From contig CATKHK010000009.1 in NCBI GenBank assembly GCA_949751835.1, positions 558,001 to 622,000 of the forward strand: a stretch of 64,000 nt of DNA. Reading direction: 5' to 3'. The notes under the pieces were generated by a model. It was given only the letters and a program-made list of their open reading frames with translations, had not been told where the DNA came from and searched no databases. The first letter of the stretch is position 1. Each line of letters begins with the position of its first letter. Of this stretch, positions 1 through 64,000 are shown piece by piece. A program made the position numbers and the translations under genes. The stretch comes from Blepharisma japonicum. Lineage: Eukaryota; Ciliophora; Heterotrichea; Heterotrichida; Blepharismidae.

Positions 1-2725
1 CTTGTATGCTTTCTTCATGGAGTTCTTGTAGCCCATTCATTCGTTTTTGGACATCTTCTTCTATTAATGATAATAAGACGTCTACACATCGCCGGATTTT
101 TTCTAGAATTTCTTCTTTTGTGTTCGCCACTTTTATGCTCCATACTCCAAGTTTTAATATCCCTGAGTCTAAGAATTCTCCGATTTCTATTTCAGTTCGC
201 TTCATTTTAAAAATTTCGTCTTCAATGGCGTCTACATTTAAATCTTTACTGAACCGTTTTCTTACTTTATGAGGATCTAAAGAAATGCAATAAGAGTATG
301 GTTCTAAAATTACTTCAAAACAATGCAAAATATATAACTGCTTTTTTAGAGCAATACTTATATTATCCATCATTTTGTGGTGCTTTTTTTGGTTTATTTC
401 AAAAATATGCAGAGAATTGTGGGATCGGACTGGCCCAGTTAAGGTTGTTTCTAGTGTAGGGAGTAATGAGAGATCTTGAATCACAGTATTTAATACATCC
501 ATAATATTTTCTTGCAAATCAATTCCATTCGGCTCTATTGAAAATTTGTGGTCACTTATAATAAGTTCACATTTAATGCACCCTTTAGATTTTCCTTTAA
601 TTTTTCTAAAAATTCTGAATTCTTCTCCTTTTAAGTCTTCAAAATTGTCAGAAAGCAGATCTAAAGACTCACTTAATCTCTTTAAAAATAAATTAAAAGA
701 ATTCAGCATCACATCTCTCAATTTATTTTCTATTTGTGTATTTAAAACTGATAACAGCCGTTGCATAAGCTGTATAAACTCAAAAGGAAGACATTCCTCC
801 AAATCTAAATGCTGCTGCTCATATGCCCTGGCCTGAATTTTGTCTTCATTTCTTTTCATTCTTTGTAAATTTGCTTGATTTATGATGTCCTGGACATCAT
901 ATTGTGCATCGAACATCACATTTCTGGCTTCTTTTAAAAATTTTATAGATTCTAGCTTGTGAGCTCTTACGAATTTTTCTAATTTAAGAGGCTTGGTCTG
1001 GATTTTTGGAAATAGGAGCAAGGGTCCAAGTTCAAGCAGTTGGGTATTGATTTTGTTAAGAATTGTTATGTGATCAGGGAATGATTGGTGCAAAAGTCCA
1101 TTCATTGAGCCCAGTAGCTTTAAGAAGTTTTTAGGCTTTGGCAGAGGCTGTGATGCAGATGATGAAATATAAGGAAGTTTAGATGGAGGAACTAACTTGC
1201 TAGGAGGAAGGATCCCTGAAAGGAGTTCTTGTTTTTGTGTGTTGTATGGGAGGTCAGCTTCAAAATCCATTTGTTTTGAAGCAAAAGTTCAAGTTTCTTC
1301 GATTTCTCTAACTAGGGAAAAAATTTGTTCTCTTGGGATTTGTCTTCTTTTAGAATAAAAATAAATTACAATTTCAGGAAGTTTTTTAAGATAATCTTCT
1401 TTATATTCGCTGCAGCTTGCAAATCCTTTTTTCTTGAATTCTGCAGACTCATCAATAAGATGAGTCCTTTCTTTTTTCCAGAGATATCGTCTTGGCTGAT
1501 GCCTTATCTCAAGGTCAATCAAAGCATAAAACAATGGATTTCTCAGCTGAAATTTATTTTTCTTCGAAAACCCTTGCAAAAATTGTACAATTTTTTTAAG
1601 CATTCTCAGCGGCATATCTGGAGAATCTTTTTTAGAAATTTGGACCATATAGTTAAATCTCAGCACCTTTTCAGCATTTTCTCTATGCCTTCACGCTTCA
1701 TCAATCCTTTTTTCATAATCTTCTTCATTATCATAAGGAAATCTCAAATTAATTCTTGAAACTCTTTTAATTTTCCCAGATGGCCATATAATGATAAACC
1801 TATCATTTTCTACGTCATATTCCTGCACAATGCAATCTCTTCATTCATATGTTCCATCAGCAAAAAATCATTTAGAATGTGCATGGACCAAGCCATCCTT
1901 ACTTTCAATTTTTAGCTGTTCTAATAGCTTTCTAGGGGTTTCTGGATCCAATATAGGGTCATATAGTTCTAGCGGTAGAAATTTGGTCATTTCACATATA
2001 GACACTTCTTTCTGATTTTCTTCTAAAAATTGTGGGAGAGGAACTGTTATTGAATAGCCACTTGTACTGTCATCTGGCTTTCGCTTTTTAGGGGACATAG
2101 TTCGGTTTAATGATGAGTTTAAACTTAGATTTAAATCTTTATTTGTAGGGGTTGATGTTCGCTTTTGCTTCACTGTAGGCTTTCTTTTTATTATTAAATT
2201 CATGTCTGCTTGTTTTAGCTTTCTTGTTGCTGGATCTGTGATAACCGGATTATTTGCAATTTGTTGGGGAATTTGGGCTATCGTTTTAGACTTTTGTTCT
2301 AGCTCTAATTTATCAATTTTATTGTTAATAATTCCAGGCAGTCTTCTTTTCTTAATATTTGCTTTTGGCTTTACTAAAGATAAAACTGATGTATCATTTG
2401 AATTCGTCAAACTCATATCAAGCTTATGACTTTCATAATTTCCTGGCATTTGTGATATAGAAAATGAAGAATTTAGTTTTCCTAATGTCACTTTTTGTTT
2501 AAATTGCTCTAGAGTTAATATTTTTTGTTTTGGGATTTTCGCGAAACTTGAATCATTCAGAGTGGGAAGTCCTGATAAAACTGGAGTAGAAGAAACACGG
2601 TTTAGCTTGTCTCTTATATTTCTTTTAGCTTCATAACTATCAAATTGCTCAATTGCTTCTTGGTAGCGTTTTTGCTTTGAGCTTGATGAGCTTCTTTCAT
2701 TTGATTTTGTTTTCACTTCTGACAT
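1..2725 (-). CDS. Axonemal dynein heavy chain, N-terminal part (partial)
   Basis: One frame stays open from the ATG at 2725 to the left edge when TGA is read as Trp (about 908 codons, no TAA or TAG). The first ~240 residues are Ser/Lys-rich and low complexity. Near residue 247 lies PLELYDPILDPETP, which resembles the tail of DNAH1-type heavy chains. Near the left edge are a segment like LEPYSYCISLD and then IEIGEFLDSGILKLGVWSIKV, the pattern that precedes the linker in inner-arm dyneins. The motor (AAA) domains would lie outside the window. Role by family: an ATP-driven motor of axonemal inner arms. The dynein assignment rests on tail similarity alone. The DNAH1-like subclass is a weaker inference. 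Confidence 0.65.
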
Positions 2726-2753
2726 AATTGAAAGGAATTAATATAATTAATAA

Positions 2754-2930
2754 ATGGATCAAGAAAAAATTTCAAGGGTTCTAGGCTTTTTAAAAGAAAA
2801 AGTAGGGGTAAGAGGAGTCGCCTTGCATCCGAAATACGGGTGGGGAGGATTTTCTGGGGCTCTTGAAAAGCTAAGGCATAATGGAGAAGGAAATAAAGTG
2901 CAATCCTCATTCGGTTCAACACAAAAATAA
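2754..2930 (+). CDS. Small ORF, 58 aa, unknown
   Basis: ATG to TAA without interruption, divergent from the dynein gene with 28 nt between the two starts. The product is basic and contains HPKYGWGGFSGALEKLR. Its single Trp is TGG. I recognise no domain. The smooth amino-acid composition and the head-to-head position favour a real small gene, but a chance ORF is possible. AT-rich DNA follows. Confidence 0.35.
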   Translation: MDQEKISRVLGFLKEKVGVRGVALHPKYGWGGFSGALEKLRHNGEGNKVQSSFGSTQK

Positions 2931-3099
2931 AGAAAATTTTTTTGCAGGTTAATTTAACTAAAAATATTGCTTATAAAGAGATGTTTTGTTTTATTATATA
3001 TAAATGCTAATAACCATATTTCATCAAGTTTTAAAAATTTTTAGTTATTAATAATAAATAAGTGTGAGTAAATATCAGAATAGCTTTAAAAATATTTTA

Positions 3100-3493
3100 A
3101 TGAGTTCACATATAGCCTATAGCTTAATTTATAAAAATTGAGGAAAAGCAGTTCAGTTACTAAAATTCACAAGATTATGAAGAGGAATTGATTCAAGAAG
3201 TAGTTTATTTAAAGATATTGAAATTGGAAATATTTTAAATTATTCTGAAAGGGACGGACTCTTAAAAGTCAGAGTAATTATAATGTTTAGATCTTTAAAT
3301 CTATAGCTTCAGTCTAATATCTTTATATCAGCTTGAATGAATTTCACTACATATAGACAATGTTTCTAATTGAATTAGGTGATTTTAAAAGCCTAGCTAA
3401 CACTGCAGATCTACTTTCATCATTTTTATCCAAGATTATATCATTAAATCCCTCCTAATTTTCAAAATTATTAAAAATATTTTTAAATTTCCT
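3100..3493 (+). pseudogene. Decayed ORF upstream of the SPRY gene
   Basis: From the ATG at 3100 an ORF with two TGA-Trp codons is interrupted by TAG at 3304 and TAA at 3367. The amino-acid pattern stays protein-like beyond the first stop (LQSNIFISAWMNFTTYRQCF). A second protein-like stretch in another frame (LLSSFLSKIISLNPS) follows near 3405-3450 before another stop. No 15-16 nt intron mends the frame. It could be a degenerate neighbour or the lost 5' part of the SPRY gene. Low confidence. Confidence 0.25.
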
Positions 3494-3516
3494 GTATCTG
3501 CTATATAGATAATACT

Positions 3517-4227
3517 ATGTTTCCATACTTGCAACATATTATTTTAAATATGATCAGAAATTTCTGTGATGGAATGAATTTTCCACACTTACATTGAATT
3601 TCATACGGAAACAGTAGAAATGATTTTGAAATCGGAGATGATGGCCAAACAATTACATTAATTAGAAAATCAGGATCAAACATTTTTGTCTCTGCTTATT
3701 CTAAAGAGAGCTTTCCGTACAAAACAGTAAGCTATTTTGAGGTACAATATACAATGCCTACAAAAGGAAGAACTTTTACACTTAAAGATCAGGTAAAAAT
3801 TGGTGTTTGCATGAATGTAGAAAATGAATTATCTAATGCGTTTTCAGATCATTCAAATGGATGGGCATTCTATCCTTATGACTCAGCACTAAGGCACCAA
3901 AGTAGTGGCTCAGGAATTAAATATGGCAAAGAAATTAAAAATGGAGCGACAGTGGGTGTAATTGTCGATACTTTGAATGGTGAAATTAGCTTTTGTATTG
4001 ATGGAGAAAATTTTGGTGTAGCTTTTAAAGAAGAAGCTTTTATTAATAATAGACTCTATGCTGCCATTGCAGTTTTGGAAATTGGTACTTGCTTTGAGTT
4101 TGCCACTTTGGAAGATAAATTATGGGAACGAAGAAAAAGTATTATATACGCTAAAAAAATATGTCGGCTTCCGATTTTTAGGAGGCTGCCGGATGGGATT
4201 TTCCGTGAGATTACACATTATTTATAA
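3517..4227 (+). CDS. SPRY (B30.2-like) domain protein
   Basis: A 236-aa frame from ATG 3517 to TAA 4227 with Trp encoded by TGA at 3595. The region from FEIGDDGQTITLIRKSG onward has SPRY character: YFEVQYTMPTKG, then VKIGVCMN, GWAFYPYDSALRH, GATVGVIVDTLNGEISFCIDG, and a closing strand CFEFATLED. SPRY domains are protein-interaction modules. The start is uncertain: the frame is open back to TAA at 3484, but no earlier ATG lies between, so 3517 is the first usable start. The last ~30 residues (CRLPIFRRLPDGIFREI) follow the SPRY fold and are of unknown role. Confidence 0.65.
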
Positions 4228-4675
4228 ATACTTAATAAATAGACTTTAAATTTTATTTTATTAATTATATCAGATCTTTTCTTTATGAAATTATGTTAAA
4301 ACTATTTGATTATTACAATCAAAAATAGTAATGAGGTAAAGAACTAGTATCTTTGATATTAAAATTACAAAATTTGGTTTAAAGAAATAATAGAATAAGA
4401 TTTTATTTCTTTAAAAAGAGCATTTTTAAATAAATTTATTTATTTATGAGATACTACCTCATAAAATATAAATATGAAAACTAAATTTGAAAATTAAGCA
4501 TTTATCTCTGATGAGATCTCATTATTCAATCCTTTATTCCTTCTCTTCAATAATTTTGTTTTTTAACAAAGATTAACAGAATTCATTATCACAAATTTTC
4601 TTATTATCAAATTAACTATTTTACATTTTAATTTATTAAATGAATGTTTAAATAGAGAACTACATAATTTTCAAA
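4228..4675. other. Intergenic, no gene seen
   Basis: Very AT-rich spacer between two plus-strand genes. It contains a short inverted repeat (ATGAG...CTCAT near 4446-4462). No ORF with coding character was seen on either strand. Confidence 0.6.
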
Positions 4676-5233
4676 ATGGATAGAAATGAATGTGAATTGC
4701 TTCCAATCACGGTCTCAAGTGTCACTATGATAGGCGAGCGGCCATGCCCTTGCTATATCACATTAACATTCAGAACCCCTGGGCCACTAGAGTACATTGT
4801 TTTCCAAAATCACTATACCGCCTCCATCTCAATAAAACAAAAACAAAACGAACTCTGAAGGACAATCCTCCACGACTTTAAGCTAACCCAATGGCCGCAT
4901 TTTGAAAATGATTCGCAAAATTGATACATAATTCCTTCCCATTTCTTCAATGCAAATTTTGATTCTTCTTCTCTCAATGAATTTCGTATTTATTTAACCC
5001 AGCCAAGTCCTAACTGAAAAGAATTTTCTTTAAAAAGCATCAGCTGCTACACCATCTTGCAAAAACCCAAAAAATTAAGCAGAGAGTCTAGGACACCTTT
5101 TGCTGAGTTTAAAGCCAAAATTCAAGAAAAATTGGACGTTTTGAATTCGACGTCAGGGACTGAAATGCTGACATATGACGAAACCCTTGTAGGGATTTCA
5201 GAAGTTAACCGTCTTGAAGCGACTCAAATGTAA
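4676..5233 (+). CDS. NICN1: Nicolin-1 homologue (tubulin polyglutamylase complex)
   Basis: A 185-aa protein with three Trp codons written TGA. Two segments match nicolin-1 closely: PLEYIVFQNHYTASISIKQKQ (human: ITFKNYYTAFLSIRVRQ) and EFRIYLTQPSPNWKEFSL (human: LRLILRQPSPLWLSFTV), in the right order and spacing. Nicolin-1 is a subunit of the neuronal tubulin polyglutamylase complex, so a role in tubulin modification in cilia is likely. Length is a little short of human (213 aa). It converges with the EF-hand gene, the stops being 19 nt apart. Confidence 0.8.
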
Positions 5234-5252
5234 TTAATTCAAGATATTAATA

Positions 5253-6026
5253 TTATAATTCTTCGACTCCTTTAGTTGAGTCAAGAAGAGTTTTAGACTC
5301 CTTCATTTCTGCTAATACATAACATTTAACTAGATTAGCAGGCGCAATTACTGTATTATAATGATGAATCGCTATCTGTCTTAACGTTTTGGCATTTACC
5401 ATCATTTTTAGCTCCTCTTTAGAGAACTTGCTGACAAAATCGTCATAAGAGAGTTCAGCATCTTTATCTCGATGAATCATGACCACGTAAAACTTCTTCA
5501 CAATTGGTTTAGCGATTTCAAGCCTTCTCATATATTTTCCTAACAAAAATTTTTCATCTTCTGCAGCTATTTCCCAAGCCAGTTTCGGGATCCTTGTTAA
5601 GCTGATTTCTATTAGCTCATTAAGCATGATTACAAATTCATCATAATCAATAGACTTCGACAAATCAGCGTCATAATTTTGAAACAAAAGGGAAGCTTTA
5701 TCTTTAGCACTGCCTTTTCCAAGCAAAATTCCAAGCGAGCTTAACTGTTTTGCAGAGTAGGTTAAACTGTCATCGTTTAAGAATCCACTATAAAATTTGT
5801 GAAATGGGGTTATATCTTCATTAAAATTCGCCAAATCAATGCATAATTCATTAAATGCAGCAGAAAACTGGGCTTCAGAAAGTTTATTAGATATTGAATA
5901 TCGGTGGATCGTCCTATCAATTCATTGGGTGTTTAAAACTTTAAACCCAAGCCTGTCTTCTGCAACTGCAATAATTCTTTCTTCTTCTGGGGATGATGTT
6001 TTTTCTCTGCTATCAGTGCAGCCCAT
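5253..6026 (-). CDS. EF-hand protein with N-terminal MGC (possible myristoylation)
   Basis: A 257-aa protein whose start is ATG 6026, read through one TGA-Trp (DTQW-type position near 5922). The N-terminus MGCTDSREK fits an N-myristoylation signal (Gly2) with Cys3 as a possible palmitoylation site. Two EF-hand loops are visible: DADLSKSIDYDE and DKDAELSYDD. The second has poor ligand spacing and may not bind calcium. Inference: a membrane-attached calcium sensor. It is divergent from the coiled-coil gene that starts at 6064. Confidence 0.75.
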
Positions 6027-6063
6027 TAATTATTTTCATATTGGCGTTTTTGATATAAATATC
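6027..6063. promoter_or_regulatory. Very short bidirectional promoter region
   Basis: Only 37 nt separate the ATG of the minus-strand EF-hand gene (6026) and the ATG of the plus-strand coiled-coil gene (6064). Both promoters and both 5' UTRs must fit here or overlap coding sequence. Deduced from gene positions only. Confidence 0.5.
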
Positions 6064-7599
6064 ATGGCAGCAAGTCAGCTATCTAAAATACTAATTTCAA
6101 TTGATAATTCAGAACAAGTGACGACAGCTCTGCAGAGTATCAATAAAAAATTCGCAATTAAATTTGAAGAGGCAAAAGAAACCCCTTCAGAATTATTGAA
6201 ACCTCCCATTGAGGCTATCATAAATGAAATCGGACCTGAAGAAATTGAGGCAAAGCTGAAAAAAGCACAAATTAGAGAAGCAAAAAGACAGAAAAAAGAG
6301 CTGGAAGAGAAATTAAATAAAGTTACAGGGAAAATCGAGGTTTTGTATAACCCAGAGTCTCCTTCGTTTAAGCCCAATTCTTTGAGACCAAATCTTCAAA
6401 ATTCACAAGTTCGGCAAGAATTCTTTGAAAATGAGAAGAAAAAATCAAAAGAAACCACAAAAAAGTTGCAAAAATACTATTTACAGCAGCAAAGACTTGA
6501 GCAGCAAATACACAGCAATATTGAAAAAATTGAAGAGCTAGCTAATAAAGATAAAGAAATTGAAAACAAAGAAAAAGAATTAGCACAAAAGCAAAAAGAA
6601 GAGCAGTATCAGAGAGAGCTTGAAAAAATGCAAGAAAAAAAGCTGCAGCGACAAAGGGAATTCGAGGAAGCAAAAAAAAGAAAAATTGAGTTTGATGAGC
6701 TACAAAAGAAAAAGCCACTGTTTGTAAAACTCGAAGAAAAGTACAAAGCAGAAGTAGAAATGCCTGAATTAGAAAAAAGAAAAGAAGAATTAGCAAAAAA
6801 AAGAATGCTTTGCCAGCCTATTAATTTAGAGCAGTTACAAGACCATGCAAGAAAATATGAAACACTTAGGAAAGAACAAATAAAGAAAATTGAAGAAGAC
6901 TTGAAAAAGAGCATTGAAAATACAAAAGTAAGTATGAATTGAAACTCTACAATGTGAAATACAAGAGCTCTAGAAGAAGAAAAGCAGTTGAGAAAAGCTT
7001 CTTCACAGTCAAATTTAGAAAAAATAAAAAAAATAGAAAAAAGAAATAAATATGCAGAACTTGTTAAAGAGGTTTTCAGCCCTACAATTGATAAGTTTAA
7101 GCAGCAAGAGCTGGAAGATAGAATTTCTAAGCTCAAGCACCCAGTAGAAAAATGGAATGAGAAAAATAATCGCTTGTCACTAAACCAAAGCTTATCCGAT
7201 ACAGAAAAGAAAATTAAGAAAAAGAAAATTAAGGTAAAAAAGATTGAAACGCCAGCGATAACAGAAGTAAAAACTACTAGGGAACCTAAGTTTATTGACT
7301 ATTTGGGAGAAAGAAGAAAAGTAAGAGAAGAGCAGGAAAAAAACGGCTCCAAAGTAAGCAATGAAATAGACGCAAACTGGGAAGATGAGCTGATGAGTGC
7401 TGATAATTCCAAAGATAAATTTAAAAAAATTAAGAAAAAGGCTGAATTATTAGAAAAAGAAGCCAGGAAAAAAGAACTGTTGTTATTACCTAAAAATGCT
7501 GTAGACTACAAAACGATAGAAACAGCAGAAAATGTAGATAAATTGATTATTGGGTCTATAAAAGCGAAATTAGCAGTCTTAGAGCACGTTGAACCTTAA
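6064..7599 (+). CDS. Lys/Glu-rich coiled-coil protein
   Basis: A 511-aa protein starting MAASQLSKILISID, with Trp at TGA in the middle (WNSTMWNTRALEEE). After a short N-terminal region, residues ~80-300 are an almost unbroken charged coiled coil (ELEEKLNKV, KEIENKEKELAQKQKEEQ). A Lys-rich linker follows (KKIKKKKIKVKKIE), then a conserved-looking C-terminal stretch (KLIIGSIKAKLAVLEHVEP). The family is not recognised. A cytoskeletal or basal-body role is a guess from composition. Confidence 0.7.
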
Positions 7600-7651
7600 A
7601 TATCGTATTTTAATCTTTTTAGCTTATATAGTCTAATTATAAACTAAATAT

Positions 7652-8290
7652 TTAAAACCGCCTTTCGGGCCGATTTTCTAGATAAGTTTTAAGAGAAATT
7701 GAAGAATTCAAAAAATTCTCTGCAAATTCTAATAGTTTTGGTGCATGATTTCTAAGAAATGGCAGCATCTTTTCAGACCAAGGCGAGATCATGAAATGGT
7801 CATAGAGTGATCTAAAAGTACAAAAATCCCCTAAAGTTGTAGAGTTTCCTACAAAGTGGCCATTGCAGCCATTATTTATATATCTTGCTTCTATTGACTT
7901 TATAATCCTCGGTAATTCATTTTCACACCAATTATCCCATCCTTCTAAGTCTTTTTTAATTCACGTTCATTCTACTTTATACTGAATGAAATCTTGCCAA
8001 ATATTTTGCAGAGATTCGGTAAGATGAATTTCATATGGATCACTAGGATAATATCCAAATTTTTGGCACAAATATCTTTCTATAGATAAGCTTTCGACCA
8101 ATCTTAGCCCATCTATTTCAAGCATTGGTAATTGTTCGAACTCAAAAAGTCCTGATCTTTTATATTGTAGTCATGTATCATCATCGCTGTAAATTCTATC
8201 ATTGAAAGAAGTATTGGAATAATGGAGAATCATCCTAATTACTTCTGCTTTTGCATATAGACCAAAGTAATGAAGAGTTACTTCGCTCAT
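7652..8290 (-). CDS. Glutathione S-transferase (sigma-like)
   Basis: A 212-aa frame from ATG 8290 to TAA, with several TGA-Trp codons. The N-terminal thioredoxin-like domain is clear: VTLHYFGLYAKAEVIRMIL carries the catalytic-type Tyr, FEFEQLPMLEIDG has the cis-Pro, and LVESLSIERYLCQKFG is the glutathione gamma-Glu binding Glu-Ser pair. The all-helical C-terminal half follows with a typical N-capping region (TLGDFCTFRSLYDHF). It conjugates glutathione to electrophiles in the cytosol. Length is normal for the family. Confidence 0.85.
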
Positions 8291-8565
8291 AACAACAAAT
8301 ATTTATTATTCTGAATTTAATGATGCAGATCAATTCTATTTACAACAAATGAAAAAATGCTGATGGATTAAATAATTTTAATATTTTAATTTAACTATTT
8401 TAGCCTAATATATCAATTGAAAACTCCAATAATTATGGCTTTATTAACTGATTATAAAAACTACGATTATAGCTTTTCTATAGAAATTAAATGTAATAAT
8501 ATAAAACTCCTTTTAAATCCATATAAAAGATATTAAAAACATTAAATATTGAATAATCTCAAAAA
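8291..8565. other. Intergenic, no gene seen
   Basis: AT-rich spacer between two minus-strand genes. It must hold the promoter of the GST gene and the 3' region of the RING-H2 gene. No ORF or RNA structure was recognised. Confidence 0.5.
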
Positions 8566-9927
8566 TTAAACATCATCAATAGGCATTTCAGCGCTCTCTT
8601 CATTTCCCATATTGTTAGCCCTGCTTTGGTTATTCCCTTCATTAAATGTAGCATTTAAGTGAAATGTAGCTCCAACAGTATCCTCATCTCTTCTCGTAAT
8701 CATAGTAGTATCACAATTTTTCCAATCTCTTTTGCAGAGGCAGCAATAAGCTTTCCTTGAAAACCATTCATCTATGCATTTTTTATGATAAACATGCTCA
8801 CAAGGGAGGACTCTTATTTTATCATTTTTTAAAAAGCTTTCTAAGCATATAGGACAAGGAATAGACTCAGAGTTGGCGGGGCGATACTCTTTTTCAGGGA
8901 AATATTCTTCAATTGTAGTGAGCTCTATGGCTCTTTCTGGGTTATGATTGTCTTCTTCAAGAATTGTTATAGAATTGGACCTTCTCCAGGTTCTAATTAA
9001 TGCAAATATTACCCATCCAATGATTATAAGGGATGAGCAAGCAATTATTATGTAAAATATCAAAGGATCTGAACCACTGTCACTGCTGGTTAATTGGGAA
9101 ATGAGAAATTTAGCTGTTATATCATTTTCTGAGTCATTTTCAAGTGAAAAATAGAAAACTGTGTTCCCGTTTTTACTAAAGGTAAATGTAAATGAATTGT
9201 CTGTTTCTGAAAATTTATTTTCATAAATAGTAGGTAATAAAGTATCATATCCAGAGGAGGGTTTGGCATAAATTGTAATTTTGCTTGCGTCATTATTGGC
9301 AAGCTGGATTTCAGCTTGAATTTCATTGTCAGCTGAGGTGAATTTGTAATATGCATAAGCCAAGCTATTTCTATCGATATCGACATTTTGATACCCAGAT
9401 AGATAAATCAAATTTGCACTAACATGACAATCTATACCAATCCAATTATTATTACAATCACACAACGTTTTATTACAATTTCCTTTACCTGAGCAATCAT
9501 TAGGACAGGCACTATTATACTTTTGGACTGCTGAAAGTCTATAAGATACAGCAGCTGTTGTATTTGTATAAACACCAATATAAAAAGTTTGGGAATCATA
9601 TGTTAACGGCTCAAGAACGATATTATGAGAAGAATACGATAAATAGTAATTATCCATATCAGCCCAATCAGTTTTAAAACCTTTAGATCCTAAAATAGGA
9701 ATTTTATCTCTTCTAGCAAGTAAAGCTAAATGGAATCCAGAGTCAAGCTGAAGCTTGATAGACAAATAATAAATATCTTGTGAAACAATTCCTTGTAGTA
9801 TAAAATATTTTCAATTTTCATTTTGGGTAACATAGCGAGTTATACCAATTGAAACAGTATCGTAGGTTTCATCTCCACTTGTGGCCAGAACTAATAAAGT
9901 GCAAACTATCAGAAAGAGTCATCCCAT
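8566..9927 (-). CDS. Secretory-pathway E3 ligase: signal peptide, EGF-like, TM, RING-H2
   Basis: A 453-aa protein starting at ATG 9927. The N-terminus MGWLFLIVCTLLVLATSG is a good signal peptide. A luminal or extracellular region leads to an EGF-like motif (CPNDCSGKGNCNKTLCDC...GIDC). A TM helix follows (FYIIIACSSLIIIGWVIFAL). In the cytosolic tail is a RING-H2 finger: CPICLESF, VLPCEHVYHKKCIDEWF, CCLCKRDW (C3H2C3). This architecture fits membrane RING ubiquitin ligases of the RNF13/GRAIL type, though an EGF module replaces the usual PA domain. Trp at the signal peptide is TGA-encoded. Confidence 0.85.
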
Positions 9928-10232
9928 TGAGAGGAATTTTATATTTTAATTAATGCTGAATATATAAAAAAATAATAATTATGGGTAATGTGAAGAAAAA
10001 CTAAAAAATTCTAACGAAATCCTGATTTATTTTTAAGCCTATCATTAATATTTAAGCTATATACTTTTTAATTCTCTACTGTTAAATTTTAACAGTTTAT
10101 CATGACTGCTTTAAGCAAAAAATTTCCTTTTATATTTACTTTATACAAATAATTTACATTATCATTGAGTTCTCAATTATTTAAATTAAAATCAGCTTTA
10201 TCCTTCTTAGTTCTCTTTAAACAATTTACAAA
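9928..10232. other. Divergent intergenic region
   Basis: About 305 nt of AT-rich DNA between the RING-H2 gene (minus) and the K+ channel gene (plus). It should carry both promoters. No further gene was seen. Confidence 0.5.
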
Positions 10233-12524
10233 ATGGTAAAATCTATATAGAGTATCATAAGTATACTTCGTAAGCGAAACCAAAAAGTGATACCCGTTGA
10301 TTTTTCAAAAAGTTCCAGCGAAGAAGAATCCTTTATCCCCAAAACTCGAAGAAATTCTATAAAACACGACGATATTAAGCCTCATGATAGTTATGTTTTG
10401 ACTATTTCAACTGAGCCTGCAGAACAAATTCAAAATGATCAGCAGCCTACTCCTAAATATAAGAGAATCTGGCAAAGAATTAAATGGAAAGTGATGATGG
10501 ATATCCGAATGAAAAGCCTTATCAGTGATGTAAAAAAATACGGGGCTGACGAAAGTGCATTTTTCTCCCCAACAAGTGAAAGCGCACTCCAAGATGAATA
10601 TTATAAGAAAAAAGCAGATTCTGTGCTTCAATCTAAATGGAGCAGCCGAGACAACCCAATAATTCCAAAATATATAATCAACCCAAATGGATGATTTAGG
10701 CTGTTTTGGGATTTGTATATAGGCATTTGGCTGCTTTATACTGCACTAGTCACACCATTTGTAATTGCATTTTTGGAGACAAAAACTTGGGATGTTTGGT
10801 TTTGAATTGACTTTGCGACAGATATGTCATTTCTTGTTGATACTATAATTCAATTAAATACCGCTTATTTGAATAAGGACGATATCCTTATTTCGTCAAG
10901 AAAAGATATTTTTTTTAATTACTTATGTGGATGACTTCTAATTGATTTAATTGCTTCAATTCCATTTGGGATGATTGAAGTCTTATTAGATTATGAAAGT
11001 CATGGGCGAATGATGAACCAACTTGTCAAAATTTTCAAAATTAAATCGATCCCAAGGCTGTTTAGACTTACAAAACTATCAAAATTATTCAAAGAAAAAA
11101 CATCAAGCGAAAATTTTGAAAATATTCAAATTATTTTGAATATCAATCATAGTATTACTCGCTTGGTAAGCGCTTTATCAGTTATTGCAGTATCTCTCCA
11201 CCTAGTAGGATGCATGTGGTTTTATTCAGCTCGATTTGATAATTTCAGCCCAGATACCTGGGTTGTAAGGCTAGGATATATAGATAAACCTATCAAAGAG
11301 CTATATCTCGCTAGTATTTATTGAGGAATGACGACTTTAGCAACTGTAGGATATGGCGACATAACTCCTCGCACAAATTTTGAGAAAGGCATAGCTATGA
11401 TTTGGATGATTTGTGCTGTCTATTTTATATCATTTAGTATTGGAAGCTTATCATCAATGTATTCAAATATTGATATAATGAAAAATATAATAGACCACAA
11501 AATACAGGTATCTGATAATTATGCAAGGGAGACTGAAATATCTAGTGATATTAAAAGAAAAATGATCAAAACAATCAGAGTTAGCACGGAAAAGGTTGTT
11601 GTCTCTTCTGAAGATAAAGAAGATTTACTTAATGAATTTCCGAAAAAATTGAGATATGATATAGCTTTAACTATGCATAAAGGAATCATCAAGAAATTTT
11701 CATTTTTCACTTTAAAAGATTACACATTTATTGCTGGAACTGTACCATATTTACAGCCAATGATAGCAGGAATAAATGAAATGATTTGCTGCAAAGGAGA
11801 AGTTCCTCATAATATATATTTTATTGCTTCAGGCAGGGCATGTTTTATATATGGGGAAGATAATATTGTATACAGAGTTCTCCAAGAAGGTCATTATTTT
11901 GGAGATGCAGAAGTTGTTAGAAATGTCCTTAGAAAATATAATATATGTGCAGGAGCTGACTCTGTGCTTTTAGTCATGACCAAAAAAGTAACACCTATTT
12001 AGCTTATTGAAAAAATTCAGCTTGAATTTCCTGCTGTTTGGAAGGAAATCGTTGAATTTGCTGATGGAAGAGAAAAGAAAATAATCAAAGCTCTTGCAGA
12101 AATGAAAGCTTTGCTTAAAGCAAATCACAGCGGGTTTATTAAAACTTTAAGTGCAGCTGAATTTAAAGAAATAATTGCAAAAGAAATTTCTGATATAGAA
12201 AATGAAATAAATGAAGAGTCTGAAAGGGAGGATTTCAAATATAGCGAAAAAATGAAATATAAACAAATGGTCACTATAAGGAGGCAGTTAGATGAAAATA
12301 CCAACTTAATAGACCGAGTGCAGAGCTTGATAAAAAAATTAGATAGCAATAATGAAGAAAAGCAAGAACACTTACCACCAATAAATCAAATAAGTACAGA
12401 AACTTTATCAACAGCTAGAAGGTTCATGAATATAAATTTTGGCAATTTGGAAAATCAAGATATAGCAGAGTCATTGGATATCCCAGAATCTGAAAATGGA
12501 AGTAAAGAGACAGGAAATAAATAA
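10233..12524 (+). CDS. Cyclic-nucleotide-gated / HCN-type K+ channel
   Basis: A 753-aa protein from three exons. Introns lie at 10236-10250, directly after the ATG, and at 11988-12002. Six TM segments are visible. S4 is modest (KIKSIPRLFRLTKLSKLF), and the pore contains TLATVGYGDITP, the K+ selectivity signature. A C-linker follows, then a cyclic-nucleotide-binding domain (FIAGTVPYLQPMIAG...GEVPHNIYFIASGRACFIYG...GHYFGDAE) and a C-terminal coiled coil. Several Trp are TGA, including the one just before the pore (IYWGMTT). It conducts K+ across the plasma or ciliary membrane, probably modulated by voltage and cyclic nucleotides. Ligand binding cannot be judged from sequence alone. Confidence 0.9.
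10236..10250 (+). other. 15-nt intron directly after the start codon
   Basis: GTAAAATCTATATAG, phase 0, A at position 10. Removing it joins ATG to AGTATC and opens the frame. Left in, TAG follows after four codons. Confidence 0.8.
11988..12002 (+). other. 15-nt intron
   Basis: GTAACACCTATTTAG, phase 0. Removal joins LLVMTKK to LIEKIQLEFP in the cyclic-nucleotide-binding domain. Confidence 0.9.
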
Positions 12525-12663
12525 TGTATAATAGTATTTGTCAGTGAACAAATTATAATGATTTTTATATACCAAATTATTGGCTTTAACAAATGTAAGC
12601 TTTTCTATAATTTTTCTTAAATTCTTACAAAAAATAATAAAGCCCGGCATTAATCTTAAATAA

Positions 12664-14007
12664 ATGGGTGAAAATTCAGTTGGATCATATGATAATTCTA
12701 GGGATTATTTACTTCAACCACTCAATGATAATGAAGAACCCACCAGACCAGAGCGCAAGTGGACAGACAGAGTCATCGGCAAAATGGAACCTGGGTCAAT
12801 GCGAGGCTCCATTTTCGCATTAATTTCTACAGCAATCGGTGCAGGCTGCTTGACAATCCCTTTAATCTTTAAATGACTAGGCATCACTTTAGGACTTTTT
12901 ATGATTTTTATGGGAGCTTTTTCAAGCTATTACGGTCTAATTGGGATTGCTCTTGCAGCTAACAAGCACAAAAACTACAATTATCCTAATTTAGTAAGGA
13001 CAATCCTAGGCAAGAATTGGGGTATGCTTATGGACATTACGATTATTTTATACGTTTATGGTACTTTAATAGGCTATCAAATTATGATAGGAACTTTTGT
13101 TCCAAGTATAGCTAGGTCGCTTAGCATCAATACAAGCACAGATGAGACGAGAATTGTAATAATGTGCGCATCTTGTATCTTTATTATGATTCCATTGGGC
13201 TTGATGAAGAATTTAAGCTCACTTAGATTTGTTGCGATGCTAAGTGCGTTTACACTTGTGTATATCACCTTTTTGCTGGTATCAGAATATTACTTCGTTG
13301 AAGAACACAATAATATTGGTGAAGTTAATTATTTTGATATAAATGTCAATGTTTTTTCAGGGTACGCATTTTGTCTCTATGCATTTACGTGCCATACCAA
13401 CATTACTCAGGTCCAAGGAGAGCTTAAGTATAGCAACCTCCGCCGCATCAAAAAAATTTCTTTCCGAACTATCCTCAGTATCATGGTTCCTTATATATTC
13501 TTAGGACTTTATGGCTATTTATCTGCCCTAGATGATACTCCAACTTTGATTATTATGAGAGACACCCCAGCAGATATCAATAAAGACTGAGCAATGGTAA
13601 TCTCCAAAATATTTATGTCGATCACACTAATTTTCGCAGTTCCCATCAATATCCACCCTTGCCGCACAACTATAATCAAGAATATGCTAAAAATAGAAAA
13701 CCCTTCCACAAAACTGTAAAGATTATTTAGGCATGTTTCTGTCACCCTTCTCTTACTACTAACCTCCTTAGGGATCGCAATTGTGTATCCTGCAATTACA
13801 GTATTATTCGGATTTTTAGGAGGATTCTGCTGCGGTATAATCGTTCTTATACTCCCAGGTAACTTTTATGCAGCCTTATTAAGGTGCAAGATCATGGGAT
13901 ACCAGCCAAATAGCTGGCAATTCATAATAATTGTAGGAGGTTTCTTTATCCTATTTCTAGTCGGCTCCATCAGTTCAGTTCTTTCTGTTGCAGGAATTGG
14001 AGGCTAA
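12664..14007 (+). CDS. Amino acid transporter (AAAP / SLC36-SLC38-like)
   Basis: A 442-aa integral membrane protein with about 11 TM helices. The family signature at the first helix is GSIFALISTAIGAGCLTIPLIFKW, with Trp as TGA. Later helices include VFSGYAFCLYAFTCHTNI, then the TM8-type FAVPINIHPCRTT. A 15-nt intron at 13716-13730 (phase 2) joins ENPSTK to LHVSVTLL. The protein moves amino acids across plasma or vacuolar membranes, usually with a proton or Na+. The substrate cannot be told. It starts 139 nt after the channel gene on the same strand. Confidence 0.9.
13716..13730 (+). other. 15-nt intron
   Basis: GTAAAGATTATTTAG, phase 2. If retained, TAA (CTG-TAA) follows at once. Confidence 0.9.
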
Positions 14008-14054
14008 TTTAACTTAAAAATATTTATTGAAATTACATAATTTATTATTTGTAA

Positions 14055-16097
14055 CTAATACCCTTTGTCTGTTTCACAAGTCGTTTCTGGGTTCTTTGTG
14101 TCTATAGGTGACAGTTTAAGATTGGATCTTCTTGACGAGTTTAATTCATACCCTTTAGGGGTGAGTTCATTATTGGAATCAATAATACCCGCTAGCTCTT
14201 TGCTGAGACTGATATTTGTCCTTGTAAGTCTTCTATGTTTAATAGTAGTTGTCCTTTCTGATTTCCTTTTGGCGATCTCAAAAACATTTATAGGAGGTGA
14301 GGTTACCGCTGCCATCCTAACCTCTTCTATATCTTCAAAGCCAAAATTGCTCCTCAAAGTCTTTATTTCACCTAGCTGATTGAGCTTGTTCATAGCTTTT
14401 AATTTGGAGGTTACTTCATTAGACATGTTCCCCATCCTGTCCCTTCTTCTTTTAGTTAATACAATTCGGTCGAGTTCTTCTTTTTGGCTTACATTGCTTC
14501 GAGCGTTTGGATCTTTAGGGCATTGACTAGGCAAGTGTCCGATTTCTCTGCAGCTCGGGCATCTTTTATTGTATTTTTTCTTTTCAATTTCTTCTGCAGG
14601 CTCATTTTCTTCTTCTTCGTCTTCATCTCGGCTTTCATGTTTGGAAGTCACGCAGCCAGGGGTATCTTCTTTAATATTTCCACAGCATCAATACATCATT
14701 CCGTTCCATTTCCCAGCATGTCTTAAACAAGATCAATTGTAATTGTCCTTTTCAAAAAAAGGCTTATTGCAATTTTTGCATAACTTTTCTTCATTTAAGC
14801 CAAACTGTTTCCTCTTAGCGTTCATTTCTTTAATTTGGAGCCTCACCTTGGCGTAGCTTTCATTTATTTCTTTAAACTTTTTTTCCATTTGTGAGCACTT
14901 TTCTTCATATGTATCTCTTTCATCTTTAGCTTGGGAGACTTTTTTGCCCATCGTTCCTAATATTTCTTTCATAGTGGATTTTAGTCGTCTGACTTCATCT
15001 CGATATCCTACTCTTTTCATAGAAGTTGTGTCATTTTGCGATATGAATTCTATGCAACTTTTAGTGGTTTGTAAAGCATCTTCTTCAGTTTTGACTCAAA
15101 AAACGAATAAATCGCTACATCGTTTTCTTATAATTTGATTCTCATTATCGATTTTTTCTGTGCTTTTTTCACTGCCGCATAAATCTTCGCAGGCTCCATA
15201 TAAGCCTTTAAGTCTTTCTCCCATGATATCATTTTGCATTTGTAAGGCTGCGTTCCAGTGTTGAAGCTCATTAGCTTTGTCTTTAAGCATTTTGTTTCGT
15301 ATCCTTTCTTTATTAAGCTGATCGATATTTTCAATTCTATCAGCTTCTTTTTTGATATTTAGCTGCCTGTACTCATTTATTTGTTGATTTACTAAGCTTG
15401 CACTGAGCTGTTCAGTTTTCATTCATTTATTTGTTTCTTGGATTTGGTATTTTAAATTATTCAGTGTGCAAATGCTAATTATTAAATTTCCTTTAAGCTC
15501 ATCAATCTCATTCTGGATTCGTTTTTTTTCTAGTTCTGCATCAGTTCATCGGTTTTTTAGATTTTCAAGCTCTTTATTAGTCATGTTTAATTGTTTTGAA
15601 ATAATATCACTAAGCTTGCATTTCACAGTTCTCTCTGGGTTTTCTTTAGAATTGACTCCAAATAGAGATGATCTGCTTTTAGCAGCAATATTACGACCAT
15701 CTGCTTCAAACATTGGAAGTAGAAATTGTTTAATTACTAGAGAAGCAAGCTCTGGGGTAACTTGAATATCATGATGCACATTCCGGTTTTTAATTTTGCT
15801 AGCAATTGTCACTGGAGTTGGGGATGCTACTCTTCCTGCTGATCTTGTAGACAATTGACTTCGCTTGTCTCATTTTTCAAAAAGAGGACTTGATATTGTT
15901 TTATATAGTCTGGCCTCTTCTCTTTTGGTTGATGAGGTTGATGTGGCGTATTTTAAATCATTAGAATCAACTTCTCCTGATAAATGGTTTTTATGAATTC
16001 GTCCGCTTTTTGGTTTTGAGTCTTTGTAGCTTGTATGCCAGATTTTGTAGGTATTTTCATAGTAGCCAGGATCAGTCTCAAGTGCTGTTCGTGACAT
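14055..16097 (-). CDS. Chimeric coiled-coil / zinc-knuckle protein (gene A)
   Basis: A single open frame of 680 aa from ATG 16097 to TAA 14055, with TGA-Trp codons. Residues 1-66 (MSRTALETDPGYYENTYKIWH...EARLY) are a paralogue of the N-terminus of the CHCH gene at 17524-17979. The rest is unrelated to it: a coiled coil, a Cys/His-rich region (CKNCNKPFF...SCLRHAGKWNGMMYWCCG...PGC, residues ~440-480, CHORD-like in spacing) and a CCHC knuckle CPSCREIGHLPSQC (~510-525). The function of the body is unknown. The join lies near 15898, exactly where similarity switches partner, so the gene looks like the product of duplication and deletion (see findings). It converges with the transporter gene, 47 nt apart. 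Confidence 0.8.
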
Positions 16098-16156
16098 AAA
16101 TAATATTTAATATTACAAAATATTTTTGGGATCAATATAGATTATATTTATTATTT

Positions 16157-16771
16157 GACACAAAAGCAATTTGCTTGGATTTAGGCTTGGCAAATCTATA
16201 AGCTGGCTTCTTGAAGCTCTATGTTTAGCATCCTTTGATTCAAAATTTTAAAAGTCCCAGAGTCATAAGGTGGCTTTTTACTTGTAAAATTCCATGTATT
16301 TTCTAAGAATCTTCTCATTATTGAATTAATTGCCTTCCCTATAAGTTCTATACCTGTATTTTACAGTTGTAGGTGAGTAATTTAAGCATGCAGTTTGATG
16401 CAATTAAAAATAATAGATTTTGTCCTGCACATGTGAATATATTCAGGCTTTGAATAAATAATCCCTTTTAATAGCATTGGAGTAGAGCTATTAAAATACC
16501 CTCTTGACTAAATAGATTTACCATCTTCTTCATCTTGAAGTATCAAAGTATGCATCATAATACAAAATTCGCATAAGCTAGCTAGAAGTTCGCTAATAGT
16601 TTTGGCCTGACTTATTATAGTTGTTATTAATTTTTCACTGTCTCTTGACTTTTACTGAGTCTAGAAAATCATTTTTATATTATCATAACTGTCTTGTTTC
16701 CTCTCTTTTAGTATAATTTTGAATCCGCTATAAAATAAATAAACAAATTTGAGTCAATTTCAATTTTGAAT
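16157..16771 (-). pseudogene. Degenerate copy of the 3' third of gene B
   Basis: Nucleotide similarity to 18098-18740 runs along the whole stretch (for example AATTTGCTTG, TTGAAGCTCTATG, GAGTCATAAGG, ATTTTGTCCTG), with many substitutions and indels that destroy the frame. The copy stops abruptly near 16771, where similarity switches to gene A. It is the truncated left-hand partner in a tandem duplication. Confidence 0.8.
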
Positions 16772-17182
16772 CGTCCTATCTCTTAGATTTGGTATTTTAG
16801 ATTATCCAATGAGCAAATGCTAACTATCAAGTTTCCTATAAGCTCATCAATTTCAGCTGGATTCGCTTTTTTTCAGCTGTATCAGAATTTCAAGCTTTTT
16901 AATAGTTATGTTTATATTTTTTTGGATAATATCTCTAAGCTTGCATTCTGAGTTTTCATTAGCATTGACCCAAATCGTAATGATTCGCTTTTAGCAACTA
17001 CGACTTTCTGCTTTAAACATAGAATTAGTATAATTGCTTGAGAATCAAGCTCGGCTAGCTTAGATATCCTGAAATGCGTTCCGATTTTTGATTTACTAGT
17101 GAGAGTCAATGCCAATCTTGCAGACAATTATCTTCTCTTTATCTCTATATCAAAAAAGAAGAGCTGATATTGATTTATGGAT
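16772..17182 (-). pseudogene. Degenerate copy of the middle of gene A
   Basis: Similar to 15433-15897 (shared pieces include GATTTGGTATTTTA, GAGCAAATGCTAA/GTGCAAATGCTAA and AAGCTTGCATT), with frame-breaking indels. It abuts the gene-B copy at 16771 and ends at the GATATTG block, the same block at which gene A switches to its CHCH-like N-terminus. Confidence 0.8.
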
Positions 17183-17523
17183 CTATCACTTTCATTTTTA
17201 TGGATCTATCTTCTTTTTGTCAATGATTGGATTTGTGTTAGCTTAATATATGTGCAGCAACTGCAAAGATATTAGGGGTTTTTGAGAAAACACTTATTTT
17301 AATATTATTTATTCAATTCATGCTAGGTCCAAAAATTCAAATATTTTCACTGAAAACAGTCAAATACTTTTCAATCTTATTTTTTGAGCTTGAATAATAA
17401 TAGCCTATATAATAATTAAAGAGCCAACACAAATTTTCTAACTATAATAAGTAAAATAATGATAAACACTTATCAGCACAATAAATTTCATTACTACCTA
17501 ATTTTTGATGATAAGGATACCTA
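17183..17523. other. Spacer, no intact gene
   Basis: AT-rich, no coding frame. By comparison with gene A this stretch plus part of the CHCH gene (to about 17783) is what the left duplicate lacks. It may contain decayed 5' sequence of the original gene A. Confidence 0.5.
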
Positions 17524-17979
17524 TTACTTATTATAGTCTGATATCTCCATAGCTCTCTGATAAGTGAGATTGTCAATATCTTCATATCTCTTCACAACCT
17601 TTTTCTTCAGAGCTAAATTCTCTACAACCCAGTGAGGGCATTCTTCAAAAATGACACCTTTCCATTGATTGCATTGAGGAACATCATCAACAGGGCTGTG
17701 AACTCCATAGCTAGCTTTGCATTGAACGAGCTTATTGATTTGCTTTGCGCACTCACGTGGGTATGGAATACCTCTAGGTGGGGCATATAGTCTGGCCTCT
17801 CCTCTTTTGGTTGATGGGGCTGATGTTACATACTTCAAATCATGAGAATCAACTTCTCCCCATAAATGGCGTCTATGGATTAGTCCGCTTCTAAATTGTG
17901 AGTCCTTGTAGCTTGTATGCCAGAGTTTGAAGGCATTTTCCCAGTAGCCAGGCTCATTGTCGAGTACGGTTCGCGACAT
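17524..17979 (-). CDS. Twin-Cys (CHCH-like) probable mitochondrial protein (gene C)
   Basis: A 151-aa protein. Residues 1-66 (MSRTVLDNEPGYWENAFKLWHTSYKDS...) match gene A. Then CAKQINKLVQC, a CX9C pair at about residues 78-88, and CNQWKGVIFEEC, a CX10C pair at about 103-114, form a CHCH-like helix pair. The C-terminus is charged. CHCH proteins are imported into the mitochondrial intermembrane space and many are respiratory-complex subunits, so a ciliate-specific complex subunit is a fair guess. All Trp here are TGG. The ATG lies 105 nt downstream of the stop of gene B, and its upstream DNA resembles that of gene A. Confidence 0.7.
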   Translation of the reverse strand: MSRTVLDNEPGYWENAFKLWHTSYKDSQFRSGLIHRRHLWGEVDSHDLKYVTSAPSTKRGEARLYAPPRGIPYPRECAKQINKLVQCKASYGVHSPVDDVPQCNQWKGVIFEECPHWVVENLALKKKVVKRYEDIDNLTYQRAMEISDYNK

Positions 17980-18084
17980 AAATAATATTTAATACTAAAA
18001 AATCTTTTAACCCAATGATAAAGCTTATTTATTATTGTTGAAACAAAAACAGCAGAAATATATATAACATTTTTATTTATTTAT

Positions 18085-20829
18085 TTATTTTAAAGATTGG
18101 ATATCCAAGAACAATTTGCTTGTATTTATGCTTGGTAAATCTATATGCTGACTTTTTGAAGCTCTATGCTTAGTACCCTTTGAACAAGGCAAAATATCTG
18201 AATCATTCAAGCTTTTAAAAGACCCAGAGTCATAAGGGGGCTTCGTACTCGCAGAGTTCCATGCATTTCCTAAGAATCCTCCCATTATTTGAATTAATTG
18301 CCTTCTGTTATAAGTTCTATACCTATATTTTATAGGTGTAGGTGAGTAATTTAAGCATGCCAGTTTAAATGCATTTAAAAGTAATGGATTTTGTCCTGTA
18401 CATGTTATACATTCAGGTTTTAAAGAAATAACCCCTTTTGATAGCACTGGGGTAGAGTTATCAGAATACCCCGTTAATTGAATAGATTGTCTATCTTCTT
18501 CATCTTGAAGCATCAAAGTATGCATCACCCTACAAAATTCGCTTAAGCTAGCTACAAGCTCACTAATATTTTCAACCTGACTTATTATAGTTGTCATTAA
18601 TTTTTCACGATCCTTTGACTCTTGTTGGGTCTGGGAAATCATTTTTTGTATATCATACCTGTCTTGTTTTCTTTCTTTTAGCATAATCTTGAATTCGCTA
18701 TTAAATAAATCAAAATTTGAGTCAATTTCACTTTTGAATTGCTCTAAAGATGCTTTGCAGAATAAAACAGTGGATTCTAAATCATTTTTGAGAGGTTCAA
18801 TATCATCTTTAAAAATGAAGACATCTTTAAGTGGCTCAAATTCATCTTTGAAAATTAAGAGATGGCTGAGTGAGCGTTTTAGGTCATCAATTTGGGTATA
18901 AATTTCATCAAGGCCGTTTGAAGACTCAGAAAGATCAGTTTCTGTTAAATTAAGGTTTTCAGGCTTTGGATTGTTGCTTTGAGTCGAAATTTCTTCGAAA
19001 TTGATATTTTCTTTAAGCTCTTCTATTGGGTTATTAGTGTCTAATTTGGGCTGATATGAAAAACTAGTGCTTTCGAGCGGATAAGCATTTTGTGCAGGTG
19101 GGTTGATTTTTTCATATTCTGGATTTAAACTTGTAGGCTTTTCCTGAGTTTGTTTTAGAGAAGCAGTTTTTGGCATTTTTTCTTTATCAAATTTATCTAC
19201 TTGATCTTCAGCTTTTATAGGAATTTCATTTAAAGATTCAATTTGATGTGAGTGTAATTTTTGATCTTCTTGAACTTGAAAGTTTAATGGCTTTTTCTGA
19301 TTTATAGTCTCTTCAAAGCTGCTTTGGATATTTGAAGAGTTCAGCATTTTGTTTTTTGAGTTATTTTCTGGTGATATTCTTTGACTATATTCAACATTTT
19401 TATTTTCCTGATAATTGTCTATATGTCTGGTTTCTTGCAAACCAGGTAAAGTCTTCTCTCTAGCTGATATTTCGGCCATGACTTTTGAAGATTTTTTTTC
19501 AGGTCTTATTCTTTTAGACCTGTTTTTTGTTGTTTTATTTTGCAGATTTTCAGATATTTCAATGGCTTGAGAATTTGAAGGCAATTCTTCTATAATCTCT
19601 TGATCTTCTTTGAATTTTCCAACCATATTTTCATTAATATGCGAACTAAGATCTCTTACTCTCTTACTTTCAATAGTCTCCTCTATTATTTCTTTTATAG
19701 GTAAACTGCTATCTGATGAATTTATCACACTTTTTATTTGGGTTGATGATTTTTCATTTTTTAATGATCTATGGCTTTTATGACTTCGAATAATAGCTTC
19801 ACTTTCTTTCTTCAGCAGCGCCTTTCTAGATTCATCAACAGCTTTAGCATTATTTAATCGTGAATTTCTGATTTCGTCAATTCCATCAAAAGAAATTTTT
19901 GCTTTATCTATGATTTCATCAATTGTCAGTTTGTTTCCATCCTCAGTTTTTAGCTTTTCCAATTTGGAATTTTCATAATTTATGAAATTTACTAAATCCT
20001 CATGGCCTAGAAAAACACTCAGAGACTCAGAAATATCATATAGCCTTTCCTTAGGTAGTTGAGTTTGGATATACTCTAATGTTTTATTTTTAAAATCTCT
20101 AAGCTCAACAATTTCTTCATATAATACACTTATTTCTTTCTGTATCTGTTTCTTAAGCCTTATAAGTTCCTTATCTTCTATTTCTTCATTTTTATTTTCT
20201 ATTTTCTGTTTTACTTCTCTTATCTTAATTTTTAACATCTCCACATCTTTATTTATTGCAGGTAAAACATTTTCATTAATATCAGCCATTTGTCTTTTGT
20301 TATCTTCAATAGTGTCTCTAAAATTTTCTCAATCCTCCCTAATAGTATTGCAGCAATTTCAGACTTCTTCTCTATTTTTAGTATTTTCTTCAGTAATTGA
20401 TTTTCTATCATTTTGAAAACTATACTTAAATTCCTCAACTAAACTTCGGATTCCCATTTGAGCATCTTGCAAAGAAGAAAAGTTGACTAAAATATTTTCA
20501 AATAAATGATTTATATTGTCAACACTAGTCTGAAGGCTTTCAAACCGAAACATATTGTGTGCATCTTGAGTATTCTTTTGGTTTCTCAGTTCTGTAAGCG
20601 ATTTGCTCAGCTCATCAATAGTAATTACTTTTTTCAATGTTTTATCACTAATAAAATCAAGCTCATCTAGTCTTTTTTGAGCAGAATTATCGTGCTTTAT
20701 TAGCTTGTCAATAGATTCTTCATGGTTTGTAACTCGCCTTAGTGTAGGTGCTATAAGTTCTGATACAATTCCTCGTATTTTGGTTTCAAATGTAAAAAAA
20801 TCAAACTCAGAGGTACGCGCAGATTCCAT
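18085..20829 (-). CDS. Long coiled-coil protein with conserved C-terminal domain (gene B)
   Basis: A 914-aa frame from ATG 20829 to TAA 18085. The N-terminal 180 residues are joined to the rest through two TGA-Trp codons (EEVWNCCNTIREDWENF). The protein is mostly coiled coil with a Ser/Lys/Glu-rich middle. The C-terminal ~110 residues contain a distinct module, CITCTGQNPLLLNAFKLAC then SPTPIKYRYRTYNRRQL, which resembles a domain I associate with protist ciliary coiled-coil proteins. No enzyme motif was seen. Its ATG is only 9 nt after the stop of the PAP2-like gene on the same strand. The 3' third is duplicated as a pseudogene at 16157-16771. Confidence 0.75.
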
Positions 20830-20838
20830 TTAATTACT

Positions 20839-22047
20839 TTATAATTTACGTTTAGTTTTGCCTATAGACTTAAGCTCATTTTCTTCATCTATGTCTGGAG
20901 GGACATCCAAAGCTAATTGGATTTTTGAGAAAAATAGTGGTAAGAGTCCTGCACATATATAAGCAATTAAAAATAACGGAAAAGCGTATTTCCACATGTA
21001 CTCTGTTGTAGTGTCCTCTGTTACTATTAAATTAAACAGCGCATATATTCCAATGCTAGTACCAGCTGAAATCGCATACCTGAGAAAACTTTTCCATATA
21101 CTTGTGCACCCCCAAAACATTGATAAATGTTTTGCAGTAAACATCGCCCCAGTTACAAACCCTAAATTATAAAAAATTCAAGCAGACTTATAAAATGTAG
21201 ACGCCCCGCCTACATCATAATTCCAGTTACAATGTGTTGTCGCATTTTTTATCCATGAAATATCAGTCGCATGATTTAACGTAACAATATCATATATTGA
21301 TACTACTCCTAGCAATAAAAACATAGTCACAATAAACCAATAAACCACATAAACTCTATTAGTTTTGTAATTAAAACAGCTTTTTAATGTAAAATCCATC
21401 ATAAGTTTGTCAAATACAAATAAAGCTGTTAAATAAATAAAAGCATAGCAAAATGTAATAAAAATTTGATGCGGGAAATATTCCCCTAGATATACAGTGC
21501 CGAAGCTTAAAAGGATAAGCAGAATTAATGTAAAAGAATAAGCTAGAATTCGAAATTTGCTACGGTGAAAAAATTCAATCGCAGTGGTACAGTATAAGAC
21601 AGAGCCTAGTAAAATCTCCTCAGCTGGGTTTCCATATCCTGACCTGCATAAAACACTTTTTATATCATCATCAATCCAGAACGGTCGTGGTTCTTTGTAA
21701 AATAAAGCAATAAAGCTATACAAGTACATAGAAAAACAAGAAATAAATATCACTTTAATTCCTCTCCTTGGATCGCATAGGTGGTAAAAAGCTGGGGCTA
21801 AAGCAATAAGCGCTCATTCTGTGCCGAGATAAGAAATCAGCCGAAAAAATTCTTTTCCACTCTCAGTACGGTCTTGTTGAAGATCATAAATAAAGCCTGT
21901 TCCTGAATCTGCTAAGACTTCTCTTAAGAGACCTTCTAGAGGAATTATAAAAAGCAAGGTAACTAATGCCAAAATACGTACAAGAATTGAAGTTTTTACT
22001 AAAGTGTCGTCTGCTATTTTTGGTACAAAAACACTTACTCGATTCAT
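20839..22047 (-). CDS. PAP2-superfamily-like membrane protein, catalytic residues altered
   Basis: A 402-aa multi-TM protein with two TGA-Trp codons. It has the layout of glucose-6-phosphatase / sphingosine-phosphate phosphatases: FYKEPRPFW (motif 1), SGYGNPAEEILLGS where the family has GNPSGH (motif 2), and GTVYLGEYFPHQIF where it has SRxYLGxHFPHQ (motif 3). The motif-2 His and the motif-3 Arg and His are replaced (AEE; T and Y), so phosphatase activity is doubtful. About 9-10 helices. Stop and start are 9 nt from gene B and 37 nt from the upstream gene, all on the minus strand. Confidence 0.75.
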
Positions 22048-22084
22048 TATATTTTAATAATAATTTTATATTAAACTAAGCTGG

Positions 22085-23092
22085 CTAGTCAAGTCTATAT
22101 GCCAACATAGGCTTCGCGTTCTTTTTAAATGAGCTTTCATTGAACCCAGTTTTGAACTTAATTTGTTTGGTGACTGGGGTAATTGGAGTATACTTCATAT
22201 TAGGCATTGTCACTTGTAAAGAATCAGTCAAAATATCAGATTTCTCATCATAAGGGCCTTTTGCTAAAAATCTGGCTAAACCAGACATTTCTTCCTCATT
22301 CTGATGTGTTACTATCCCAGACATAGAATTTGTATGCTTCTTTTCATAATCTTTTTTTCTTGAATAAAACGAGGTGAATGACGTTTGAGAAATTTTGGAA
22401 TCCGATAGCATTGACATAGAAGATGCGTCTGGAAGAATTCTTTCATAGAGCTGAGGCTGAAATGTGCACTCGTCTAGTTCTTTGTTTTTATTTTTGCTTT
22501 TCTTTTCCTCTATTTTGGAATTTTTCTTTTCAAGCCAGATGTGGGTGCGGTCTATGACGCTTAAATTTGACTTGTCGATTGCTTCATTTTTGGCTTCAAC
22601 TGGAGGGTTTTTTTGGTCTGTTTCGTTAGTGCCAAAAGAATGAGGGCGGGCTTTCAATGAGTCCAGAAGACTTTCAGTTGATATTCTAAGTGATCCGGAT
22701 GCTCGATTGGAATTTTCAATAACTTCGATTTTCTTTTGTACTTTGATTTCAATGTTCTGCTTATCTTTAACTTTTGCAGCAAGTTTTCTCGACCTAGGAT
22801 TAATTTCTGGAGTTTGTCGTAGCTCACTTACTTCTTTTGCTTGCTTTTCTAAAACTTTAAGATTGAGTTTAGCTTGGTATTCTGCTTGCTTAGCAAAGAG
22901 AGTTTCTTCTCGGCCAGACATGGTCGAAAGAGAAGAAGATTTCTTTAATGACTTAAAACTCTTGGAAACATCGGAGTTTGCACGCTCACGTGATATTTCT
23001 CCTGTTTTGAGATTAACACTTATGTTCACGCTTGCAATTTGATTGCCTGAGTGAAGCTGCTGATTGATGGAGACTGCTTCGTTTTCAGTCAT
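22085..23092 (-). CDS. Uncharacterised protein with CTFQP motif
   Basis: A 335-aa hydrophilic protein, ATG 23092 to TAG 22085, no introns. It is Ser/Lys/Glu-rich and mostly disordered. The segment HIWLEKKNSKIEEKK...CTFQPQL is a motif seen in many protist cytoskeletal or ciliary proteins (xCTFxPxL). No enzyme domain. A ciliary role is inferred only from this motif. Confidence 0.65.
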   Translation of the reverse strand: MTENEAVSINQQLHSGNQIASVNISVNLKTGEISRERANSDVSKSFKSLKKSSSLSTMSGREETLFAKQAEYQAKLNLKVLEKQAKEVSELRQTPEINPRSRKLAAKVKDKQNIEIKVQKKIEVIENSNRASGSLRISTESLLDSLKARPHSFGTNETDQKNPPVEAKNEAIDKSNLSVIDRTHIWLEKKNSKIEEKKSKNKNKELDECTFQPQLYERILPDASSMSMLSDSKISQTSFTSFYSRKKDYEKKHTNSMSGIVTHQNEEEMSGLARFLAKGPYDEKSDILTDSLQVTMPNMKYTPITPVTKQIKFKTGFNESSFKKNAKPMLAYRLD

Positions 23093-23463
23093 AATTATTT
23101 ATTTAGATTAAAATAGATTTTTTTTGAAAATTTGAATCAATTGTTTAAATGCTAATACTGAGAAATTCTAATTTTTTTGATTCAAAAATTTTGTGAATAT
23201 CATTTTGTGTTAATAAAATGAGATAGTCTTTAATTATTAAGCAATTGCAAACTAAATTAAAATATTAATTAATTATATATTATCTCTTATAAATCGTGCT
23301 TTTATTTAGTATTTATGAGACCAAATTGCCAGCTTTAATAAAGCTTTACCTTAAAAAAAATAGTTTTTAGTATTCTCCTATATAAATTAACAAAATTCTC
23401 TCAAAAATTATGATACTTCTACTTATCATTAAGTAAACAATGATAATTTTCATATAATCTTAA
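23093..23463. other. Divergent intergenic region
   Basis: 371 nt of AT-rich DNA between two divergent genes, expected to hold both promoters. No gene was seen. Confidence 0.5.
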
Positions 23464-24483
23464 ATGAGCTTCAAAAATGACAACATTCGCATAGCTGGCA
23501 AATACAGACTCGGTGGAAAAATAGGAAGTGGCTCATTCGGTGAAATTTATCTTGGTACCAATGTTCAAACAAACGAAGAGGTAGCGATTAAACTTGAGCG
23601 TGCTGATTCACGCCACCCTCAGCTTCTTTATGAATCTAAACTATATCGCCTCTTGCAAGGTGGTGTAGGGATCCCAAACATTCATTGATTTGGAGTAGAA
23701 GGTGAATATAACATAATGGTCTTAGATTTACTCGGCCCTTCTCTAGAAGATTTATTTTCAATGTGCAACCGTAGGTTTTCTTTAAAAACTGTTTTAATGT
23801 TGGCGGATCAGATGATTTCTCGAGTCGAATTTTTCCATGCTAAGAATTTCTTGCATAGAGACATTAAGCCTGATAACTTCCTAATCGGACTCGGCAAAAG
23901 AGCAAACCAGATTTTTATCATAGATTTTGGCTTAGCTAAGAAATATCGAGACCCAAAAACTCAGCAGCATATCCCATATAGAGAAGGCAAAAGTTTAACT
24001 GGCACTGCAAGATATGCAGCTGTTAATACCCATCTCGGAATTGAACAGTCTCGCAGAGATGATATCGAAGGACTTGGCTTCGTTTTTATGTATTTTCTAA
24101 GAGGAAGTCTGCCATGGATGGGAATCAGAGCTCATTCAAAAAAAGAAAAATATGACTTAATCATGCAAAGAAAGCTTGACACCAGAACTGAAGTCTTATG
24201 CCAAGGATTTCCTCAAGAATTTACAACCTATATGAATTATGCTAGAGGGCTCAGATTTGAGGAGAGGCCTGACTACGCTTACTTGAAACGAATGTTTAAG
24301 GACTTGTTTTTCAGAGAAAATTACCAATACGATTTTATTTATGATTGGACAATTTTGAATTTTGTAAAAAATATTTAGAATAAAAACAGTAGAAATGAAG
24401 AAAGAGGAAAGGCTGAAGAAGAAAAAGCACCTCAGCAGCAGCAAATTGAAGAGGCTAGACCTCAGCAAAGGCGAAATTTGTAA
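23464..24483 (+). CDS. Casein kinase 1 family Ser/Thr kinase
   Basis: A 334-aa protein in two exons. Complete CK1 kinase domain: Gly loop [17 protein letters not shown] lysine, [24 protein letters not shown] (Trp is TGA), catalytic loop [20 protein letters not shown], and the CK1 hallmark [24 protein letters not shown]. The 15-nt intron at 24364-24378 joins DWTILNF to a short Glu/Gln-rich tail ([10 protein letters not shown]). Retaining it would end the protein after VKNI. CK1 enzymes are constitutively active and phosphorylate acidic or primed sites. It converges with the VHS gene, 26 nt between stops. Confidence 0.95.
24364..24378 (+). other. 15-nt intron
   Basis: GTAAAAAATATTTAG, phase 0, removal adds the CK1 C-terminal tail. 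Confidence 0.85.
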
Positions 24484-24509
24484 ATTAAGTCTTTATTATA
24501 TAGAATCAA

Positions 24510-26075
24510 TTATAATTTTCACTTTTTGGTTAATCATTGCAGCCCGTCTATACCCCATGGGTCGGTTTTTACAGTAGAAAGCTCTTCTTTTTGCTCTTCT
24601 TGTAGAGCAGGAATTTCTAGCTGAGGTATAGGTTTTGGAATTTCACTATTATGCTCTTGCTTCTCAGAGCCTTTTTGTGTGGATGCATTTTTAATTTTTT
24701 GCATTAATTCTTCGTTTTTTAACGTAAGATTTTCATTCATGGCTTCTATGCTTTCAATGTATTTTTCATGCTTATTTATCTCATCTTCAGCTTTTAAAAC
24801 TTTTTCTTGGGCCTCTTTTATTGTGATTTTTAAACAATTATTTTGACTTTTAAAAGCTTCAATTTCTTCAAGTAGGGATTCTTTTTCATTTTCGAGCTTT
24901 TTGCACTTATCTTGGACATCTTGAATGGTTGTTTCTGATTTGGTATTAGCAGAGCCTAAGGATTCAGCTCGGCATTTTATTTCTTCTCTTTCTTCGACTG
25001 CTTCAAGATATTTTACTTGTAGACGGGCTAAGTCAGCTTTATACATGTGAATTAAATCTTCATATTCAAGTAATTTATCTTTAGACTTGAGATATTCTTC
25101 TTTAAGCTCACTCATGTCATCAGGATCGTTTAGATTTAAATCTTTCATATGAAAAGAAGTTTGCCGCTGAGATTTATCATTAGCTAGCTCAACCATAATC
25201 GGATCATCAATTACATCCGGCAAAGGAGCAGGTTTCGGCTCATATTCCTCAATTTTATGAGTAACTCTTATGCCTTTCACATGTATTGGCTCATATTCAA
25301 AATTTTTAGTTTTTCCTTTCGGCGGATTAAATTTACTTTTTCACCTTTTATATATTTTGCAAACATCATTAATTTCATCATTTAGTACAATCAGTTCATA
25401 AATATCATCTTCATTTGACTCCTCCATAGACTCCGCAATTCTTTTTTCAATACTTCTTTTAAACTCTTTCACAGTTTTCAGCTTTTCTTTTACAGCATTT
25501 ATATTTCCATTATTTTCAATCTGTTTTTTTATCTCTTTTAAAATCTTTTTTATTGAATTTTCTTCATCATTTGGTTCTGTTTGAGGAAAAGTGACACCTT
25601 TATTTTTTAAATCCACATAAATTTTGAAAAATATTGTTTCTCTTCCCATTTCGTCAGCGCCAAATCTTCCAGCTCATTCTTCTATACATTGTAGAAGAAG
25701 GATTAAAAAATCTGCTGAAGCATTTTGTTCAGATCTTGAGTCAGATTGGAAGAGTGTTTTTCCTCTCTGAGGGTCATTTGAGTCTGATTGGTATGAGCAT
25801 AAAGATCTAAATCTTGATGCTAATTTTTTAGCTAAATAGGTCAGAAAATAAGAATTCCCGGTATCAGCACAAGCTTTAATAATTTTTAAAGCCTGGAGTT
25901 TTATTGTGGGAGCATATTGGTGGGATTTTATCAGCTTTTTCAGATTTTGCACAAGCGATCGGCAGGGGGAATAGCCTGCATTTGAGAATTCTTGAGCGAT
26001 TTGGCTAATTAACGCTGGGGCATTTACTGTAGTCAGCGCTTTTCTAATTAGTTCATTAATTTCGTCTTCTTTCAT
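24510..26075 (-). CDS. VHS-like domain plus coiled-coil protein
   Basis: A 521-aa frame from ATG 26075 to TAA 24510, passing through four TGA-Trp codons. Residues ~1-150 form a helical repeat of VHS/ENTH type: SLVQNLKKLIKSHQYAP, LQALKIIKACADTGN, FLILLLQCIEEWAGRFG, the usual 'kacv...gn...LLL..W...F' pattern. Residues ~270-450 are coiled coil. VHS proteins bind ubiquitinated or sorting-signal cargo on endosomes and the TGN. No GAT or GAE domain was recognised, so the exact family is open. Confidence 0.7.
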
Positions 26076-26201
26076 TTATGAATTTTTCTTATTGATTATA
26101 ATTTGTATAATATATCACAGGATAATGCAGAAAATTATCATAAAAAATCAAAAAATCAATATATTTACTACAGGACAAAAATTCTGAAAGAGAAACTTAT
26201 T

Positions 26202-26657
26202 CTAACGATAACTCTTTTGTCTTCTTGCTCTTGCTCCAGGACCACCATATTTCTTAGGTTCCTTTCTTCTTGGGTCTGCTACCAGCAAGCTTCTATCATA
26301 AGCCAAAATCATTTCTTTTATTTGTCTCTTTGATGCTTCGTCCACATATTTTTGATAAAAAGCAATAATTCCTTTTGCGATGGCTTGTCTGACTGCATAG
26401 ATTTGGCTTACATAACCACCACCATGAACTCTGATTTTAAAGTCGACTTTGCTGAATCTGGATTCCCCAAGAAGGAGAATTGGCTCGAGTACTTTAACTC
26501 TTAAGGTCTGTGGCTCCACCAGATGCAAAGGGACACCATTAACTCTGATCATTCCTTTGCCTTTGGTGATCAAGGCAACTGCCTGAGCGTGCTTCTTTTT
26601 TCCGTATGTTTGGACACTTTCGACGCGTGGAAGATGAGTATGGACAGGCTGGGCCAT
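26202..26657 (-). CDS. RPS16: 40S ribosomal protein S16 (uS9)
   Basis: A 151-aa protein that matches S16 from end to end: [56 protein letters not shown], and the invariant basic tail RARRQKSYR that reaches into the decoding centre. Length is normal. No intron. The stop is TAG. It is divergent from the PARN gene, 82 nt between starts. Confidence 0.97.
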
Positions 26658-26739
26658 TTTAAGATTTATGGTAAACTTTTGATCTAGTAAAGCTCCATTA
26701 AATAAGGATAAAATTAACTAGAAAAGGAAGTTGTTTTGA

Positions 26740-28170
26740 ATGGAAGTCACAAGATCGAATTTATCAAAAATCCTGCCTAATTTAACCACAATTTTCCGAA
26801 ATGCAGATTTTCTTTCTTTTGATATGGAATTCACAGGTTTGCCTCAAGATTTTCCATCCAATAAATTTACAAATCTATCACAATACTTATTATTAAGAGA
26901 CAGTATTCTCAAATATTTTCCATTTCGTGCAGGAATCTGTGCATTCTCTATAACTCCTGAATTTATCAAGGTCTATCCCTACACATTTTATCTATTCCCA
27001 TCGACATCTCACTCCCTTGATCGTTCCTATTCAATCTCCAACGATATGAAATTCGTCGCAAAATCAGGCCTCGATTTCAATAAGCTTTTCAAAGAAGGGA
27101 TTGGCTTTAAATCAAGAGTCGATATTATAGAAAAAACCAATAAAAATTATAAAGAAATTACTCATGATATGAGGGCTTTTCATGCTTTATGCAGAGATAA
27201 AGTCCTATTGTGGGAGGATGAAGATGAAGAAATTTTACTAGACGCAAAATATATGAGATTCCATGTAATTGATTACACAATTCAAGAACTGGAAAAAGAG
27301 TTTGACGCTACTGGAGAAATCAAAAGGGAAAATGAAATACCTGTTGGAATTTTGTTGAGAAGAGGCAAAAGGGAACAAAAAATAGTAAACATTGATGGGT
27401 TTTCACAAGTTACTGATTTAATGCTAAACAAGCCGCTTGTTGGGCACAATATGTATGTTGACCTTTTGCATTTGTATGATAAATTTATCGATCCGCTTCC
27501 CATAGACTTTCATAAATTTGCGTTCAATCTTCAAGAAAAATTCCCCAACTTGCTTGACGTAAAATCCATTATTCAGTCGTCAGCCACAGTAAATCAATAT
27601 GTAATTTATAATTAGTTTGATAATGCAAAGCCATCACAAAGCTTATATGAGTGTTATAATATTTTACAAAAAAATAAAGAATATCAATCATCTTTAAAAT
27701 TTGAAATTGAGCCTCCTTTTGATGAAACGATTAAGCATAATGCAGGATTTGACGCTTTTATATCAGGGTCAATTCTCTTGAAATCAATGAAACTTATGAA
27801 TCTTTCCCTAGATTCTATTTTCCGAATATCAAAAAATAAATTCTTTTTCTCAACAAACAAAATATGAGTAGATTTAGAAAATCAGAAAAAAGAAGAGATT
27901 TTTCTTTTGGAGCTTAAAAGCGAGATTAGTCAAAACGAGTTAAAATTTTATTTGGAAAATATTTGTGGGACAATTTATTTGCTGAAAATTAAAGAAATGC
28001 CATTAACTTATTTTGTTATTCCCAAAACACAAAAAACAAAAAAACAAATTGAAAATGTGCTGAAGAATAAAGGACCTTCTGTGCAGATTTCGAAAACAGA
28101 AGGGAAATTTTCAGTATATCAAAAAGATCAAAAAATAGAAAAATGCCAAATTGAGTTATGCTTAAATTAA
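26740..28170 (+). CDS. PARN: Poly(A)-specific ribonuclease PARN-like (CAF1/DEDD)
   Basis: A 471-aa protein in two exons (intron 27601-27615, phase 0). It starts MEVTRSNLSKILP like PARN, and the DEDD exonuclease motif FDMEFTGL puts Asp28 and Glu30 at the same positions as in human PARN. The second motif is VGHNMYVDLLHLYDKF and the third is HNAGFDAFISGS. An R3H-like insertion site (HALCRD...DYTIQELEKEF) is present. It removes poly(A) tails and trims ncRNA 3' ends. Trp codon TGA in exon 2 (NKIWVDL). The C-terminal half is short relative to human (639 aa). Confidence 0.9.
27601..27615 (+). other. 15-nt intron
   Basis: GTAATTTATAATTAG, phase 0. Removal joins ATVNQY to FDNAKPSQSLYEC. Confidence 0.9.
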
Positions 28171-28530
28171 TATTCACTTTTTTTAAGTTTCTTATCGTGA
28201 ATTGATAAATCATTTAATTCTAATCGAGCACATTAATATTTACAGATTTAAATAGACAATTTCTAAACCTTTTTATAAATAAAGCCTTGTACAAAATCAT
28301 CTTTTAAGCTGGGAACAGTCTAACCATAAAAAGCCTAAAACTGATATAAATATTTAAAAGAAGCCATAACTAAATGCATTACCTGTGCTTTTATATTGAA
28401 CGCATCTATCGTAATCTGCTAATTATTATAAGCTTAAGCTTTATTTATGTTTATATGAAGGCATATTTGACTTTCTATGCACTTTTTAACTGAAAATTGC
28501 AGTTTTCAACAAAGTTTGTTAACTAGTTAC
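28171..28530. other. Convergent intergenic region
   Basis: 360 nt between the stops of PARN (plus) and RPL39 (minus). AT-rich, no gene recognised. Confidence 0.5.
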
Positions 28531-28701
28531 TTAAACCTTGAGCTTGGTTCTTCTCCAGTGTCTTCTCTTTGAATTGTAGCGCTGAGTATTGTCTGTCTTA
28601 TAGAAAGCCCATCTAGGCATAGGCCTGTTTTGTTTTCTCAGTCTGCCCATTGTTTTTTTCGCTCTCAGAGATTTGACAGCTCCCTATATAGTTCTTACCA
28701 T
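28531..28701 (-). CDS. RPL39: 60S ribosomal protein L39 (eL39)
   Basis: Too short for an ordinary ORF scan: 51 aa after removal of a 15-nt intron (28684-28698) that sits directly after the ATG. The product contains [17 protein letters not shown] and [16 protein letters not shown], matching eL39 of all eukaryotes, and 51 aa is the standard length. eL39 lines the lower exit tunnel of the large subunit. Both Trp codons are TGG. No alternative reading is credible. Confidence 0.96.
28684..28698 (-). other. 15-nt intron directly after the start codon
   Basis: On the minus strand GTAAGAACTATATAG. ATG joins to GGAGCTGTC. A at position 10, in-frame TAG if retained. Confidence 0.92.
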
Positions 28702-28879
28702 TTGCGAGATTTATTTATTAATGGCCGATCCTTTTATAATAAATAGTCGAAGCAGTCAATGATAAAAATTACAAATTCATCTCGACCTGCAGGATTTATT
28801 TATTAGTCAATCATTATAGCTAAAACAATAACTACTCATCCAAAATCACAGAAAATTGCATTTAGCTTACATTTAACAA

Positions 28880-29470
28880 TTATTTAGCTTTAGATTTATC
28901 TCTTTCTTTTTCATCATCTAACTTTATAATATTGACCCTTCCATGCACAATTTCATTACTTCCTTGATATTCCCCAATCTTAGCCTTTGCTTCTTTCAAT
29001 ATTTCTTTTCTCCTCTCAATATCATCTAATTGTCCTCTAAGTTTCGTAACTTCTTCTTGAACACTACTAAATTTCCCAGATAATCCTTCAATATTTGTAT
29101 GTATATTTGCTAAAACCTCAGCTTTGCTAGCTTCTTTTCTAACTCCTTCTTTATGATACTTATTCAGTTCATACATGCCCCATGTAAACAAAGTCCCATA
29201 GACTAAAATTTCTCCAAAAAATTCGATACCTTGGTCAACTGCTTTATCTTCTGTAAGAGGCTTGATATAAGCGTCACCGCCTGACATATTAAAAGCTCTT
29301 CTTTGGATTCGAACATTAAAGGTATGATAAAATTGCCCTAAATGCACAAGGACTTTTTTTGTATACATGGATTGCCTGTTATTGCTTTTTAGCCCTAATT
29401 TTATGTAGTTTGTGACAGGCTTAGTAAACATCCTGACTGTCAAAGACAGAAGTTTCCCCCAAGGTACCAT
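28880..29470 (-). CDS. OPA3: OPA3-like mitochondrial protein
   Basis: A 196-aa protein. The N-terminus WGKLLSLTVRMFTKPVTNYIK and the centre VLVHLGQFYHTFNVRIQRRAF...YIKPLTEDKAVDQGIEFFGE match optic atrophy 3 proteins (KLLYLGIRQVSKPLANRIK; PPAQLYHWVEMRTKMRI). A TM-like segment (ILVYGTLFTWGMYEL) and a coiled coil follow, as in the family. OPA3 proteins sit in mitochondrial membranes and affect mitochondrial shape. No intron. Confidence 0.88.
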   Translation of the reverse strand: MVPWGKLLSLTVRMFTKPVTNYIKLGLKSNNRQSMYTKKVLVHLGQFYHTFNVRIQRRAFNMSGGDAYIKPLTEDKAVDQGIEFFGEILVYGTLFTWGMYELNKYHKEGVRKEASKAEVLANIHTNIEGLSGKFSSVQEEVTKLRGQLDDIERRKEILKEAKAKIGEYQGSNEIVHGRVNIIKLDDEKERDKSKAK

Positions 29471-29581
29471 TTATGTCTATTATTAGTTATGTTTATAGAT
29501 CAAAAATCTTTTAAATTTATAATATTTTTAGAAAATAAGGCAGAATTTAATTTTTAATTTACAAATTAATTAGATAATTAT

Positions 29582-30715
29582 TTATCTTTTGTCGTTTTCT
29601 ATTTGCAGTCTCCAGGATTCTGAAAATTCATTGAATTTAGACATGAATTCTTGGTGATATCCTTCAGAAGATGGTTTTGGTATTAACAGTTTTGGTACTG
29701 AAGCATTTAAATCACGCTTCAGGCTTGCAATATCTGAATAGTCTGTACTGCTAGCTGAGTCTTCACCAGCTGAAGCTAGGGAGCTTCTCTGTTCTTTCGG
29801 GGTTTTTTTAAGATTGTTATATATTTCTTGAATTGGGTACCCTTGCTTTTCAAGGGTGCTTAATAGTTTTATATACTTTTTCTCTCTTACTGTAGACTCA
29901 TGAAGCTTTTTATTAGCTAAATTTAGCTCGGATTTCAAATTTTTACACTGTTCTGCTAGCTTATCTATTTGCTGATTTTTAACCATTCTCGCCAAAGGTA
30001 CAGAATCTTGACTTTCTGATGATTCAAAAGATTTTTTCAATAATTTTTCATTTTTCAGCTGATTTTTAGACAAATGTTCAATATATCCATCATAAATATC
30101 TTTTATTTTCAGTAAAACTGACGAAAACTCATTATCATTTTCCAGCACTTTTAAAAATGTCCTTTTGGCACATGATAAATATTTATCAAATTTCAAGTCA
30201 TTATCTATATTTTCTATTTTTTGAAGTTCTTGGTTAAATTTGTGCTCAAACTCACTTATTGTTTTAGTTTTTCGAATTAGTTTAATTGAGCTCTCATGGA
30301 AAATCTGTTTAAAATTATCCATAGATTGGTCTAATTTTTCTATTTTTTCGTCATTAGAATTTACTACTGATGACACAGCTAAGGTTTTGTTAAGAGGGTC
30401 TATAGCAAAACTGGAAGAAAAGGACCGACTATTCCGTTTCGACTTTGGCTTAGGTTTAGTGTCAATTTTGGTCAGATTTAGATCAGTTGGATTTTTAATA
30501 GATGATTTTGATCTGGATTTTACAATTTTTTTCATTGGGGACTTGTTCTTAAGTTTTATTGTTTCGCTTAATTTGGGGAATTTTGAAAGGGATACGCCAA
30601 GATTTGAGTAGGCTTTGGAGAAAGAGGAATGAATTTGTTGGGCTTGTAATAATTGATCAGATTTAGGCTTTAAGGAATCATTGCTTTGCTTTCTTGATAT
30701 ACTGGGTCCTGACAT
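29582..30715 (-). CDS. Coiled-coil protein, TSNAXIP1-like
   Basis: A 377-aa protein, ATG 30715 to TAA. The first ~120 residues are Ser/Lys-rich (KNKSPMKKIVKSRSKSS). Residues ~130-220 (FEHKFNQELQKIENIDNDLKF, CAKRTFLKVLENDNEFSSVL, IKDIYDGYIEHL) have the look of the translin-associated factor X-interacting protein N-terminal helix bundle found in ciliary proteins. A further coiled coil follows. The assignment is by pattern only. Confidence 0.55.
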   Translation of the reverse strand: MSGPSISRKQSNDSLKPKSDQLLQAQQIHSSFSKAYSNLGVSLSKFPKLSETIKLKNKSPMKKIVKSRSKSSIKNPTDLNLTKIDTKPKPKSKRNSRSFSSSFAIDPLNKTLAVSSVVNSNDEKIEKLDQSMDNFKQIFHESSIKLIRKTKTISEFEHKFNQELQKIENIDNDLKFDKYLSCAKRTFLKVLENDNEFSSVLLKIKDIYDGYIEHLSKNQLKNEKLLKKSFESSESQDSVPLARMVKNQQIDKLAEQCKNLKSELNLANKKLHESTVREKKYIKLLSTLEKQGYPIQEIYNNLKKTPKEQRSSLASAGEDSASSTDYSDIASLKRDLNASVPKLLIPKPSSEGYHQEFMSKFNEFSESWRLQIENDKR

Positions 30716-31095
30716 TTATCTTATGAAAGACCTCTTAAATTTTGATTAAACTTTGTTTCGCCTGATTAGATCTAATTTTAATAATAAAATATAAGAAATG
30801 TGCTCTATCATAATAAATTTGAGCTAAAAATCAATTATTTTAATAATATGTTATAATGAAATCACTAATTTAATGCCATAAAGGAATTCAAAATCTAACT
30901 CAACCTTCTAGATAAAAAGAACATAAATTAGCATCAAAAAAAGCTATCTTTCTTATCAAGTTATACCAGAGATAAATAAAATTCAAAAGAATTAAATTTG
31001 TATCTAAAATAAAAATCTTGAATTGCCCATTTATTCTAATCCTTATACATATAATCAATAAAAGCCATCAAAAAAAATACTGATGCGTTAAAATA
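30716..31095. other. Divergent intergenic region
   Basis: 380 nt, AT-rich, between divergent genes. No gene seen. Confidence 0.5.
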
Positions 31096-31695
31096 ATGAA
31101 AAATAGAGTTATCATCCATGATCATCTGACTTCGAAACCAAGCTACAACGGAAATTCTAAAAGTACAATACAGCTTGAAGAAGAAACGGATAACCAAAAG
31201 CAGTCTTTCGCCGAAGAAGTCGAAGAAATAACCTCCTTTCTCTCAACCTCCCATGGGAGCATTCAAACATTACTTGACCAATGCAGAAAAGCCACAGATG
31301 AATATCAAAGCTTAAGAAGGCAGCTAAATCACTTAAAATTCACCAAAGACCTAAATGAAGCCACAAAAGATGTAAAAATTGGGCTGGTATTTAATAATTA
31401 GCTTCATGAAACAATTAACAAAAAAAACGAAGAAGTTAAGATGATGGCACGAGAAAAGAAAAGGGTCGAAAAGGTGCTAAAAAATACAGAAAAAGTAAGA
31501 AAAGACTTGCATGCAGAGCTTCGAAATAAAGAAACACTAGTAAGGGATCTTGAACAGGAAAGTAATAAAGAAGGAATTTCTTTGGCAAATTTGTATTATG
31601 AGGTCACACTTGCAGCTCATAAGCTCGCACAAAGCGAAAAAAAAGCTGACAGGCTAGAAGATTATATTAGAACCCATTATAAAAATAAAAGATAA
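31096..31695 (+). CDS. Coiled-coil protein, unknown
   Basis: A 194-aa protein in two exons (intron 31387-31401, phase 0, joining VKIGL to LHETINKKNEEVK). Nearly all of residues 45-190 is predicted coiled coil (VEEITSFLSTSHGSIQTLLDQC, KVLKNTEKVRKDLHAELRNK). No known domain. The stop is 26 nt upstream of the next start on the same strand. Confidence 0.75.
31387..31401 (+). other. 15-nt intron
   Basis: GTATTTAATAATTAG, phase 0, in-frame TAG if retained. Confidence 0.88.
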
Positions 31696-31721
31696 ATAAT
31701 TTTTGTGACAAATAATAATAA

Positions 31722-32078
31722 ATGTGTAAACAGCTTGGAGTTGGCCTGCTTTTCATTGTCCTTGTCGGAGTTGGTGCTATGATGTGTGCTTACCCATCTG
31801 AAGTCCAGCAAAAAACTATAAAATTCTATAATACAAAGCTCCCTATGGTTCCTCTTACAAACATCCACACGATCGCCGGCGCATTTTTGATCCTCTCAGC
31901 ATGTTTAATGATTACACTTTCTAAACATAGAGCTTGCTTTTTATTCACTGCAATGCTAGTTAATATCGCACTCCAAGGAAATCCTTTCATTTCTGGACTC
32001 AATCAAGGAGAGCAGATGATAGCGATGATTACCCTGACTAAATCAATAGCCATTATTGGTGGAAGTTTACTTCTCTAG
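31722..32078 (+). CDS. Small four-TM membrane protein
   Basis: A 118-aa protein with four hydrophobic helices: VGLLFIVLVGVGAMMCA, IAGAFLILSACLMITL, ACFLFTAMLVNIAL and LTKSIAIIGGSLLL. The layout resembles small DoxX/SURF4-like proteins, but no diagnostic motif is present, so the function is unknown. The stop is TAG. It starts 26 nt after the previous gene. Confidence 0.7.
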   Translation: MCKQLGVGLLFIVLVGVGAMMCAYPSEVQQKTIKFYNTKLPMVPLTNIHTIAGAFLILSACLMITLSKHRACFLFTAMLVNIALQGNPFISGLNQGEQMIAMITLTKSIAIIGGSLLL

Positions 32079-32184
32079 CTAGTAATTAAGAATAATGCTA
32101 TCGGCATCAAATTTGCGTTTAAAATTAAATTTTGGAATTTCTTATACTGAGGATTGAAGAATCCAATAAATATTTAATAATAAT

Positions 32185-33753
32185 TTACAAGTAATAGGAG
32201 ATTATTTTCATCCTCATATAACCTTTGCTTTCTTCTCGTGCCTTTTCTCCTTCATATTCAACCATTTTTGGCCTGATGAAATTTCCAGAATATGCACGTT
32301 TCTTTTTGGGAATCCTATAGATAGACACTTCGGAAAATTTTGGAGCAGGCTTATAAAAAGAAATACTCATCACTGATGGCTTTGGGGTTATTTCTCGTAA
32401 TTTGATTGGCTTAATTTTTGGAGGTTCGAAAAATACCTTTTTAAGTCTCGGAAAACTTATTTTTTTCTTAATTGGCCTTTTCTCTTCTTCTACTATTTTT
32501 TCAGGTTTTTTTAAAGAGTTATGATTTTTAGATCAAGCTCTTCTTGCTCCCATGATAAATTTTTCATATTCACCATTATCATTTGGAAATATTTTTTGAT
32601 AGCCGCCTTCATTTTCTTGCTCAATTTTTTCTCTTAGTTTTTGAGATCTAGTTTCTTCAGTTTTTCTTCATTTTTTCATTTCATTGAAAGACAAAGACTT
32701 TAGCATCGTTTTTGTGTGTAGCAAAAGTGCATTTCTTTCATTATCATTCGGTGGCTTTCCAATTAAATTAAACGTATCCAGAATGACCATTCGTTTAACA
32801 AGCTCATCAATTGGTGTGTCAGTCCTGAAGCTTGGAGTATGATTAACTTCTAGTAGTCATGGCTTTAAGTTTGAGTCAATTAAAATATCAAACCCTAACA
32901 ATTCAAAACACATAGAATTTGAAATATCATGAGGATGAGATAATCTATATATATATGATAAGCATGGATGAGCACTAATCAGCGTTTTAATAACAATATC
33001 TTTAATATCATTTCACAAATTTCCAGTATTATGCCCTGCATCATCCAGATACCCAAATAGTCAACTAATACTGCGTTTATGTCCTTCATTGCCATTTCCA
33101 GTGATAAATTTCGGATTATTTTTGTTTATTGCATAATTTGTTAAATGCATGCAAATTTTATCTATACTATTTAAAGGATCAATATAATCTTCAGTCGCAA
33201 ATCTTACAAGACCTTCTTCATATATATAGATTCTTAATGGATCACAGCCTAAGACTAATACATAGATTCTCAAATCAAATTTCAAATTTTCAATCAAAAA
33301 TGGGTTGGAAATGTACTCTTGGACCACACATTTTTCAGGAATCCCTTCAATGCTTTTAGTTAAAAAAATTCCCTTACCTTGAGAGGAAGCTTCAGGCTTT
33401 ACAATGAGGGTTTTATTTTTGTATTTATTTTTTAAATCACATATATCTCGAGGAAGAAGCCAGGTATTAGGGAAAAAATTATAATCATTTTCGAAAAATA
33501 TTTTCATTTGTTGCAAGTTTAAAGCAAGCTTGTTCTTTCGAGCAAGTGCAAACATTCCTGGAAAATGATTGATTTTTTGGAGAGGTTTTAAATTGCTGAA
33601 TTGTTCTATTGAAACTGCATAGTCTTGCCAGCATATATCTCAGTCGTCACTGTTCGGATCGTCATTCAGTTCTCATCCTATGATTTCTTTGGCAACTAAT
33701 TTTATAATATCATATTGAGTGTTAGCTACCCGGATTTTCACCTGTTTTTCCAT
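32185..33753 (-). CDS. Tubulin tyrosine ligase-like (TTLL) polyglutamylase
   Basis: A 522-aa frame from ATG 33753, open to TAA 32185 with TGA-Trp codons. ATP-grasp TTL features: NHFPGMFALARKNKL, FFPNTWLLPRD, LIVKPEASSQGKGIFL (nucleotide-binding Lys and Gly loop), VVQEYISNPFLIENLKFDLRIYVLV, MHLTNYAINK, and [28 protein letters not shown] (metal-binding E-x-N). LEVNHTPSF followed by TDTP resembles the TTLL4/5/6/7/13 glutamylases rather than tyrosine ligase. It adds Glu chains to tubulin tails, consistent with ciliary neighbours such as NICN1. The C-terminal ~120 residues are basic. Confidence 0.93.
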
Positions 33754-34128
33754 TCAAATTAATTCTTAAATAAAAATAATATTCATCATAGTTAAATATT
33801 ATTTGATTGCTTTAATAATATAATCCTTTTTCTTGTGAGTTTTTTATGCACAACTTCTCTTGTAAATTAAAATGAAGAAATTAATAGTTATATTAAAGTT
33901 TTAATTTAATGTAAATATTAATTAATTTTATTATATTTTTAAATGAAAACTGCAAAGATTAAATCATAGATTTAAAGATAATTAGTTAAGAAAAATTTCA
34001 TGGAAGATTATAAACAAGATTACAATTACAATAAACATAATTAACAAAAAACAATTGGGATAGGATATGAATTATTAAAACTATAAATATTGATTGTTAT
34101 AGAGTTATTAATAAATACTTTAAAATCT
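33754..34128. other. Intergenic, no gene seen
   Basis: Very AT-rich (long runs of A and T), between the TTLL start and the stop of the four-TM gene. No coding frame recognised. Confidence 0.5.
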
Positions 34129-34623
34129 TTAATTACTTCCTCTTACTAAGGGCGTAATTCCAGGCAAGCTTAATGAATGAGTTGTTTTATGTGAAAAATT
34201 CACCTCATTCAAGCTTTTTCTATAAAGAAACCCTACCACTAAGCAAACTCCAATAATAGTTGTAGCAACGATCATAAAAATCCTAACTGCCCATGCACTT
34301 CCATACTTAATTTCATGAGTAAAATTAGACCAAATGACAATTCCCAGAGTAAATGCTAGCTGCGCTGCAAAAATAAAGATCAAAGATATCATATAGGCAT
34401 TCATAGCAGCTTGAGAGAACCTTGTTTTATGTCCTATGATTGCTGTAATAATTATTGCAACACCCAAAATAGCAAAGCTTATATTATATCAGTCAGCACT
34501 TAGCACATCCAAAACCACATATATCCCAACCGCTGCAATTCCAATTCCCACAATCATAAAAATCACATTAAAAACCATAAAAACCCCAAAAATCCATGGA
34601 TTTCCTTCAAGTTTATATTTCAT
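34129..34623 (-). CDS. Four-TM (tetraspanin-like) membrane protein
   Basis: A 164-aa protein from ATG 34623, with one TGA-Trp (SADWYNISF). Four TM helices: IFGVFMVFNVIFMIVGIGIA, ISFAILGVAIIITAIIG, MISLIFIFAAQLAFTLGIVI and IFMIVATTIIGVCLVVGFLY. The large loop between TM3 and TM4 is short and lacks the CCG motif of true tetraspanins. Function unknown. Divergent from ARPC2, 28 nt between starts. Confidence 0.7.
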
Positions 34624-34651
34624 TTATAAACAAAAGGTTGATAATATAAAA

Positions 34652-35584
34652 ATGATGTCTATTGATCCCCATCATCCTCTTATAATAGACAACATCTCAG
34701 CTCTACTGAACTCCACAATTGACCTCAGCAACTTGCTATTCAAACTTACTGATTATGATGGCATCCAATATATAATTTCTGGCCAAAACACGGATTCTTT
34801 ATGCTTCACAGTTCTAGCACCTCAACTTGCTTCAGTTGGAGAAGCAGGAGGATACGAATCAATACAGCTAAACTACCCAGGTTTCCCAATTGCAATAGAT
34901 GAAAACAGCTATTCAATCTTGATTGACCGATCTCAGCTTCCTGATCCCTCTTTAGGTGAAGAAAGAAAACTCCGAGCCAACGATATAGCAAATAAATTCA
35001 GCATGTTCAGGACTCATTTCTTATCAGGGCCGTTTATAAAAGCTCTAAAAAATGTAAAATCTGGCACCGCTTTCCAGCCAAAAGAAGTTTTAATTAGGCC
35101 TAATGAAAAATTGTGGGTAATACCAGGAGAAAACAGAGTGAATTTCATTTTCCAGGTCAATTTTTCTGATCATACTGATGGGTCATTATCAAAAGTATTT
35201 TTACAAGAATTTGTAGAGGCAAAAAGACAGGTCCCTAACTCTCCTGTGATCACTTTTTCACAGAGTCCACCTGAGGCAATGTCAATGTTTAAAGGGGCAA
35301 CTTTGCCATCAACTATAGGGTTTTTGTGTATAACAATATTAAAAGAGCAGATTAGACAGGAAGCCGAAACTGGGCAGTGGCTGGCTGGGTTTAAGCAGTA
35401 TTTGACTTATCATCTTCATGCCTGCAAAACTTATCTTCATATGAGAATGAGGAAAAAGACTGAAGGACTGCTTAAAGTGTTGAAAAATGCAGTTCCTGAG
35501 AAACTTGAAGAGAAGACATTTAGAAGAGTCAGAGCAGCTAAAACAAGAAGAGAAGAAAGTAAAATTGTCTACAACTTTAATTAA
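34652..35584 (+). CDS. ARPC2: Arp2/3 complex subunit 2 (p34)
   Basis: A 310-aa protein. I chose ATG 34652 because the frame upstream overlaps the divergent gene and lacks similarity. The C-terminal half matches ARPC2: KVFLQEFVEAKRQVPNSP, VITFSQSPPEAM (human VLFSHREPPLEL), STIGFLCITIL, FKQYLTYHLHACKTYLHMRMR (human [21 protein letters not shown]) and KTEGLLKVLKNAVPE. ARPC2 is the core scaffold of the Arp2/3 complex that nucleates branched actin. It converges with the next gene, only 8 nt between the stop codons. Confidence 0.92.
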   Translation: MMSIDPHHPLIIDNISALLNSTIDLSNLLFKLTDYDGIQYIISGQNTDSLCFTVLAPQLASVGEAGGYESIQLNYPGFPIAIDENSYSILIDRSQLPDPSLGEERKLRANDIANKFSMFRTHFLSGPFIKALKNVKSGTAFQPKEVLIRPNEKLWVIPGENRVNFIFQVNFSDHTDGSLSKVFLQEFVEAKRQVPNSPVITFSQSPPEAMSMFKGATLPSTIGFLCITILKEQIRQEAETGQWLAGFKQYLTYHLHACKTYLHMRMRKKTEGLLKVLKNAVPEKLEEKTFRRVRAAKTRREESKIVYNFN

Positions 35585-35592
35585 ATTTAGAT

Positions 35593-36906
35593 TTATTGTC
35601 TCTTCAAATACAGCCTGGGATAGTTTGGGAATTGAGATTTGTGGTACATTAATAATGGGCATTCATAAGATTTTAACTCTATTAAGTCTTGGCTTGGAGA
35701 GTTTTTAACATGAAGAGAGTAATTTTCATTGCTACCTATATGTGAGGAAAGTGATGAGATAATTTCTCGGGAATCTATATTAGGCTCGCATGTAAGAAGA
35801 TAATAGCAGGAATACTCAGGATAGCCATGAGGAATATAAACAGCTATTTGGTTGTGCTTTAAGGAAGGAGGCTTTTCTTCAGAAATCAAAGAAGAAATTT
35901 TCATCCTTTTAGTTGTCTTATGTGATTCTATGTTCGGCTGAATGCTCAGCATCCTCCTATGCTCTTTATGCTTTGTTTTCTTTTTTTCAGTTGTTTTTAT
36001 ATCAGAGGCTTCTATAAGGCTTTTGTCTTGAGTAGACAAATTGCTGTATCGTTTTTGGTTTTTTTTAGGAGTATTAGTTTGAGAGCTATAAACGATTTCA
36101 GAAAATGGGATAATTGATTTTTCATTGAAGGGATTTTTATTAATTGTGCTTTGTAGAGATTCTGAGGATTTATCATCGTTTGAAATTTTTCAGTTAAAAT
36201 TAGAAAAATTGATTTTTGTGATATCAATATTCACATTATATTCTTTAATAGGTTTCTGCAACACTTCTTTTGCTTCTAAAGCTATTTTTTCATTTCAGAT
36301 GTTTTTATCAGAATTTAACCTACTTTGAACTCTATCTATCACATTTTCAATTTCATTTATTTTTTCTTTTACATCTATTTCTTTTTTTGCCAAAAATTCC
36401 GCTTTTTTTCTTTCGTCATTTTTTACCTCATTTGCAGCTTGGTTAAATTTAAAAGAAATTTCAGATATCAATGCATTTTTTTTGGTTTCCAGCTCAGACA
36501 GCAAAACTTTAGCAGAATCTTTTAGCTGAACCTTCAATGAATCAAAATATTCTTTAACTGTCTCATATCTTTCTTTTTTCAGCTTAAGCTGATCTACTAA
36601 GCTTTTAGCTGACTCTTGCTTATTACTGGAGAATGGCTCTCGAGATTTGTATGATATTCCAAATGGACTGTAATCTAATTTTAAGTCGATTGTATCAATA
36701 TCACTGTCTCCTGTAATTAAATTTGATTTAGTTCTCAAATTTTTACTTACTGAAGTGGAGTCCGATTTTCAAGTAGGATGTTTTGGATTTTTTAAGCCTT
36801 TTAAAGAAGGAACAGTTGGTCTTGATTGATTTTCGTCACTTCATTTTTGCGTTGATGAAGGTATGCAATATGTGCTTACAAAAGAGTCTTGAGAAATATT
36901 TTCCAT
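35593..36906 (-). CDS. Coiled-coil protein, unknown
   Basis: A 437-aa frame from ATG 36906 to TAA 35593 with TGA-Trp codons (NFNWKISN). The N-terminus is disordered. Residues ~100-205 are a coiled coil (LVDQLKLKKERYETVKEYFDSL...IENVIDRVQSRLNS). The C-terminus has a Lys-rich patch (EKKKTKHKEHRRM) and a more ordered tail (IAVYIPHGYPEYSCYYLLTCEP). No family recognised. Confidence 0.7.
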
Positions 36907-37062
36907 TTTAAAGAATAACTTAATTGTTAACGAAACAATATTATGAAATAAGCGCTATGAAATATTGGCTGCAATATTTAAAATATTGGGAAAAATATTT
37001 TAATATTAAAATACTTATTTGACAAGAAATTTATAAATTAGATAAAAATTGCAATTTTTTAT

Positions 37063-38148
37063 TTAAAATGATGGTTTTTCATCCATATTCACAATACTTG
37101 GAGTAACTTTTCCTTTACTTTTGCAGCAGCCAATGCACATATCTAGTATATTAAAAGGTTCTCTTGTTGTAAACTGCATCACTCTTCTATTCAATTGAAT
37201 TGCAACTGAAGAATTTCTTTCAATAACTAATTTATCTTGTGCCTTTACTAAAGTTCCAAATTTTGAATCATAATCCTGCAGGTAAACCGAGTTTCCATAA
37301 AACCTTAAAACTGAGTGGCATCTACTTACAGAAATATCGTTTATTTTTATATCATTTTCATGTCCTCTTCCGATTCTAATTGCATGTCCCTTTGACATAG
37401 AAATTACATATATTTTACAGTTTAATACTCTTTGTCCCCTGAGATCTTGAAGAATTATATATGGCTCTGATGGCTTTGGAATATCTATAAGCTCATGTAT
37501 TTTCCCTTCAACTTTAAATGTTAAAGGATAAACCTCTTGGCATATTTCACAATGCAGCTGTTTTCAGCTATAACAAGCAACAGATCTGCCTTGTTTTGTC
37601 CTTATTTTTGATTTCAGCCAAGTCTGCAAGCATTTATAATGAATCCATTTCATTGAGCCTGTACAGCGGCAAGGTGCAATCAGCAAATTTGTTTCGGAGT
37701 AATTATCATTTAGACAGAATCTACAAATATTCCCAAAAGAAAATTTTTCAATGGCTCCATTTTCTTTTGCAGAAATATTTGAAAATTTAGTGTTGATTTC
37801 TTTTACACGAAGAATTACACGTCCAACTCGCATATAGTCGCCTTCAGAAAGTCTATAACCATCAAAGTCTTCTGATGTCATACTTTTTACAATTAATCAT
37901 AGCTTTTCTTGGTTAGGGGATTCGATAATAAACTCTTTTTCCGATGTTGATATATCTAGGAGCACATTTTCAGACTGATAAGAAAGATCATTGGTAAATT
38001 CACAGCCATCAGCAGTTTGAAGAACTTTTGCAGGTATCTTTGTTTTATAGGTATTAAGAACTTTTGGGGCTGTTTTTTCATAGTCGAATAGCCCATGCGA
38101 CTCTCTATTTCAGGTCATGATTTCAATGGAAAGAGTCAAATTTTTCAT
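37063..38148 (-). CDS. RING-CH (RINGv) plus FHA domain protein
   Basis: A 361-aa frame from ATG 38148 with TGA-Trp codons (IMTWNRES, CYSWKQLHC). The middle carries a C4HC3 RING-CH finger: CRFCLND, LLIAPCRCTGSMKWIHYKCLQTWL, CEICQ. Residues ~265-335 are an FHA domain with the GRG...SRCHS core: IRIGRGHENDIKINDISVSRCHSVL...GTLV. FHA domains bind phosphothreonine and RING-CH domains are E3 ligases, so this may ubiquitinate phosphorylated targets. No TM helix was seen, unlike most MARCH proteins. Confidence 0.88.
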
Positions 38149-38492
38149 TATAATAATTATTTTATCTATCAAAATTGCTATTTTAAATATTCTGATATAA
38201 ATAATGGATAAATTCGAATTACTCGCACTAAAAATAAATATTTTAAATTATCATAGATATAAACTTATTCTCTTCAGATATACTATAAACCCAGAGATTA
38301 TTTATTTAGCATAATCTTATTTATTTTTAGCACATACAGTAGCACAAATAGATATGTCCTTGCCTTTCTAAATTAATTTTTTTATTTGCGAAAATTTTAT
38401 TTATCTTAATGGTTTCCTAAACTCAAAGATTTTTTATTCACTATAAAATTATTTAAACTGAGCACTAATGTGCTTATTCTGATAAATAATAT
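38149..38492. other. Divergent intergenic region
   Basis: 344 nt, AT-rich, no gene recognised. Confidence 0.5.
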
Positions 38493-38768
38493 ATGTTACT
38501 AAAAACACAAAGCAAGATAGAGAGTGAGTCAAGCGATTCAGCACAGGCTATAAGTATCATGACAATAGGACGACGAGAATCTCGGGAGGCTTTACTTTCA
38601 GTTGATAACTACCAAAGCGTAACTAATGAAAATACTACCGAGTCTATGGTAACTTTAATTGGCGCTTTAAAGTCAAGGCCTGAAGTGACAATTCACCCAA
38701 CTGAAAACTCTACCTGTTGTCTATTCCCTTTTTCGCTCAATCAGCATAGTAATTGTAGTATATTTTAG
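38493..38768 (+). CDS. Short ORF, 91 aa, doubtful
   Basis: ATG to TAG, Ser/Thr/Glu-rich (SESSDSAQAISIMTIGRRES), no known domain. Toward its end the +1 frame encodes a TM-like stretch (SLFRSISIVIVVYFSAIFD), which might mean a frame-shifting 16-nt intron that I could not find. It lies 67 nt before the SAM-cyclin gene. It could be a small gene or the remains of one. Confidence 0.35.
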   Translation: MLLKTQSKIESESSDSAQAISIMTIGRRESREALLSVDNYQSVTNENTTESMVTLIGALKSRPEVTIHPTENSTCCLFPFSLNQHSNCSIF

Positions 38769-38835
38769 TGCAATATTTGATTAGTAATTCCAAGTAAAAA
38801 TTAATCAAGTTTCATAAGTTTATGTAGTAATTCTT

Positions 38836-40210
38836 ATGAGATCGATGAAAAAATGGGAGCAAGAAGTCCAAATGAAAATCCATAAAGACAGGATAAAAAG
38901 AGCAAGATACCCACTGAGATCAAGCACAAAAACCCTTCACACCACAAATGGAAGCCAACGAATCAGCACAACTGGGATTTTGATAGGATATTTGCGAGAA
39001 TTTGGACTACAACAACATTATAGAGTAGCTTTAATGTTAGAATTTGGCAGAGCAAGGATTTGATGAAGATCCACAGAGGTTCGCTATGCTTACTCATATG
39101 GAGCTAGAAAATATTTTAGCTTCATTGAAGATTCTTCCAGGCCAAAGAGAAAAATTCAGAACAATGCAAGATAGAATAAGAGGGGTAACGAATATTTAGA
39201 ACTCTATAGATTCTTTACTTGCTGAAGCAAGAGCTTGCTCTGCCGTTGTGGATCGCAATTTTAAAGAAGTTAAAATCCAAACGAGAACTGGGTCAATGGA
39301 TAATGCATATAGATATAATGACCATTCTAGATTATCTGAAACCATCAAATTGAAAAATGAATTAATTGAAGCTCAAGAAGAGATAAAAGCACTTGAAAAA
39401 CAAATAGCGGAAACCCAAATAAAAAATAATAAAAATTCAGGCTTGGTGCATTTGCCACCGATTTCTGATTCACCGAAAATTTCGACAAAATCTGATAAAA
39501 AAATGCAGACGCAGGTGAAATTTGTGGAGTGCGAAGAAAAGAGAGATTTTGATGCCAATGAGCTTGGGAAATCTTATGATTCGTGAAAAATGTGATCGAC
39601 TTTACATAATATGGATATAGAAGAGATATCAAAATGCTTTTCTAGAATTATTGAGTCACAATGCAACCAAAATTCCAATCAAAGTCTAGGTCTCATTCAA
39701 GAAATCACTGTACCCTTATATGATTATACTGAAACCATTCCTGAAGAAAAAACTATTTATAATTACTGCAGAAATTTAATGAATAAAGCACTGATGGAAA
39801 AAGAGTGCCCTGTTTTAGCTTTGATTTATATAGGAAGATTAATGGAAAAAGCCAGAATTGGCTTGAATAATTGGAACTGAAAACGAATTGTTTTTACAAG
39901 CTTGCTATTAGGCTCCAAAATTTGGGATGATGAGTCTGCTACTAATGCTACAATTGCCGATAATTTTTCAATGTATACACTATCTGAGATGAATAAAATG
40001 GAAAGATCATATCTAATTCTTTTAGATTATGAACTTAATGTTAAAAAAGCAGATTATGCTAATGCTTATTTTTTATTGAGAAGTTATTCTAAAAAAAAAG
40101 ACAGGAGCTACCCTTTAAAACCACTTGATGTGGACACGGTACTTAGGTTGCAAAAAAAGTGTGAAAAAACTGAAAATGTGGCAAAGGAGTCTTTATTAAA
40201 ATCTTTTTAA
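38836..40210 (+). CDS. SAM domain plus cyclin-Y-type cyclin
   Basis: A 447-aa protein from three exons: a 16-nt intron at 39025-39040, which shifts the frame, and a 15-nt intron at 39185-39199. Exon joins give LREFGLQQHYR-NLAEQGFDEDPQRF...LTHMELENILASLKILPGQREKF, a SAM fold. A coiled coil follows, then (through TGA-Trp codons) a cyclin box: IYNYCRNLMNKALMEKECP, LNNWNWKRIVFTSLLLGSKIWDDES, LSEMNKMERSYLILLDYELNV, closest to cyclin Y / PHO80-type cyclins. By family it should activate a CDK14/PHO85-like kinase. The 3' third is duplicated as a pseudogene near 43060-43330. Confidence 0.88.
39025..39040 (+). other. 16-nt intron
   Basis: GTAGCTTTAATGTTAG, the only 16-nt intron found. A at position 10. 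It contains no in-frame stop but changes the frame. Confidence 0.85.
39185..39199 (+). other. 15-nt intron
   Basis: GTAACGAATATTTAG, phase 0. Removal joins MQDRIRG to NSIDSLLAEA. Confidence 0.88.
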
Positions 40211-40447
40211 AGTAACTAATTGTGATTGATAATGTTTTATTTCAAAAAAATTATTATTTAATTTGATGAAAGCATATGAGAACATCAGTAAAAGTAACGA
40301 GCTAATATGTCTTATCTATAAAGTGTTATTGATAAATTGATTTTTTTTTTCATAAGATAATAATTAATATTCATGGAAATTGTTATTAAAACATTCACTG
40401 TGCACATTCTACAATAATTAGACCCATATATACAATTAAATTAATAA

Positions 40448-42139
40448 ATGAGTTCCATTCAATGCTGCGTTTCTGAATGCAAACTTAGGCCAGAATATTT
40501 ATGTAGCTGCACAAACCCAAAATCTGCTCTCTGCATTACTCACCTAAATAACCATGGAGATCCTGGTGTTATTTCTCATCCATTTGAAAACATTTTTTGT
40601 CGGCCTTTAGAGAATACTAAAATAAGTCTTTTAGCTCGCCTTAGACAAGAAAAAACAAAAATTAATGCAATGAAGCAAAAATTTATCTTGGATGACTCTA
40701 AAAATATAAAAAATATTGTAGATGGTTTGAAAAATAAAAACAACGCATTAGCTTCAGGAATTAAGACAATAGATTATTATATAGTTACAATTATGAATGC
40801 TGCTGAAGTAGATAGAAATAGTGATGATTCTTTATTGAAGCTTCTTTTGCTCAGCTCAAGCGAAGCTTTACTTCAAATTGATCAGGTAATTAAGGATATT
40901 ATTGATTTTGGATCAATAGCTGATAATTGCTATTTTAATGAGAGGCAAGATGAAGCAAATGCATGCTCATTAGAAACAATTGAAAAAATTAATAAATTGG
41001 AAATAGAGGTAAAGGAGCTTAGAGAAGAAGTAATATCTCTAAGAGAATTAAAAGAAGAAGTAAAATCCTTAAGAGAATTAAAAGAAGAAGTAAAATCCCT
41101 AAGAGAATTAAAAGAAGAAGTAAAATCTCTAAGAGAAATTATAGACAGCCAGGCCATTCATCAGAGCTCAAGTATAGAAAAACCCAAAATTATTGAAAAT
41201 AGTGAAGAATCAAAAGAAATAGCATCAGTGGTAAAGGACCTTAACCAAGAATTGCAAATCCAAATTCCTTCATGCTCTGCAAGTAAACCATTAAATTCGC
41301 AGGTCCCACAAAAAAAAAGTGATATACCTCTACTTAATTCCCCAATAATTCTCAAGCCACCAAAGCATGGACTCAGAGACTTTGGCAACTCCTCCTTTAT
41401 TAATTCTGTACTACAAGTCCTTTCCAGCTTCACAATTTTTGTAGAAATCACAATTGACTCTGACGACTATTTGCTCAAAACTTTAAATTTTTTATTATTA
41501 AGCATGAAAAATCCAAGTGAACAAGCAAAAATTGATACTTTATTACTTAAAACAATTACTGCATTATCCCAAGAATATCCTATTGTATTACTTATTTAGA
41601 TTAACCAAAATAAAGACCCAAGGCTTTTATTAGAACTTATTCTATTAAGATTTATGGAAGTATACCCAGGAGATAATTTATTTACAGTAGTTAAACATGA
41701 AAAAATAGTGTGCAGTTTAGGACATATTAATGAAAATGACAGCAGCGAAAGTATTGTAAACATACCTGATTTAGCTAGCGGGCAAATTAAAGATGCAATT
41801 GATTCTTTAAAAGCCCCTAAAGTTCTTACTATGGATTGTAGCATTTGCAATAAGGCGCAAGAATGCACAATTTCTATACCTTCCATTGACTTACCTTGCT
41901 TTTTGATAATTAGTTTCTGTGCTAAAAGTGACTTTGTATTGCCAGAAATGTTTTGCTATGAAGATTCTTCATATGAGCTGTTTGGGGCGATAAACAAAGT
42001 TAAAAATCTAGGAATTTTTGATAAATATGTTGCATTGACAAAGGATGATGGATCTTGGAGTAAATATGACAATAAAGTCGCAGAATGCTGCAATATCGAT
42101 TTTAAAGGATGCTGCCTTGCCTTTTATATGAATGTTTAG
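40448..42139 (+). CDS. B-box-like plus coiled-coil plus inactive USP-like protein (copy 1)
   Basis: A 558-aa protein in two exons (intron 41585-41599). The N-terminus CCVSECKLRPEYLCSC...LCITHLNNH is B-box-like. Residues ~180-240 are coiled coil with a 10-residue repeat (RELKEEVKSL). The C-terminal half has USP form: GLRDFGNSSFINSVLQVLSSF where active enzymes have GNTCY, a Cys/His zinc pair (CSLGH...CSICNKAQEC), and SYELFGAINK...FDKYVALTKDDGSWSKYDNKV where active enzymes have GHY. Catalytic Cys and His are both replaced, so this is probably a ubiquitin-binding pseudo-protease. A second copy lies 3.1 kb downstream. Confidence 0.8.
41041..41130 (+). repeat. Three 30-bp tandem repeats in coding sequence
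   Basis: Three nearly identical 30-bp units beginning AAGAGAATTAAAAGAAGAAG encode the 10-residue coiled-coil unit RELKEEVKSL. The paralogue at 43532 lacks the expansion. Confidence 0.9.
41585..41599 (+). other. 15-nt intron
   Basis: GTATTACTTATTTAG, phase 0, identical in sequence to the intron of copy 2 (44541-44555). Confidence 0.9.
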
Positions 42140-43059
42140 AAATTAGATCTTAATTTAAGCTATTTTTTAGCAAAATTTATATTGAAATTAATTTTATGTT
42201 CTTCCCAATTGACTAAAATATTTAAAATTGGATGCGCTTTGGGGTCTTAACATTTTCGACAAAAATATTAAAAAAAAGTGTTTGATTCAAAAATACATTA
42301 AAAAATGTTTTGTGGGCAGATCCAAAAGTGCAAAATAAAGGGTATAAATTCGCTTATTATTTAATTAACTTCAAATTTTTAATCAAATCGCTAAAGTTTT
42401 AACTTTTAAAATGGCATTGGTAAATAAAGATAGTGACAAAGAATAAAAAATTAAAAAAAATTGAGCGGGAATTGAAAAATACAAATAAAGGCCTTTAATC
42501 ACTTATTATTTCCTCAATTTTAACTTTCTAATCAAACCGCACCAAGTGGAAGAAAGTTTTAACTTCTAAAGTGGTAATGGTAAGATACCATTAAAGCTGA
42601 TGAACTATTCCAACTAATAGATCTCAGCACATAACTAAACTCATTTGATGCTATATTTGGAAGGCGTTTTTACATTTTCAATAGATCTGAAAAAAGTTTT
42701 TATTTATGGAGGATGAAGATTATTATTTTTTGTTTACTATAGAAGTATGAGTTTAAAGCCTTTTGAATTGAGGAATCAATCCAATATAATTAATTTACTT
42801 GTTTAAAAATAAGACAAATTAAAATAAGCATCTTAGCATTTTAAAATCTCTTTTGCTTCTAATAATATTTCCAAGATCTTAAGTGCTATACTATAAAATG
42901 AAATGCACTATATAGCTGCTTCAAACCCTCAGTGTAAAAAATACTACAATTTTGACTGAATAAAAATTGGTCAGACAACTTTACATACCATTTTATCAAA
43001 TAGATTATTATAACTCTTTAAAAATATGAGCACTTGAATACGTCCCATATAATTCTATC
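42140..43059. other. Spacer downstream of copy 1
   Basis: AT-rich, no intact gene. The first part resembles the DNA just after copy 2 (TTGACTAAAATATTT near 42210 and 45185). It holds the direct repeats described separately. Confidence 0.5.
42333..42583 (+). repeat. Two diverged ~90-100 bp direct repeats, noncoding
   Basis: 42333-42423 and 42483-42583 share AAATAAAGG, CTTATTATTT, CTAATCAAA/TTAATCAAA, AAAGTTTTAACTT and GGTAATGGTAA/GGCATTGGTAA in order. No coding frame. Within the 0.9-kb spacer downstream of copy 1. Confidence 0.65.
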
Positions 43060-43330
43060 ACAAATGCAGATAACTTTTCAGTATATATGCTATTAGAAAC
43101 GAATAAAATGAAAGATAATTTCTTCTTCTTTAGATTATGAACTTAATGTTAAAACGAAGATTATGCAAATTATTACTTTTTGTTAGAATCTATAATAAAG
43201 GAAAATGGCAGAAGCTACCCTTTAAAACCTTTTGATGTGGACGCGGTTTTTAGATTGTAAAAAATTGCGAAAACTGAAAACGTAGCAGAGGAGTCGTTAT
43301 TAAATTTTTTTAAAGTAACTTATCGTGATT
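43060..43330 (+). pseudogene. Degenerate copy of the SAM-cyclin gene 3' end
   Basis: Matches 39945-40215 throughout (GATTATGAACTTAATGTTAAAA, GAAGCTACCCTTTAAAACC, TTTTGATGTGGACGCGG), with indels that break the frame. It lies upstream of copy 2 as the cyclin gene lies upstream of copy 1, marking the left end of a tandem duplication. Confidence 0.85.
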
Positions 43331-43531
43331 GATAATATTTTTACTCAAAAATTCGTTTATTTAATTTGATAATTTAGTAAAAATAGATGAGTATGTGAGT
43401 AAAAATAATTTAGCTAATTTGATTAATTTATAAAGCTTAAGATATATTGATATTTCTTTTCATTTGATAATAATCTATATTAATAAAATTTGTTCTTAAA
43501 TAGCTAATTTATATAATAATTATATTAATAA

Positions 43532-45101
43532 ATGAGTTCCATTCAATGCTGTGTTTCTGGATGCAAACTTAAGCCAGAATATTTATGCAGCTGCACGAAC
43601 CCAGAATCAGTTGTCTGCCTTACTCACTTAAATAGCCATGGAGATTCTGGACTTTTTTCTCATTCATTTAAAAACATTTTTTGTCGGCCTTTAGAGGATA
43701 CTAAAATAACTCTTTTAGCTCACCTTAGACAAGAAAAAAAGAAAATTAATGCAATGAAGCTAAAATTTATTTCTGAGGATTCTACAAATATACAAAATAT
43801 GGAAGATATTTTGAAAAATAAAATTAAGGCATTAACTTCAGGAATTAAGGCAATAGATTATTATATAGTTACAATTATGGCCACTAATGAAGTTGAAAGA
43901 AGCAGCGATGATTCTTTATTGAAACTTCTTTTACTTAGTCCAAGTGAAGCTTTGCTTCAAGTTGATCAAGCAATTAAAGATAATATCGATTTTGGGTCGA
44001 TTGCTGATAATTGTTGTTCTAAGTTAGGGCATGATGAAGTGAATCCAGTCTCGTTAGAAACAATTCAAAAAATCAATAAATTGGAAATAGAAGTAAAGGA
44101 ACTCAGAGAGAAAGTAGCATCACTAAGTGAATTAAGTGAAGAAGTAAAATCTCTAAGAGAAATTATAAGAATCCAGATCATTCAGCAGAGTTCAAATATA
44201 GAAAATACAAAAAATTTCGAAAAAAAAGAAGAATCTAAAGAAATAGCTTCAGAGACAAGGAACTTTAGCCAAGAATTGCAATCACATATGCTTTCATTTT
44301 CTGGAAATACACCATTCATTACACGGGCTCAAGGACTTTGGAGACACGTCTTTTATAAATTCTGTTATGCAAGTCCTCTCCAGCTTTAATATTTTTATAG
44401 AAATGACAATTGACTCTTGCGACTACATGCTAAACTCTATAAATAAACTATTAAGAAGCATGAAAAATTCAACTGAACAAAGAGGTATCGATGATCTATT
44501 GCTTAATGTAATCTCTGCCTTAGCCCAAGCATATCCTGTTGTATTACTTATTTAGATTAATACAAATAAAGACCCAAGACTTCTACTGGAATTTATTTTA
44601 TCAGATTTTGTTCAATTATGCCCAGTGGATAATTTAATCGCAGTAGTTAAGCATTCACAAATAGTTTGTAGTCTAGGCCATGCTAATGAAAGCGTTAACT
44701 GTGAAAACCTTCTATATTTGCCTGATTTAGTTAATAACGGTCAAATTAAAGATGCAATTGATAGCTTAAAAGCTCAAAAATCTCTTATTATGAATTGCAA
44801 ATTTTGCAATAAGACTGATATGTGCACCATAACTATACCATGAATTGAGCTACCTTGTTTTTTGATTATTAGTTTGAACTTTCAAGATGGCTTAGTATTG
44901 CCAGAAAAATTTTGTTATGAAAATTCTTCATATGAGTTGTTTGGGGTGATAAAGAAGGTTACTAATCAAGGAATGTCTAATAAAAAATATATTGCAATGA
45001 CGAAGGATGATGGCATTTGGTGGAAATATGATAATGAAATTTCAGAATGCACCAATATCAACTTTGCAGGATGCTATCTCGCTTTTTATATGAGCATTTA
45101 A
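43532..45101 (+). pseudogene. B-box / USP-like protein, copy 2, frameshifted
   Basis: The first 240-250 codons are a close paralogue of copy 1 (MSSIQCCVSGCKLKPEYLC...). Near 44300-44330, about 20 codons present in copy 1 are missing and the frame shifts. The USP part continues in the next frame (GLKDFGDTSFINSVMQ), then the same 15-nt intron (44541-44555) and a TGA-Trp (IPWIELPC), to TAA 45101. No GT...AG of 15-16 nt spans the break. As it stands the gene would give a 285-aa truncated protein. The USP part also lacks catalytic Cys and His (GDTS; NKKY). Confidence 0.8.
44541..44555 (+). other. 15-nt intron in copy 2
   Basis: GTATTACTTATTTAG, identical to the intron of copy 1, showing it predates the duplication. 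Confidence 0.85.
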
Positions 45102-45404
45102 AGATTAGGATAAATTATTTTAAAGAATTTTATAATTTTTAGATAATTAATAAGCATTAATCTTAATTAAATTGTTTCTCAAATTGACTAAAATATTTGA
45201 AATTTTCCTTATAAGTAATAATATAATTCCAAGCTTAATCCAATTTTTTAAAAAATAAAAATATTTCAAAAATATTTTCAAAATCTTTTTCCACCCAATT
45301 TTCCTCTATAATATCCTCTCTTCCCTCTACATTATTTTCTTTCTTTTAAATGATGCATGAATATTCTCGTACAAATACTCAAAAAAGAGAGGTGTATATA
45401 TAAA

Positions 45405-46595
45405 ATGGCTGAGCCTATGACCGGACAAGCTGAAGACTTCATCATTGAATCCAATTGGGATGAATCAATTGAGAGTTTCGATGATATGGGTCTCAAAGAA
45501 GAACTATTAAGAGGAATCTACTCTTACGGGTTCGAAAAACCCTCAGCCATTCAACAAAAAGGCATCAAACCCATCATCCTCGGCCATGACACAATTGCTC
45601 AGGCACAGTCAGGCACAGGGAAGACAGCAACTTTTACAGTTGGCGCGCTCCAACTTATTGATACAGAAGTGAACCAGCTGCAAACACTTGTACTTGCTCC
45701 TACAAGAGAGCTTGCCCAACAGATTTTCCGAGTAATCAGCCAAATCGGCGAGTATATGCACATAAAATGCCACGCTTGCATCGGAGGCACAGTGGTCAAA
45801 GAAGATATCAGAATTTTAGAACGTGGAGTCCACGTTGTGGTCGGAACTCCAGGCCGTGTTTTTGACATGCTCAGTAGGAACCATCTTTCAGCTCAGCATT
45901 TAAGAGTCTTCATCCTTGATGAGGCTGACGAAATGCTTTCTAGAGGCTTCAAGGAGCAAATCCAAGAGATCTTCAGACATCTGCCAGGGAATATCCAATG
46001 CTGCTTGTTCTCAGCCACAATGGCACCAGACATTCTTAAGCTTACTGAAGACTTCATGAGGAACCCTATCAGAATTCTTGTCAAAAAGGACGAGCTGACC
46101 TTAGAAGGTATCAAACAGTATTATATTCCTATTGAAAAAGAAGAGTGGAAATTCCCAACCTTATCTGATTTGTATGAAAATTTGGATATCACCCAAGCCA
46201 TCATCTATTGCAATACCAGGAAAAAAGTAGAAACCTTAGCCCAACAAATGACGGAAAAAGACTTTGTTGTAAGTTTCATGCATGGGGAAATGGAGCAGAC
46301 ACAAAGAGAACTAATTATGAGAGAGTTCAGAAGTGGGTCAAGCAGGGTGCTAATCACAACTGATCTTTTAGCAAGAGGAATTGATGTGCAGCAGGTGTCA
46401 CTTGTCATTAATTATGATATGCCGACTAACTATGAAAATTACTTGCATAGAATTGGAAGAAGTGGGAGATTTGGAAGAAAAGGAGTTGCCATTAATTTTG
46501 TGACAGAGCAGGACGCGCAGTTCTTGAGAGATTTGGAGCAGCATTATTCAACCCAGATAGAGGAAATGCCTGAGGATGTGGCAACTATTCTTTAA
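45405..46595 (+). CDS. EIF4A: Eukaryotic initiation factor 4A (DEAD-box helicase)
   Basis: A 396-aa protein with the full helicase set: AQSGTGKT (I), PTRELAQQ (Ia), GGT and GTPGR (Ib), DEAD (II), SAT (III), [13 protein letters not shown] (IV), [23 protein letters not shown] (V) and [13 protein letters not shown] (VI). I chose ATG 45405 (MAEPMTGQ) because 396 aa fits eIF4A; an in-frame ATG at 45357 would add 16 residues. All Trp codons are TGG. It unwinds mRNA 5' leaders in translation initiation. eIF4AIII is a less likely alternative. No intron. Confidence 0.95.
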
Positions 46596-46733
46596 GAAAT
46601 AATTTATTGGGTTTATTTTTAGGATTAATCTTTTGGATTAAGTATGAATTATAATTGAAATTTTATTATAAATAAATTTAATTATAAAATTTAAATGAAA
46701 TCAAAAAAATTAGAAAAAAACAAAAGATTATTA

Positions 46734-47132
46734 TTAGTTACTTTTACATTTTCCCTTCTGGTTAGTTGCTTTTCTCTTTTTATTATCATTATCACTATCA
46801 GAAGCATCTTTTCTTTTCCCTGGCTTGGTATCTTCTCCTTGCTCAGCCAGAAGTTTTTGGTATTTTTCCTTTTCAGCTTCCGCAAGTCTGCCATACTGAG
46901 CTTTAACTTCTTGAGCTGCAGCATTTCACATCTTTCCAAGCTCTGACAAAATATCTTTATTCTTTATCTGTGGGTTCGCTGCTTTTACTTCAGCTCGTTT
47001 ATCCTTTGTAAAAAGAATATATGCAGAAGGAGGCTTTTTAAGCTTTTGGACACTAGGAGAGTTGCCTGGACTTTCATTTTCTGAAGATTTAGCAGTCTTG
47101 GACTCTTCATGAGCAGTTTTTTTTGGTGGCAT
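46734..47132 (-). CDS. HMG-box protein (HMGB-like)
   Basis: A 132-aa protein starting MPPKKTAHEES at ATG 47132. One HMG box: KKPPSAYILFTKDKRAEVKAANPQ, ILSELGKMWNAAAQEVKAQYGRLAEAEKEKYQK, with its conserved Trp written TGA. A basic Asp/Lys-rich tail follows (KRKDASDSDNDNKKRKA). It is a non-sequence-specific DNA-bending chromatin protein. Length fits single-box HMGBs. Confidence 0.92.
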
Positions 47133-47404
47133 AAAGATTATAAATGTCACTGAAAGATCAGCTATTTATATTTGTTTTAATGATAAATTAAGTGATCATA
47201 AATATGATATCTTTCAAAGTCTCACTTACGCTATCTAAGATATGCTATACAAATGACTGAGAAAATATGGAAAAGCTTAATATTAAAATTATATCTTAAA
47301 ATAATTAATAATTATTTACATTGAAAAATTGATTTTATGAAAAATTAACCCAAAAATTCATTATAAGCTAAACACATAAGTTTCACTTTAATAAAAATCA
47401 AAAT

Positions 47405-48094
47405 ATGGAAGCAGAAGACTATCATTTTCGCTTTAAAATTGTTCTAGTCGGAGATAACGGCGTCGGCAAAACCACCCTTCTTGATGGTAATCTCCATTTA
47501 GCCCTAACTCAAACATATGGCCGAGTTTTAGAAAACGAGGTCGTCGAAGAAATGCACTTCAAATCCGTCATTTTTGTCGATGAAACTACCTTTTATCGCT
47601 TAAACTACTGAGACTTGCCTGGCAGCGAGCGCTATCTCCCTGTCACAAGTCGCTACTGTGCTGGCTCTACAGCGGCTTTATTTGTTTTTGATCGTAATTT
47701 TTAAGCAGTTACTAAACGAGCTTCATTTGACCGAATTGAAAGATGGATCAAGGAATGCGAAAAAGTGGAAATTCTGACCAAAGTCTTATTAGGGAACAAA
47801 TTTGATGTAGCCACCAAAAACAATATCAATGTAGTCAGCAAAACTGAAGCAATGAGCCTTGCAAGAAAGTATGGGATGGAGTATTTTGAGATAAGCGCTT
47901 TGGATGAAAATAATTTAGCACATATTTTTGAGCATGTTTTTAATAGCATTGTGGCAAATATTCCAAATCCACCTGACCCAGGAATGCTGCTGGGAAAGTC
48001 AATTTCTTTGGGGAGAAGACTGACGAATAACCCTAAATTCAAAACGGTAAAAGCTATTCAGGCACTTTTTGATACGGACTCAAGGTATGATTAA
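47405..48094 (+). CDS. Rab-like small GTPase without prenylation site
   Basis: A 224-aa protein in two exons. The 15-nt intron at 47694-47708 joins FVFD to LTKRASFDRIERW. G1 is GDNGVGKTTLL. G3 is WDLPGSERY (Trp TGA; family usual is WDTAGQE, so the Gln is replaced by Ser). G4 is GNKFD, G5 is ISALD. The C-terminus (IQALFDTDSRYD) has no cysteine, so it is unlikely to be geranylgeranylated, and the altered switch II suggests unusual GTP hydrolysis. Best described as Rab-like. Confidence 0.85.
47694..47708 (+). other. 15-nt intron
   Basis: GTAATTTTTAAGCAG, phase 1, the only intron here ending CAG. In-frame TAA if retained. Confidence 0.82.
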
Positions 48095-48139
48095 CTAAAA
48101 GTTAGCTAAATTTATAATTTTTTAAACAAGTACTCAGGA

Positions 48140-48520
48140 TTAGCCTTTATCTTCTTGATGAGTCAGGACAAAATAAAGGCACCCATCTTCATCAGCACAC
48201 CGTTGATGCAGCTCAGAGATCTTTGCATTGAGCATCGGCAGAGTGTCACAAAGGTAAAGGTAAACTCCTTGTTTTGAAGAAAGCTTGAAATATCGCCGAA
48301 CTGTATATAGAAAAGTGCCCATTGTCATTGAGCCTTCTAGTGCGAACCTAAATATGAATTACTTGTGAAGAGGAATATTGTATTTGCAATTATTCCCTTT
48401 TAATAAAACAGCTGGATACTTGCCTGGGTTTTCCTGCATCATTTTGTCATATGAAGCTTTGCGGACTTGAAATGGGATTGATTCTTTGTATTTTTTGATT
48501 TCGTTGCGATCTAAGGACAT
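48140..48520 (-). CDS. ATG8: Autophagy protein ATG8, ending in an exposed glycine
   Basis: A 121-aa protein in two exons (intron 48348-48362). Ubiquitin-like ATG8 features: DRNEIKKYKESIPFQVRKASYDKM with the N-terminal helices, KYPAVLLKG, FALEGSMTMGTFLYTVRRYFKLSS, YLYLCDTLP, DEDGCLYFVLTHQ. The chain ends EDKG-stop, so the C-terminal Gly needed for lipidation is already exposed and no ATG4 cleavage is required. The usual Phe before Gly is Lys. ATG8 is conjugated to phosphatidylethanolamine on autophagosomes. Confidence 0.92.
48348..48362 (-). other. 15-nt intron
   Basis: On the minus strand GTAATTCATATTTAG, phase 2. Removal joins NIPLH-K to FALEGS. Confidence 0.9.
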
Positions 48521-48727
48521 TTTTACAATCAGAATAGTATAGGGCTACAAAAAATACTTAATTTATTATTGAAGTATATTTTTCTAAATATTATTCTTCA
48601 AAATAAATAATAATAAATATTCGCTAAAAAATAACCAAGACAAATTATTATCACTTAATTAATCAATTCTTTTATTAAAGCTTTAGATTGATAGAATAAT
48701 CTGGACAGCAGATATTATGAATTTAAT

Positions 48728-49123
48728 ATGAATAAACAGGATAAAGAGAAAAAGTACGCTAACAGATCTTTTACTATAAAACAAAAACAAAAGTGCTGGT
48801 CTAAAGCAAGAATGGTTGAAGGGAGACATCCAGACCGATGGCGATATGATCCACTTGGCAATTTAGTCTGTAATGCTCTTAGAGGTTGCTTAGGTCCTCT
48901 ATGTCATGAGTATGACCACGTTTATCCTTATTCACGAGGTGGTAAAACCTCATCAAAAAACTGCCAAATCCTCCAAACTAGAGTTAATAGATATAAAAGC
49001 AATCTTATCATGACTGAGGATGAACTTAAGTCTGCCAATTTTAATATGAAATTTTCAGAAGATGATCTCGATACAATTGAGAAAGCTGTTTATGGGGACA
49101 TACAAAGAGTGTTTGATTTTTAA
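48728..49123 (+). CDS. HNH nuclease-domain protein
   Basis: A 131-aa basic protein. The core GCLGPLCHEYDHVYPYSRGG...NCQILQTRVNRYKSN is an HNH motif (HEYDH, then Asn, then the Asn/Arg helix), in the form known from plant and algal nuclear-encoded HNH proteins. The N-terminus carries KARMVEGRHPDRWRYDPLGN typical of that family. The usual zinc CxxC pair is not obvious. The substrate is unknown. Single exon. Confidence 0.85.
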   Translation: MNKQDKEKKYANRSFTIKQKQKCWSKARMVEGRHPDRWRYDPLGNLVCNALRGCLGPLCHEYDHVYPYSRGGKTSSKNCQILQTRVNRYKSNLIMTEDELKSANFNMKFSEDDLDTIEKAVYGDIQRVFDF

Positions 49124-49409
49124 TCATTATAAAGAATTAGCTTCCTTATTAAAATGCTACTATATTTTTTTAATTGTATTTACTTTATTTTTTCAATTTA
49201 TATAGCTTTTATAATTTCTTTTTAAAGGACATTAAGGTTAACAATTATAAAACACCTGGCATTATTTAAATAAAATTCTCTAAAATTCATTGTACTGGTA
49301 GTTATATGACAGTTAAATAAATCCTAAATATCTAAGCATTCCAAGCTCCTGCTTGTTCAATTTTTAATCAATTAATGTCGTTAATCCATTTTTAAATTAA
49401 ATCATATAA

Positions 49410-50417
49410 ATGTTCTCTAGGCTCTCCAGGAATTTTTCATCAAGAAAGTTCTTCATAACTGGAGCCTCAGGACAAATCGGAAAGAAGCTCATCCCTTATC
49501 TATTCACCAGATATGGACCTAACTGTGTCGTAGTCTCCGACGTTAACCAAACTCAATTTGATGTAGAGTCACAACCACCCTTTATTCCTCTTGATGTGGT
49601 CAATAAAGAAGCATTCATCAAAGCTGTCGAAACCAGTGAGGCAACTGATATTTTGCATTTGGCGGCTTATTTATCAGCAAAAGCAGAGCTGCAGCTTCAA
49701 AAGTCCATAGATGTAAATATTCTAGGTCTAAATAATGCTTTAGAAGCTGCAAGAATTAACAATACAGCAATTTATGTTCCTAGCTCAATAGCTGTATTTG
49801 GACCTACTTCTCCAAGAGTAAGGACTCCTGATGACTGTGTAGTGCAGCCTACAACGGCATATGGGATATCAAAAGTGTACATGGAGATGATGGGGAATTA
49901 TTATCATAAAAAATTTGGGGTGAATTTCAGATCTTTAAGATACCCAGGAGCTATATCTTCAGATCCTCCAGGCGGAGGTACAACTGATTATGCAGTCGAA
50001 ATATATTTTGAGCTATTAAAAAGTCAAAAATACGAATGTTTTCTATCAAAAGGCACCGAACTCCCTATGATGTATATTGATGACCTAATTGAAGGAACAG
50101 TGAGATCTATTTAGTGTGATTTGTTAGACGCACCTGAAGATACCTTAACTAGAAGAGTATATAATCTTGGTGCAATCAGCTTTACAGCTGAACAGCTTAC
50201 AACATGTATATTAAAGTATATTCCAGGAACTGTGACTTATAAGTCAGACCATCGTCAAGCATATGCTGATTCCTGGCCTATGAGCATTGATGACTCTCTT
50301 GCTAGAAGAGATTGGAACTGGAAACACAAATTTGATATGGATTTAATGACGCGAACCATGATTAAGCTAATTTGCAAACAGATGGGCAAGCCAAATCCAA
50401 TTAAAACTGATGCATAG
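49410..50417 (+). CDS. TDH: L-threonine 3-dehydrogenase, mitochondrial (SDR type)
   Basis: A 330-aa protein in two exons (intron 50100-50114). The N-terminus MFSRLSRNFSSRKF is a plausible mitochondrial signal. NAD-binding FITGASGQIGKKL, ILHLAAYLSAKAE, VPSSIAVFGP, active site YGISK (Tyr/Lys), RYPGAISSDPPGGGTTDYAVEIYF and LPMMYIDDLIEGT are as in short-chain TDH. It oxidises threonine to 2-amino-3-ketobutyrate using NAD. Length is normal. All Trp codons in exon 2 are TGG. Confidence 0.95.
50100..50114 (+). other. 15-nt intron
   Basis: GTGAGATCTATTTAG, the only intron here starting GTG. Phase 0, removal joins IEGT to CDLLDAPE. Confidence 0.92.
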
Positions 50418-51000
50418 AGACAATAGCGAGTTTAAATAGTATACCAACTTTGATTACTATATTAATTTGTGTGAAATATATTGAAAATAATTATGGGTTA
50501 TAATTTTGAAGAGAATAATATTTAAATATGGTGATGCGATGATCTGTTGTTTGACGAAACAATTAAATAATTTGCAATTATATGCTAAATAAAAAGGAAG
50601 TTTTTTATTTAAAAAATGACTATAATTTGCAGTAATTATCAAATAATAAATAATTATCATCTAATTAAGTATCTCTTAAGAAATCTATATATATTGAATA
50701 AGAAAAAATTATAAGTTAAATACATTGCCAAACAATTTTGATTCCAAATCTTAGATTAAATTCAAAATATTCAGAATGCAGCTTTATTCTGTCTTATCTT
50801 AATGCGAGATAAGATTGAATTTCGACAAAATATCAAATTATATCAATAAAATCATCATAAGCGTGTCTAAAATTAGCCCAAAAATGCTTCATAAATTACC
50901 GCTCTAAATCTATGTGATATTGATTTCTCTTTAAAATTGTATAGCATATACAGCTACTTTGCTGATTATTACCAAATTTAATATTATAATCCCATATTAA
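50418..51000. other. Intergenic, no gene seen
   Basis: 583 nt of AT-rich DNA between two plus-strand genes. No coding frame or RNA gene recognised. Confidence 0.5.
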
Positions 51001-52542
51001 ATGACCGACTATGAACAAATTCAAAAAGCTTGCCGACTTGGAGATTGCGAACTCCTCACAAAGGTCCTCACCAAATCTCCAGAATTAATCAACGAGCTAG
51101 ACGACAAGTTAGGCTGGCCTCCCCTCTACCGCACTGTAATTTGTGGCCACTATGACGCAACCATTTGCTTATTGAAATTAGGCGCAGATTCAAACATAAA
51201 GAGCCGTGCAGGCGATACCCCTCTCCACCAAGCTGCCAGCAATAATCAAATAAAAATAGCCCAAATCCTCCTAAAATACAAAGCAGACGCTAATGCTCAA
51301 CAAGATGATGGGGATACACCTTTACATTATGCATCCTTAAAAGGACATATCAATATGGTTCGCCTTTTATTAAAGCATCAAGCCAACCCAAACACTTTTA
51401 ATTTCTCAATGGGGAAAACAGCCCTTCATTGTGGGGCTGAAAGTGGGGTTCTTTCAGTGGTCCAAGCTTTATTAAGCTATAACGCATCCTCTACTATTAT
51501 GGATTTCTCTAGTAAACTGCCATCTGCTTATACAAGTAATGAAGAAATCCTGAGGATTTTAAATGACCCTTTACAAGATTTGCCAGTTTTAAATTATTCA
51601 GATAATGAAGGGAACTCTCCAATAGAAATATTTCAGGTAGAAGAGGTAAAAAAGGATGAAAATAGCTCACCAGAGCCACAAGAGAACCCAAGTCCTGCAG
51701 ATAAAATGTTGTACCCTCAAAGGGAGACTTTTTCACTAGAGCCAATAGAAGAAATCAGAGTTTGTACCTTGCAAGACATTGATTCCCCTCCATTTGCTAA
51801 AGACACCCCTGTCTTTGAAGAAGGCAACATATCCAGGCCTGAATCAGTGCTTGAGCCTGAGTGTGAAAGATCAAGCACTATTAGTGGAATCCACATAAAC
51901 CAGTCTGCGAGAAATTTTTCCTTTGGTAAAGATGTAAGCAAAAATTCCCTTTTCCGATGACTTTCTAATGCTAGGCTGGAATTCCTCTTTGGACCTTTAT
52001 TTCATAGTGGGTATGATGATTTAGATTTTTTAGTGGAACAGATGAAATCAAATGATCCAATAACGACTGAGGTGCTAAGGAGTATAGGAATAAATAAGCC
52101 AGGACATAGAACAATTCTGTTAGCACTGCTAGAAGAAGAGTCTAACCCTAAACGACGAAAATCTGTGACAGCAGCTTCGCCATCTTCAGCTTTTGGGTGT
52201 TGTGCAGCTCCTAATTTTAACCCAGGAATCAATGTATATCCAAGCCTTGATATATGGCTAGAGTCTATCAATCTTTCACAGCTTCTCTCGAAATTTCGTG
52301 ACAGCGGGTATGAGGATATTGATCACTTAATGCTTCTGATGTCTTCAAATTATCCTATTACAGACGAAACGCTAAAAAATGATATAAAAATCGAGAAGCT
52401 AGGACATAGGCATAGGATTCTTGCCAAGTTAAAACAAGACTCTAATATAAAAGCGCCACATAAGAAAAATGTGTCCAACTATGAGTTAAGCATTGAAAAA
52501 GAGACCAGGTCAGTTGCTTGTGAAAGGTGTAATATCATGTAA
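51001..52542 (+). CDS. Ankyrin-repeat / double-SAM protein with CaaX end
   Basis: A 513-aa protein, single exon with one TGA-Trp at 51958. Residues ~1-175 hold about five ankyrin repeats (GDTPLHQAASNNQIKIAQILLKYKADANAQ; DGDTPLHYASLKGHINMVRLLLKHQANPN, given here as family-type repeats). Two SAM domains follow: WLSNARLEFLFGPLFHSGYDD...GINKPGHRTILLAL, and WLESINLSQLLSKFRDSGY...KIEKLGHRHRILAKL. The C-terminus CERCNIM is a CaaX box (CNIM, Met favours farnesylation). Probably a membrane-anchored scaffold. Specific partners unknown. Confidence 0.85.
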
Positions 52543-52574
52543 AGATTAATAGGATTAATAATAATTAATATTTA

Positions 52575-53162
52575 ATGAGCAGCCAACCACGTGGGATAGT
52601 AGAAGTTCTAGCAAATGTCAGGCAACAGCTTGAAAAAAGAGGAGGCAGAACAGTTCGTGCCTTAGGACGCACGTTTAGAGCTCTTGATTCCTATGATGGG
52701 AATAAAAAAGTAGACCCTCAAGAGTTTGCAGTCGGCTTAAGAGAAAATGGAGTCAATCTTAACCCTCAAGAGTTACAAATCCTATTCCAATACTTCGACA
52801 AGGATGGAGACGGAACAATCAGCTTTGATGAGTTCTTAGTCGGCATCAGAGGAAGACCTAGTGCAAGAAGACAAGCGCTTGTTGACAAAGCCTTCTTAAA
52901 ATTCGATCGAGATGGAAACGGTTACATTGATGCCAATGATTTAAGAGGAGTCTATAACTGTCGGTACCATCCTAAAGTACAGAGAGGACAGATGACAGAG
53001 GATCAAGCATTTGCAGAATTCTTGAGCAGCTTCAACGACAGGAACAGAGATGGAAGAATCACGAAAGATGAGTGGGACGAATACTATGCAGCTGTCAGCT
53101 CATCTATCGACAATGACGACCACTTTGTCCAATTGATGAAAATGGCATGGAAACTTGACTAA
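52575..53162 (+). CDS. Calcyphosin-like EF-hand protein
   Basis: A 195-aa protein with three or four EF-hands in calcyphosin order: FRALDSYDGNKKVDPQEF (poor ligand set), FDKDGDGTISFDEF (canonical), FDRDGNGYIDANDL (canonical) and NDRNRDGRITKDEWDEYY (canonical). The N-terminal RGGRTVRALGRTF and the C-terminal YYAAVSSSIDNDDHFVQLMKMAW are typical of CAPS/CAPSL, which are ciliary or flagellar calcium sensors. All Trp are TGG. It starts 32 nt after the previous stop on the same strand. Confidence 0.93.
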   Translation: MSSQPRGIVEVLANVRQQLEKRGGRTVRALGRTFRALDSYDGNKKVDPQEFAVGLRENGVNLNPQELQILFQYFDKDGDGTISFDEFLVGIRGRPSARRQALVDKAFLKFDRDGNGYIDANDLRGVYNCRYHPKVQRGQMTEDQAFAEFLSSFNDRNRDGRITKDEWDEYYAAVSSSIDNDDHFVQLMKMAWKLD

Positions 53163-53336
53163 AAGCTTAAAATAATTGAGAATTAAACGAAAATTTTGAA
53201 TTTTTTAAGTATAAGATCTTTAATAGAGAATTAAATTTTTTTGTTTATTTTTGTGACTGAAGAGAACAATTAAGGCGAATTTCTTTGAATTTTGAAAATA
53301 TTTTTATTATACTGATAACAAAAAATAGAAATTTTT

Positions 53337-54128
53337 ATGAAAACCAGAAGAATATCCGATATTGAAAACAAATTAAATGGGTCTTTTAAGAGCTCTCAAA
53401 GCAGCTGAAGCGAAAGCCAAGATATTTCAAGTGGAGGCTCAGACAGTGTAGACCTATCAAATCTCAAAATGAGTGATCCTATTATAAGCTTAGAGAATTT
53501 TGAGGAAAACAAAAAACAGCTTGAAATTTCAGTTCTTGACTCAGATATGGAAATTGAAGAACCAATAGCTGAGGAAAGCTCACATATAAATGATACCAAC
53601 AAATCAATATCATTAGATACAATTGAAAATATTAAAAGAGAAAATAGGTCACTAAGCAAATCTATTGGAGTAAAAATTAGAGAGCTCAAACGTGCTGGCT
53701 CAGGCAACACAAAGAAAAACGTTCGAAAAATATCTGAAATTTTGAATTACAAAAATAGCATTGCTAGTCTTAACAAAAACGTTAATCAAATTGTGGATGA
53801 AGCAATATTGACAAAGGAAAGACTTGCAAACATGAAAATGGCATTCGACATTGCCTTAATGAAAAATGCCACAAAAAATAAAATATATAAGCAGGATATT
53901 GAAGATTCAATAGAAAGCAATGACACTTGAAAAGCTGCAGATTTAATGAAAGATCTGCAACGTTCAGCTGTTGTAAATACAGGCAACACCAATTTTACGT
54001 CTATTAATTTAATTGAAAAAGAGAAAAACCTAAAAGACTCTGAAAGTCAAACCAATCTTGAAATTCTGCTTCCAGCTTTTGAAAATGAAGCGAGAATAAG
54101 CTGCTGCTACAAATGCCCGATCATGTAG
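53337..54128 (+). CDS. Coiled-coil protein with CaaX end
   Basis: A 263-aa frame from ATG 53337 with two TGA-Trp codons. It is Ser/Glu-rich, with a helical central part (IENIKRENRSLSKSIGVKIRELK; LNYKNSIASLNKNVNQIVDEA). The C-terminus CCYKCPIM is a CaaX box preceded by Cys residues that could be palmitoylated. No other domain. With the ankyrin/SAM protein it is the second CaaX-Met protein in 3 kb. Confidence 0.75.
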
Positions 54129-54254
54129 AATTTTTCATAATAAACTCTCTATAAATTTTAATAAAATCCATAAGAAATTCTTCTCTATTGTAATAATTTA
54201 AAAATTCTTTTTATTCACTTTAATAATTTTTAAAAGCCAAGATTAGCTTTATTA

Positions 54255-54644
54255 TTAACCCTGGTACATTTCAGGGTATCTTTTTCTATACTTTATGATG
54301 TCCATTGCAACATCAAAGTTCCTCAGGGAGAGCATGCCAAATACAGGAACAGCAATTAGCATCACAGGGTTCAATGGATACTTGAAGAAAGCGTGTCTTC
54401 TGAGATAAAGAGTGTATGAGAAAGTTGCCATAAATCCCACGTAAGCAATTGAGGAAACTAAGGCTAGTTTGAAATGGTTTTGGCCTGGGTATTTTCTATC
54501 GTGATACATTCTATCATAAAGCTCTTTCCATTCTTCGTCAGGCATTTTCATATATTTTTTCACTCTGTCTTCGAGTTCTTCGTATGCGCCTCTCTCGTCT
54601 CTGTTCTCAGGACCGACTAAGTTAGATCCTCTTGTAAACACCAT
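54255..54644 (-). CDS. Small membrane protein, possibly mitochondrial
   Basis: A 129-aa protein: a charged N-terminus with YEELEDRVKKYMKMPDEEWKELYDRMYHDRKYPG, then two hydrophobic helices (LALVSSIAYVGFMATFSYTLYL, VMLIAVPVFGMLSL) and a basic tail. Codon use is like that of highly expressed genes, and all Trp are TGG. No family recognised. A ciliate-specific respiratory-chain subunit is one possibility. Confidence 0.75.
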   Translation of the reverse strand: MVFTRGSNLVGPENRDERGAYEELEDRVKKYMKMPDEEWKELYDRMYHDRKYPGQNHFKLALVSSIAYVGFMATFSYTLYLRRHAFFKYPLNPVMLIAVPVFGMLSLRNFDVAMDIIKYRKRYPEMYQG

Positions 54645-55090
54645 TTATTAATACTTACAGGATGATTTGGAAAGATTATTCTTAAATTATTCTTATTTGC
54701 TACCAATTAAATGATTTTCAATAAGAATTTTCAGAACAGAGAAATGAGAGAAGATCAAGAAAATGAGGCAAAGATAAGGAGCATTTGTGGGGGAAATATA
54801 TTTAATTTTCTAATTTTGTATAATCAATTTTGAACTAAAGAGATTTCTATTTAGTTTATAAATAAATTTTTTAATTTCTATAATAAATTCCTCACTTTAC
54901 AATGTATAACTAATCCAAATAGTATTGATTGTCATTATTTTTTTACACAATTTATTCGAACAAATTCTATATATCTTTATGCGGTTTCTTTTTCACCACA
55001 AAACTATTCCCTTAATTCTCCTTATAAATATATTATGTTCTTAAAAGTATTTCAACAAGCTTAAAATATGAACGAATAATTAAATTTGAA
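54645..55090. other. Divergent intergenic region
   Basis: 446 nt, AT-rich, between divergent genes. No gene seen. Confidence 0.5.
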
Positions 55091-58000
55091 ATGCAAACTA
55101 TGAAATCTGGTTTCGAAAATAAGTCATCATTCTCCTATGTTGAACGCCCACTACCTCTTATTACAATCAACAACGACACCCGAGAATTCATAATAGATCC
55201 AGACGCAATTGACTTTTTAAAAAGCTTAGACGGCCCTATCTGTGTTATTTCCGTAGCAGGAATGTACCGCACTGGCAAATCATATTTACTTAATAGAGTT
55301 CTTCTTAACAGAAAGCGCGGGTTTGGGGTAGGGCCGACCATAAATCCATGCACACGTGGTTTATGGGTTTGGGGAACTCCTGTCCCAGGAACAACAAAAG
55401 ATGGCAAGCCCTGCACAATTGTCATAATTGACTCAGAAGGCATTGGCTCTATCGAAGAAGACTCCAACCACGACACTCGCATATTTTCTCTTGCCATTCT
55501 TTTAAGTTCTTATTTCATTTACAACTCCATTGGCTCAATTGATGAAAACGCCATTCAAAACTTAAGCTTGGTCGTCAATATAACCAAGCAAATCCACATC
55601 AGAAGTTCTCAAGCCCAAGGCGAAATCCTTGACTCTGAAGCCTATGCGAAATATTTCCCTTCTTTTCTATGAGTTGTAAGAGATTTTACATTGAGACTGA
55701 TTGACTCAGAAGGGAGGCCAATCTCTTCTAGGGAGTATTTGGAAAATGCTTTGAAGCTACAAAAAGGGATTTCTGATATGATTGAAGAAAAAAATAGGAT
55801 AAGGAAATTATTGACTCATTTTTTTAGAGATATTGATTGTGCGACCCTGGTTAGGCCAACAGAAAGGGAGGAGGATTTACAGAGGCTTGATGATATGAAC
55901 CCTGATCAGCTTAGACCAGAATTTGTTGAACAAATTTCTGAGCTGAGGAATAAGGTTTTTGCAAAAGTAAAGCCAAAAATGCTGAATGGGAAACAGCTGT
56001 CTGGAGAAATGCTACTGGTATTTATGCAGTCTTATATAGATTCAATGAACTCTGGATGTGTGCCGAATATTGAGAATGCGTGGAATTATATATGTAAGGC
56101 ACAAAATAAAAAGGCTTTTGAAGATGCTGCACAGACTTATGAGAGAATTTTGGGGAGTGCCAGTAAGAAGTTGCCAGTTTTGGAGGAACAGATTAAAGCG
56201 CTTCATAAAGAAGGAAAAAGTGCTGCTGTGGATCATTATCATAAGCAGTGTGTAGGTGATGAAAAGACTAGAAATCTTAATGAATTGACTGATTATATTG
56301 CAAAAAGATATATGGCAATTAAGAGTGAAAATGCTAATCAGGCTAAAAAAGAAGCTGCAACATTTTTAAAGGAAAAATATATAGAAATTGAAACAAAAAT
56401 AAAAAGTGGAGAAATTAATAATTATGTTGAATTTGAAAAAGCCATCAAAGAGCTTGAAAATCAATACTCAGAGCAATGCCCCCAAGGACCAGGATCCAAA
56501 GAATTTTTTTTAGAGTTCTGCAAAGATAAATACGCCAAAGCTACTGAAAAATTCATAAAACAAGTCACAAATTCTATGGAAATCCAACAAACTGTTTCCA
56601 CAGAAAAAATTACAAATTTAGAAAATGACCTAAGAAGCGTCAAAGACCAGCTTATTAACGAAAAATCAGAATCTCAAAAAGCCACTTGTGTATTATTAAC
56701 AGAAAAATCTGAACTTTTAGTTAAAGAAAAAAGTTTAAGAGAACAAGTTTATGGCTTAATTTACGAAAAGGAAAGATTAGAAAATGAGCTAAAAGAATTA
56801 AGGTCAAATTTAAGATCAGTCACACAAAAAGAAGAAGAAAAAACAAAAGCAAAAATAGCAGAAATCAGCGATTTATTAAGAGAGCATGATAAAGAGCATG
56901 AAAGAAAAGAATCAGAATATGAAGAAGAAAAAGCCATTTTTGAACAAAAAATTAAGTTTTTAGAAAACGCTGTCGAGGATTATAAACAAAAAGACAAAAG
57001 TTCATCTGAAAAATTTAAGGAAACCAGAAACGACCATTTGCAAGCTATTAAGTCTCTCCAGTCTAAATATGAGGTGCAAAATAACGCTCTGCAAGAAAAA
57101 TTAGACGAAAAAACTAAAGAAGTTGTTGAATTAGAGTCAGAAATTGAAATAAAAGAAGGACTGATCGAAGAACTCCAATTCAAGCTACAAGATGACAGTT
57201 TGAGGCAAAAACAAAATTCAGATCTTCAGCCCAAGCTTGAAGCCCTCACAAAAGAAATGAAAAATAAAGAAGACTCTTATATAAAGCTGATCGAAAATTT
57301 AAAAAAAGAAAGCAACGATACAATAATGAAACTGCGAGCAAGGCTAGACGAATCAGAAAAAAAATTAAAAGCTTTTGAAGACTCACAAAGAAATGATATG
57401 ACCCAGTGGGCCCAGGATAACGCCATTTTAGTACAGAAAATTGAATTTTTAGAGCAGGAAATAGAAGAATATAAATTGAAAATTGAAGAATCCCATAGGC
57501 GCCATGAAGTCATGATTTCTGCTTTGGAAACTCTAAAAGGCCCACAAGTTGATTCAGAAGCAAGCATACAGAAAATAAGGGCAGAACAATCTGAAGAAAT
57601 ATCAAGGATTCAGAAAGACTATGAAGGACAGAAATCAAAATTATTATCAAGAATTGAAGATTTATTAGACACCAAAAGTGGGTTAGAAACCAAAATGAAA
57701 ATGGAAAAAAATGAATGGCTACATAAAGAAAAGCAGCTAAATGAGCAGCTTGAGGAAGCAATTTCAGAGAAAAATAGACTGCAAAAAGAATTGTCAGCAA
57801 AAATTACTATTGAAGAGCCACGCAGTGGAACAAGTTTAATTGACTATGAGAGAGAAATGGAAGAATTAAGAAAAACGCATTCAGATGAAATGGACGAAAT
57901 TAAGTCACAAAATGAATACGCATTACTTCAATTAAAGACTTTTTATGACCAAGAAAAAAATAGGCTGGAGCAGAGAATTCAGCAAGAAAAGTCCAAAGCA

Positions 58001-59878
58001 GCAAGATCAATTGAAGAAATCACTGAAGATTGTGAGAAAAGAGTGGAGCATGAAATTGCTATCCGTGATGAAGAAATTGAGGCTTTTCAAGAAGAATTTA
58101 AAGAGTTTGAAATTTCTTATAATGCTGAAATCATGAAATTAAACGAAAGAATTGAACTTGATTCTCAGAAATATGAAAGCTTGGAAAAATATGTTGCAAA
58201 TTTAAAACAGCAGCTAAGTGATAGCCATTCTTCACATAGTGCCTCATTAGAAACAAATCTAGATAGTTTTAACAAGCAAAAAGCAATTTTACAAGAAAAA
58301 ATCGACAAAATTGCGGCTGAAAATTCTGAAAAAGAAAGAGAGCTGTTGGCATTTAGAAATGAAAAAGATAAATATGAAAATCTTTATGAGTCTAAATCAA
58401 AAGATTTTGATGATTTATATGAAAAATACAATAAAGAGAAAAAAGAACTAATAGAACAAATTTCTACCCTTAAAGACAAGTTTGAAGCCCTCCAAAACGA
58501 CTCTTCAAAACAGTCCTCAAAATCTAAAAGAGAACTTGCCTTAGCCAATAATGAAGTAAGTTTACTTCACAACAAAATTTCAGAGCTTGAAGAATCTCTT
58601 CAAGAATCTGAAAAGCAGCATAAAGAAACTATAGAAACTCTAAAAGAAGAAACAAATTCTCTTATACAGTCTACAACTCAGCGTCTTTCTAAGGATAATG
58701 AAAATTTGCAAAAAAAATTCGATGAGAAGAAAAGAGCATTTAAGCAGCTTTCTTCAAGCAGCTCTAAACAGATTGCACTTTATGAAAAAGAAATTGCAGT
58801 TTTAGAAGAAAAATTACAGCATTCTGATAGGAAAAGGGCAGAAATTGAAAAATATTATCAAGACTCCCTTATGACTGTAAAAGCGCATTCTCAAAGCCCA
58901 GAAAAAGTTTCTCCAGTATTCCAAGCTACAAATCCAGAGGTGGAATCTTTAAGAATGCAAATTTCTAAATTAGACCGAGAGCTCCAAGCAAGACAAACTG
59001 CATATGACCGCGATAAAAGTTTATGGGAAAATAAATTCAACTTTTTATTGCAGCAAAGAGATCATGCAAGAAAAGAGCTGGCTGCTGCACAAGATAAATT
59101 TGATTTAATTGTAGATGAATTGAAGAAGAAAAGTGCAGCGGAAAGAGAAAAATTAGAAAGCAGCACTACTAATTTGCTCTCAACGATGGAGTCAAAATAT
59201 AGTTCACAAGCTGTAGAGCTACAAAATCGATATGAGCAGACTATTAAAGATATGAGAGATAAGAATAGAGAAAGCGAAAGAAAACTACAAGAAATGATTG
59301 AAGAGCTTGAAAATGAGAAGAGGGAAAGATCATGCACTGTAGTTTCCTTTGAAAGAAAACTCCAGCAGTCACAAGATACTATTAAAAAACTTAAACAAGA
59401 TATGGATCAAGAACGATTTATGAAAGAAAATTCAATTAATGGAGCATTGGAAAAGATTGCAAAAGAAAAAGAAGATTGGAAACAAAAAGCTAAAGAGCTC
59501 GAAAAGAAATGCAAAGAATTAGAAAATCAAAAAGCTCAACAATTCATACAGCATGAAAAAGAAAGAGCAAAATGGGGTCTAGAAAAAGACTCAATTATGT
59601 CAAAATTCGGAGAAACTCAACAAGAGCTTTCGCATGCAATAAAACGGCAAGAAAGCTTGAAAAAAGAAAACGAAAAACTTAGAACTCCAAGGCCTAAAAC
59701 TTTGATTTCTAAGCGAACAATGGATGGGCTGAGCACAAATACATCTTACGAAGATTTTCAAAAATTCGCCTCTATGAGCGGAAGATCTACACCTACAAAT
59801 TCCAATAGAGAGACATCGCCAAGGCCGAAACTGACAAGAACTGGGTCATTTTCAAGAGCGTTATCAGAGTCTAGATAA
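55091..59878 (+). CDS. GBP/atlastin-type GTPase with very long coiled coil
   Basis: A 1,595-aa protein in a single exon with one TGA-Trp at 55670. The GB1/RHD3 GTPase domain is at residues ~20-310: G1 GMYRTGKSYLLN (~57), switch I near NPCTRGLWVWG, G3 DSEG, and G4 WVVRDF (the R-D that replaces N/TKxD in this family). A helical GBP middle domain follows (YLENALKLQKG...FRDIDCATLVRP). Residues ~520-1,540 are nearly continuous coiled coil, and a Ser/Arg-rich tail ends the protein. Human GBPs are ~600 aa, so about 1,000 residues of coiled coil are extra. No TM helix or CaaX. It may link membranes or granules to the cytoskeleton; that is inference. Confidence 0.9.
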
Positions 59879-59908
59879 TTCATAAATTATTTATTAAATA
59901 TTCATAAA

Positions 59909-60661
59909 ATGAAAATTTCAGAAAAAAATCAAAAATTATTGCTAACTTGGCTAGCTATTACAGGGTTTATTTACATGTCCTCAGGGCTTTCTTGAGCATT
60001 AACAGCATTATTTTTAGAAATTTTTTCATACACAGGAGTGCTTCTTTCCAGCATGAAATTCGAGCCTCCACCAAAAATAATACACTATTGTAGCATATGC
60101 AAGTCTCCGCATATCTTAAACACAAACTGCGGACATTATTTATGCCAAGAATGCTTTAATCATTGTAAATCTCATCATTTTACAAATGGTCAAGTGAATT
60201 GTTATTTTTGTAGTGAAATTATCCCTGAAAATTTACCTTTAAAAGATCAAGAGATTTTGGAAAAGGACATAAATGAGAATGACAATAAATTTCAATGCTC
60301 AATAGATATGAATTTTTATCCAATCTCAAAGGAATTCAGGCTTAGTTGCAATCATTCTTATTGTAAAGACTGTTTAATAAAATACTTAAATGAAGAAATT
60401 GAGGCTTGCAAAGGATTTGATACCATGGTGACGTGCAGGTGGTGTAGCGAAGAAATAAAAAATTTCGAAGTTTTTGGGTTGTTCGATTTTAACAAATTTA
60501 TGGAATTTTTGAAGCTAAAATCGAGCATACTGAAAAAGCTAAATATTCCAATTATGTCTTGTAAAAACTGTGGGTTGTGCTTTTGTTATGATTTTTATCG
60601 AAAAAGTAGATGTCCTAACCCAAGATGCTTGCAGAGTGCTGGAAAAGATGACAAAGAATAA
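59909..60661 (+). CDS. RING-type membrane protein
   Basis: A 250-aa protein. I chose ATG 59909 because it adds two hydrophobic segments (LLLTWLAITGFIYMSSGL, WALTALFLEIFSYTGVLLSS, the second beginning with TGA-Trp) in frame. RING-like clusters follow: CSICKSPHILNTNCGHYLCQECFNHC...CYFC, then CSIDMNFYPISKEFRLSCNHSYCKDCL...CRWC, and a final CKNCGLCFCYD...CPNPRC. The succession of two or three Cys/His clusters recalls RBR E3 ligases, but spacing does not fit neatly. It starts 30 nt after the GBP stop. Confidence 0.75.
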
Positions 60662-60748
60662 GCTCCTTATATTTTTAATTAAAAAATTCTAAAAATAGCT
60701 GTTTATTTATTAATTTAATTAATTGATAGCTTTCTTATATATATTCAC

Positions 60749-63700
60749 TTAAACCTTTTTATAATTTTCTTCTAATTTTTTCAACTCCATTTCATAAATA
60801 CTTCATGCTAATAAAGTTTCATTAGGATCTCTCTGCAAATAACTTCCTTCACATGCATTTAATTTTTCATTCCATGTAGCTTTGTCAAATGTGACTGTTT
60901 TTCTGTCTATATCATCAACTAAATTCTGCAAAGAACTTTCAATTTTTTCTTTTGTTCCTTCAATTTTCTTCCTGACTTGCTCATGCGTTAAATTACTATT
61001 AAACCTATAAAATATTTTTATATCATCAATGCTCAGCAAATTTCTTTCTAAGCATTTATTATAAATAAACTGAATGTCAAAACAAATATCTTCTATTCCT
61101 TCATCTAAATTTTCATCTTTTTTCAATATAGCTTTATTTGGTGAAATATTTCTGACAAGCATTTGAAACTCGCTTTTAAGCAAGTGATCTTTATCTTCGT
61201 TATATTTAATAGCTTGAGATAGAATGTAAAGCCCTTGATCTATTCTATATTGATAGTCTTCGTATGTTTCAATAATTAAATCCAGCATTTTGTCCATATC
61301 AATTAAACTCACATTGATTTTATTTGGATCAGGAACTGACATTTTTTCAAGCTTGGTGCAGAGTCTTGTCATCACATCTTTGGCTAGTCTATTTTCAGTG
61401 TGATTATTAATAAATTCAATTCCTCTAACCGTTGGCAATAAAATTTTATCATCAGTATCATCAAGTCCAATAACAACTCCAACATTAGATGTGAGCATAA
61501 AATCAAGGGCCTGTACATAAAATTCAAAGCTGAGCTTTGAATAAGTTTTAGCGCCTATTTTTTCGCTTGCATTAATAAATCTTAAAAACATCATCGCCCT
61601 TTTACTCTCTGTATAATAGCTAAATAAAGAAGCAATAAACTCAAGCATTTTTTTCTCCGCAACCTGTTTAAGCCCATATCTTTGGATAAAATCATCATAG
61701 GTCAAACATATTAAACTTTCCACATTTTCTCCTACTTTAAACTTGTTAGCACATGTCGTACAGATTGCAATGGTCAGCCGATTTACCATTCTTTTGCTCA
61801 TAGTCGCTTTTTTCTTTATCCAATCTATTTTTTTACCTAAAAATCTCTCAAGCAAATTTATTGCTGGATGTGGTTTTTTTGATAGTTGCCATAATTTTTT
61901 TGAAAAATGGAACTCTTTGAATTTCGTTTTGGATTTAACTCGTTTTTTAGGGCTGAATTCTCTGGGTAGTTTATATTTGACTTCTTCTTCATTTTCTGAG
62001 ATAGAGCCGCTACGTGTTTTTACTCTAGTAGTCTGAGCAGTTATAATCTTTTCTTCAAGGCTTATATTTGCTTCTAAAGGCTCTTTATCGATATTTCCTC
62101 TTTTACCTGTTATAGGCTCATCAAGATTATCATAATTTCGTCTTTTTCCTGTCAAAGTTCCATCAATACTTTCTCTTTTTTCTGTTAGAGGCCCTTCAAT
62201 ATCACTTTCCCCATCCAAAATGCAGCTTTCTTGTTTGCTTAGAGCTCCTGAGTTGCTTTCAATTTTACTGTCTTCCCAGAAATCTTCTTCACCAGTGTCA
62301 GATTTATTGTCAATTCTTTTCGCAAAAGAGGTATTAAGATAATTCGCCGACATCCCTTCTTCAATTCCCAACTGTTCACCTTCTAAAAAGCCTTCATGCC
62401 TGCCTTTTTCATAGCCTACAGAATATCCAGCTTTCCAAGATGGAATATCCGCACCTTCATGCACCAAAATTTTCAAGTCAGGCTCAATCATATAATCCCG
62501 AGGAGTTGCTGATTTTAAAGAAGGAGGAGGAATTGGATCTGGCTCCTTTAAAGGTCTGGCGTTGTCTTGAACTTTCCTTTCATCTCTCATTGTAAGTGAT
62601 CTTTTGCTTGGTTCTTCAATTGAATATTTCTGTTTTTCATTTCCTTGCCGCTGTGATCTTTCTGTATTTTTTGCTTGATTTTCATTTTTTTCTTTATTTT
62701 CTATTTCTGCGTTCATTTTTTCCAACAATTTGGTTTTATTTTTTATTTGTAAGTTCATAGCTTCAACAGCTTCTTTTTTCTCAGCTATCAATTTGTCTAA
62801 TGCAATAATTCTTCTGGATTTTTCTGGGATAAGTTGTGAATCTGGAACTATTTTTTCTAGAATTGGGGATTGTATTTCTGAGGACTGATGTGATAAGGCT
62901 TTTTTATCTTTTGGCTTCTGGTTCCTTGGAATTTTAATTTCTCGCTTGGTAGGCTGGATAAGCTTTATTGGCTTTTCTTTATCATTTTTAGTTTCTAATT
63001 CAGATTTATCATCAACTGTTATTGGGTCTTCATTGGTTTGTTTTTCTTGTTCCAGCTCATCTATTTTTGAATCTTCTTTTAATGAAAAATCAATAGTATC
63101 GACCCGACTTGGGATGCTTTCAGACTCTTCTTTTTCATTATTTGGTTCTTCCTCTTCTTTTTCCTCAATTTCCATAACTGATATTTGTGCTTCTTGTATA
63201 TTTTCTTCTTCGTTTTCAATTTCTACATAATCTGTCTGTGTTTCTTTTTCTTCAATGCTCCCTTTATTTTCCTCTGGAATTTCTTCAGTTTGTATTTCAA
63301 TTTCAATTCATTTATTTTCTTCATTATTTTCCAGCTCTTCGGTCTGAGTGCATTTTTCGCATTCTATTTCAAGTTCATGCTCTGAGTCTTCTTCCTGAAG
63401 CTTTATTAGAGGCTCTTCTTTTACATCTTCTAAATCAATTAGTGACTTTTGTGGAGAAAGCTGCTCAGATTCATATATATTTGATAAAACACTTACTTCT
63501 TGGCTGAATGCTCCTTGGCTTTCTGGGGCTTTTGCTGCTACTTGTGAGCTTTCAATTTTTTTTTTGATGTTTTCTTTGAGTCTTTGTCTTCTAATGCTTT
63601 TTTTCATGGCTTTCGGTGTCAAAGTTCGATAATAATTGCTATAAATTTTTCTGAAATCTTCAGCTTCTTTCAGCTTTTCCATTGCCAATTCTCATTGTTT

Positions 63701-64000
63701 TAAATAAAACTCAGCTTTTTCTTTCACCATCCTCTTTGAATTTGTCTTTTTTTCTACCAGTTTCTGCAATTCTTCAATTTTTTTTTCATCTTTATTGATA
63801 ATATTTTCATAATTATTTTTCATTTCTTCTCTTTTCCAGCTAAAATTCTGCTGCACCTCATTTATTATTTTTTTTAATTTTTTGGTTTTTCTGTCATTAA
63901 TTTTTGCAAAAATTTCAAAAATTTCTTGTAACGTTTCCCCTCTTTCTATACAGTGAACTGAGACTTGTCTAGTGATTTCCCGAAAGCACATAGTATAAAT
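60749..64000 (-). CDS. Axonemal dynein light-chain-domain protein, AXDND1-like (partial)
   Basis: One frame is open with TGA-Trp codons from the right edge to TAA at 60749: 1,083 residues, N-terminus outside the window. The edge-proximal part, REITRQVSVHCIERGETLQEIFEIF and then a coiled coil, matches the axonemal dynein light chain (p28) domain (usual: RQVTINCxERGLLLxRVRDE). A long Glu-rich disordered middle follows. The C-terminal ~400 residues are helical and globular (LFSYYTESKRAMMFLRFINASEKIGAK; FYVQALDFMLTSNVGVV). AXDND1 proteins have the same p28 domain followed by extended sequence and act in flagella. Stop is 87 nt from the RING gene stop (convergent). Confidence 0.72.

Follow-up and report, generated by a model that had tools for sequence, protein, structure and literature searches.

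How does a single open reading frame come to begin as one gene and to continue as another? The question is raised by a locus of Blepharisma japonicum on contig CATKHK010000009.1 (C9), at which a minus-strand frame opens with the N-terminus of a gene for a protein with paired cysteine motifs (gene C) and carries on as a member of a different family (gene A). The window analyzed here is the whole 64,000-nucleotide stretch C9:558001-622000, within a 45.2-Mb assembly of 224 contigs, and all comparisons were made inside this one genome. Both the open reading frames of the window and an alignment of the A family indicate that TGA is read as tryptophan, and a neighboring transporter gene is broken by a 15-bp GT...AG stretch. 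These two features are like those described for Blepharisma stoltei, in which UGA encodes Trp and introns measure 15-16 bp (PMC9942806). A tRNA scan of the whole window returned none, the terminal 120 bases at either end of C9 and of contig C46 (see below) contain no telomeric repeat, and the products of A, B (a further gene of the locus) and C are all without a family above Pfam's cut-off. Among the matches listed for titles on Blepharisma genomes, fusion and duplication or on ciliate chimeric genes, none dealt with the locus, which is not proof that it is unpublished.

Architecture of the locus

The initial annotation had read the region as one tandem duplication of a unit running from inside A to inside B, followed by a deletion in the left copy. 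Self-BLASTN over window positions 13000-22000 confirmed this repeat map: 15433-16771, the left copy, corresponds at 73-76% identity to the right copy at 16772-18740, apart from about 606 bp that it lacks. The underlying direct matches are 15903-16771 versus 17785-18739 (76.4%, E = 0), 15436-15796 versus 16781-17094 (72.7%, E = 1.8e-53) and 15842-15904 versus 17115-17178 (76.6%, E = 3e-6). In minus-strand orientation one passes B, C, A', B' and finally the fused gene; the features are as follows (window coordinates).

14055..16097, minus strand: fused gene with its borrowed start at 16097, 680 codons (TGA = W) and then a stop; open frame, aligned with 11 A-family paralogs
15903..16097, minus strand: borrowed leader, the first 65 codons of a C-type gene; gapless match to 17785-17979
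14055..15904, minus strand: body of A, with variable tail, coiled coil, BTK-like Cys/His motif and CCHC knuckle
16098..16156, minus strand: DNA derived from the region upstream of C, presumably promoter and 5' UTR; from the alignment
16157..16771, minus strand: B', decayed 3' part of gene B, pseudogene fragment; 6 internal indels and stops
16771..16772, no strand: tandem-duplication junction, from inside B to inside A; placed within about 10 bases
16772..17178, minus strand: A', decayed 5' part of gene A, pseudogene fragment; 10 internal indels relative to A
17179..17784, no strand: right-copy equivalent of the left-copy deletion, 606 bp; A's start region, spacer and 3' part of C
17524..17979, minus strand: gene C, intact, 151 aa, CX9C/CX10C, ATPTT5-like
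18085..20829, minus strand: gene B, intact, 914 aa; open reading frame

Most of the finer detail of the initial annotation held as well. The switch from C to A exists, not at about 15898 but 5 bases away at 15903-15904, where self-BLASTN and the alignment place it and where the two sources overlap by 2 bp (AT, read from the alignment). Across the deletion gap the first codons of C continue in frame into the A body, and codon 66 of the fused frame is already A-derived; the proposed fusion of a CHCH N-terminus to A therefore stands, with 65 rather than 66 codons derived from C. The loss of about 600 bp from the left copy was likewise found, its limits moving from 17183-17783 to 17179-17784. The switch from B to A, expected at about 16771, was present in the self-comparison at about 16771/16772, and no long homology was seen in the alignment at this joint. 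As proposed, the frame 14055-16097 on the minus strand is open for 680 codons when TGA is read as W, and the right copy kept intact C and B (open frames 17524-17979 and 18085-20829). The observation behind the initial annotation is confirmed, and the history that it proposed is well supported.

The 15 bp adjoining the ATG of the fused gene are identical to those of C, and an RNA fold of the 5' region of the fused gene showed nothing unusual (z -0.70). A genome-wide DNA search with gene B returned B and B' as the sole matches. By eye, the minus strand upstream of A' (window positions 17174-17210) shows two copies of GATAGATCCATAAA, spaced 23 bp apart and flanking ATGAAAGT, so that what the right copy retains of A's own start seems scrambled.

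Gene C, the A family and an unfused sister locus

The cysteines of C (C77/C87 and C103/C114) are spaced CX9C/CX10C, and helices are predicted at residues 74-91 and 101-113 in a low-confidence single-sequence model (mean pLDDT 48.8) that was used for helix positions only. Among solved structures the sole match to C below 0.001 was the weak one to Tetrahymena ATPTT5 (6ynx_j, E = 5e-4). ATPTT5 and ATPTT8 have the CX9C/CX10C cysteine spacing (PMC7583250). ATPTT5, a subunit of the Tetrahymena type III ATP synthase, shares this spacing with C and weakly resembles its C-terminal sequence, the likeness being confined to C residues 74-151, and the borrowed leader has no detected counterpart in ATPTT5. 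The borrowed part stops before the first of the CX9C/CX10C cysteines.

The A family has at least 16 matches in this genome, of which 12, including the fused gene, were taken into the alignment. Its architecture comprises an N-terminal tail that varies in length and sequence from member to member, a long coiled coil, a BTK-like Cys/His motif (in 10 of the 12 at E<=0.1, although the fused protein does not reach the Pfam cut-off for it) and mostly a CCHC knuckle, which is present in eight of the 12, the frames of the other four ending before it. That A proteins act as scaffolds would be a guess from this architecture. Four loci of the family (L022, L024, L025 and L026) have one in-frame TAG each within the match, and their frames stop shortly beyond the Cys/His motif, short of any CCHC knuckle, which may reflect a tiny intron or a break in the frame.

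What the locus looked like before fusion can be judged from contig C46, on which C46:297996-343168 is paralogous to window positions 8058-54651, mostly inverted and at 66-90% identity. The search that defined this block compared the window with C46:246001-354000 and gave, at E<=1e-8, 17 BLASTN matches that include the leader; over the final 10 kb of C46 there was no match to the window at this threshold. The block is suggestive of a segmental or whole-genome duplication with genes lost on both sides. Within it, C is single and intact (C46:325825-326277, 97% amino acid identity to its C9 counterpart; Ka/Ks between the two 0.034), and A is a separate gene 4.0 kb away (C46:330314-332191) with 67% amino acid identity to the A body of the fused gene. 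The neighbors are collinear on both sides of this unfused arrangement, which is a paralogous one within the same genome.

Several further features of the two contigs were noted. A local rearrangement within the block affects window positions 26.2-28.7 kb. Between C and A on C46, at positions 2473-6172 of C46:324001-334000, lie a kinesin gene (326473-329811) and a gene for a 119-aa protein. A tblastn search of the window for relics of the two found none (best E 0.48 and 0.74), nor did one of the spacer 17183-17523 (best E 0.17), and elsewhere in the genome nothing matched the 119-aa protein. In C46:316001-334000, tblastn with gene B and with a PAP2 gene found nothing at E<=1. The window also holds a second diverged tandem duplication (39950-42229 and 43060-45204, pieces at 74-80% identity) with two plus-strand genes starting MSSIQCCVS (40448-41596 and 43532-44386), and the interval 39950-45204 had no BLASTN match in C46:246001-354000 at E<=1e-8.

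The N-termini give the direction of change. A on C46 starts MKSYRTFFE and the next closest paralog, on contig C87, starts MLSYRTTLE; over these N-termini 18 of 44 residues are identical (E = 2e-6 for that single comparison). Because these two paralogs have N-termini that are similar to each other and different from that of the fused gene, the fused N-terminus is the derived state. A search of the genome with the C protein found the C-type leader in three places only, namely C, its C46 copy and the fused gene. Although the fused body aligns with 11 paralogs, the leader is absent from all of these, and no relative within this genome was found to share the fused N-terminus without the duplication. 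At leader sites the fusion agrees with C on C9 against C46 at 27 positions and with C46 against C on C9 at only 4. The duplication therefore looks younger than the split between the C9 and C46 copies, unless gene conversion homogenized the neighboring genes, which could mimic this pattern.

Fate of the gene body, the relics and the leader

With A on C46 as the outgroup, the history of A can be compared with that of its right-copy relic over codons 67-225. At 401 sites, 13 changes were assigned to A and 61 to A'. The disparity is seen upstream of Met129 (9 versus 24, p = 0.014) and from Met129 on (4 versus 37, p = 1e-7), and the ratio of silent to replacement changes, in counts that include codons 64-66, was 7:7 for A and 14:49 for A' (Fisher p = 0.048). 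Internal indels number 10 between A and A'; none separate A from A on C46 over codons 67-225. These last two genes give a Ka/Ks of 0.073, with a Ks of 2.8 that is near saturation. Codon positions on the short A branch are unbiased (5/3/6, p = 0.61), and of the 14 ancestral codons inferred for this branch one would read as a stop; the outgroup is therefore distant enough for some multiple hits, and the counts are noisy. B' departs from B at 97 of the 612 sites that align, evenly across codon positions (34/30/33), as well as by 6 internal indels, and it has stops in all three frames. By these measures A' and B' are pseudogene fragments, as the initial annotation had supposed for the right-copy A, and the A body has been kept under selection since the duplication, changing more slowly than its relic.

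The leader behaves differently from the body. On the fusion branch 27 of its 195 sites have changed (13.8%), compared with 61 of 401 for A' (15.2%). These changes are spread 8/11/8 over codon positions, with 5 silent and 22 replacement, and do not depart from a neutral expectation built from sites at which the C genes of C9 and C46 agree (p = 0.59). Because this pattern fits the neutral expectation, unlike that of the same segment within C, which is constrained between C9 and C46 (Ka/Ks 0.056), the leader residues appear not to be preserved and to drift at the rate of a pseudogene. Part of the drift may predate the deletion, at a time when the left C was a spare copy. No protein-level selection was detected on the borrowed segment, yet it has neither a stop nor an indel over its 65 codons. 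In simulations using pooled A' and B' indel rates, the neutral probability of keeping the ATG without a stop or frameshift was about 0.015; if only the B' rate is used, an indel-free leader is no longer significant (P0 = 0.15).

An absence of purifying selection on leader residues is also what an untranslated leader would show. In one alternative reading the segment is solely a 5' UTR, with C's promoter in use and A starting internally at Met129 or at a non-ATG codon. The in-frame methionines of the fused frame are residue 1 and then residue 129. P128-M129-F130, together with A118 and V121 upstream of it, is invariant in the 12 aligned members. The invariance of P-M-F is in part a product of how frames were selected, because for the ten paralogs other than those on C9 and C46, which a similarity search had located, the frames were chosen with a regular expression for that motif (present at 10 of 10 loci), but A118 and V121 are exempt from this effect. 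In a model of the fused protein (mean pLDDT 61.0, pTM 0.22, used for helix positions only), residues 1-101 are at pLDDT under 50, a helix spans residues 115-131 in a block at pLDDT 64-70, and the A body contains long helices. A start at Met129 would cut through the 12-member motif and remove most of this predicted helix. The stretch from the leader to Met129 has, moreover, changed less than its counterpart in A' (9 versus 24), and the leader itself is free of stops and indels. We judge the purely untranslated leader improbable. Since the next in-frame methionine lies within the family motif, translation probably starts at the borrowed ATG.

A different possibility is that the N-terminus of C carries the A product to mitochondria and that the fusion was selected for this effect. 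The resemblance of C to an ATP synthase subunit speaks for such retargeting, but the leader is without the CX9C/CX10C cysteines, and its residues are unconserved on the fusion branch even though the same segment of C is conserved between C9 and C46. Its first 20 residues include three acidic and two basic ones, a charge pattern unlike that of a classical mitochondrial presequence. The altered localization of the A product suggested in the initial annotation is unsupported by these observations, and we regard retargeting as very unlikely.

It is also conceivable that the 606-bp loss is an IES excised anew in each somatic nucleus, the germline left copy being full. Blepharisma IESs have a median length of 255 bp with the 90th percentile at 603 bp, and about three quarters are TA-bound (PMC9942856); the 606-bp size would fit them. 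Both the C side of the joint and the corresponding A sequence of C46 offer a TA. However, the right-copy relic A' has TG at the joint position, and a TA by chance is easy at 32% G+C. Excision in each somatic nucleus seems a most doubtful account of the missing segment, and a deletion in the germline is the reading we adopt. Lastly, a fusion created by misassembly, or a dead gene, is scarcely credible, as the copies differ at about 1/4 of sites and A' and B' have decayed in a way that no assembler would create (an argument that does not cover the deletion joint itself), while the 680-codon frame is open and the A body has changed less than A'.

Proposed history and comparison with known chimeras

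We consider it highly likely that duplication plus deletion let A capture a start and a presumed promoter, along with a disposable tail, while its function was kept. A tandem duplication of ~2 kb, whose unit began within A, took in C and ended in the 3' part of B, set a second C upstream of full-length A, beside B' and A' in truncated form. The left copy afterwards lost about 606 bp at a 2-bp overlap. With this deletion went the original start of A, the spacer and the 3' end of the extra C, so that 65 codons from the beginning of C now run in frame into the A body. The resulting gene would be read from the ATG of C and, we infer, from its promoter as well. The borrowed segment would serve as a start-and-promoter cassette with a disposable, disordered tail in place of A's own variable one; the variability of tails among A-family members fits the replacement of one disposable tail by another. 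The function of the A protein would be retained.

Measured against known chimeras, the locus has two segments in one open frame that trace to different sources (the leader to C, the body to the A family), an unfused arrangement in the C46 paralogous block of the same genome, and a tandem-duplication footprint in the form of the B' and A' relics and the junction at about 16771/16772. Chimeras born of tandem duplication are typically created by the duplication joint itself. Unlike chimeras of the Drosophila yakuba type, the joint here left only B'-A' debris, and it was a later deletion in the left copy that made the fusion. In D. yakuba, chimeric structures arise by tandem duplication, which also reshuffles regulatory elements among genes (PMC5460883), and in yielding a chimera with shuffled regulatory elements the present locus appears to be the same. 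The D. yakuba cases come from a population sample, whereas here there is one old, diverged case in a single assembly. The kind of event is already known; this example is unusually well preserved. Because the debris and an unfused sister locus persist in the genome, one can work out in what order and direction the steps occurred and how old they are relative to one another, which makes this a readable case of a gene that would have lost its own promoter and start and survived by capturing those of a neighbor. It also shows that a borrowed N-terminal segment can drift at the rate of a pseudogene while the gene downstream of it is kept, and cautions that a newly fused segment need not be a new functional domain.
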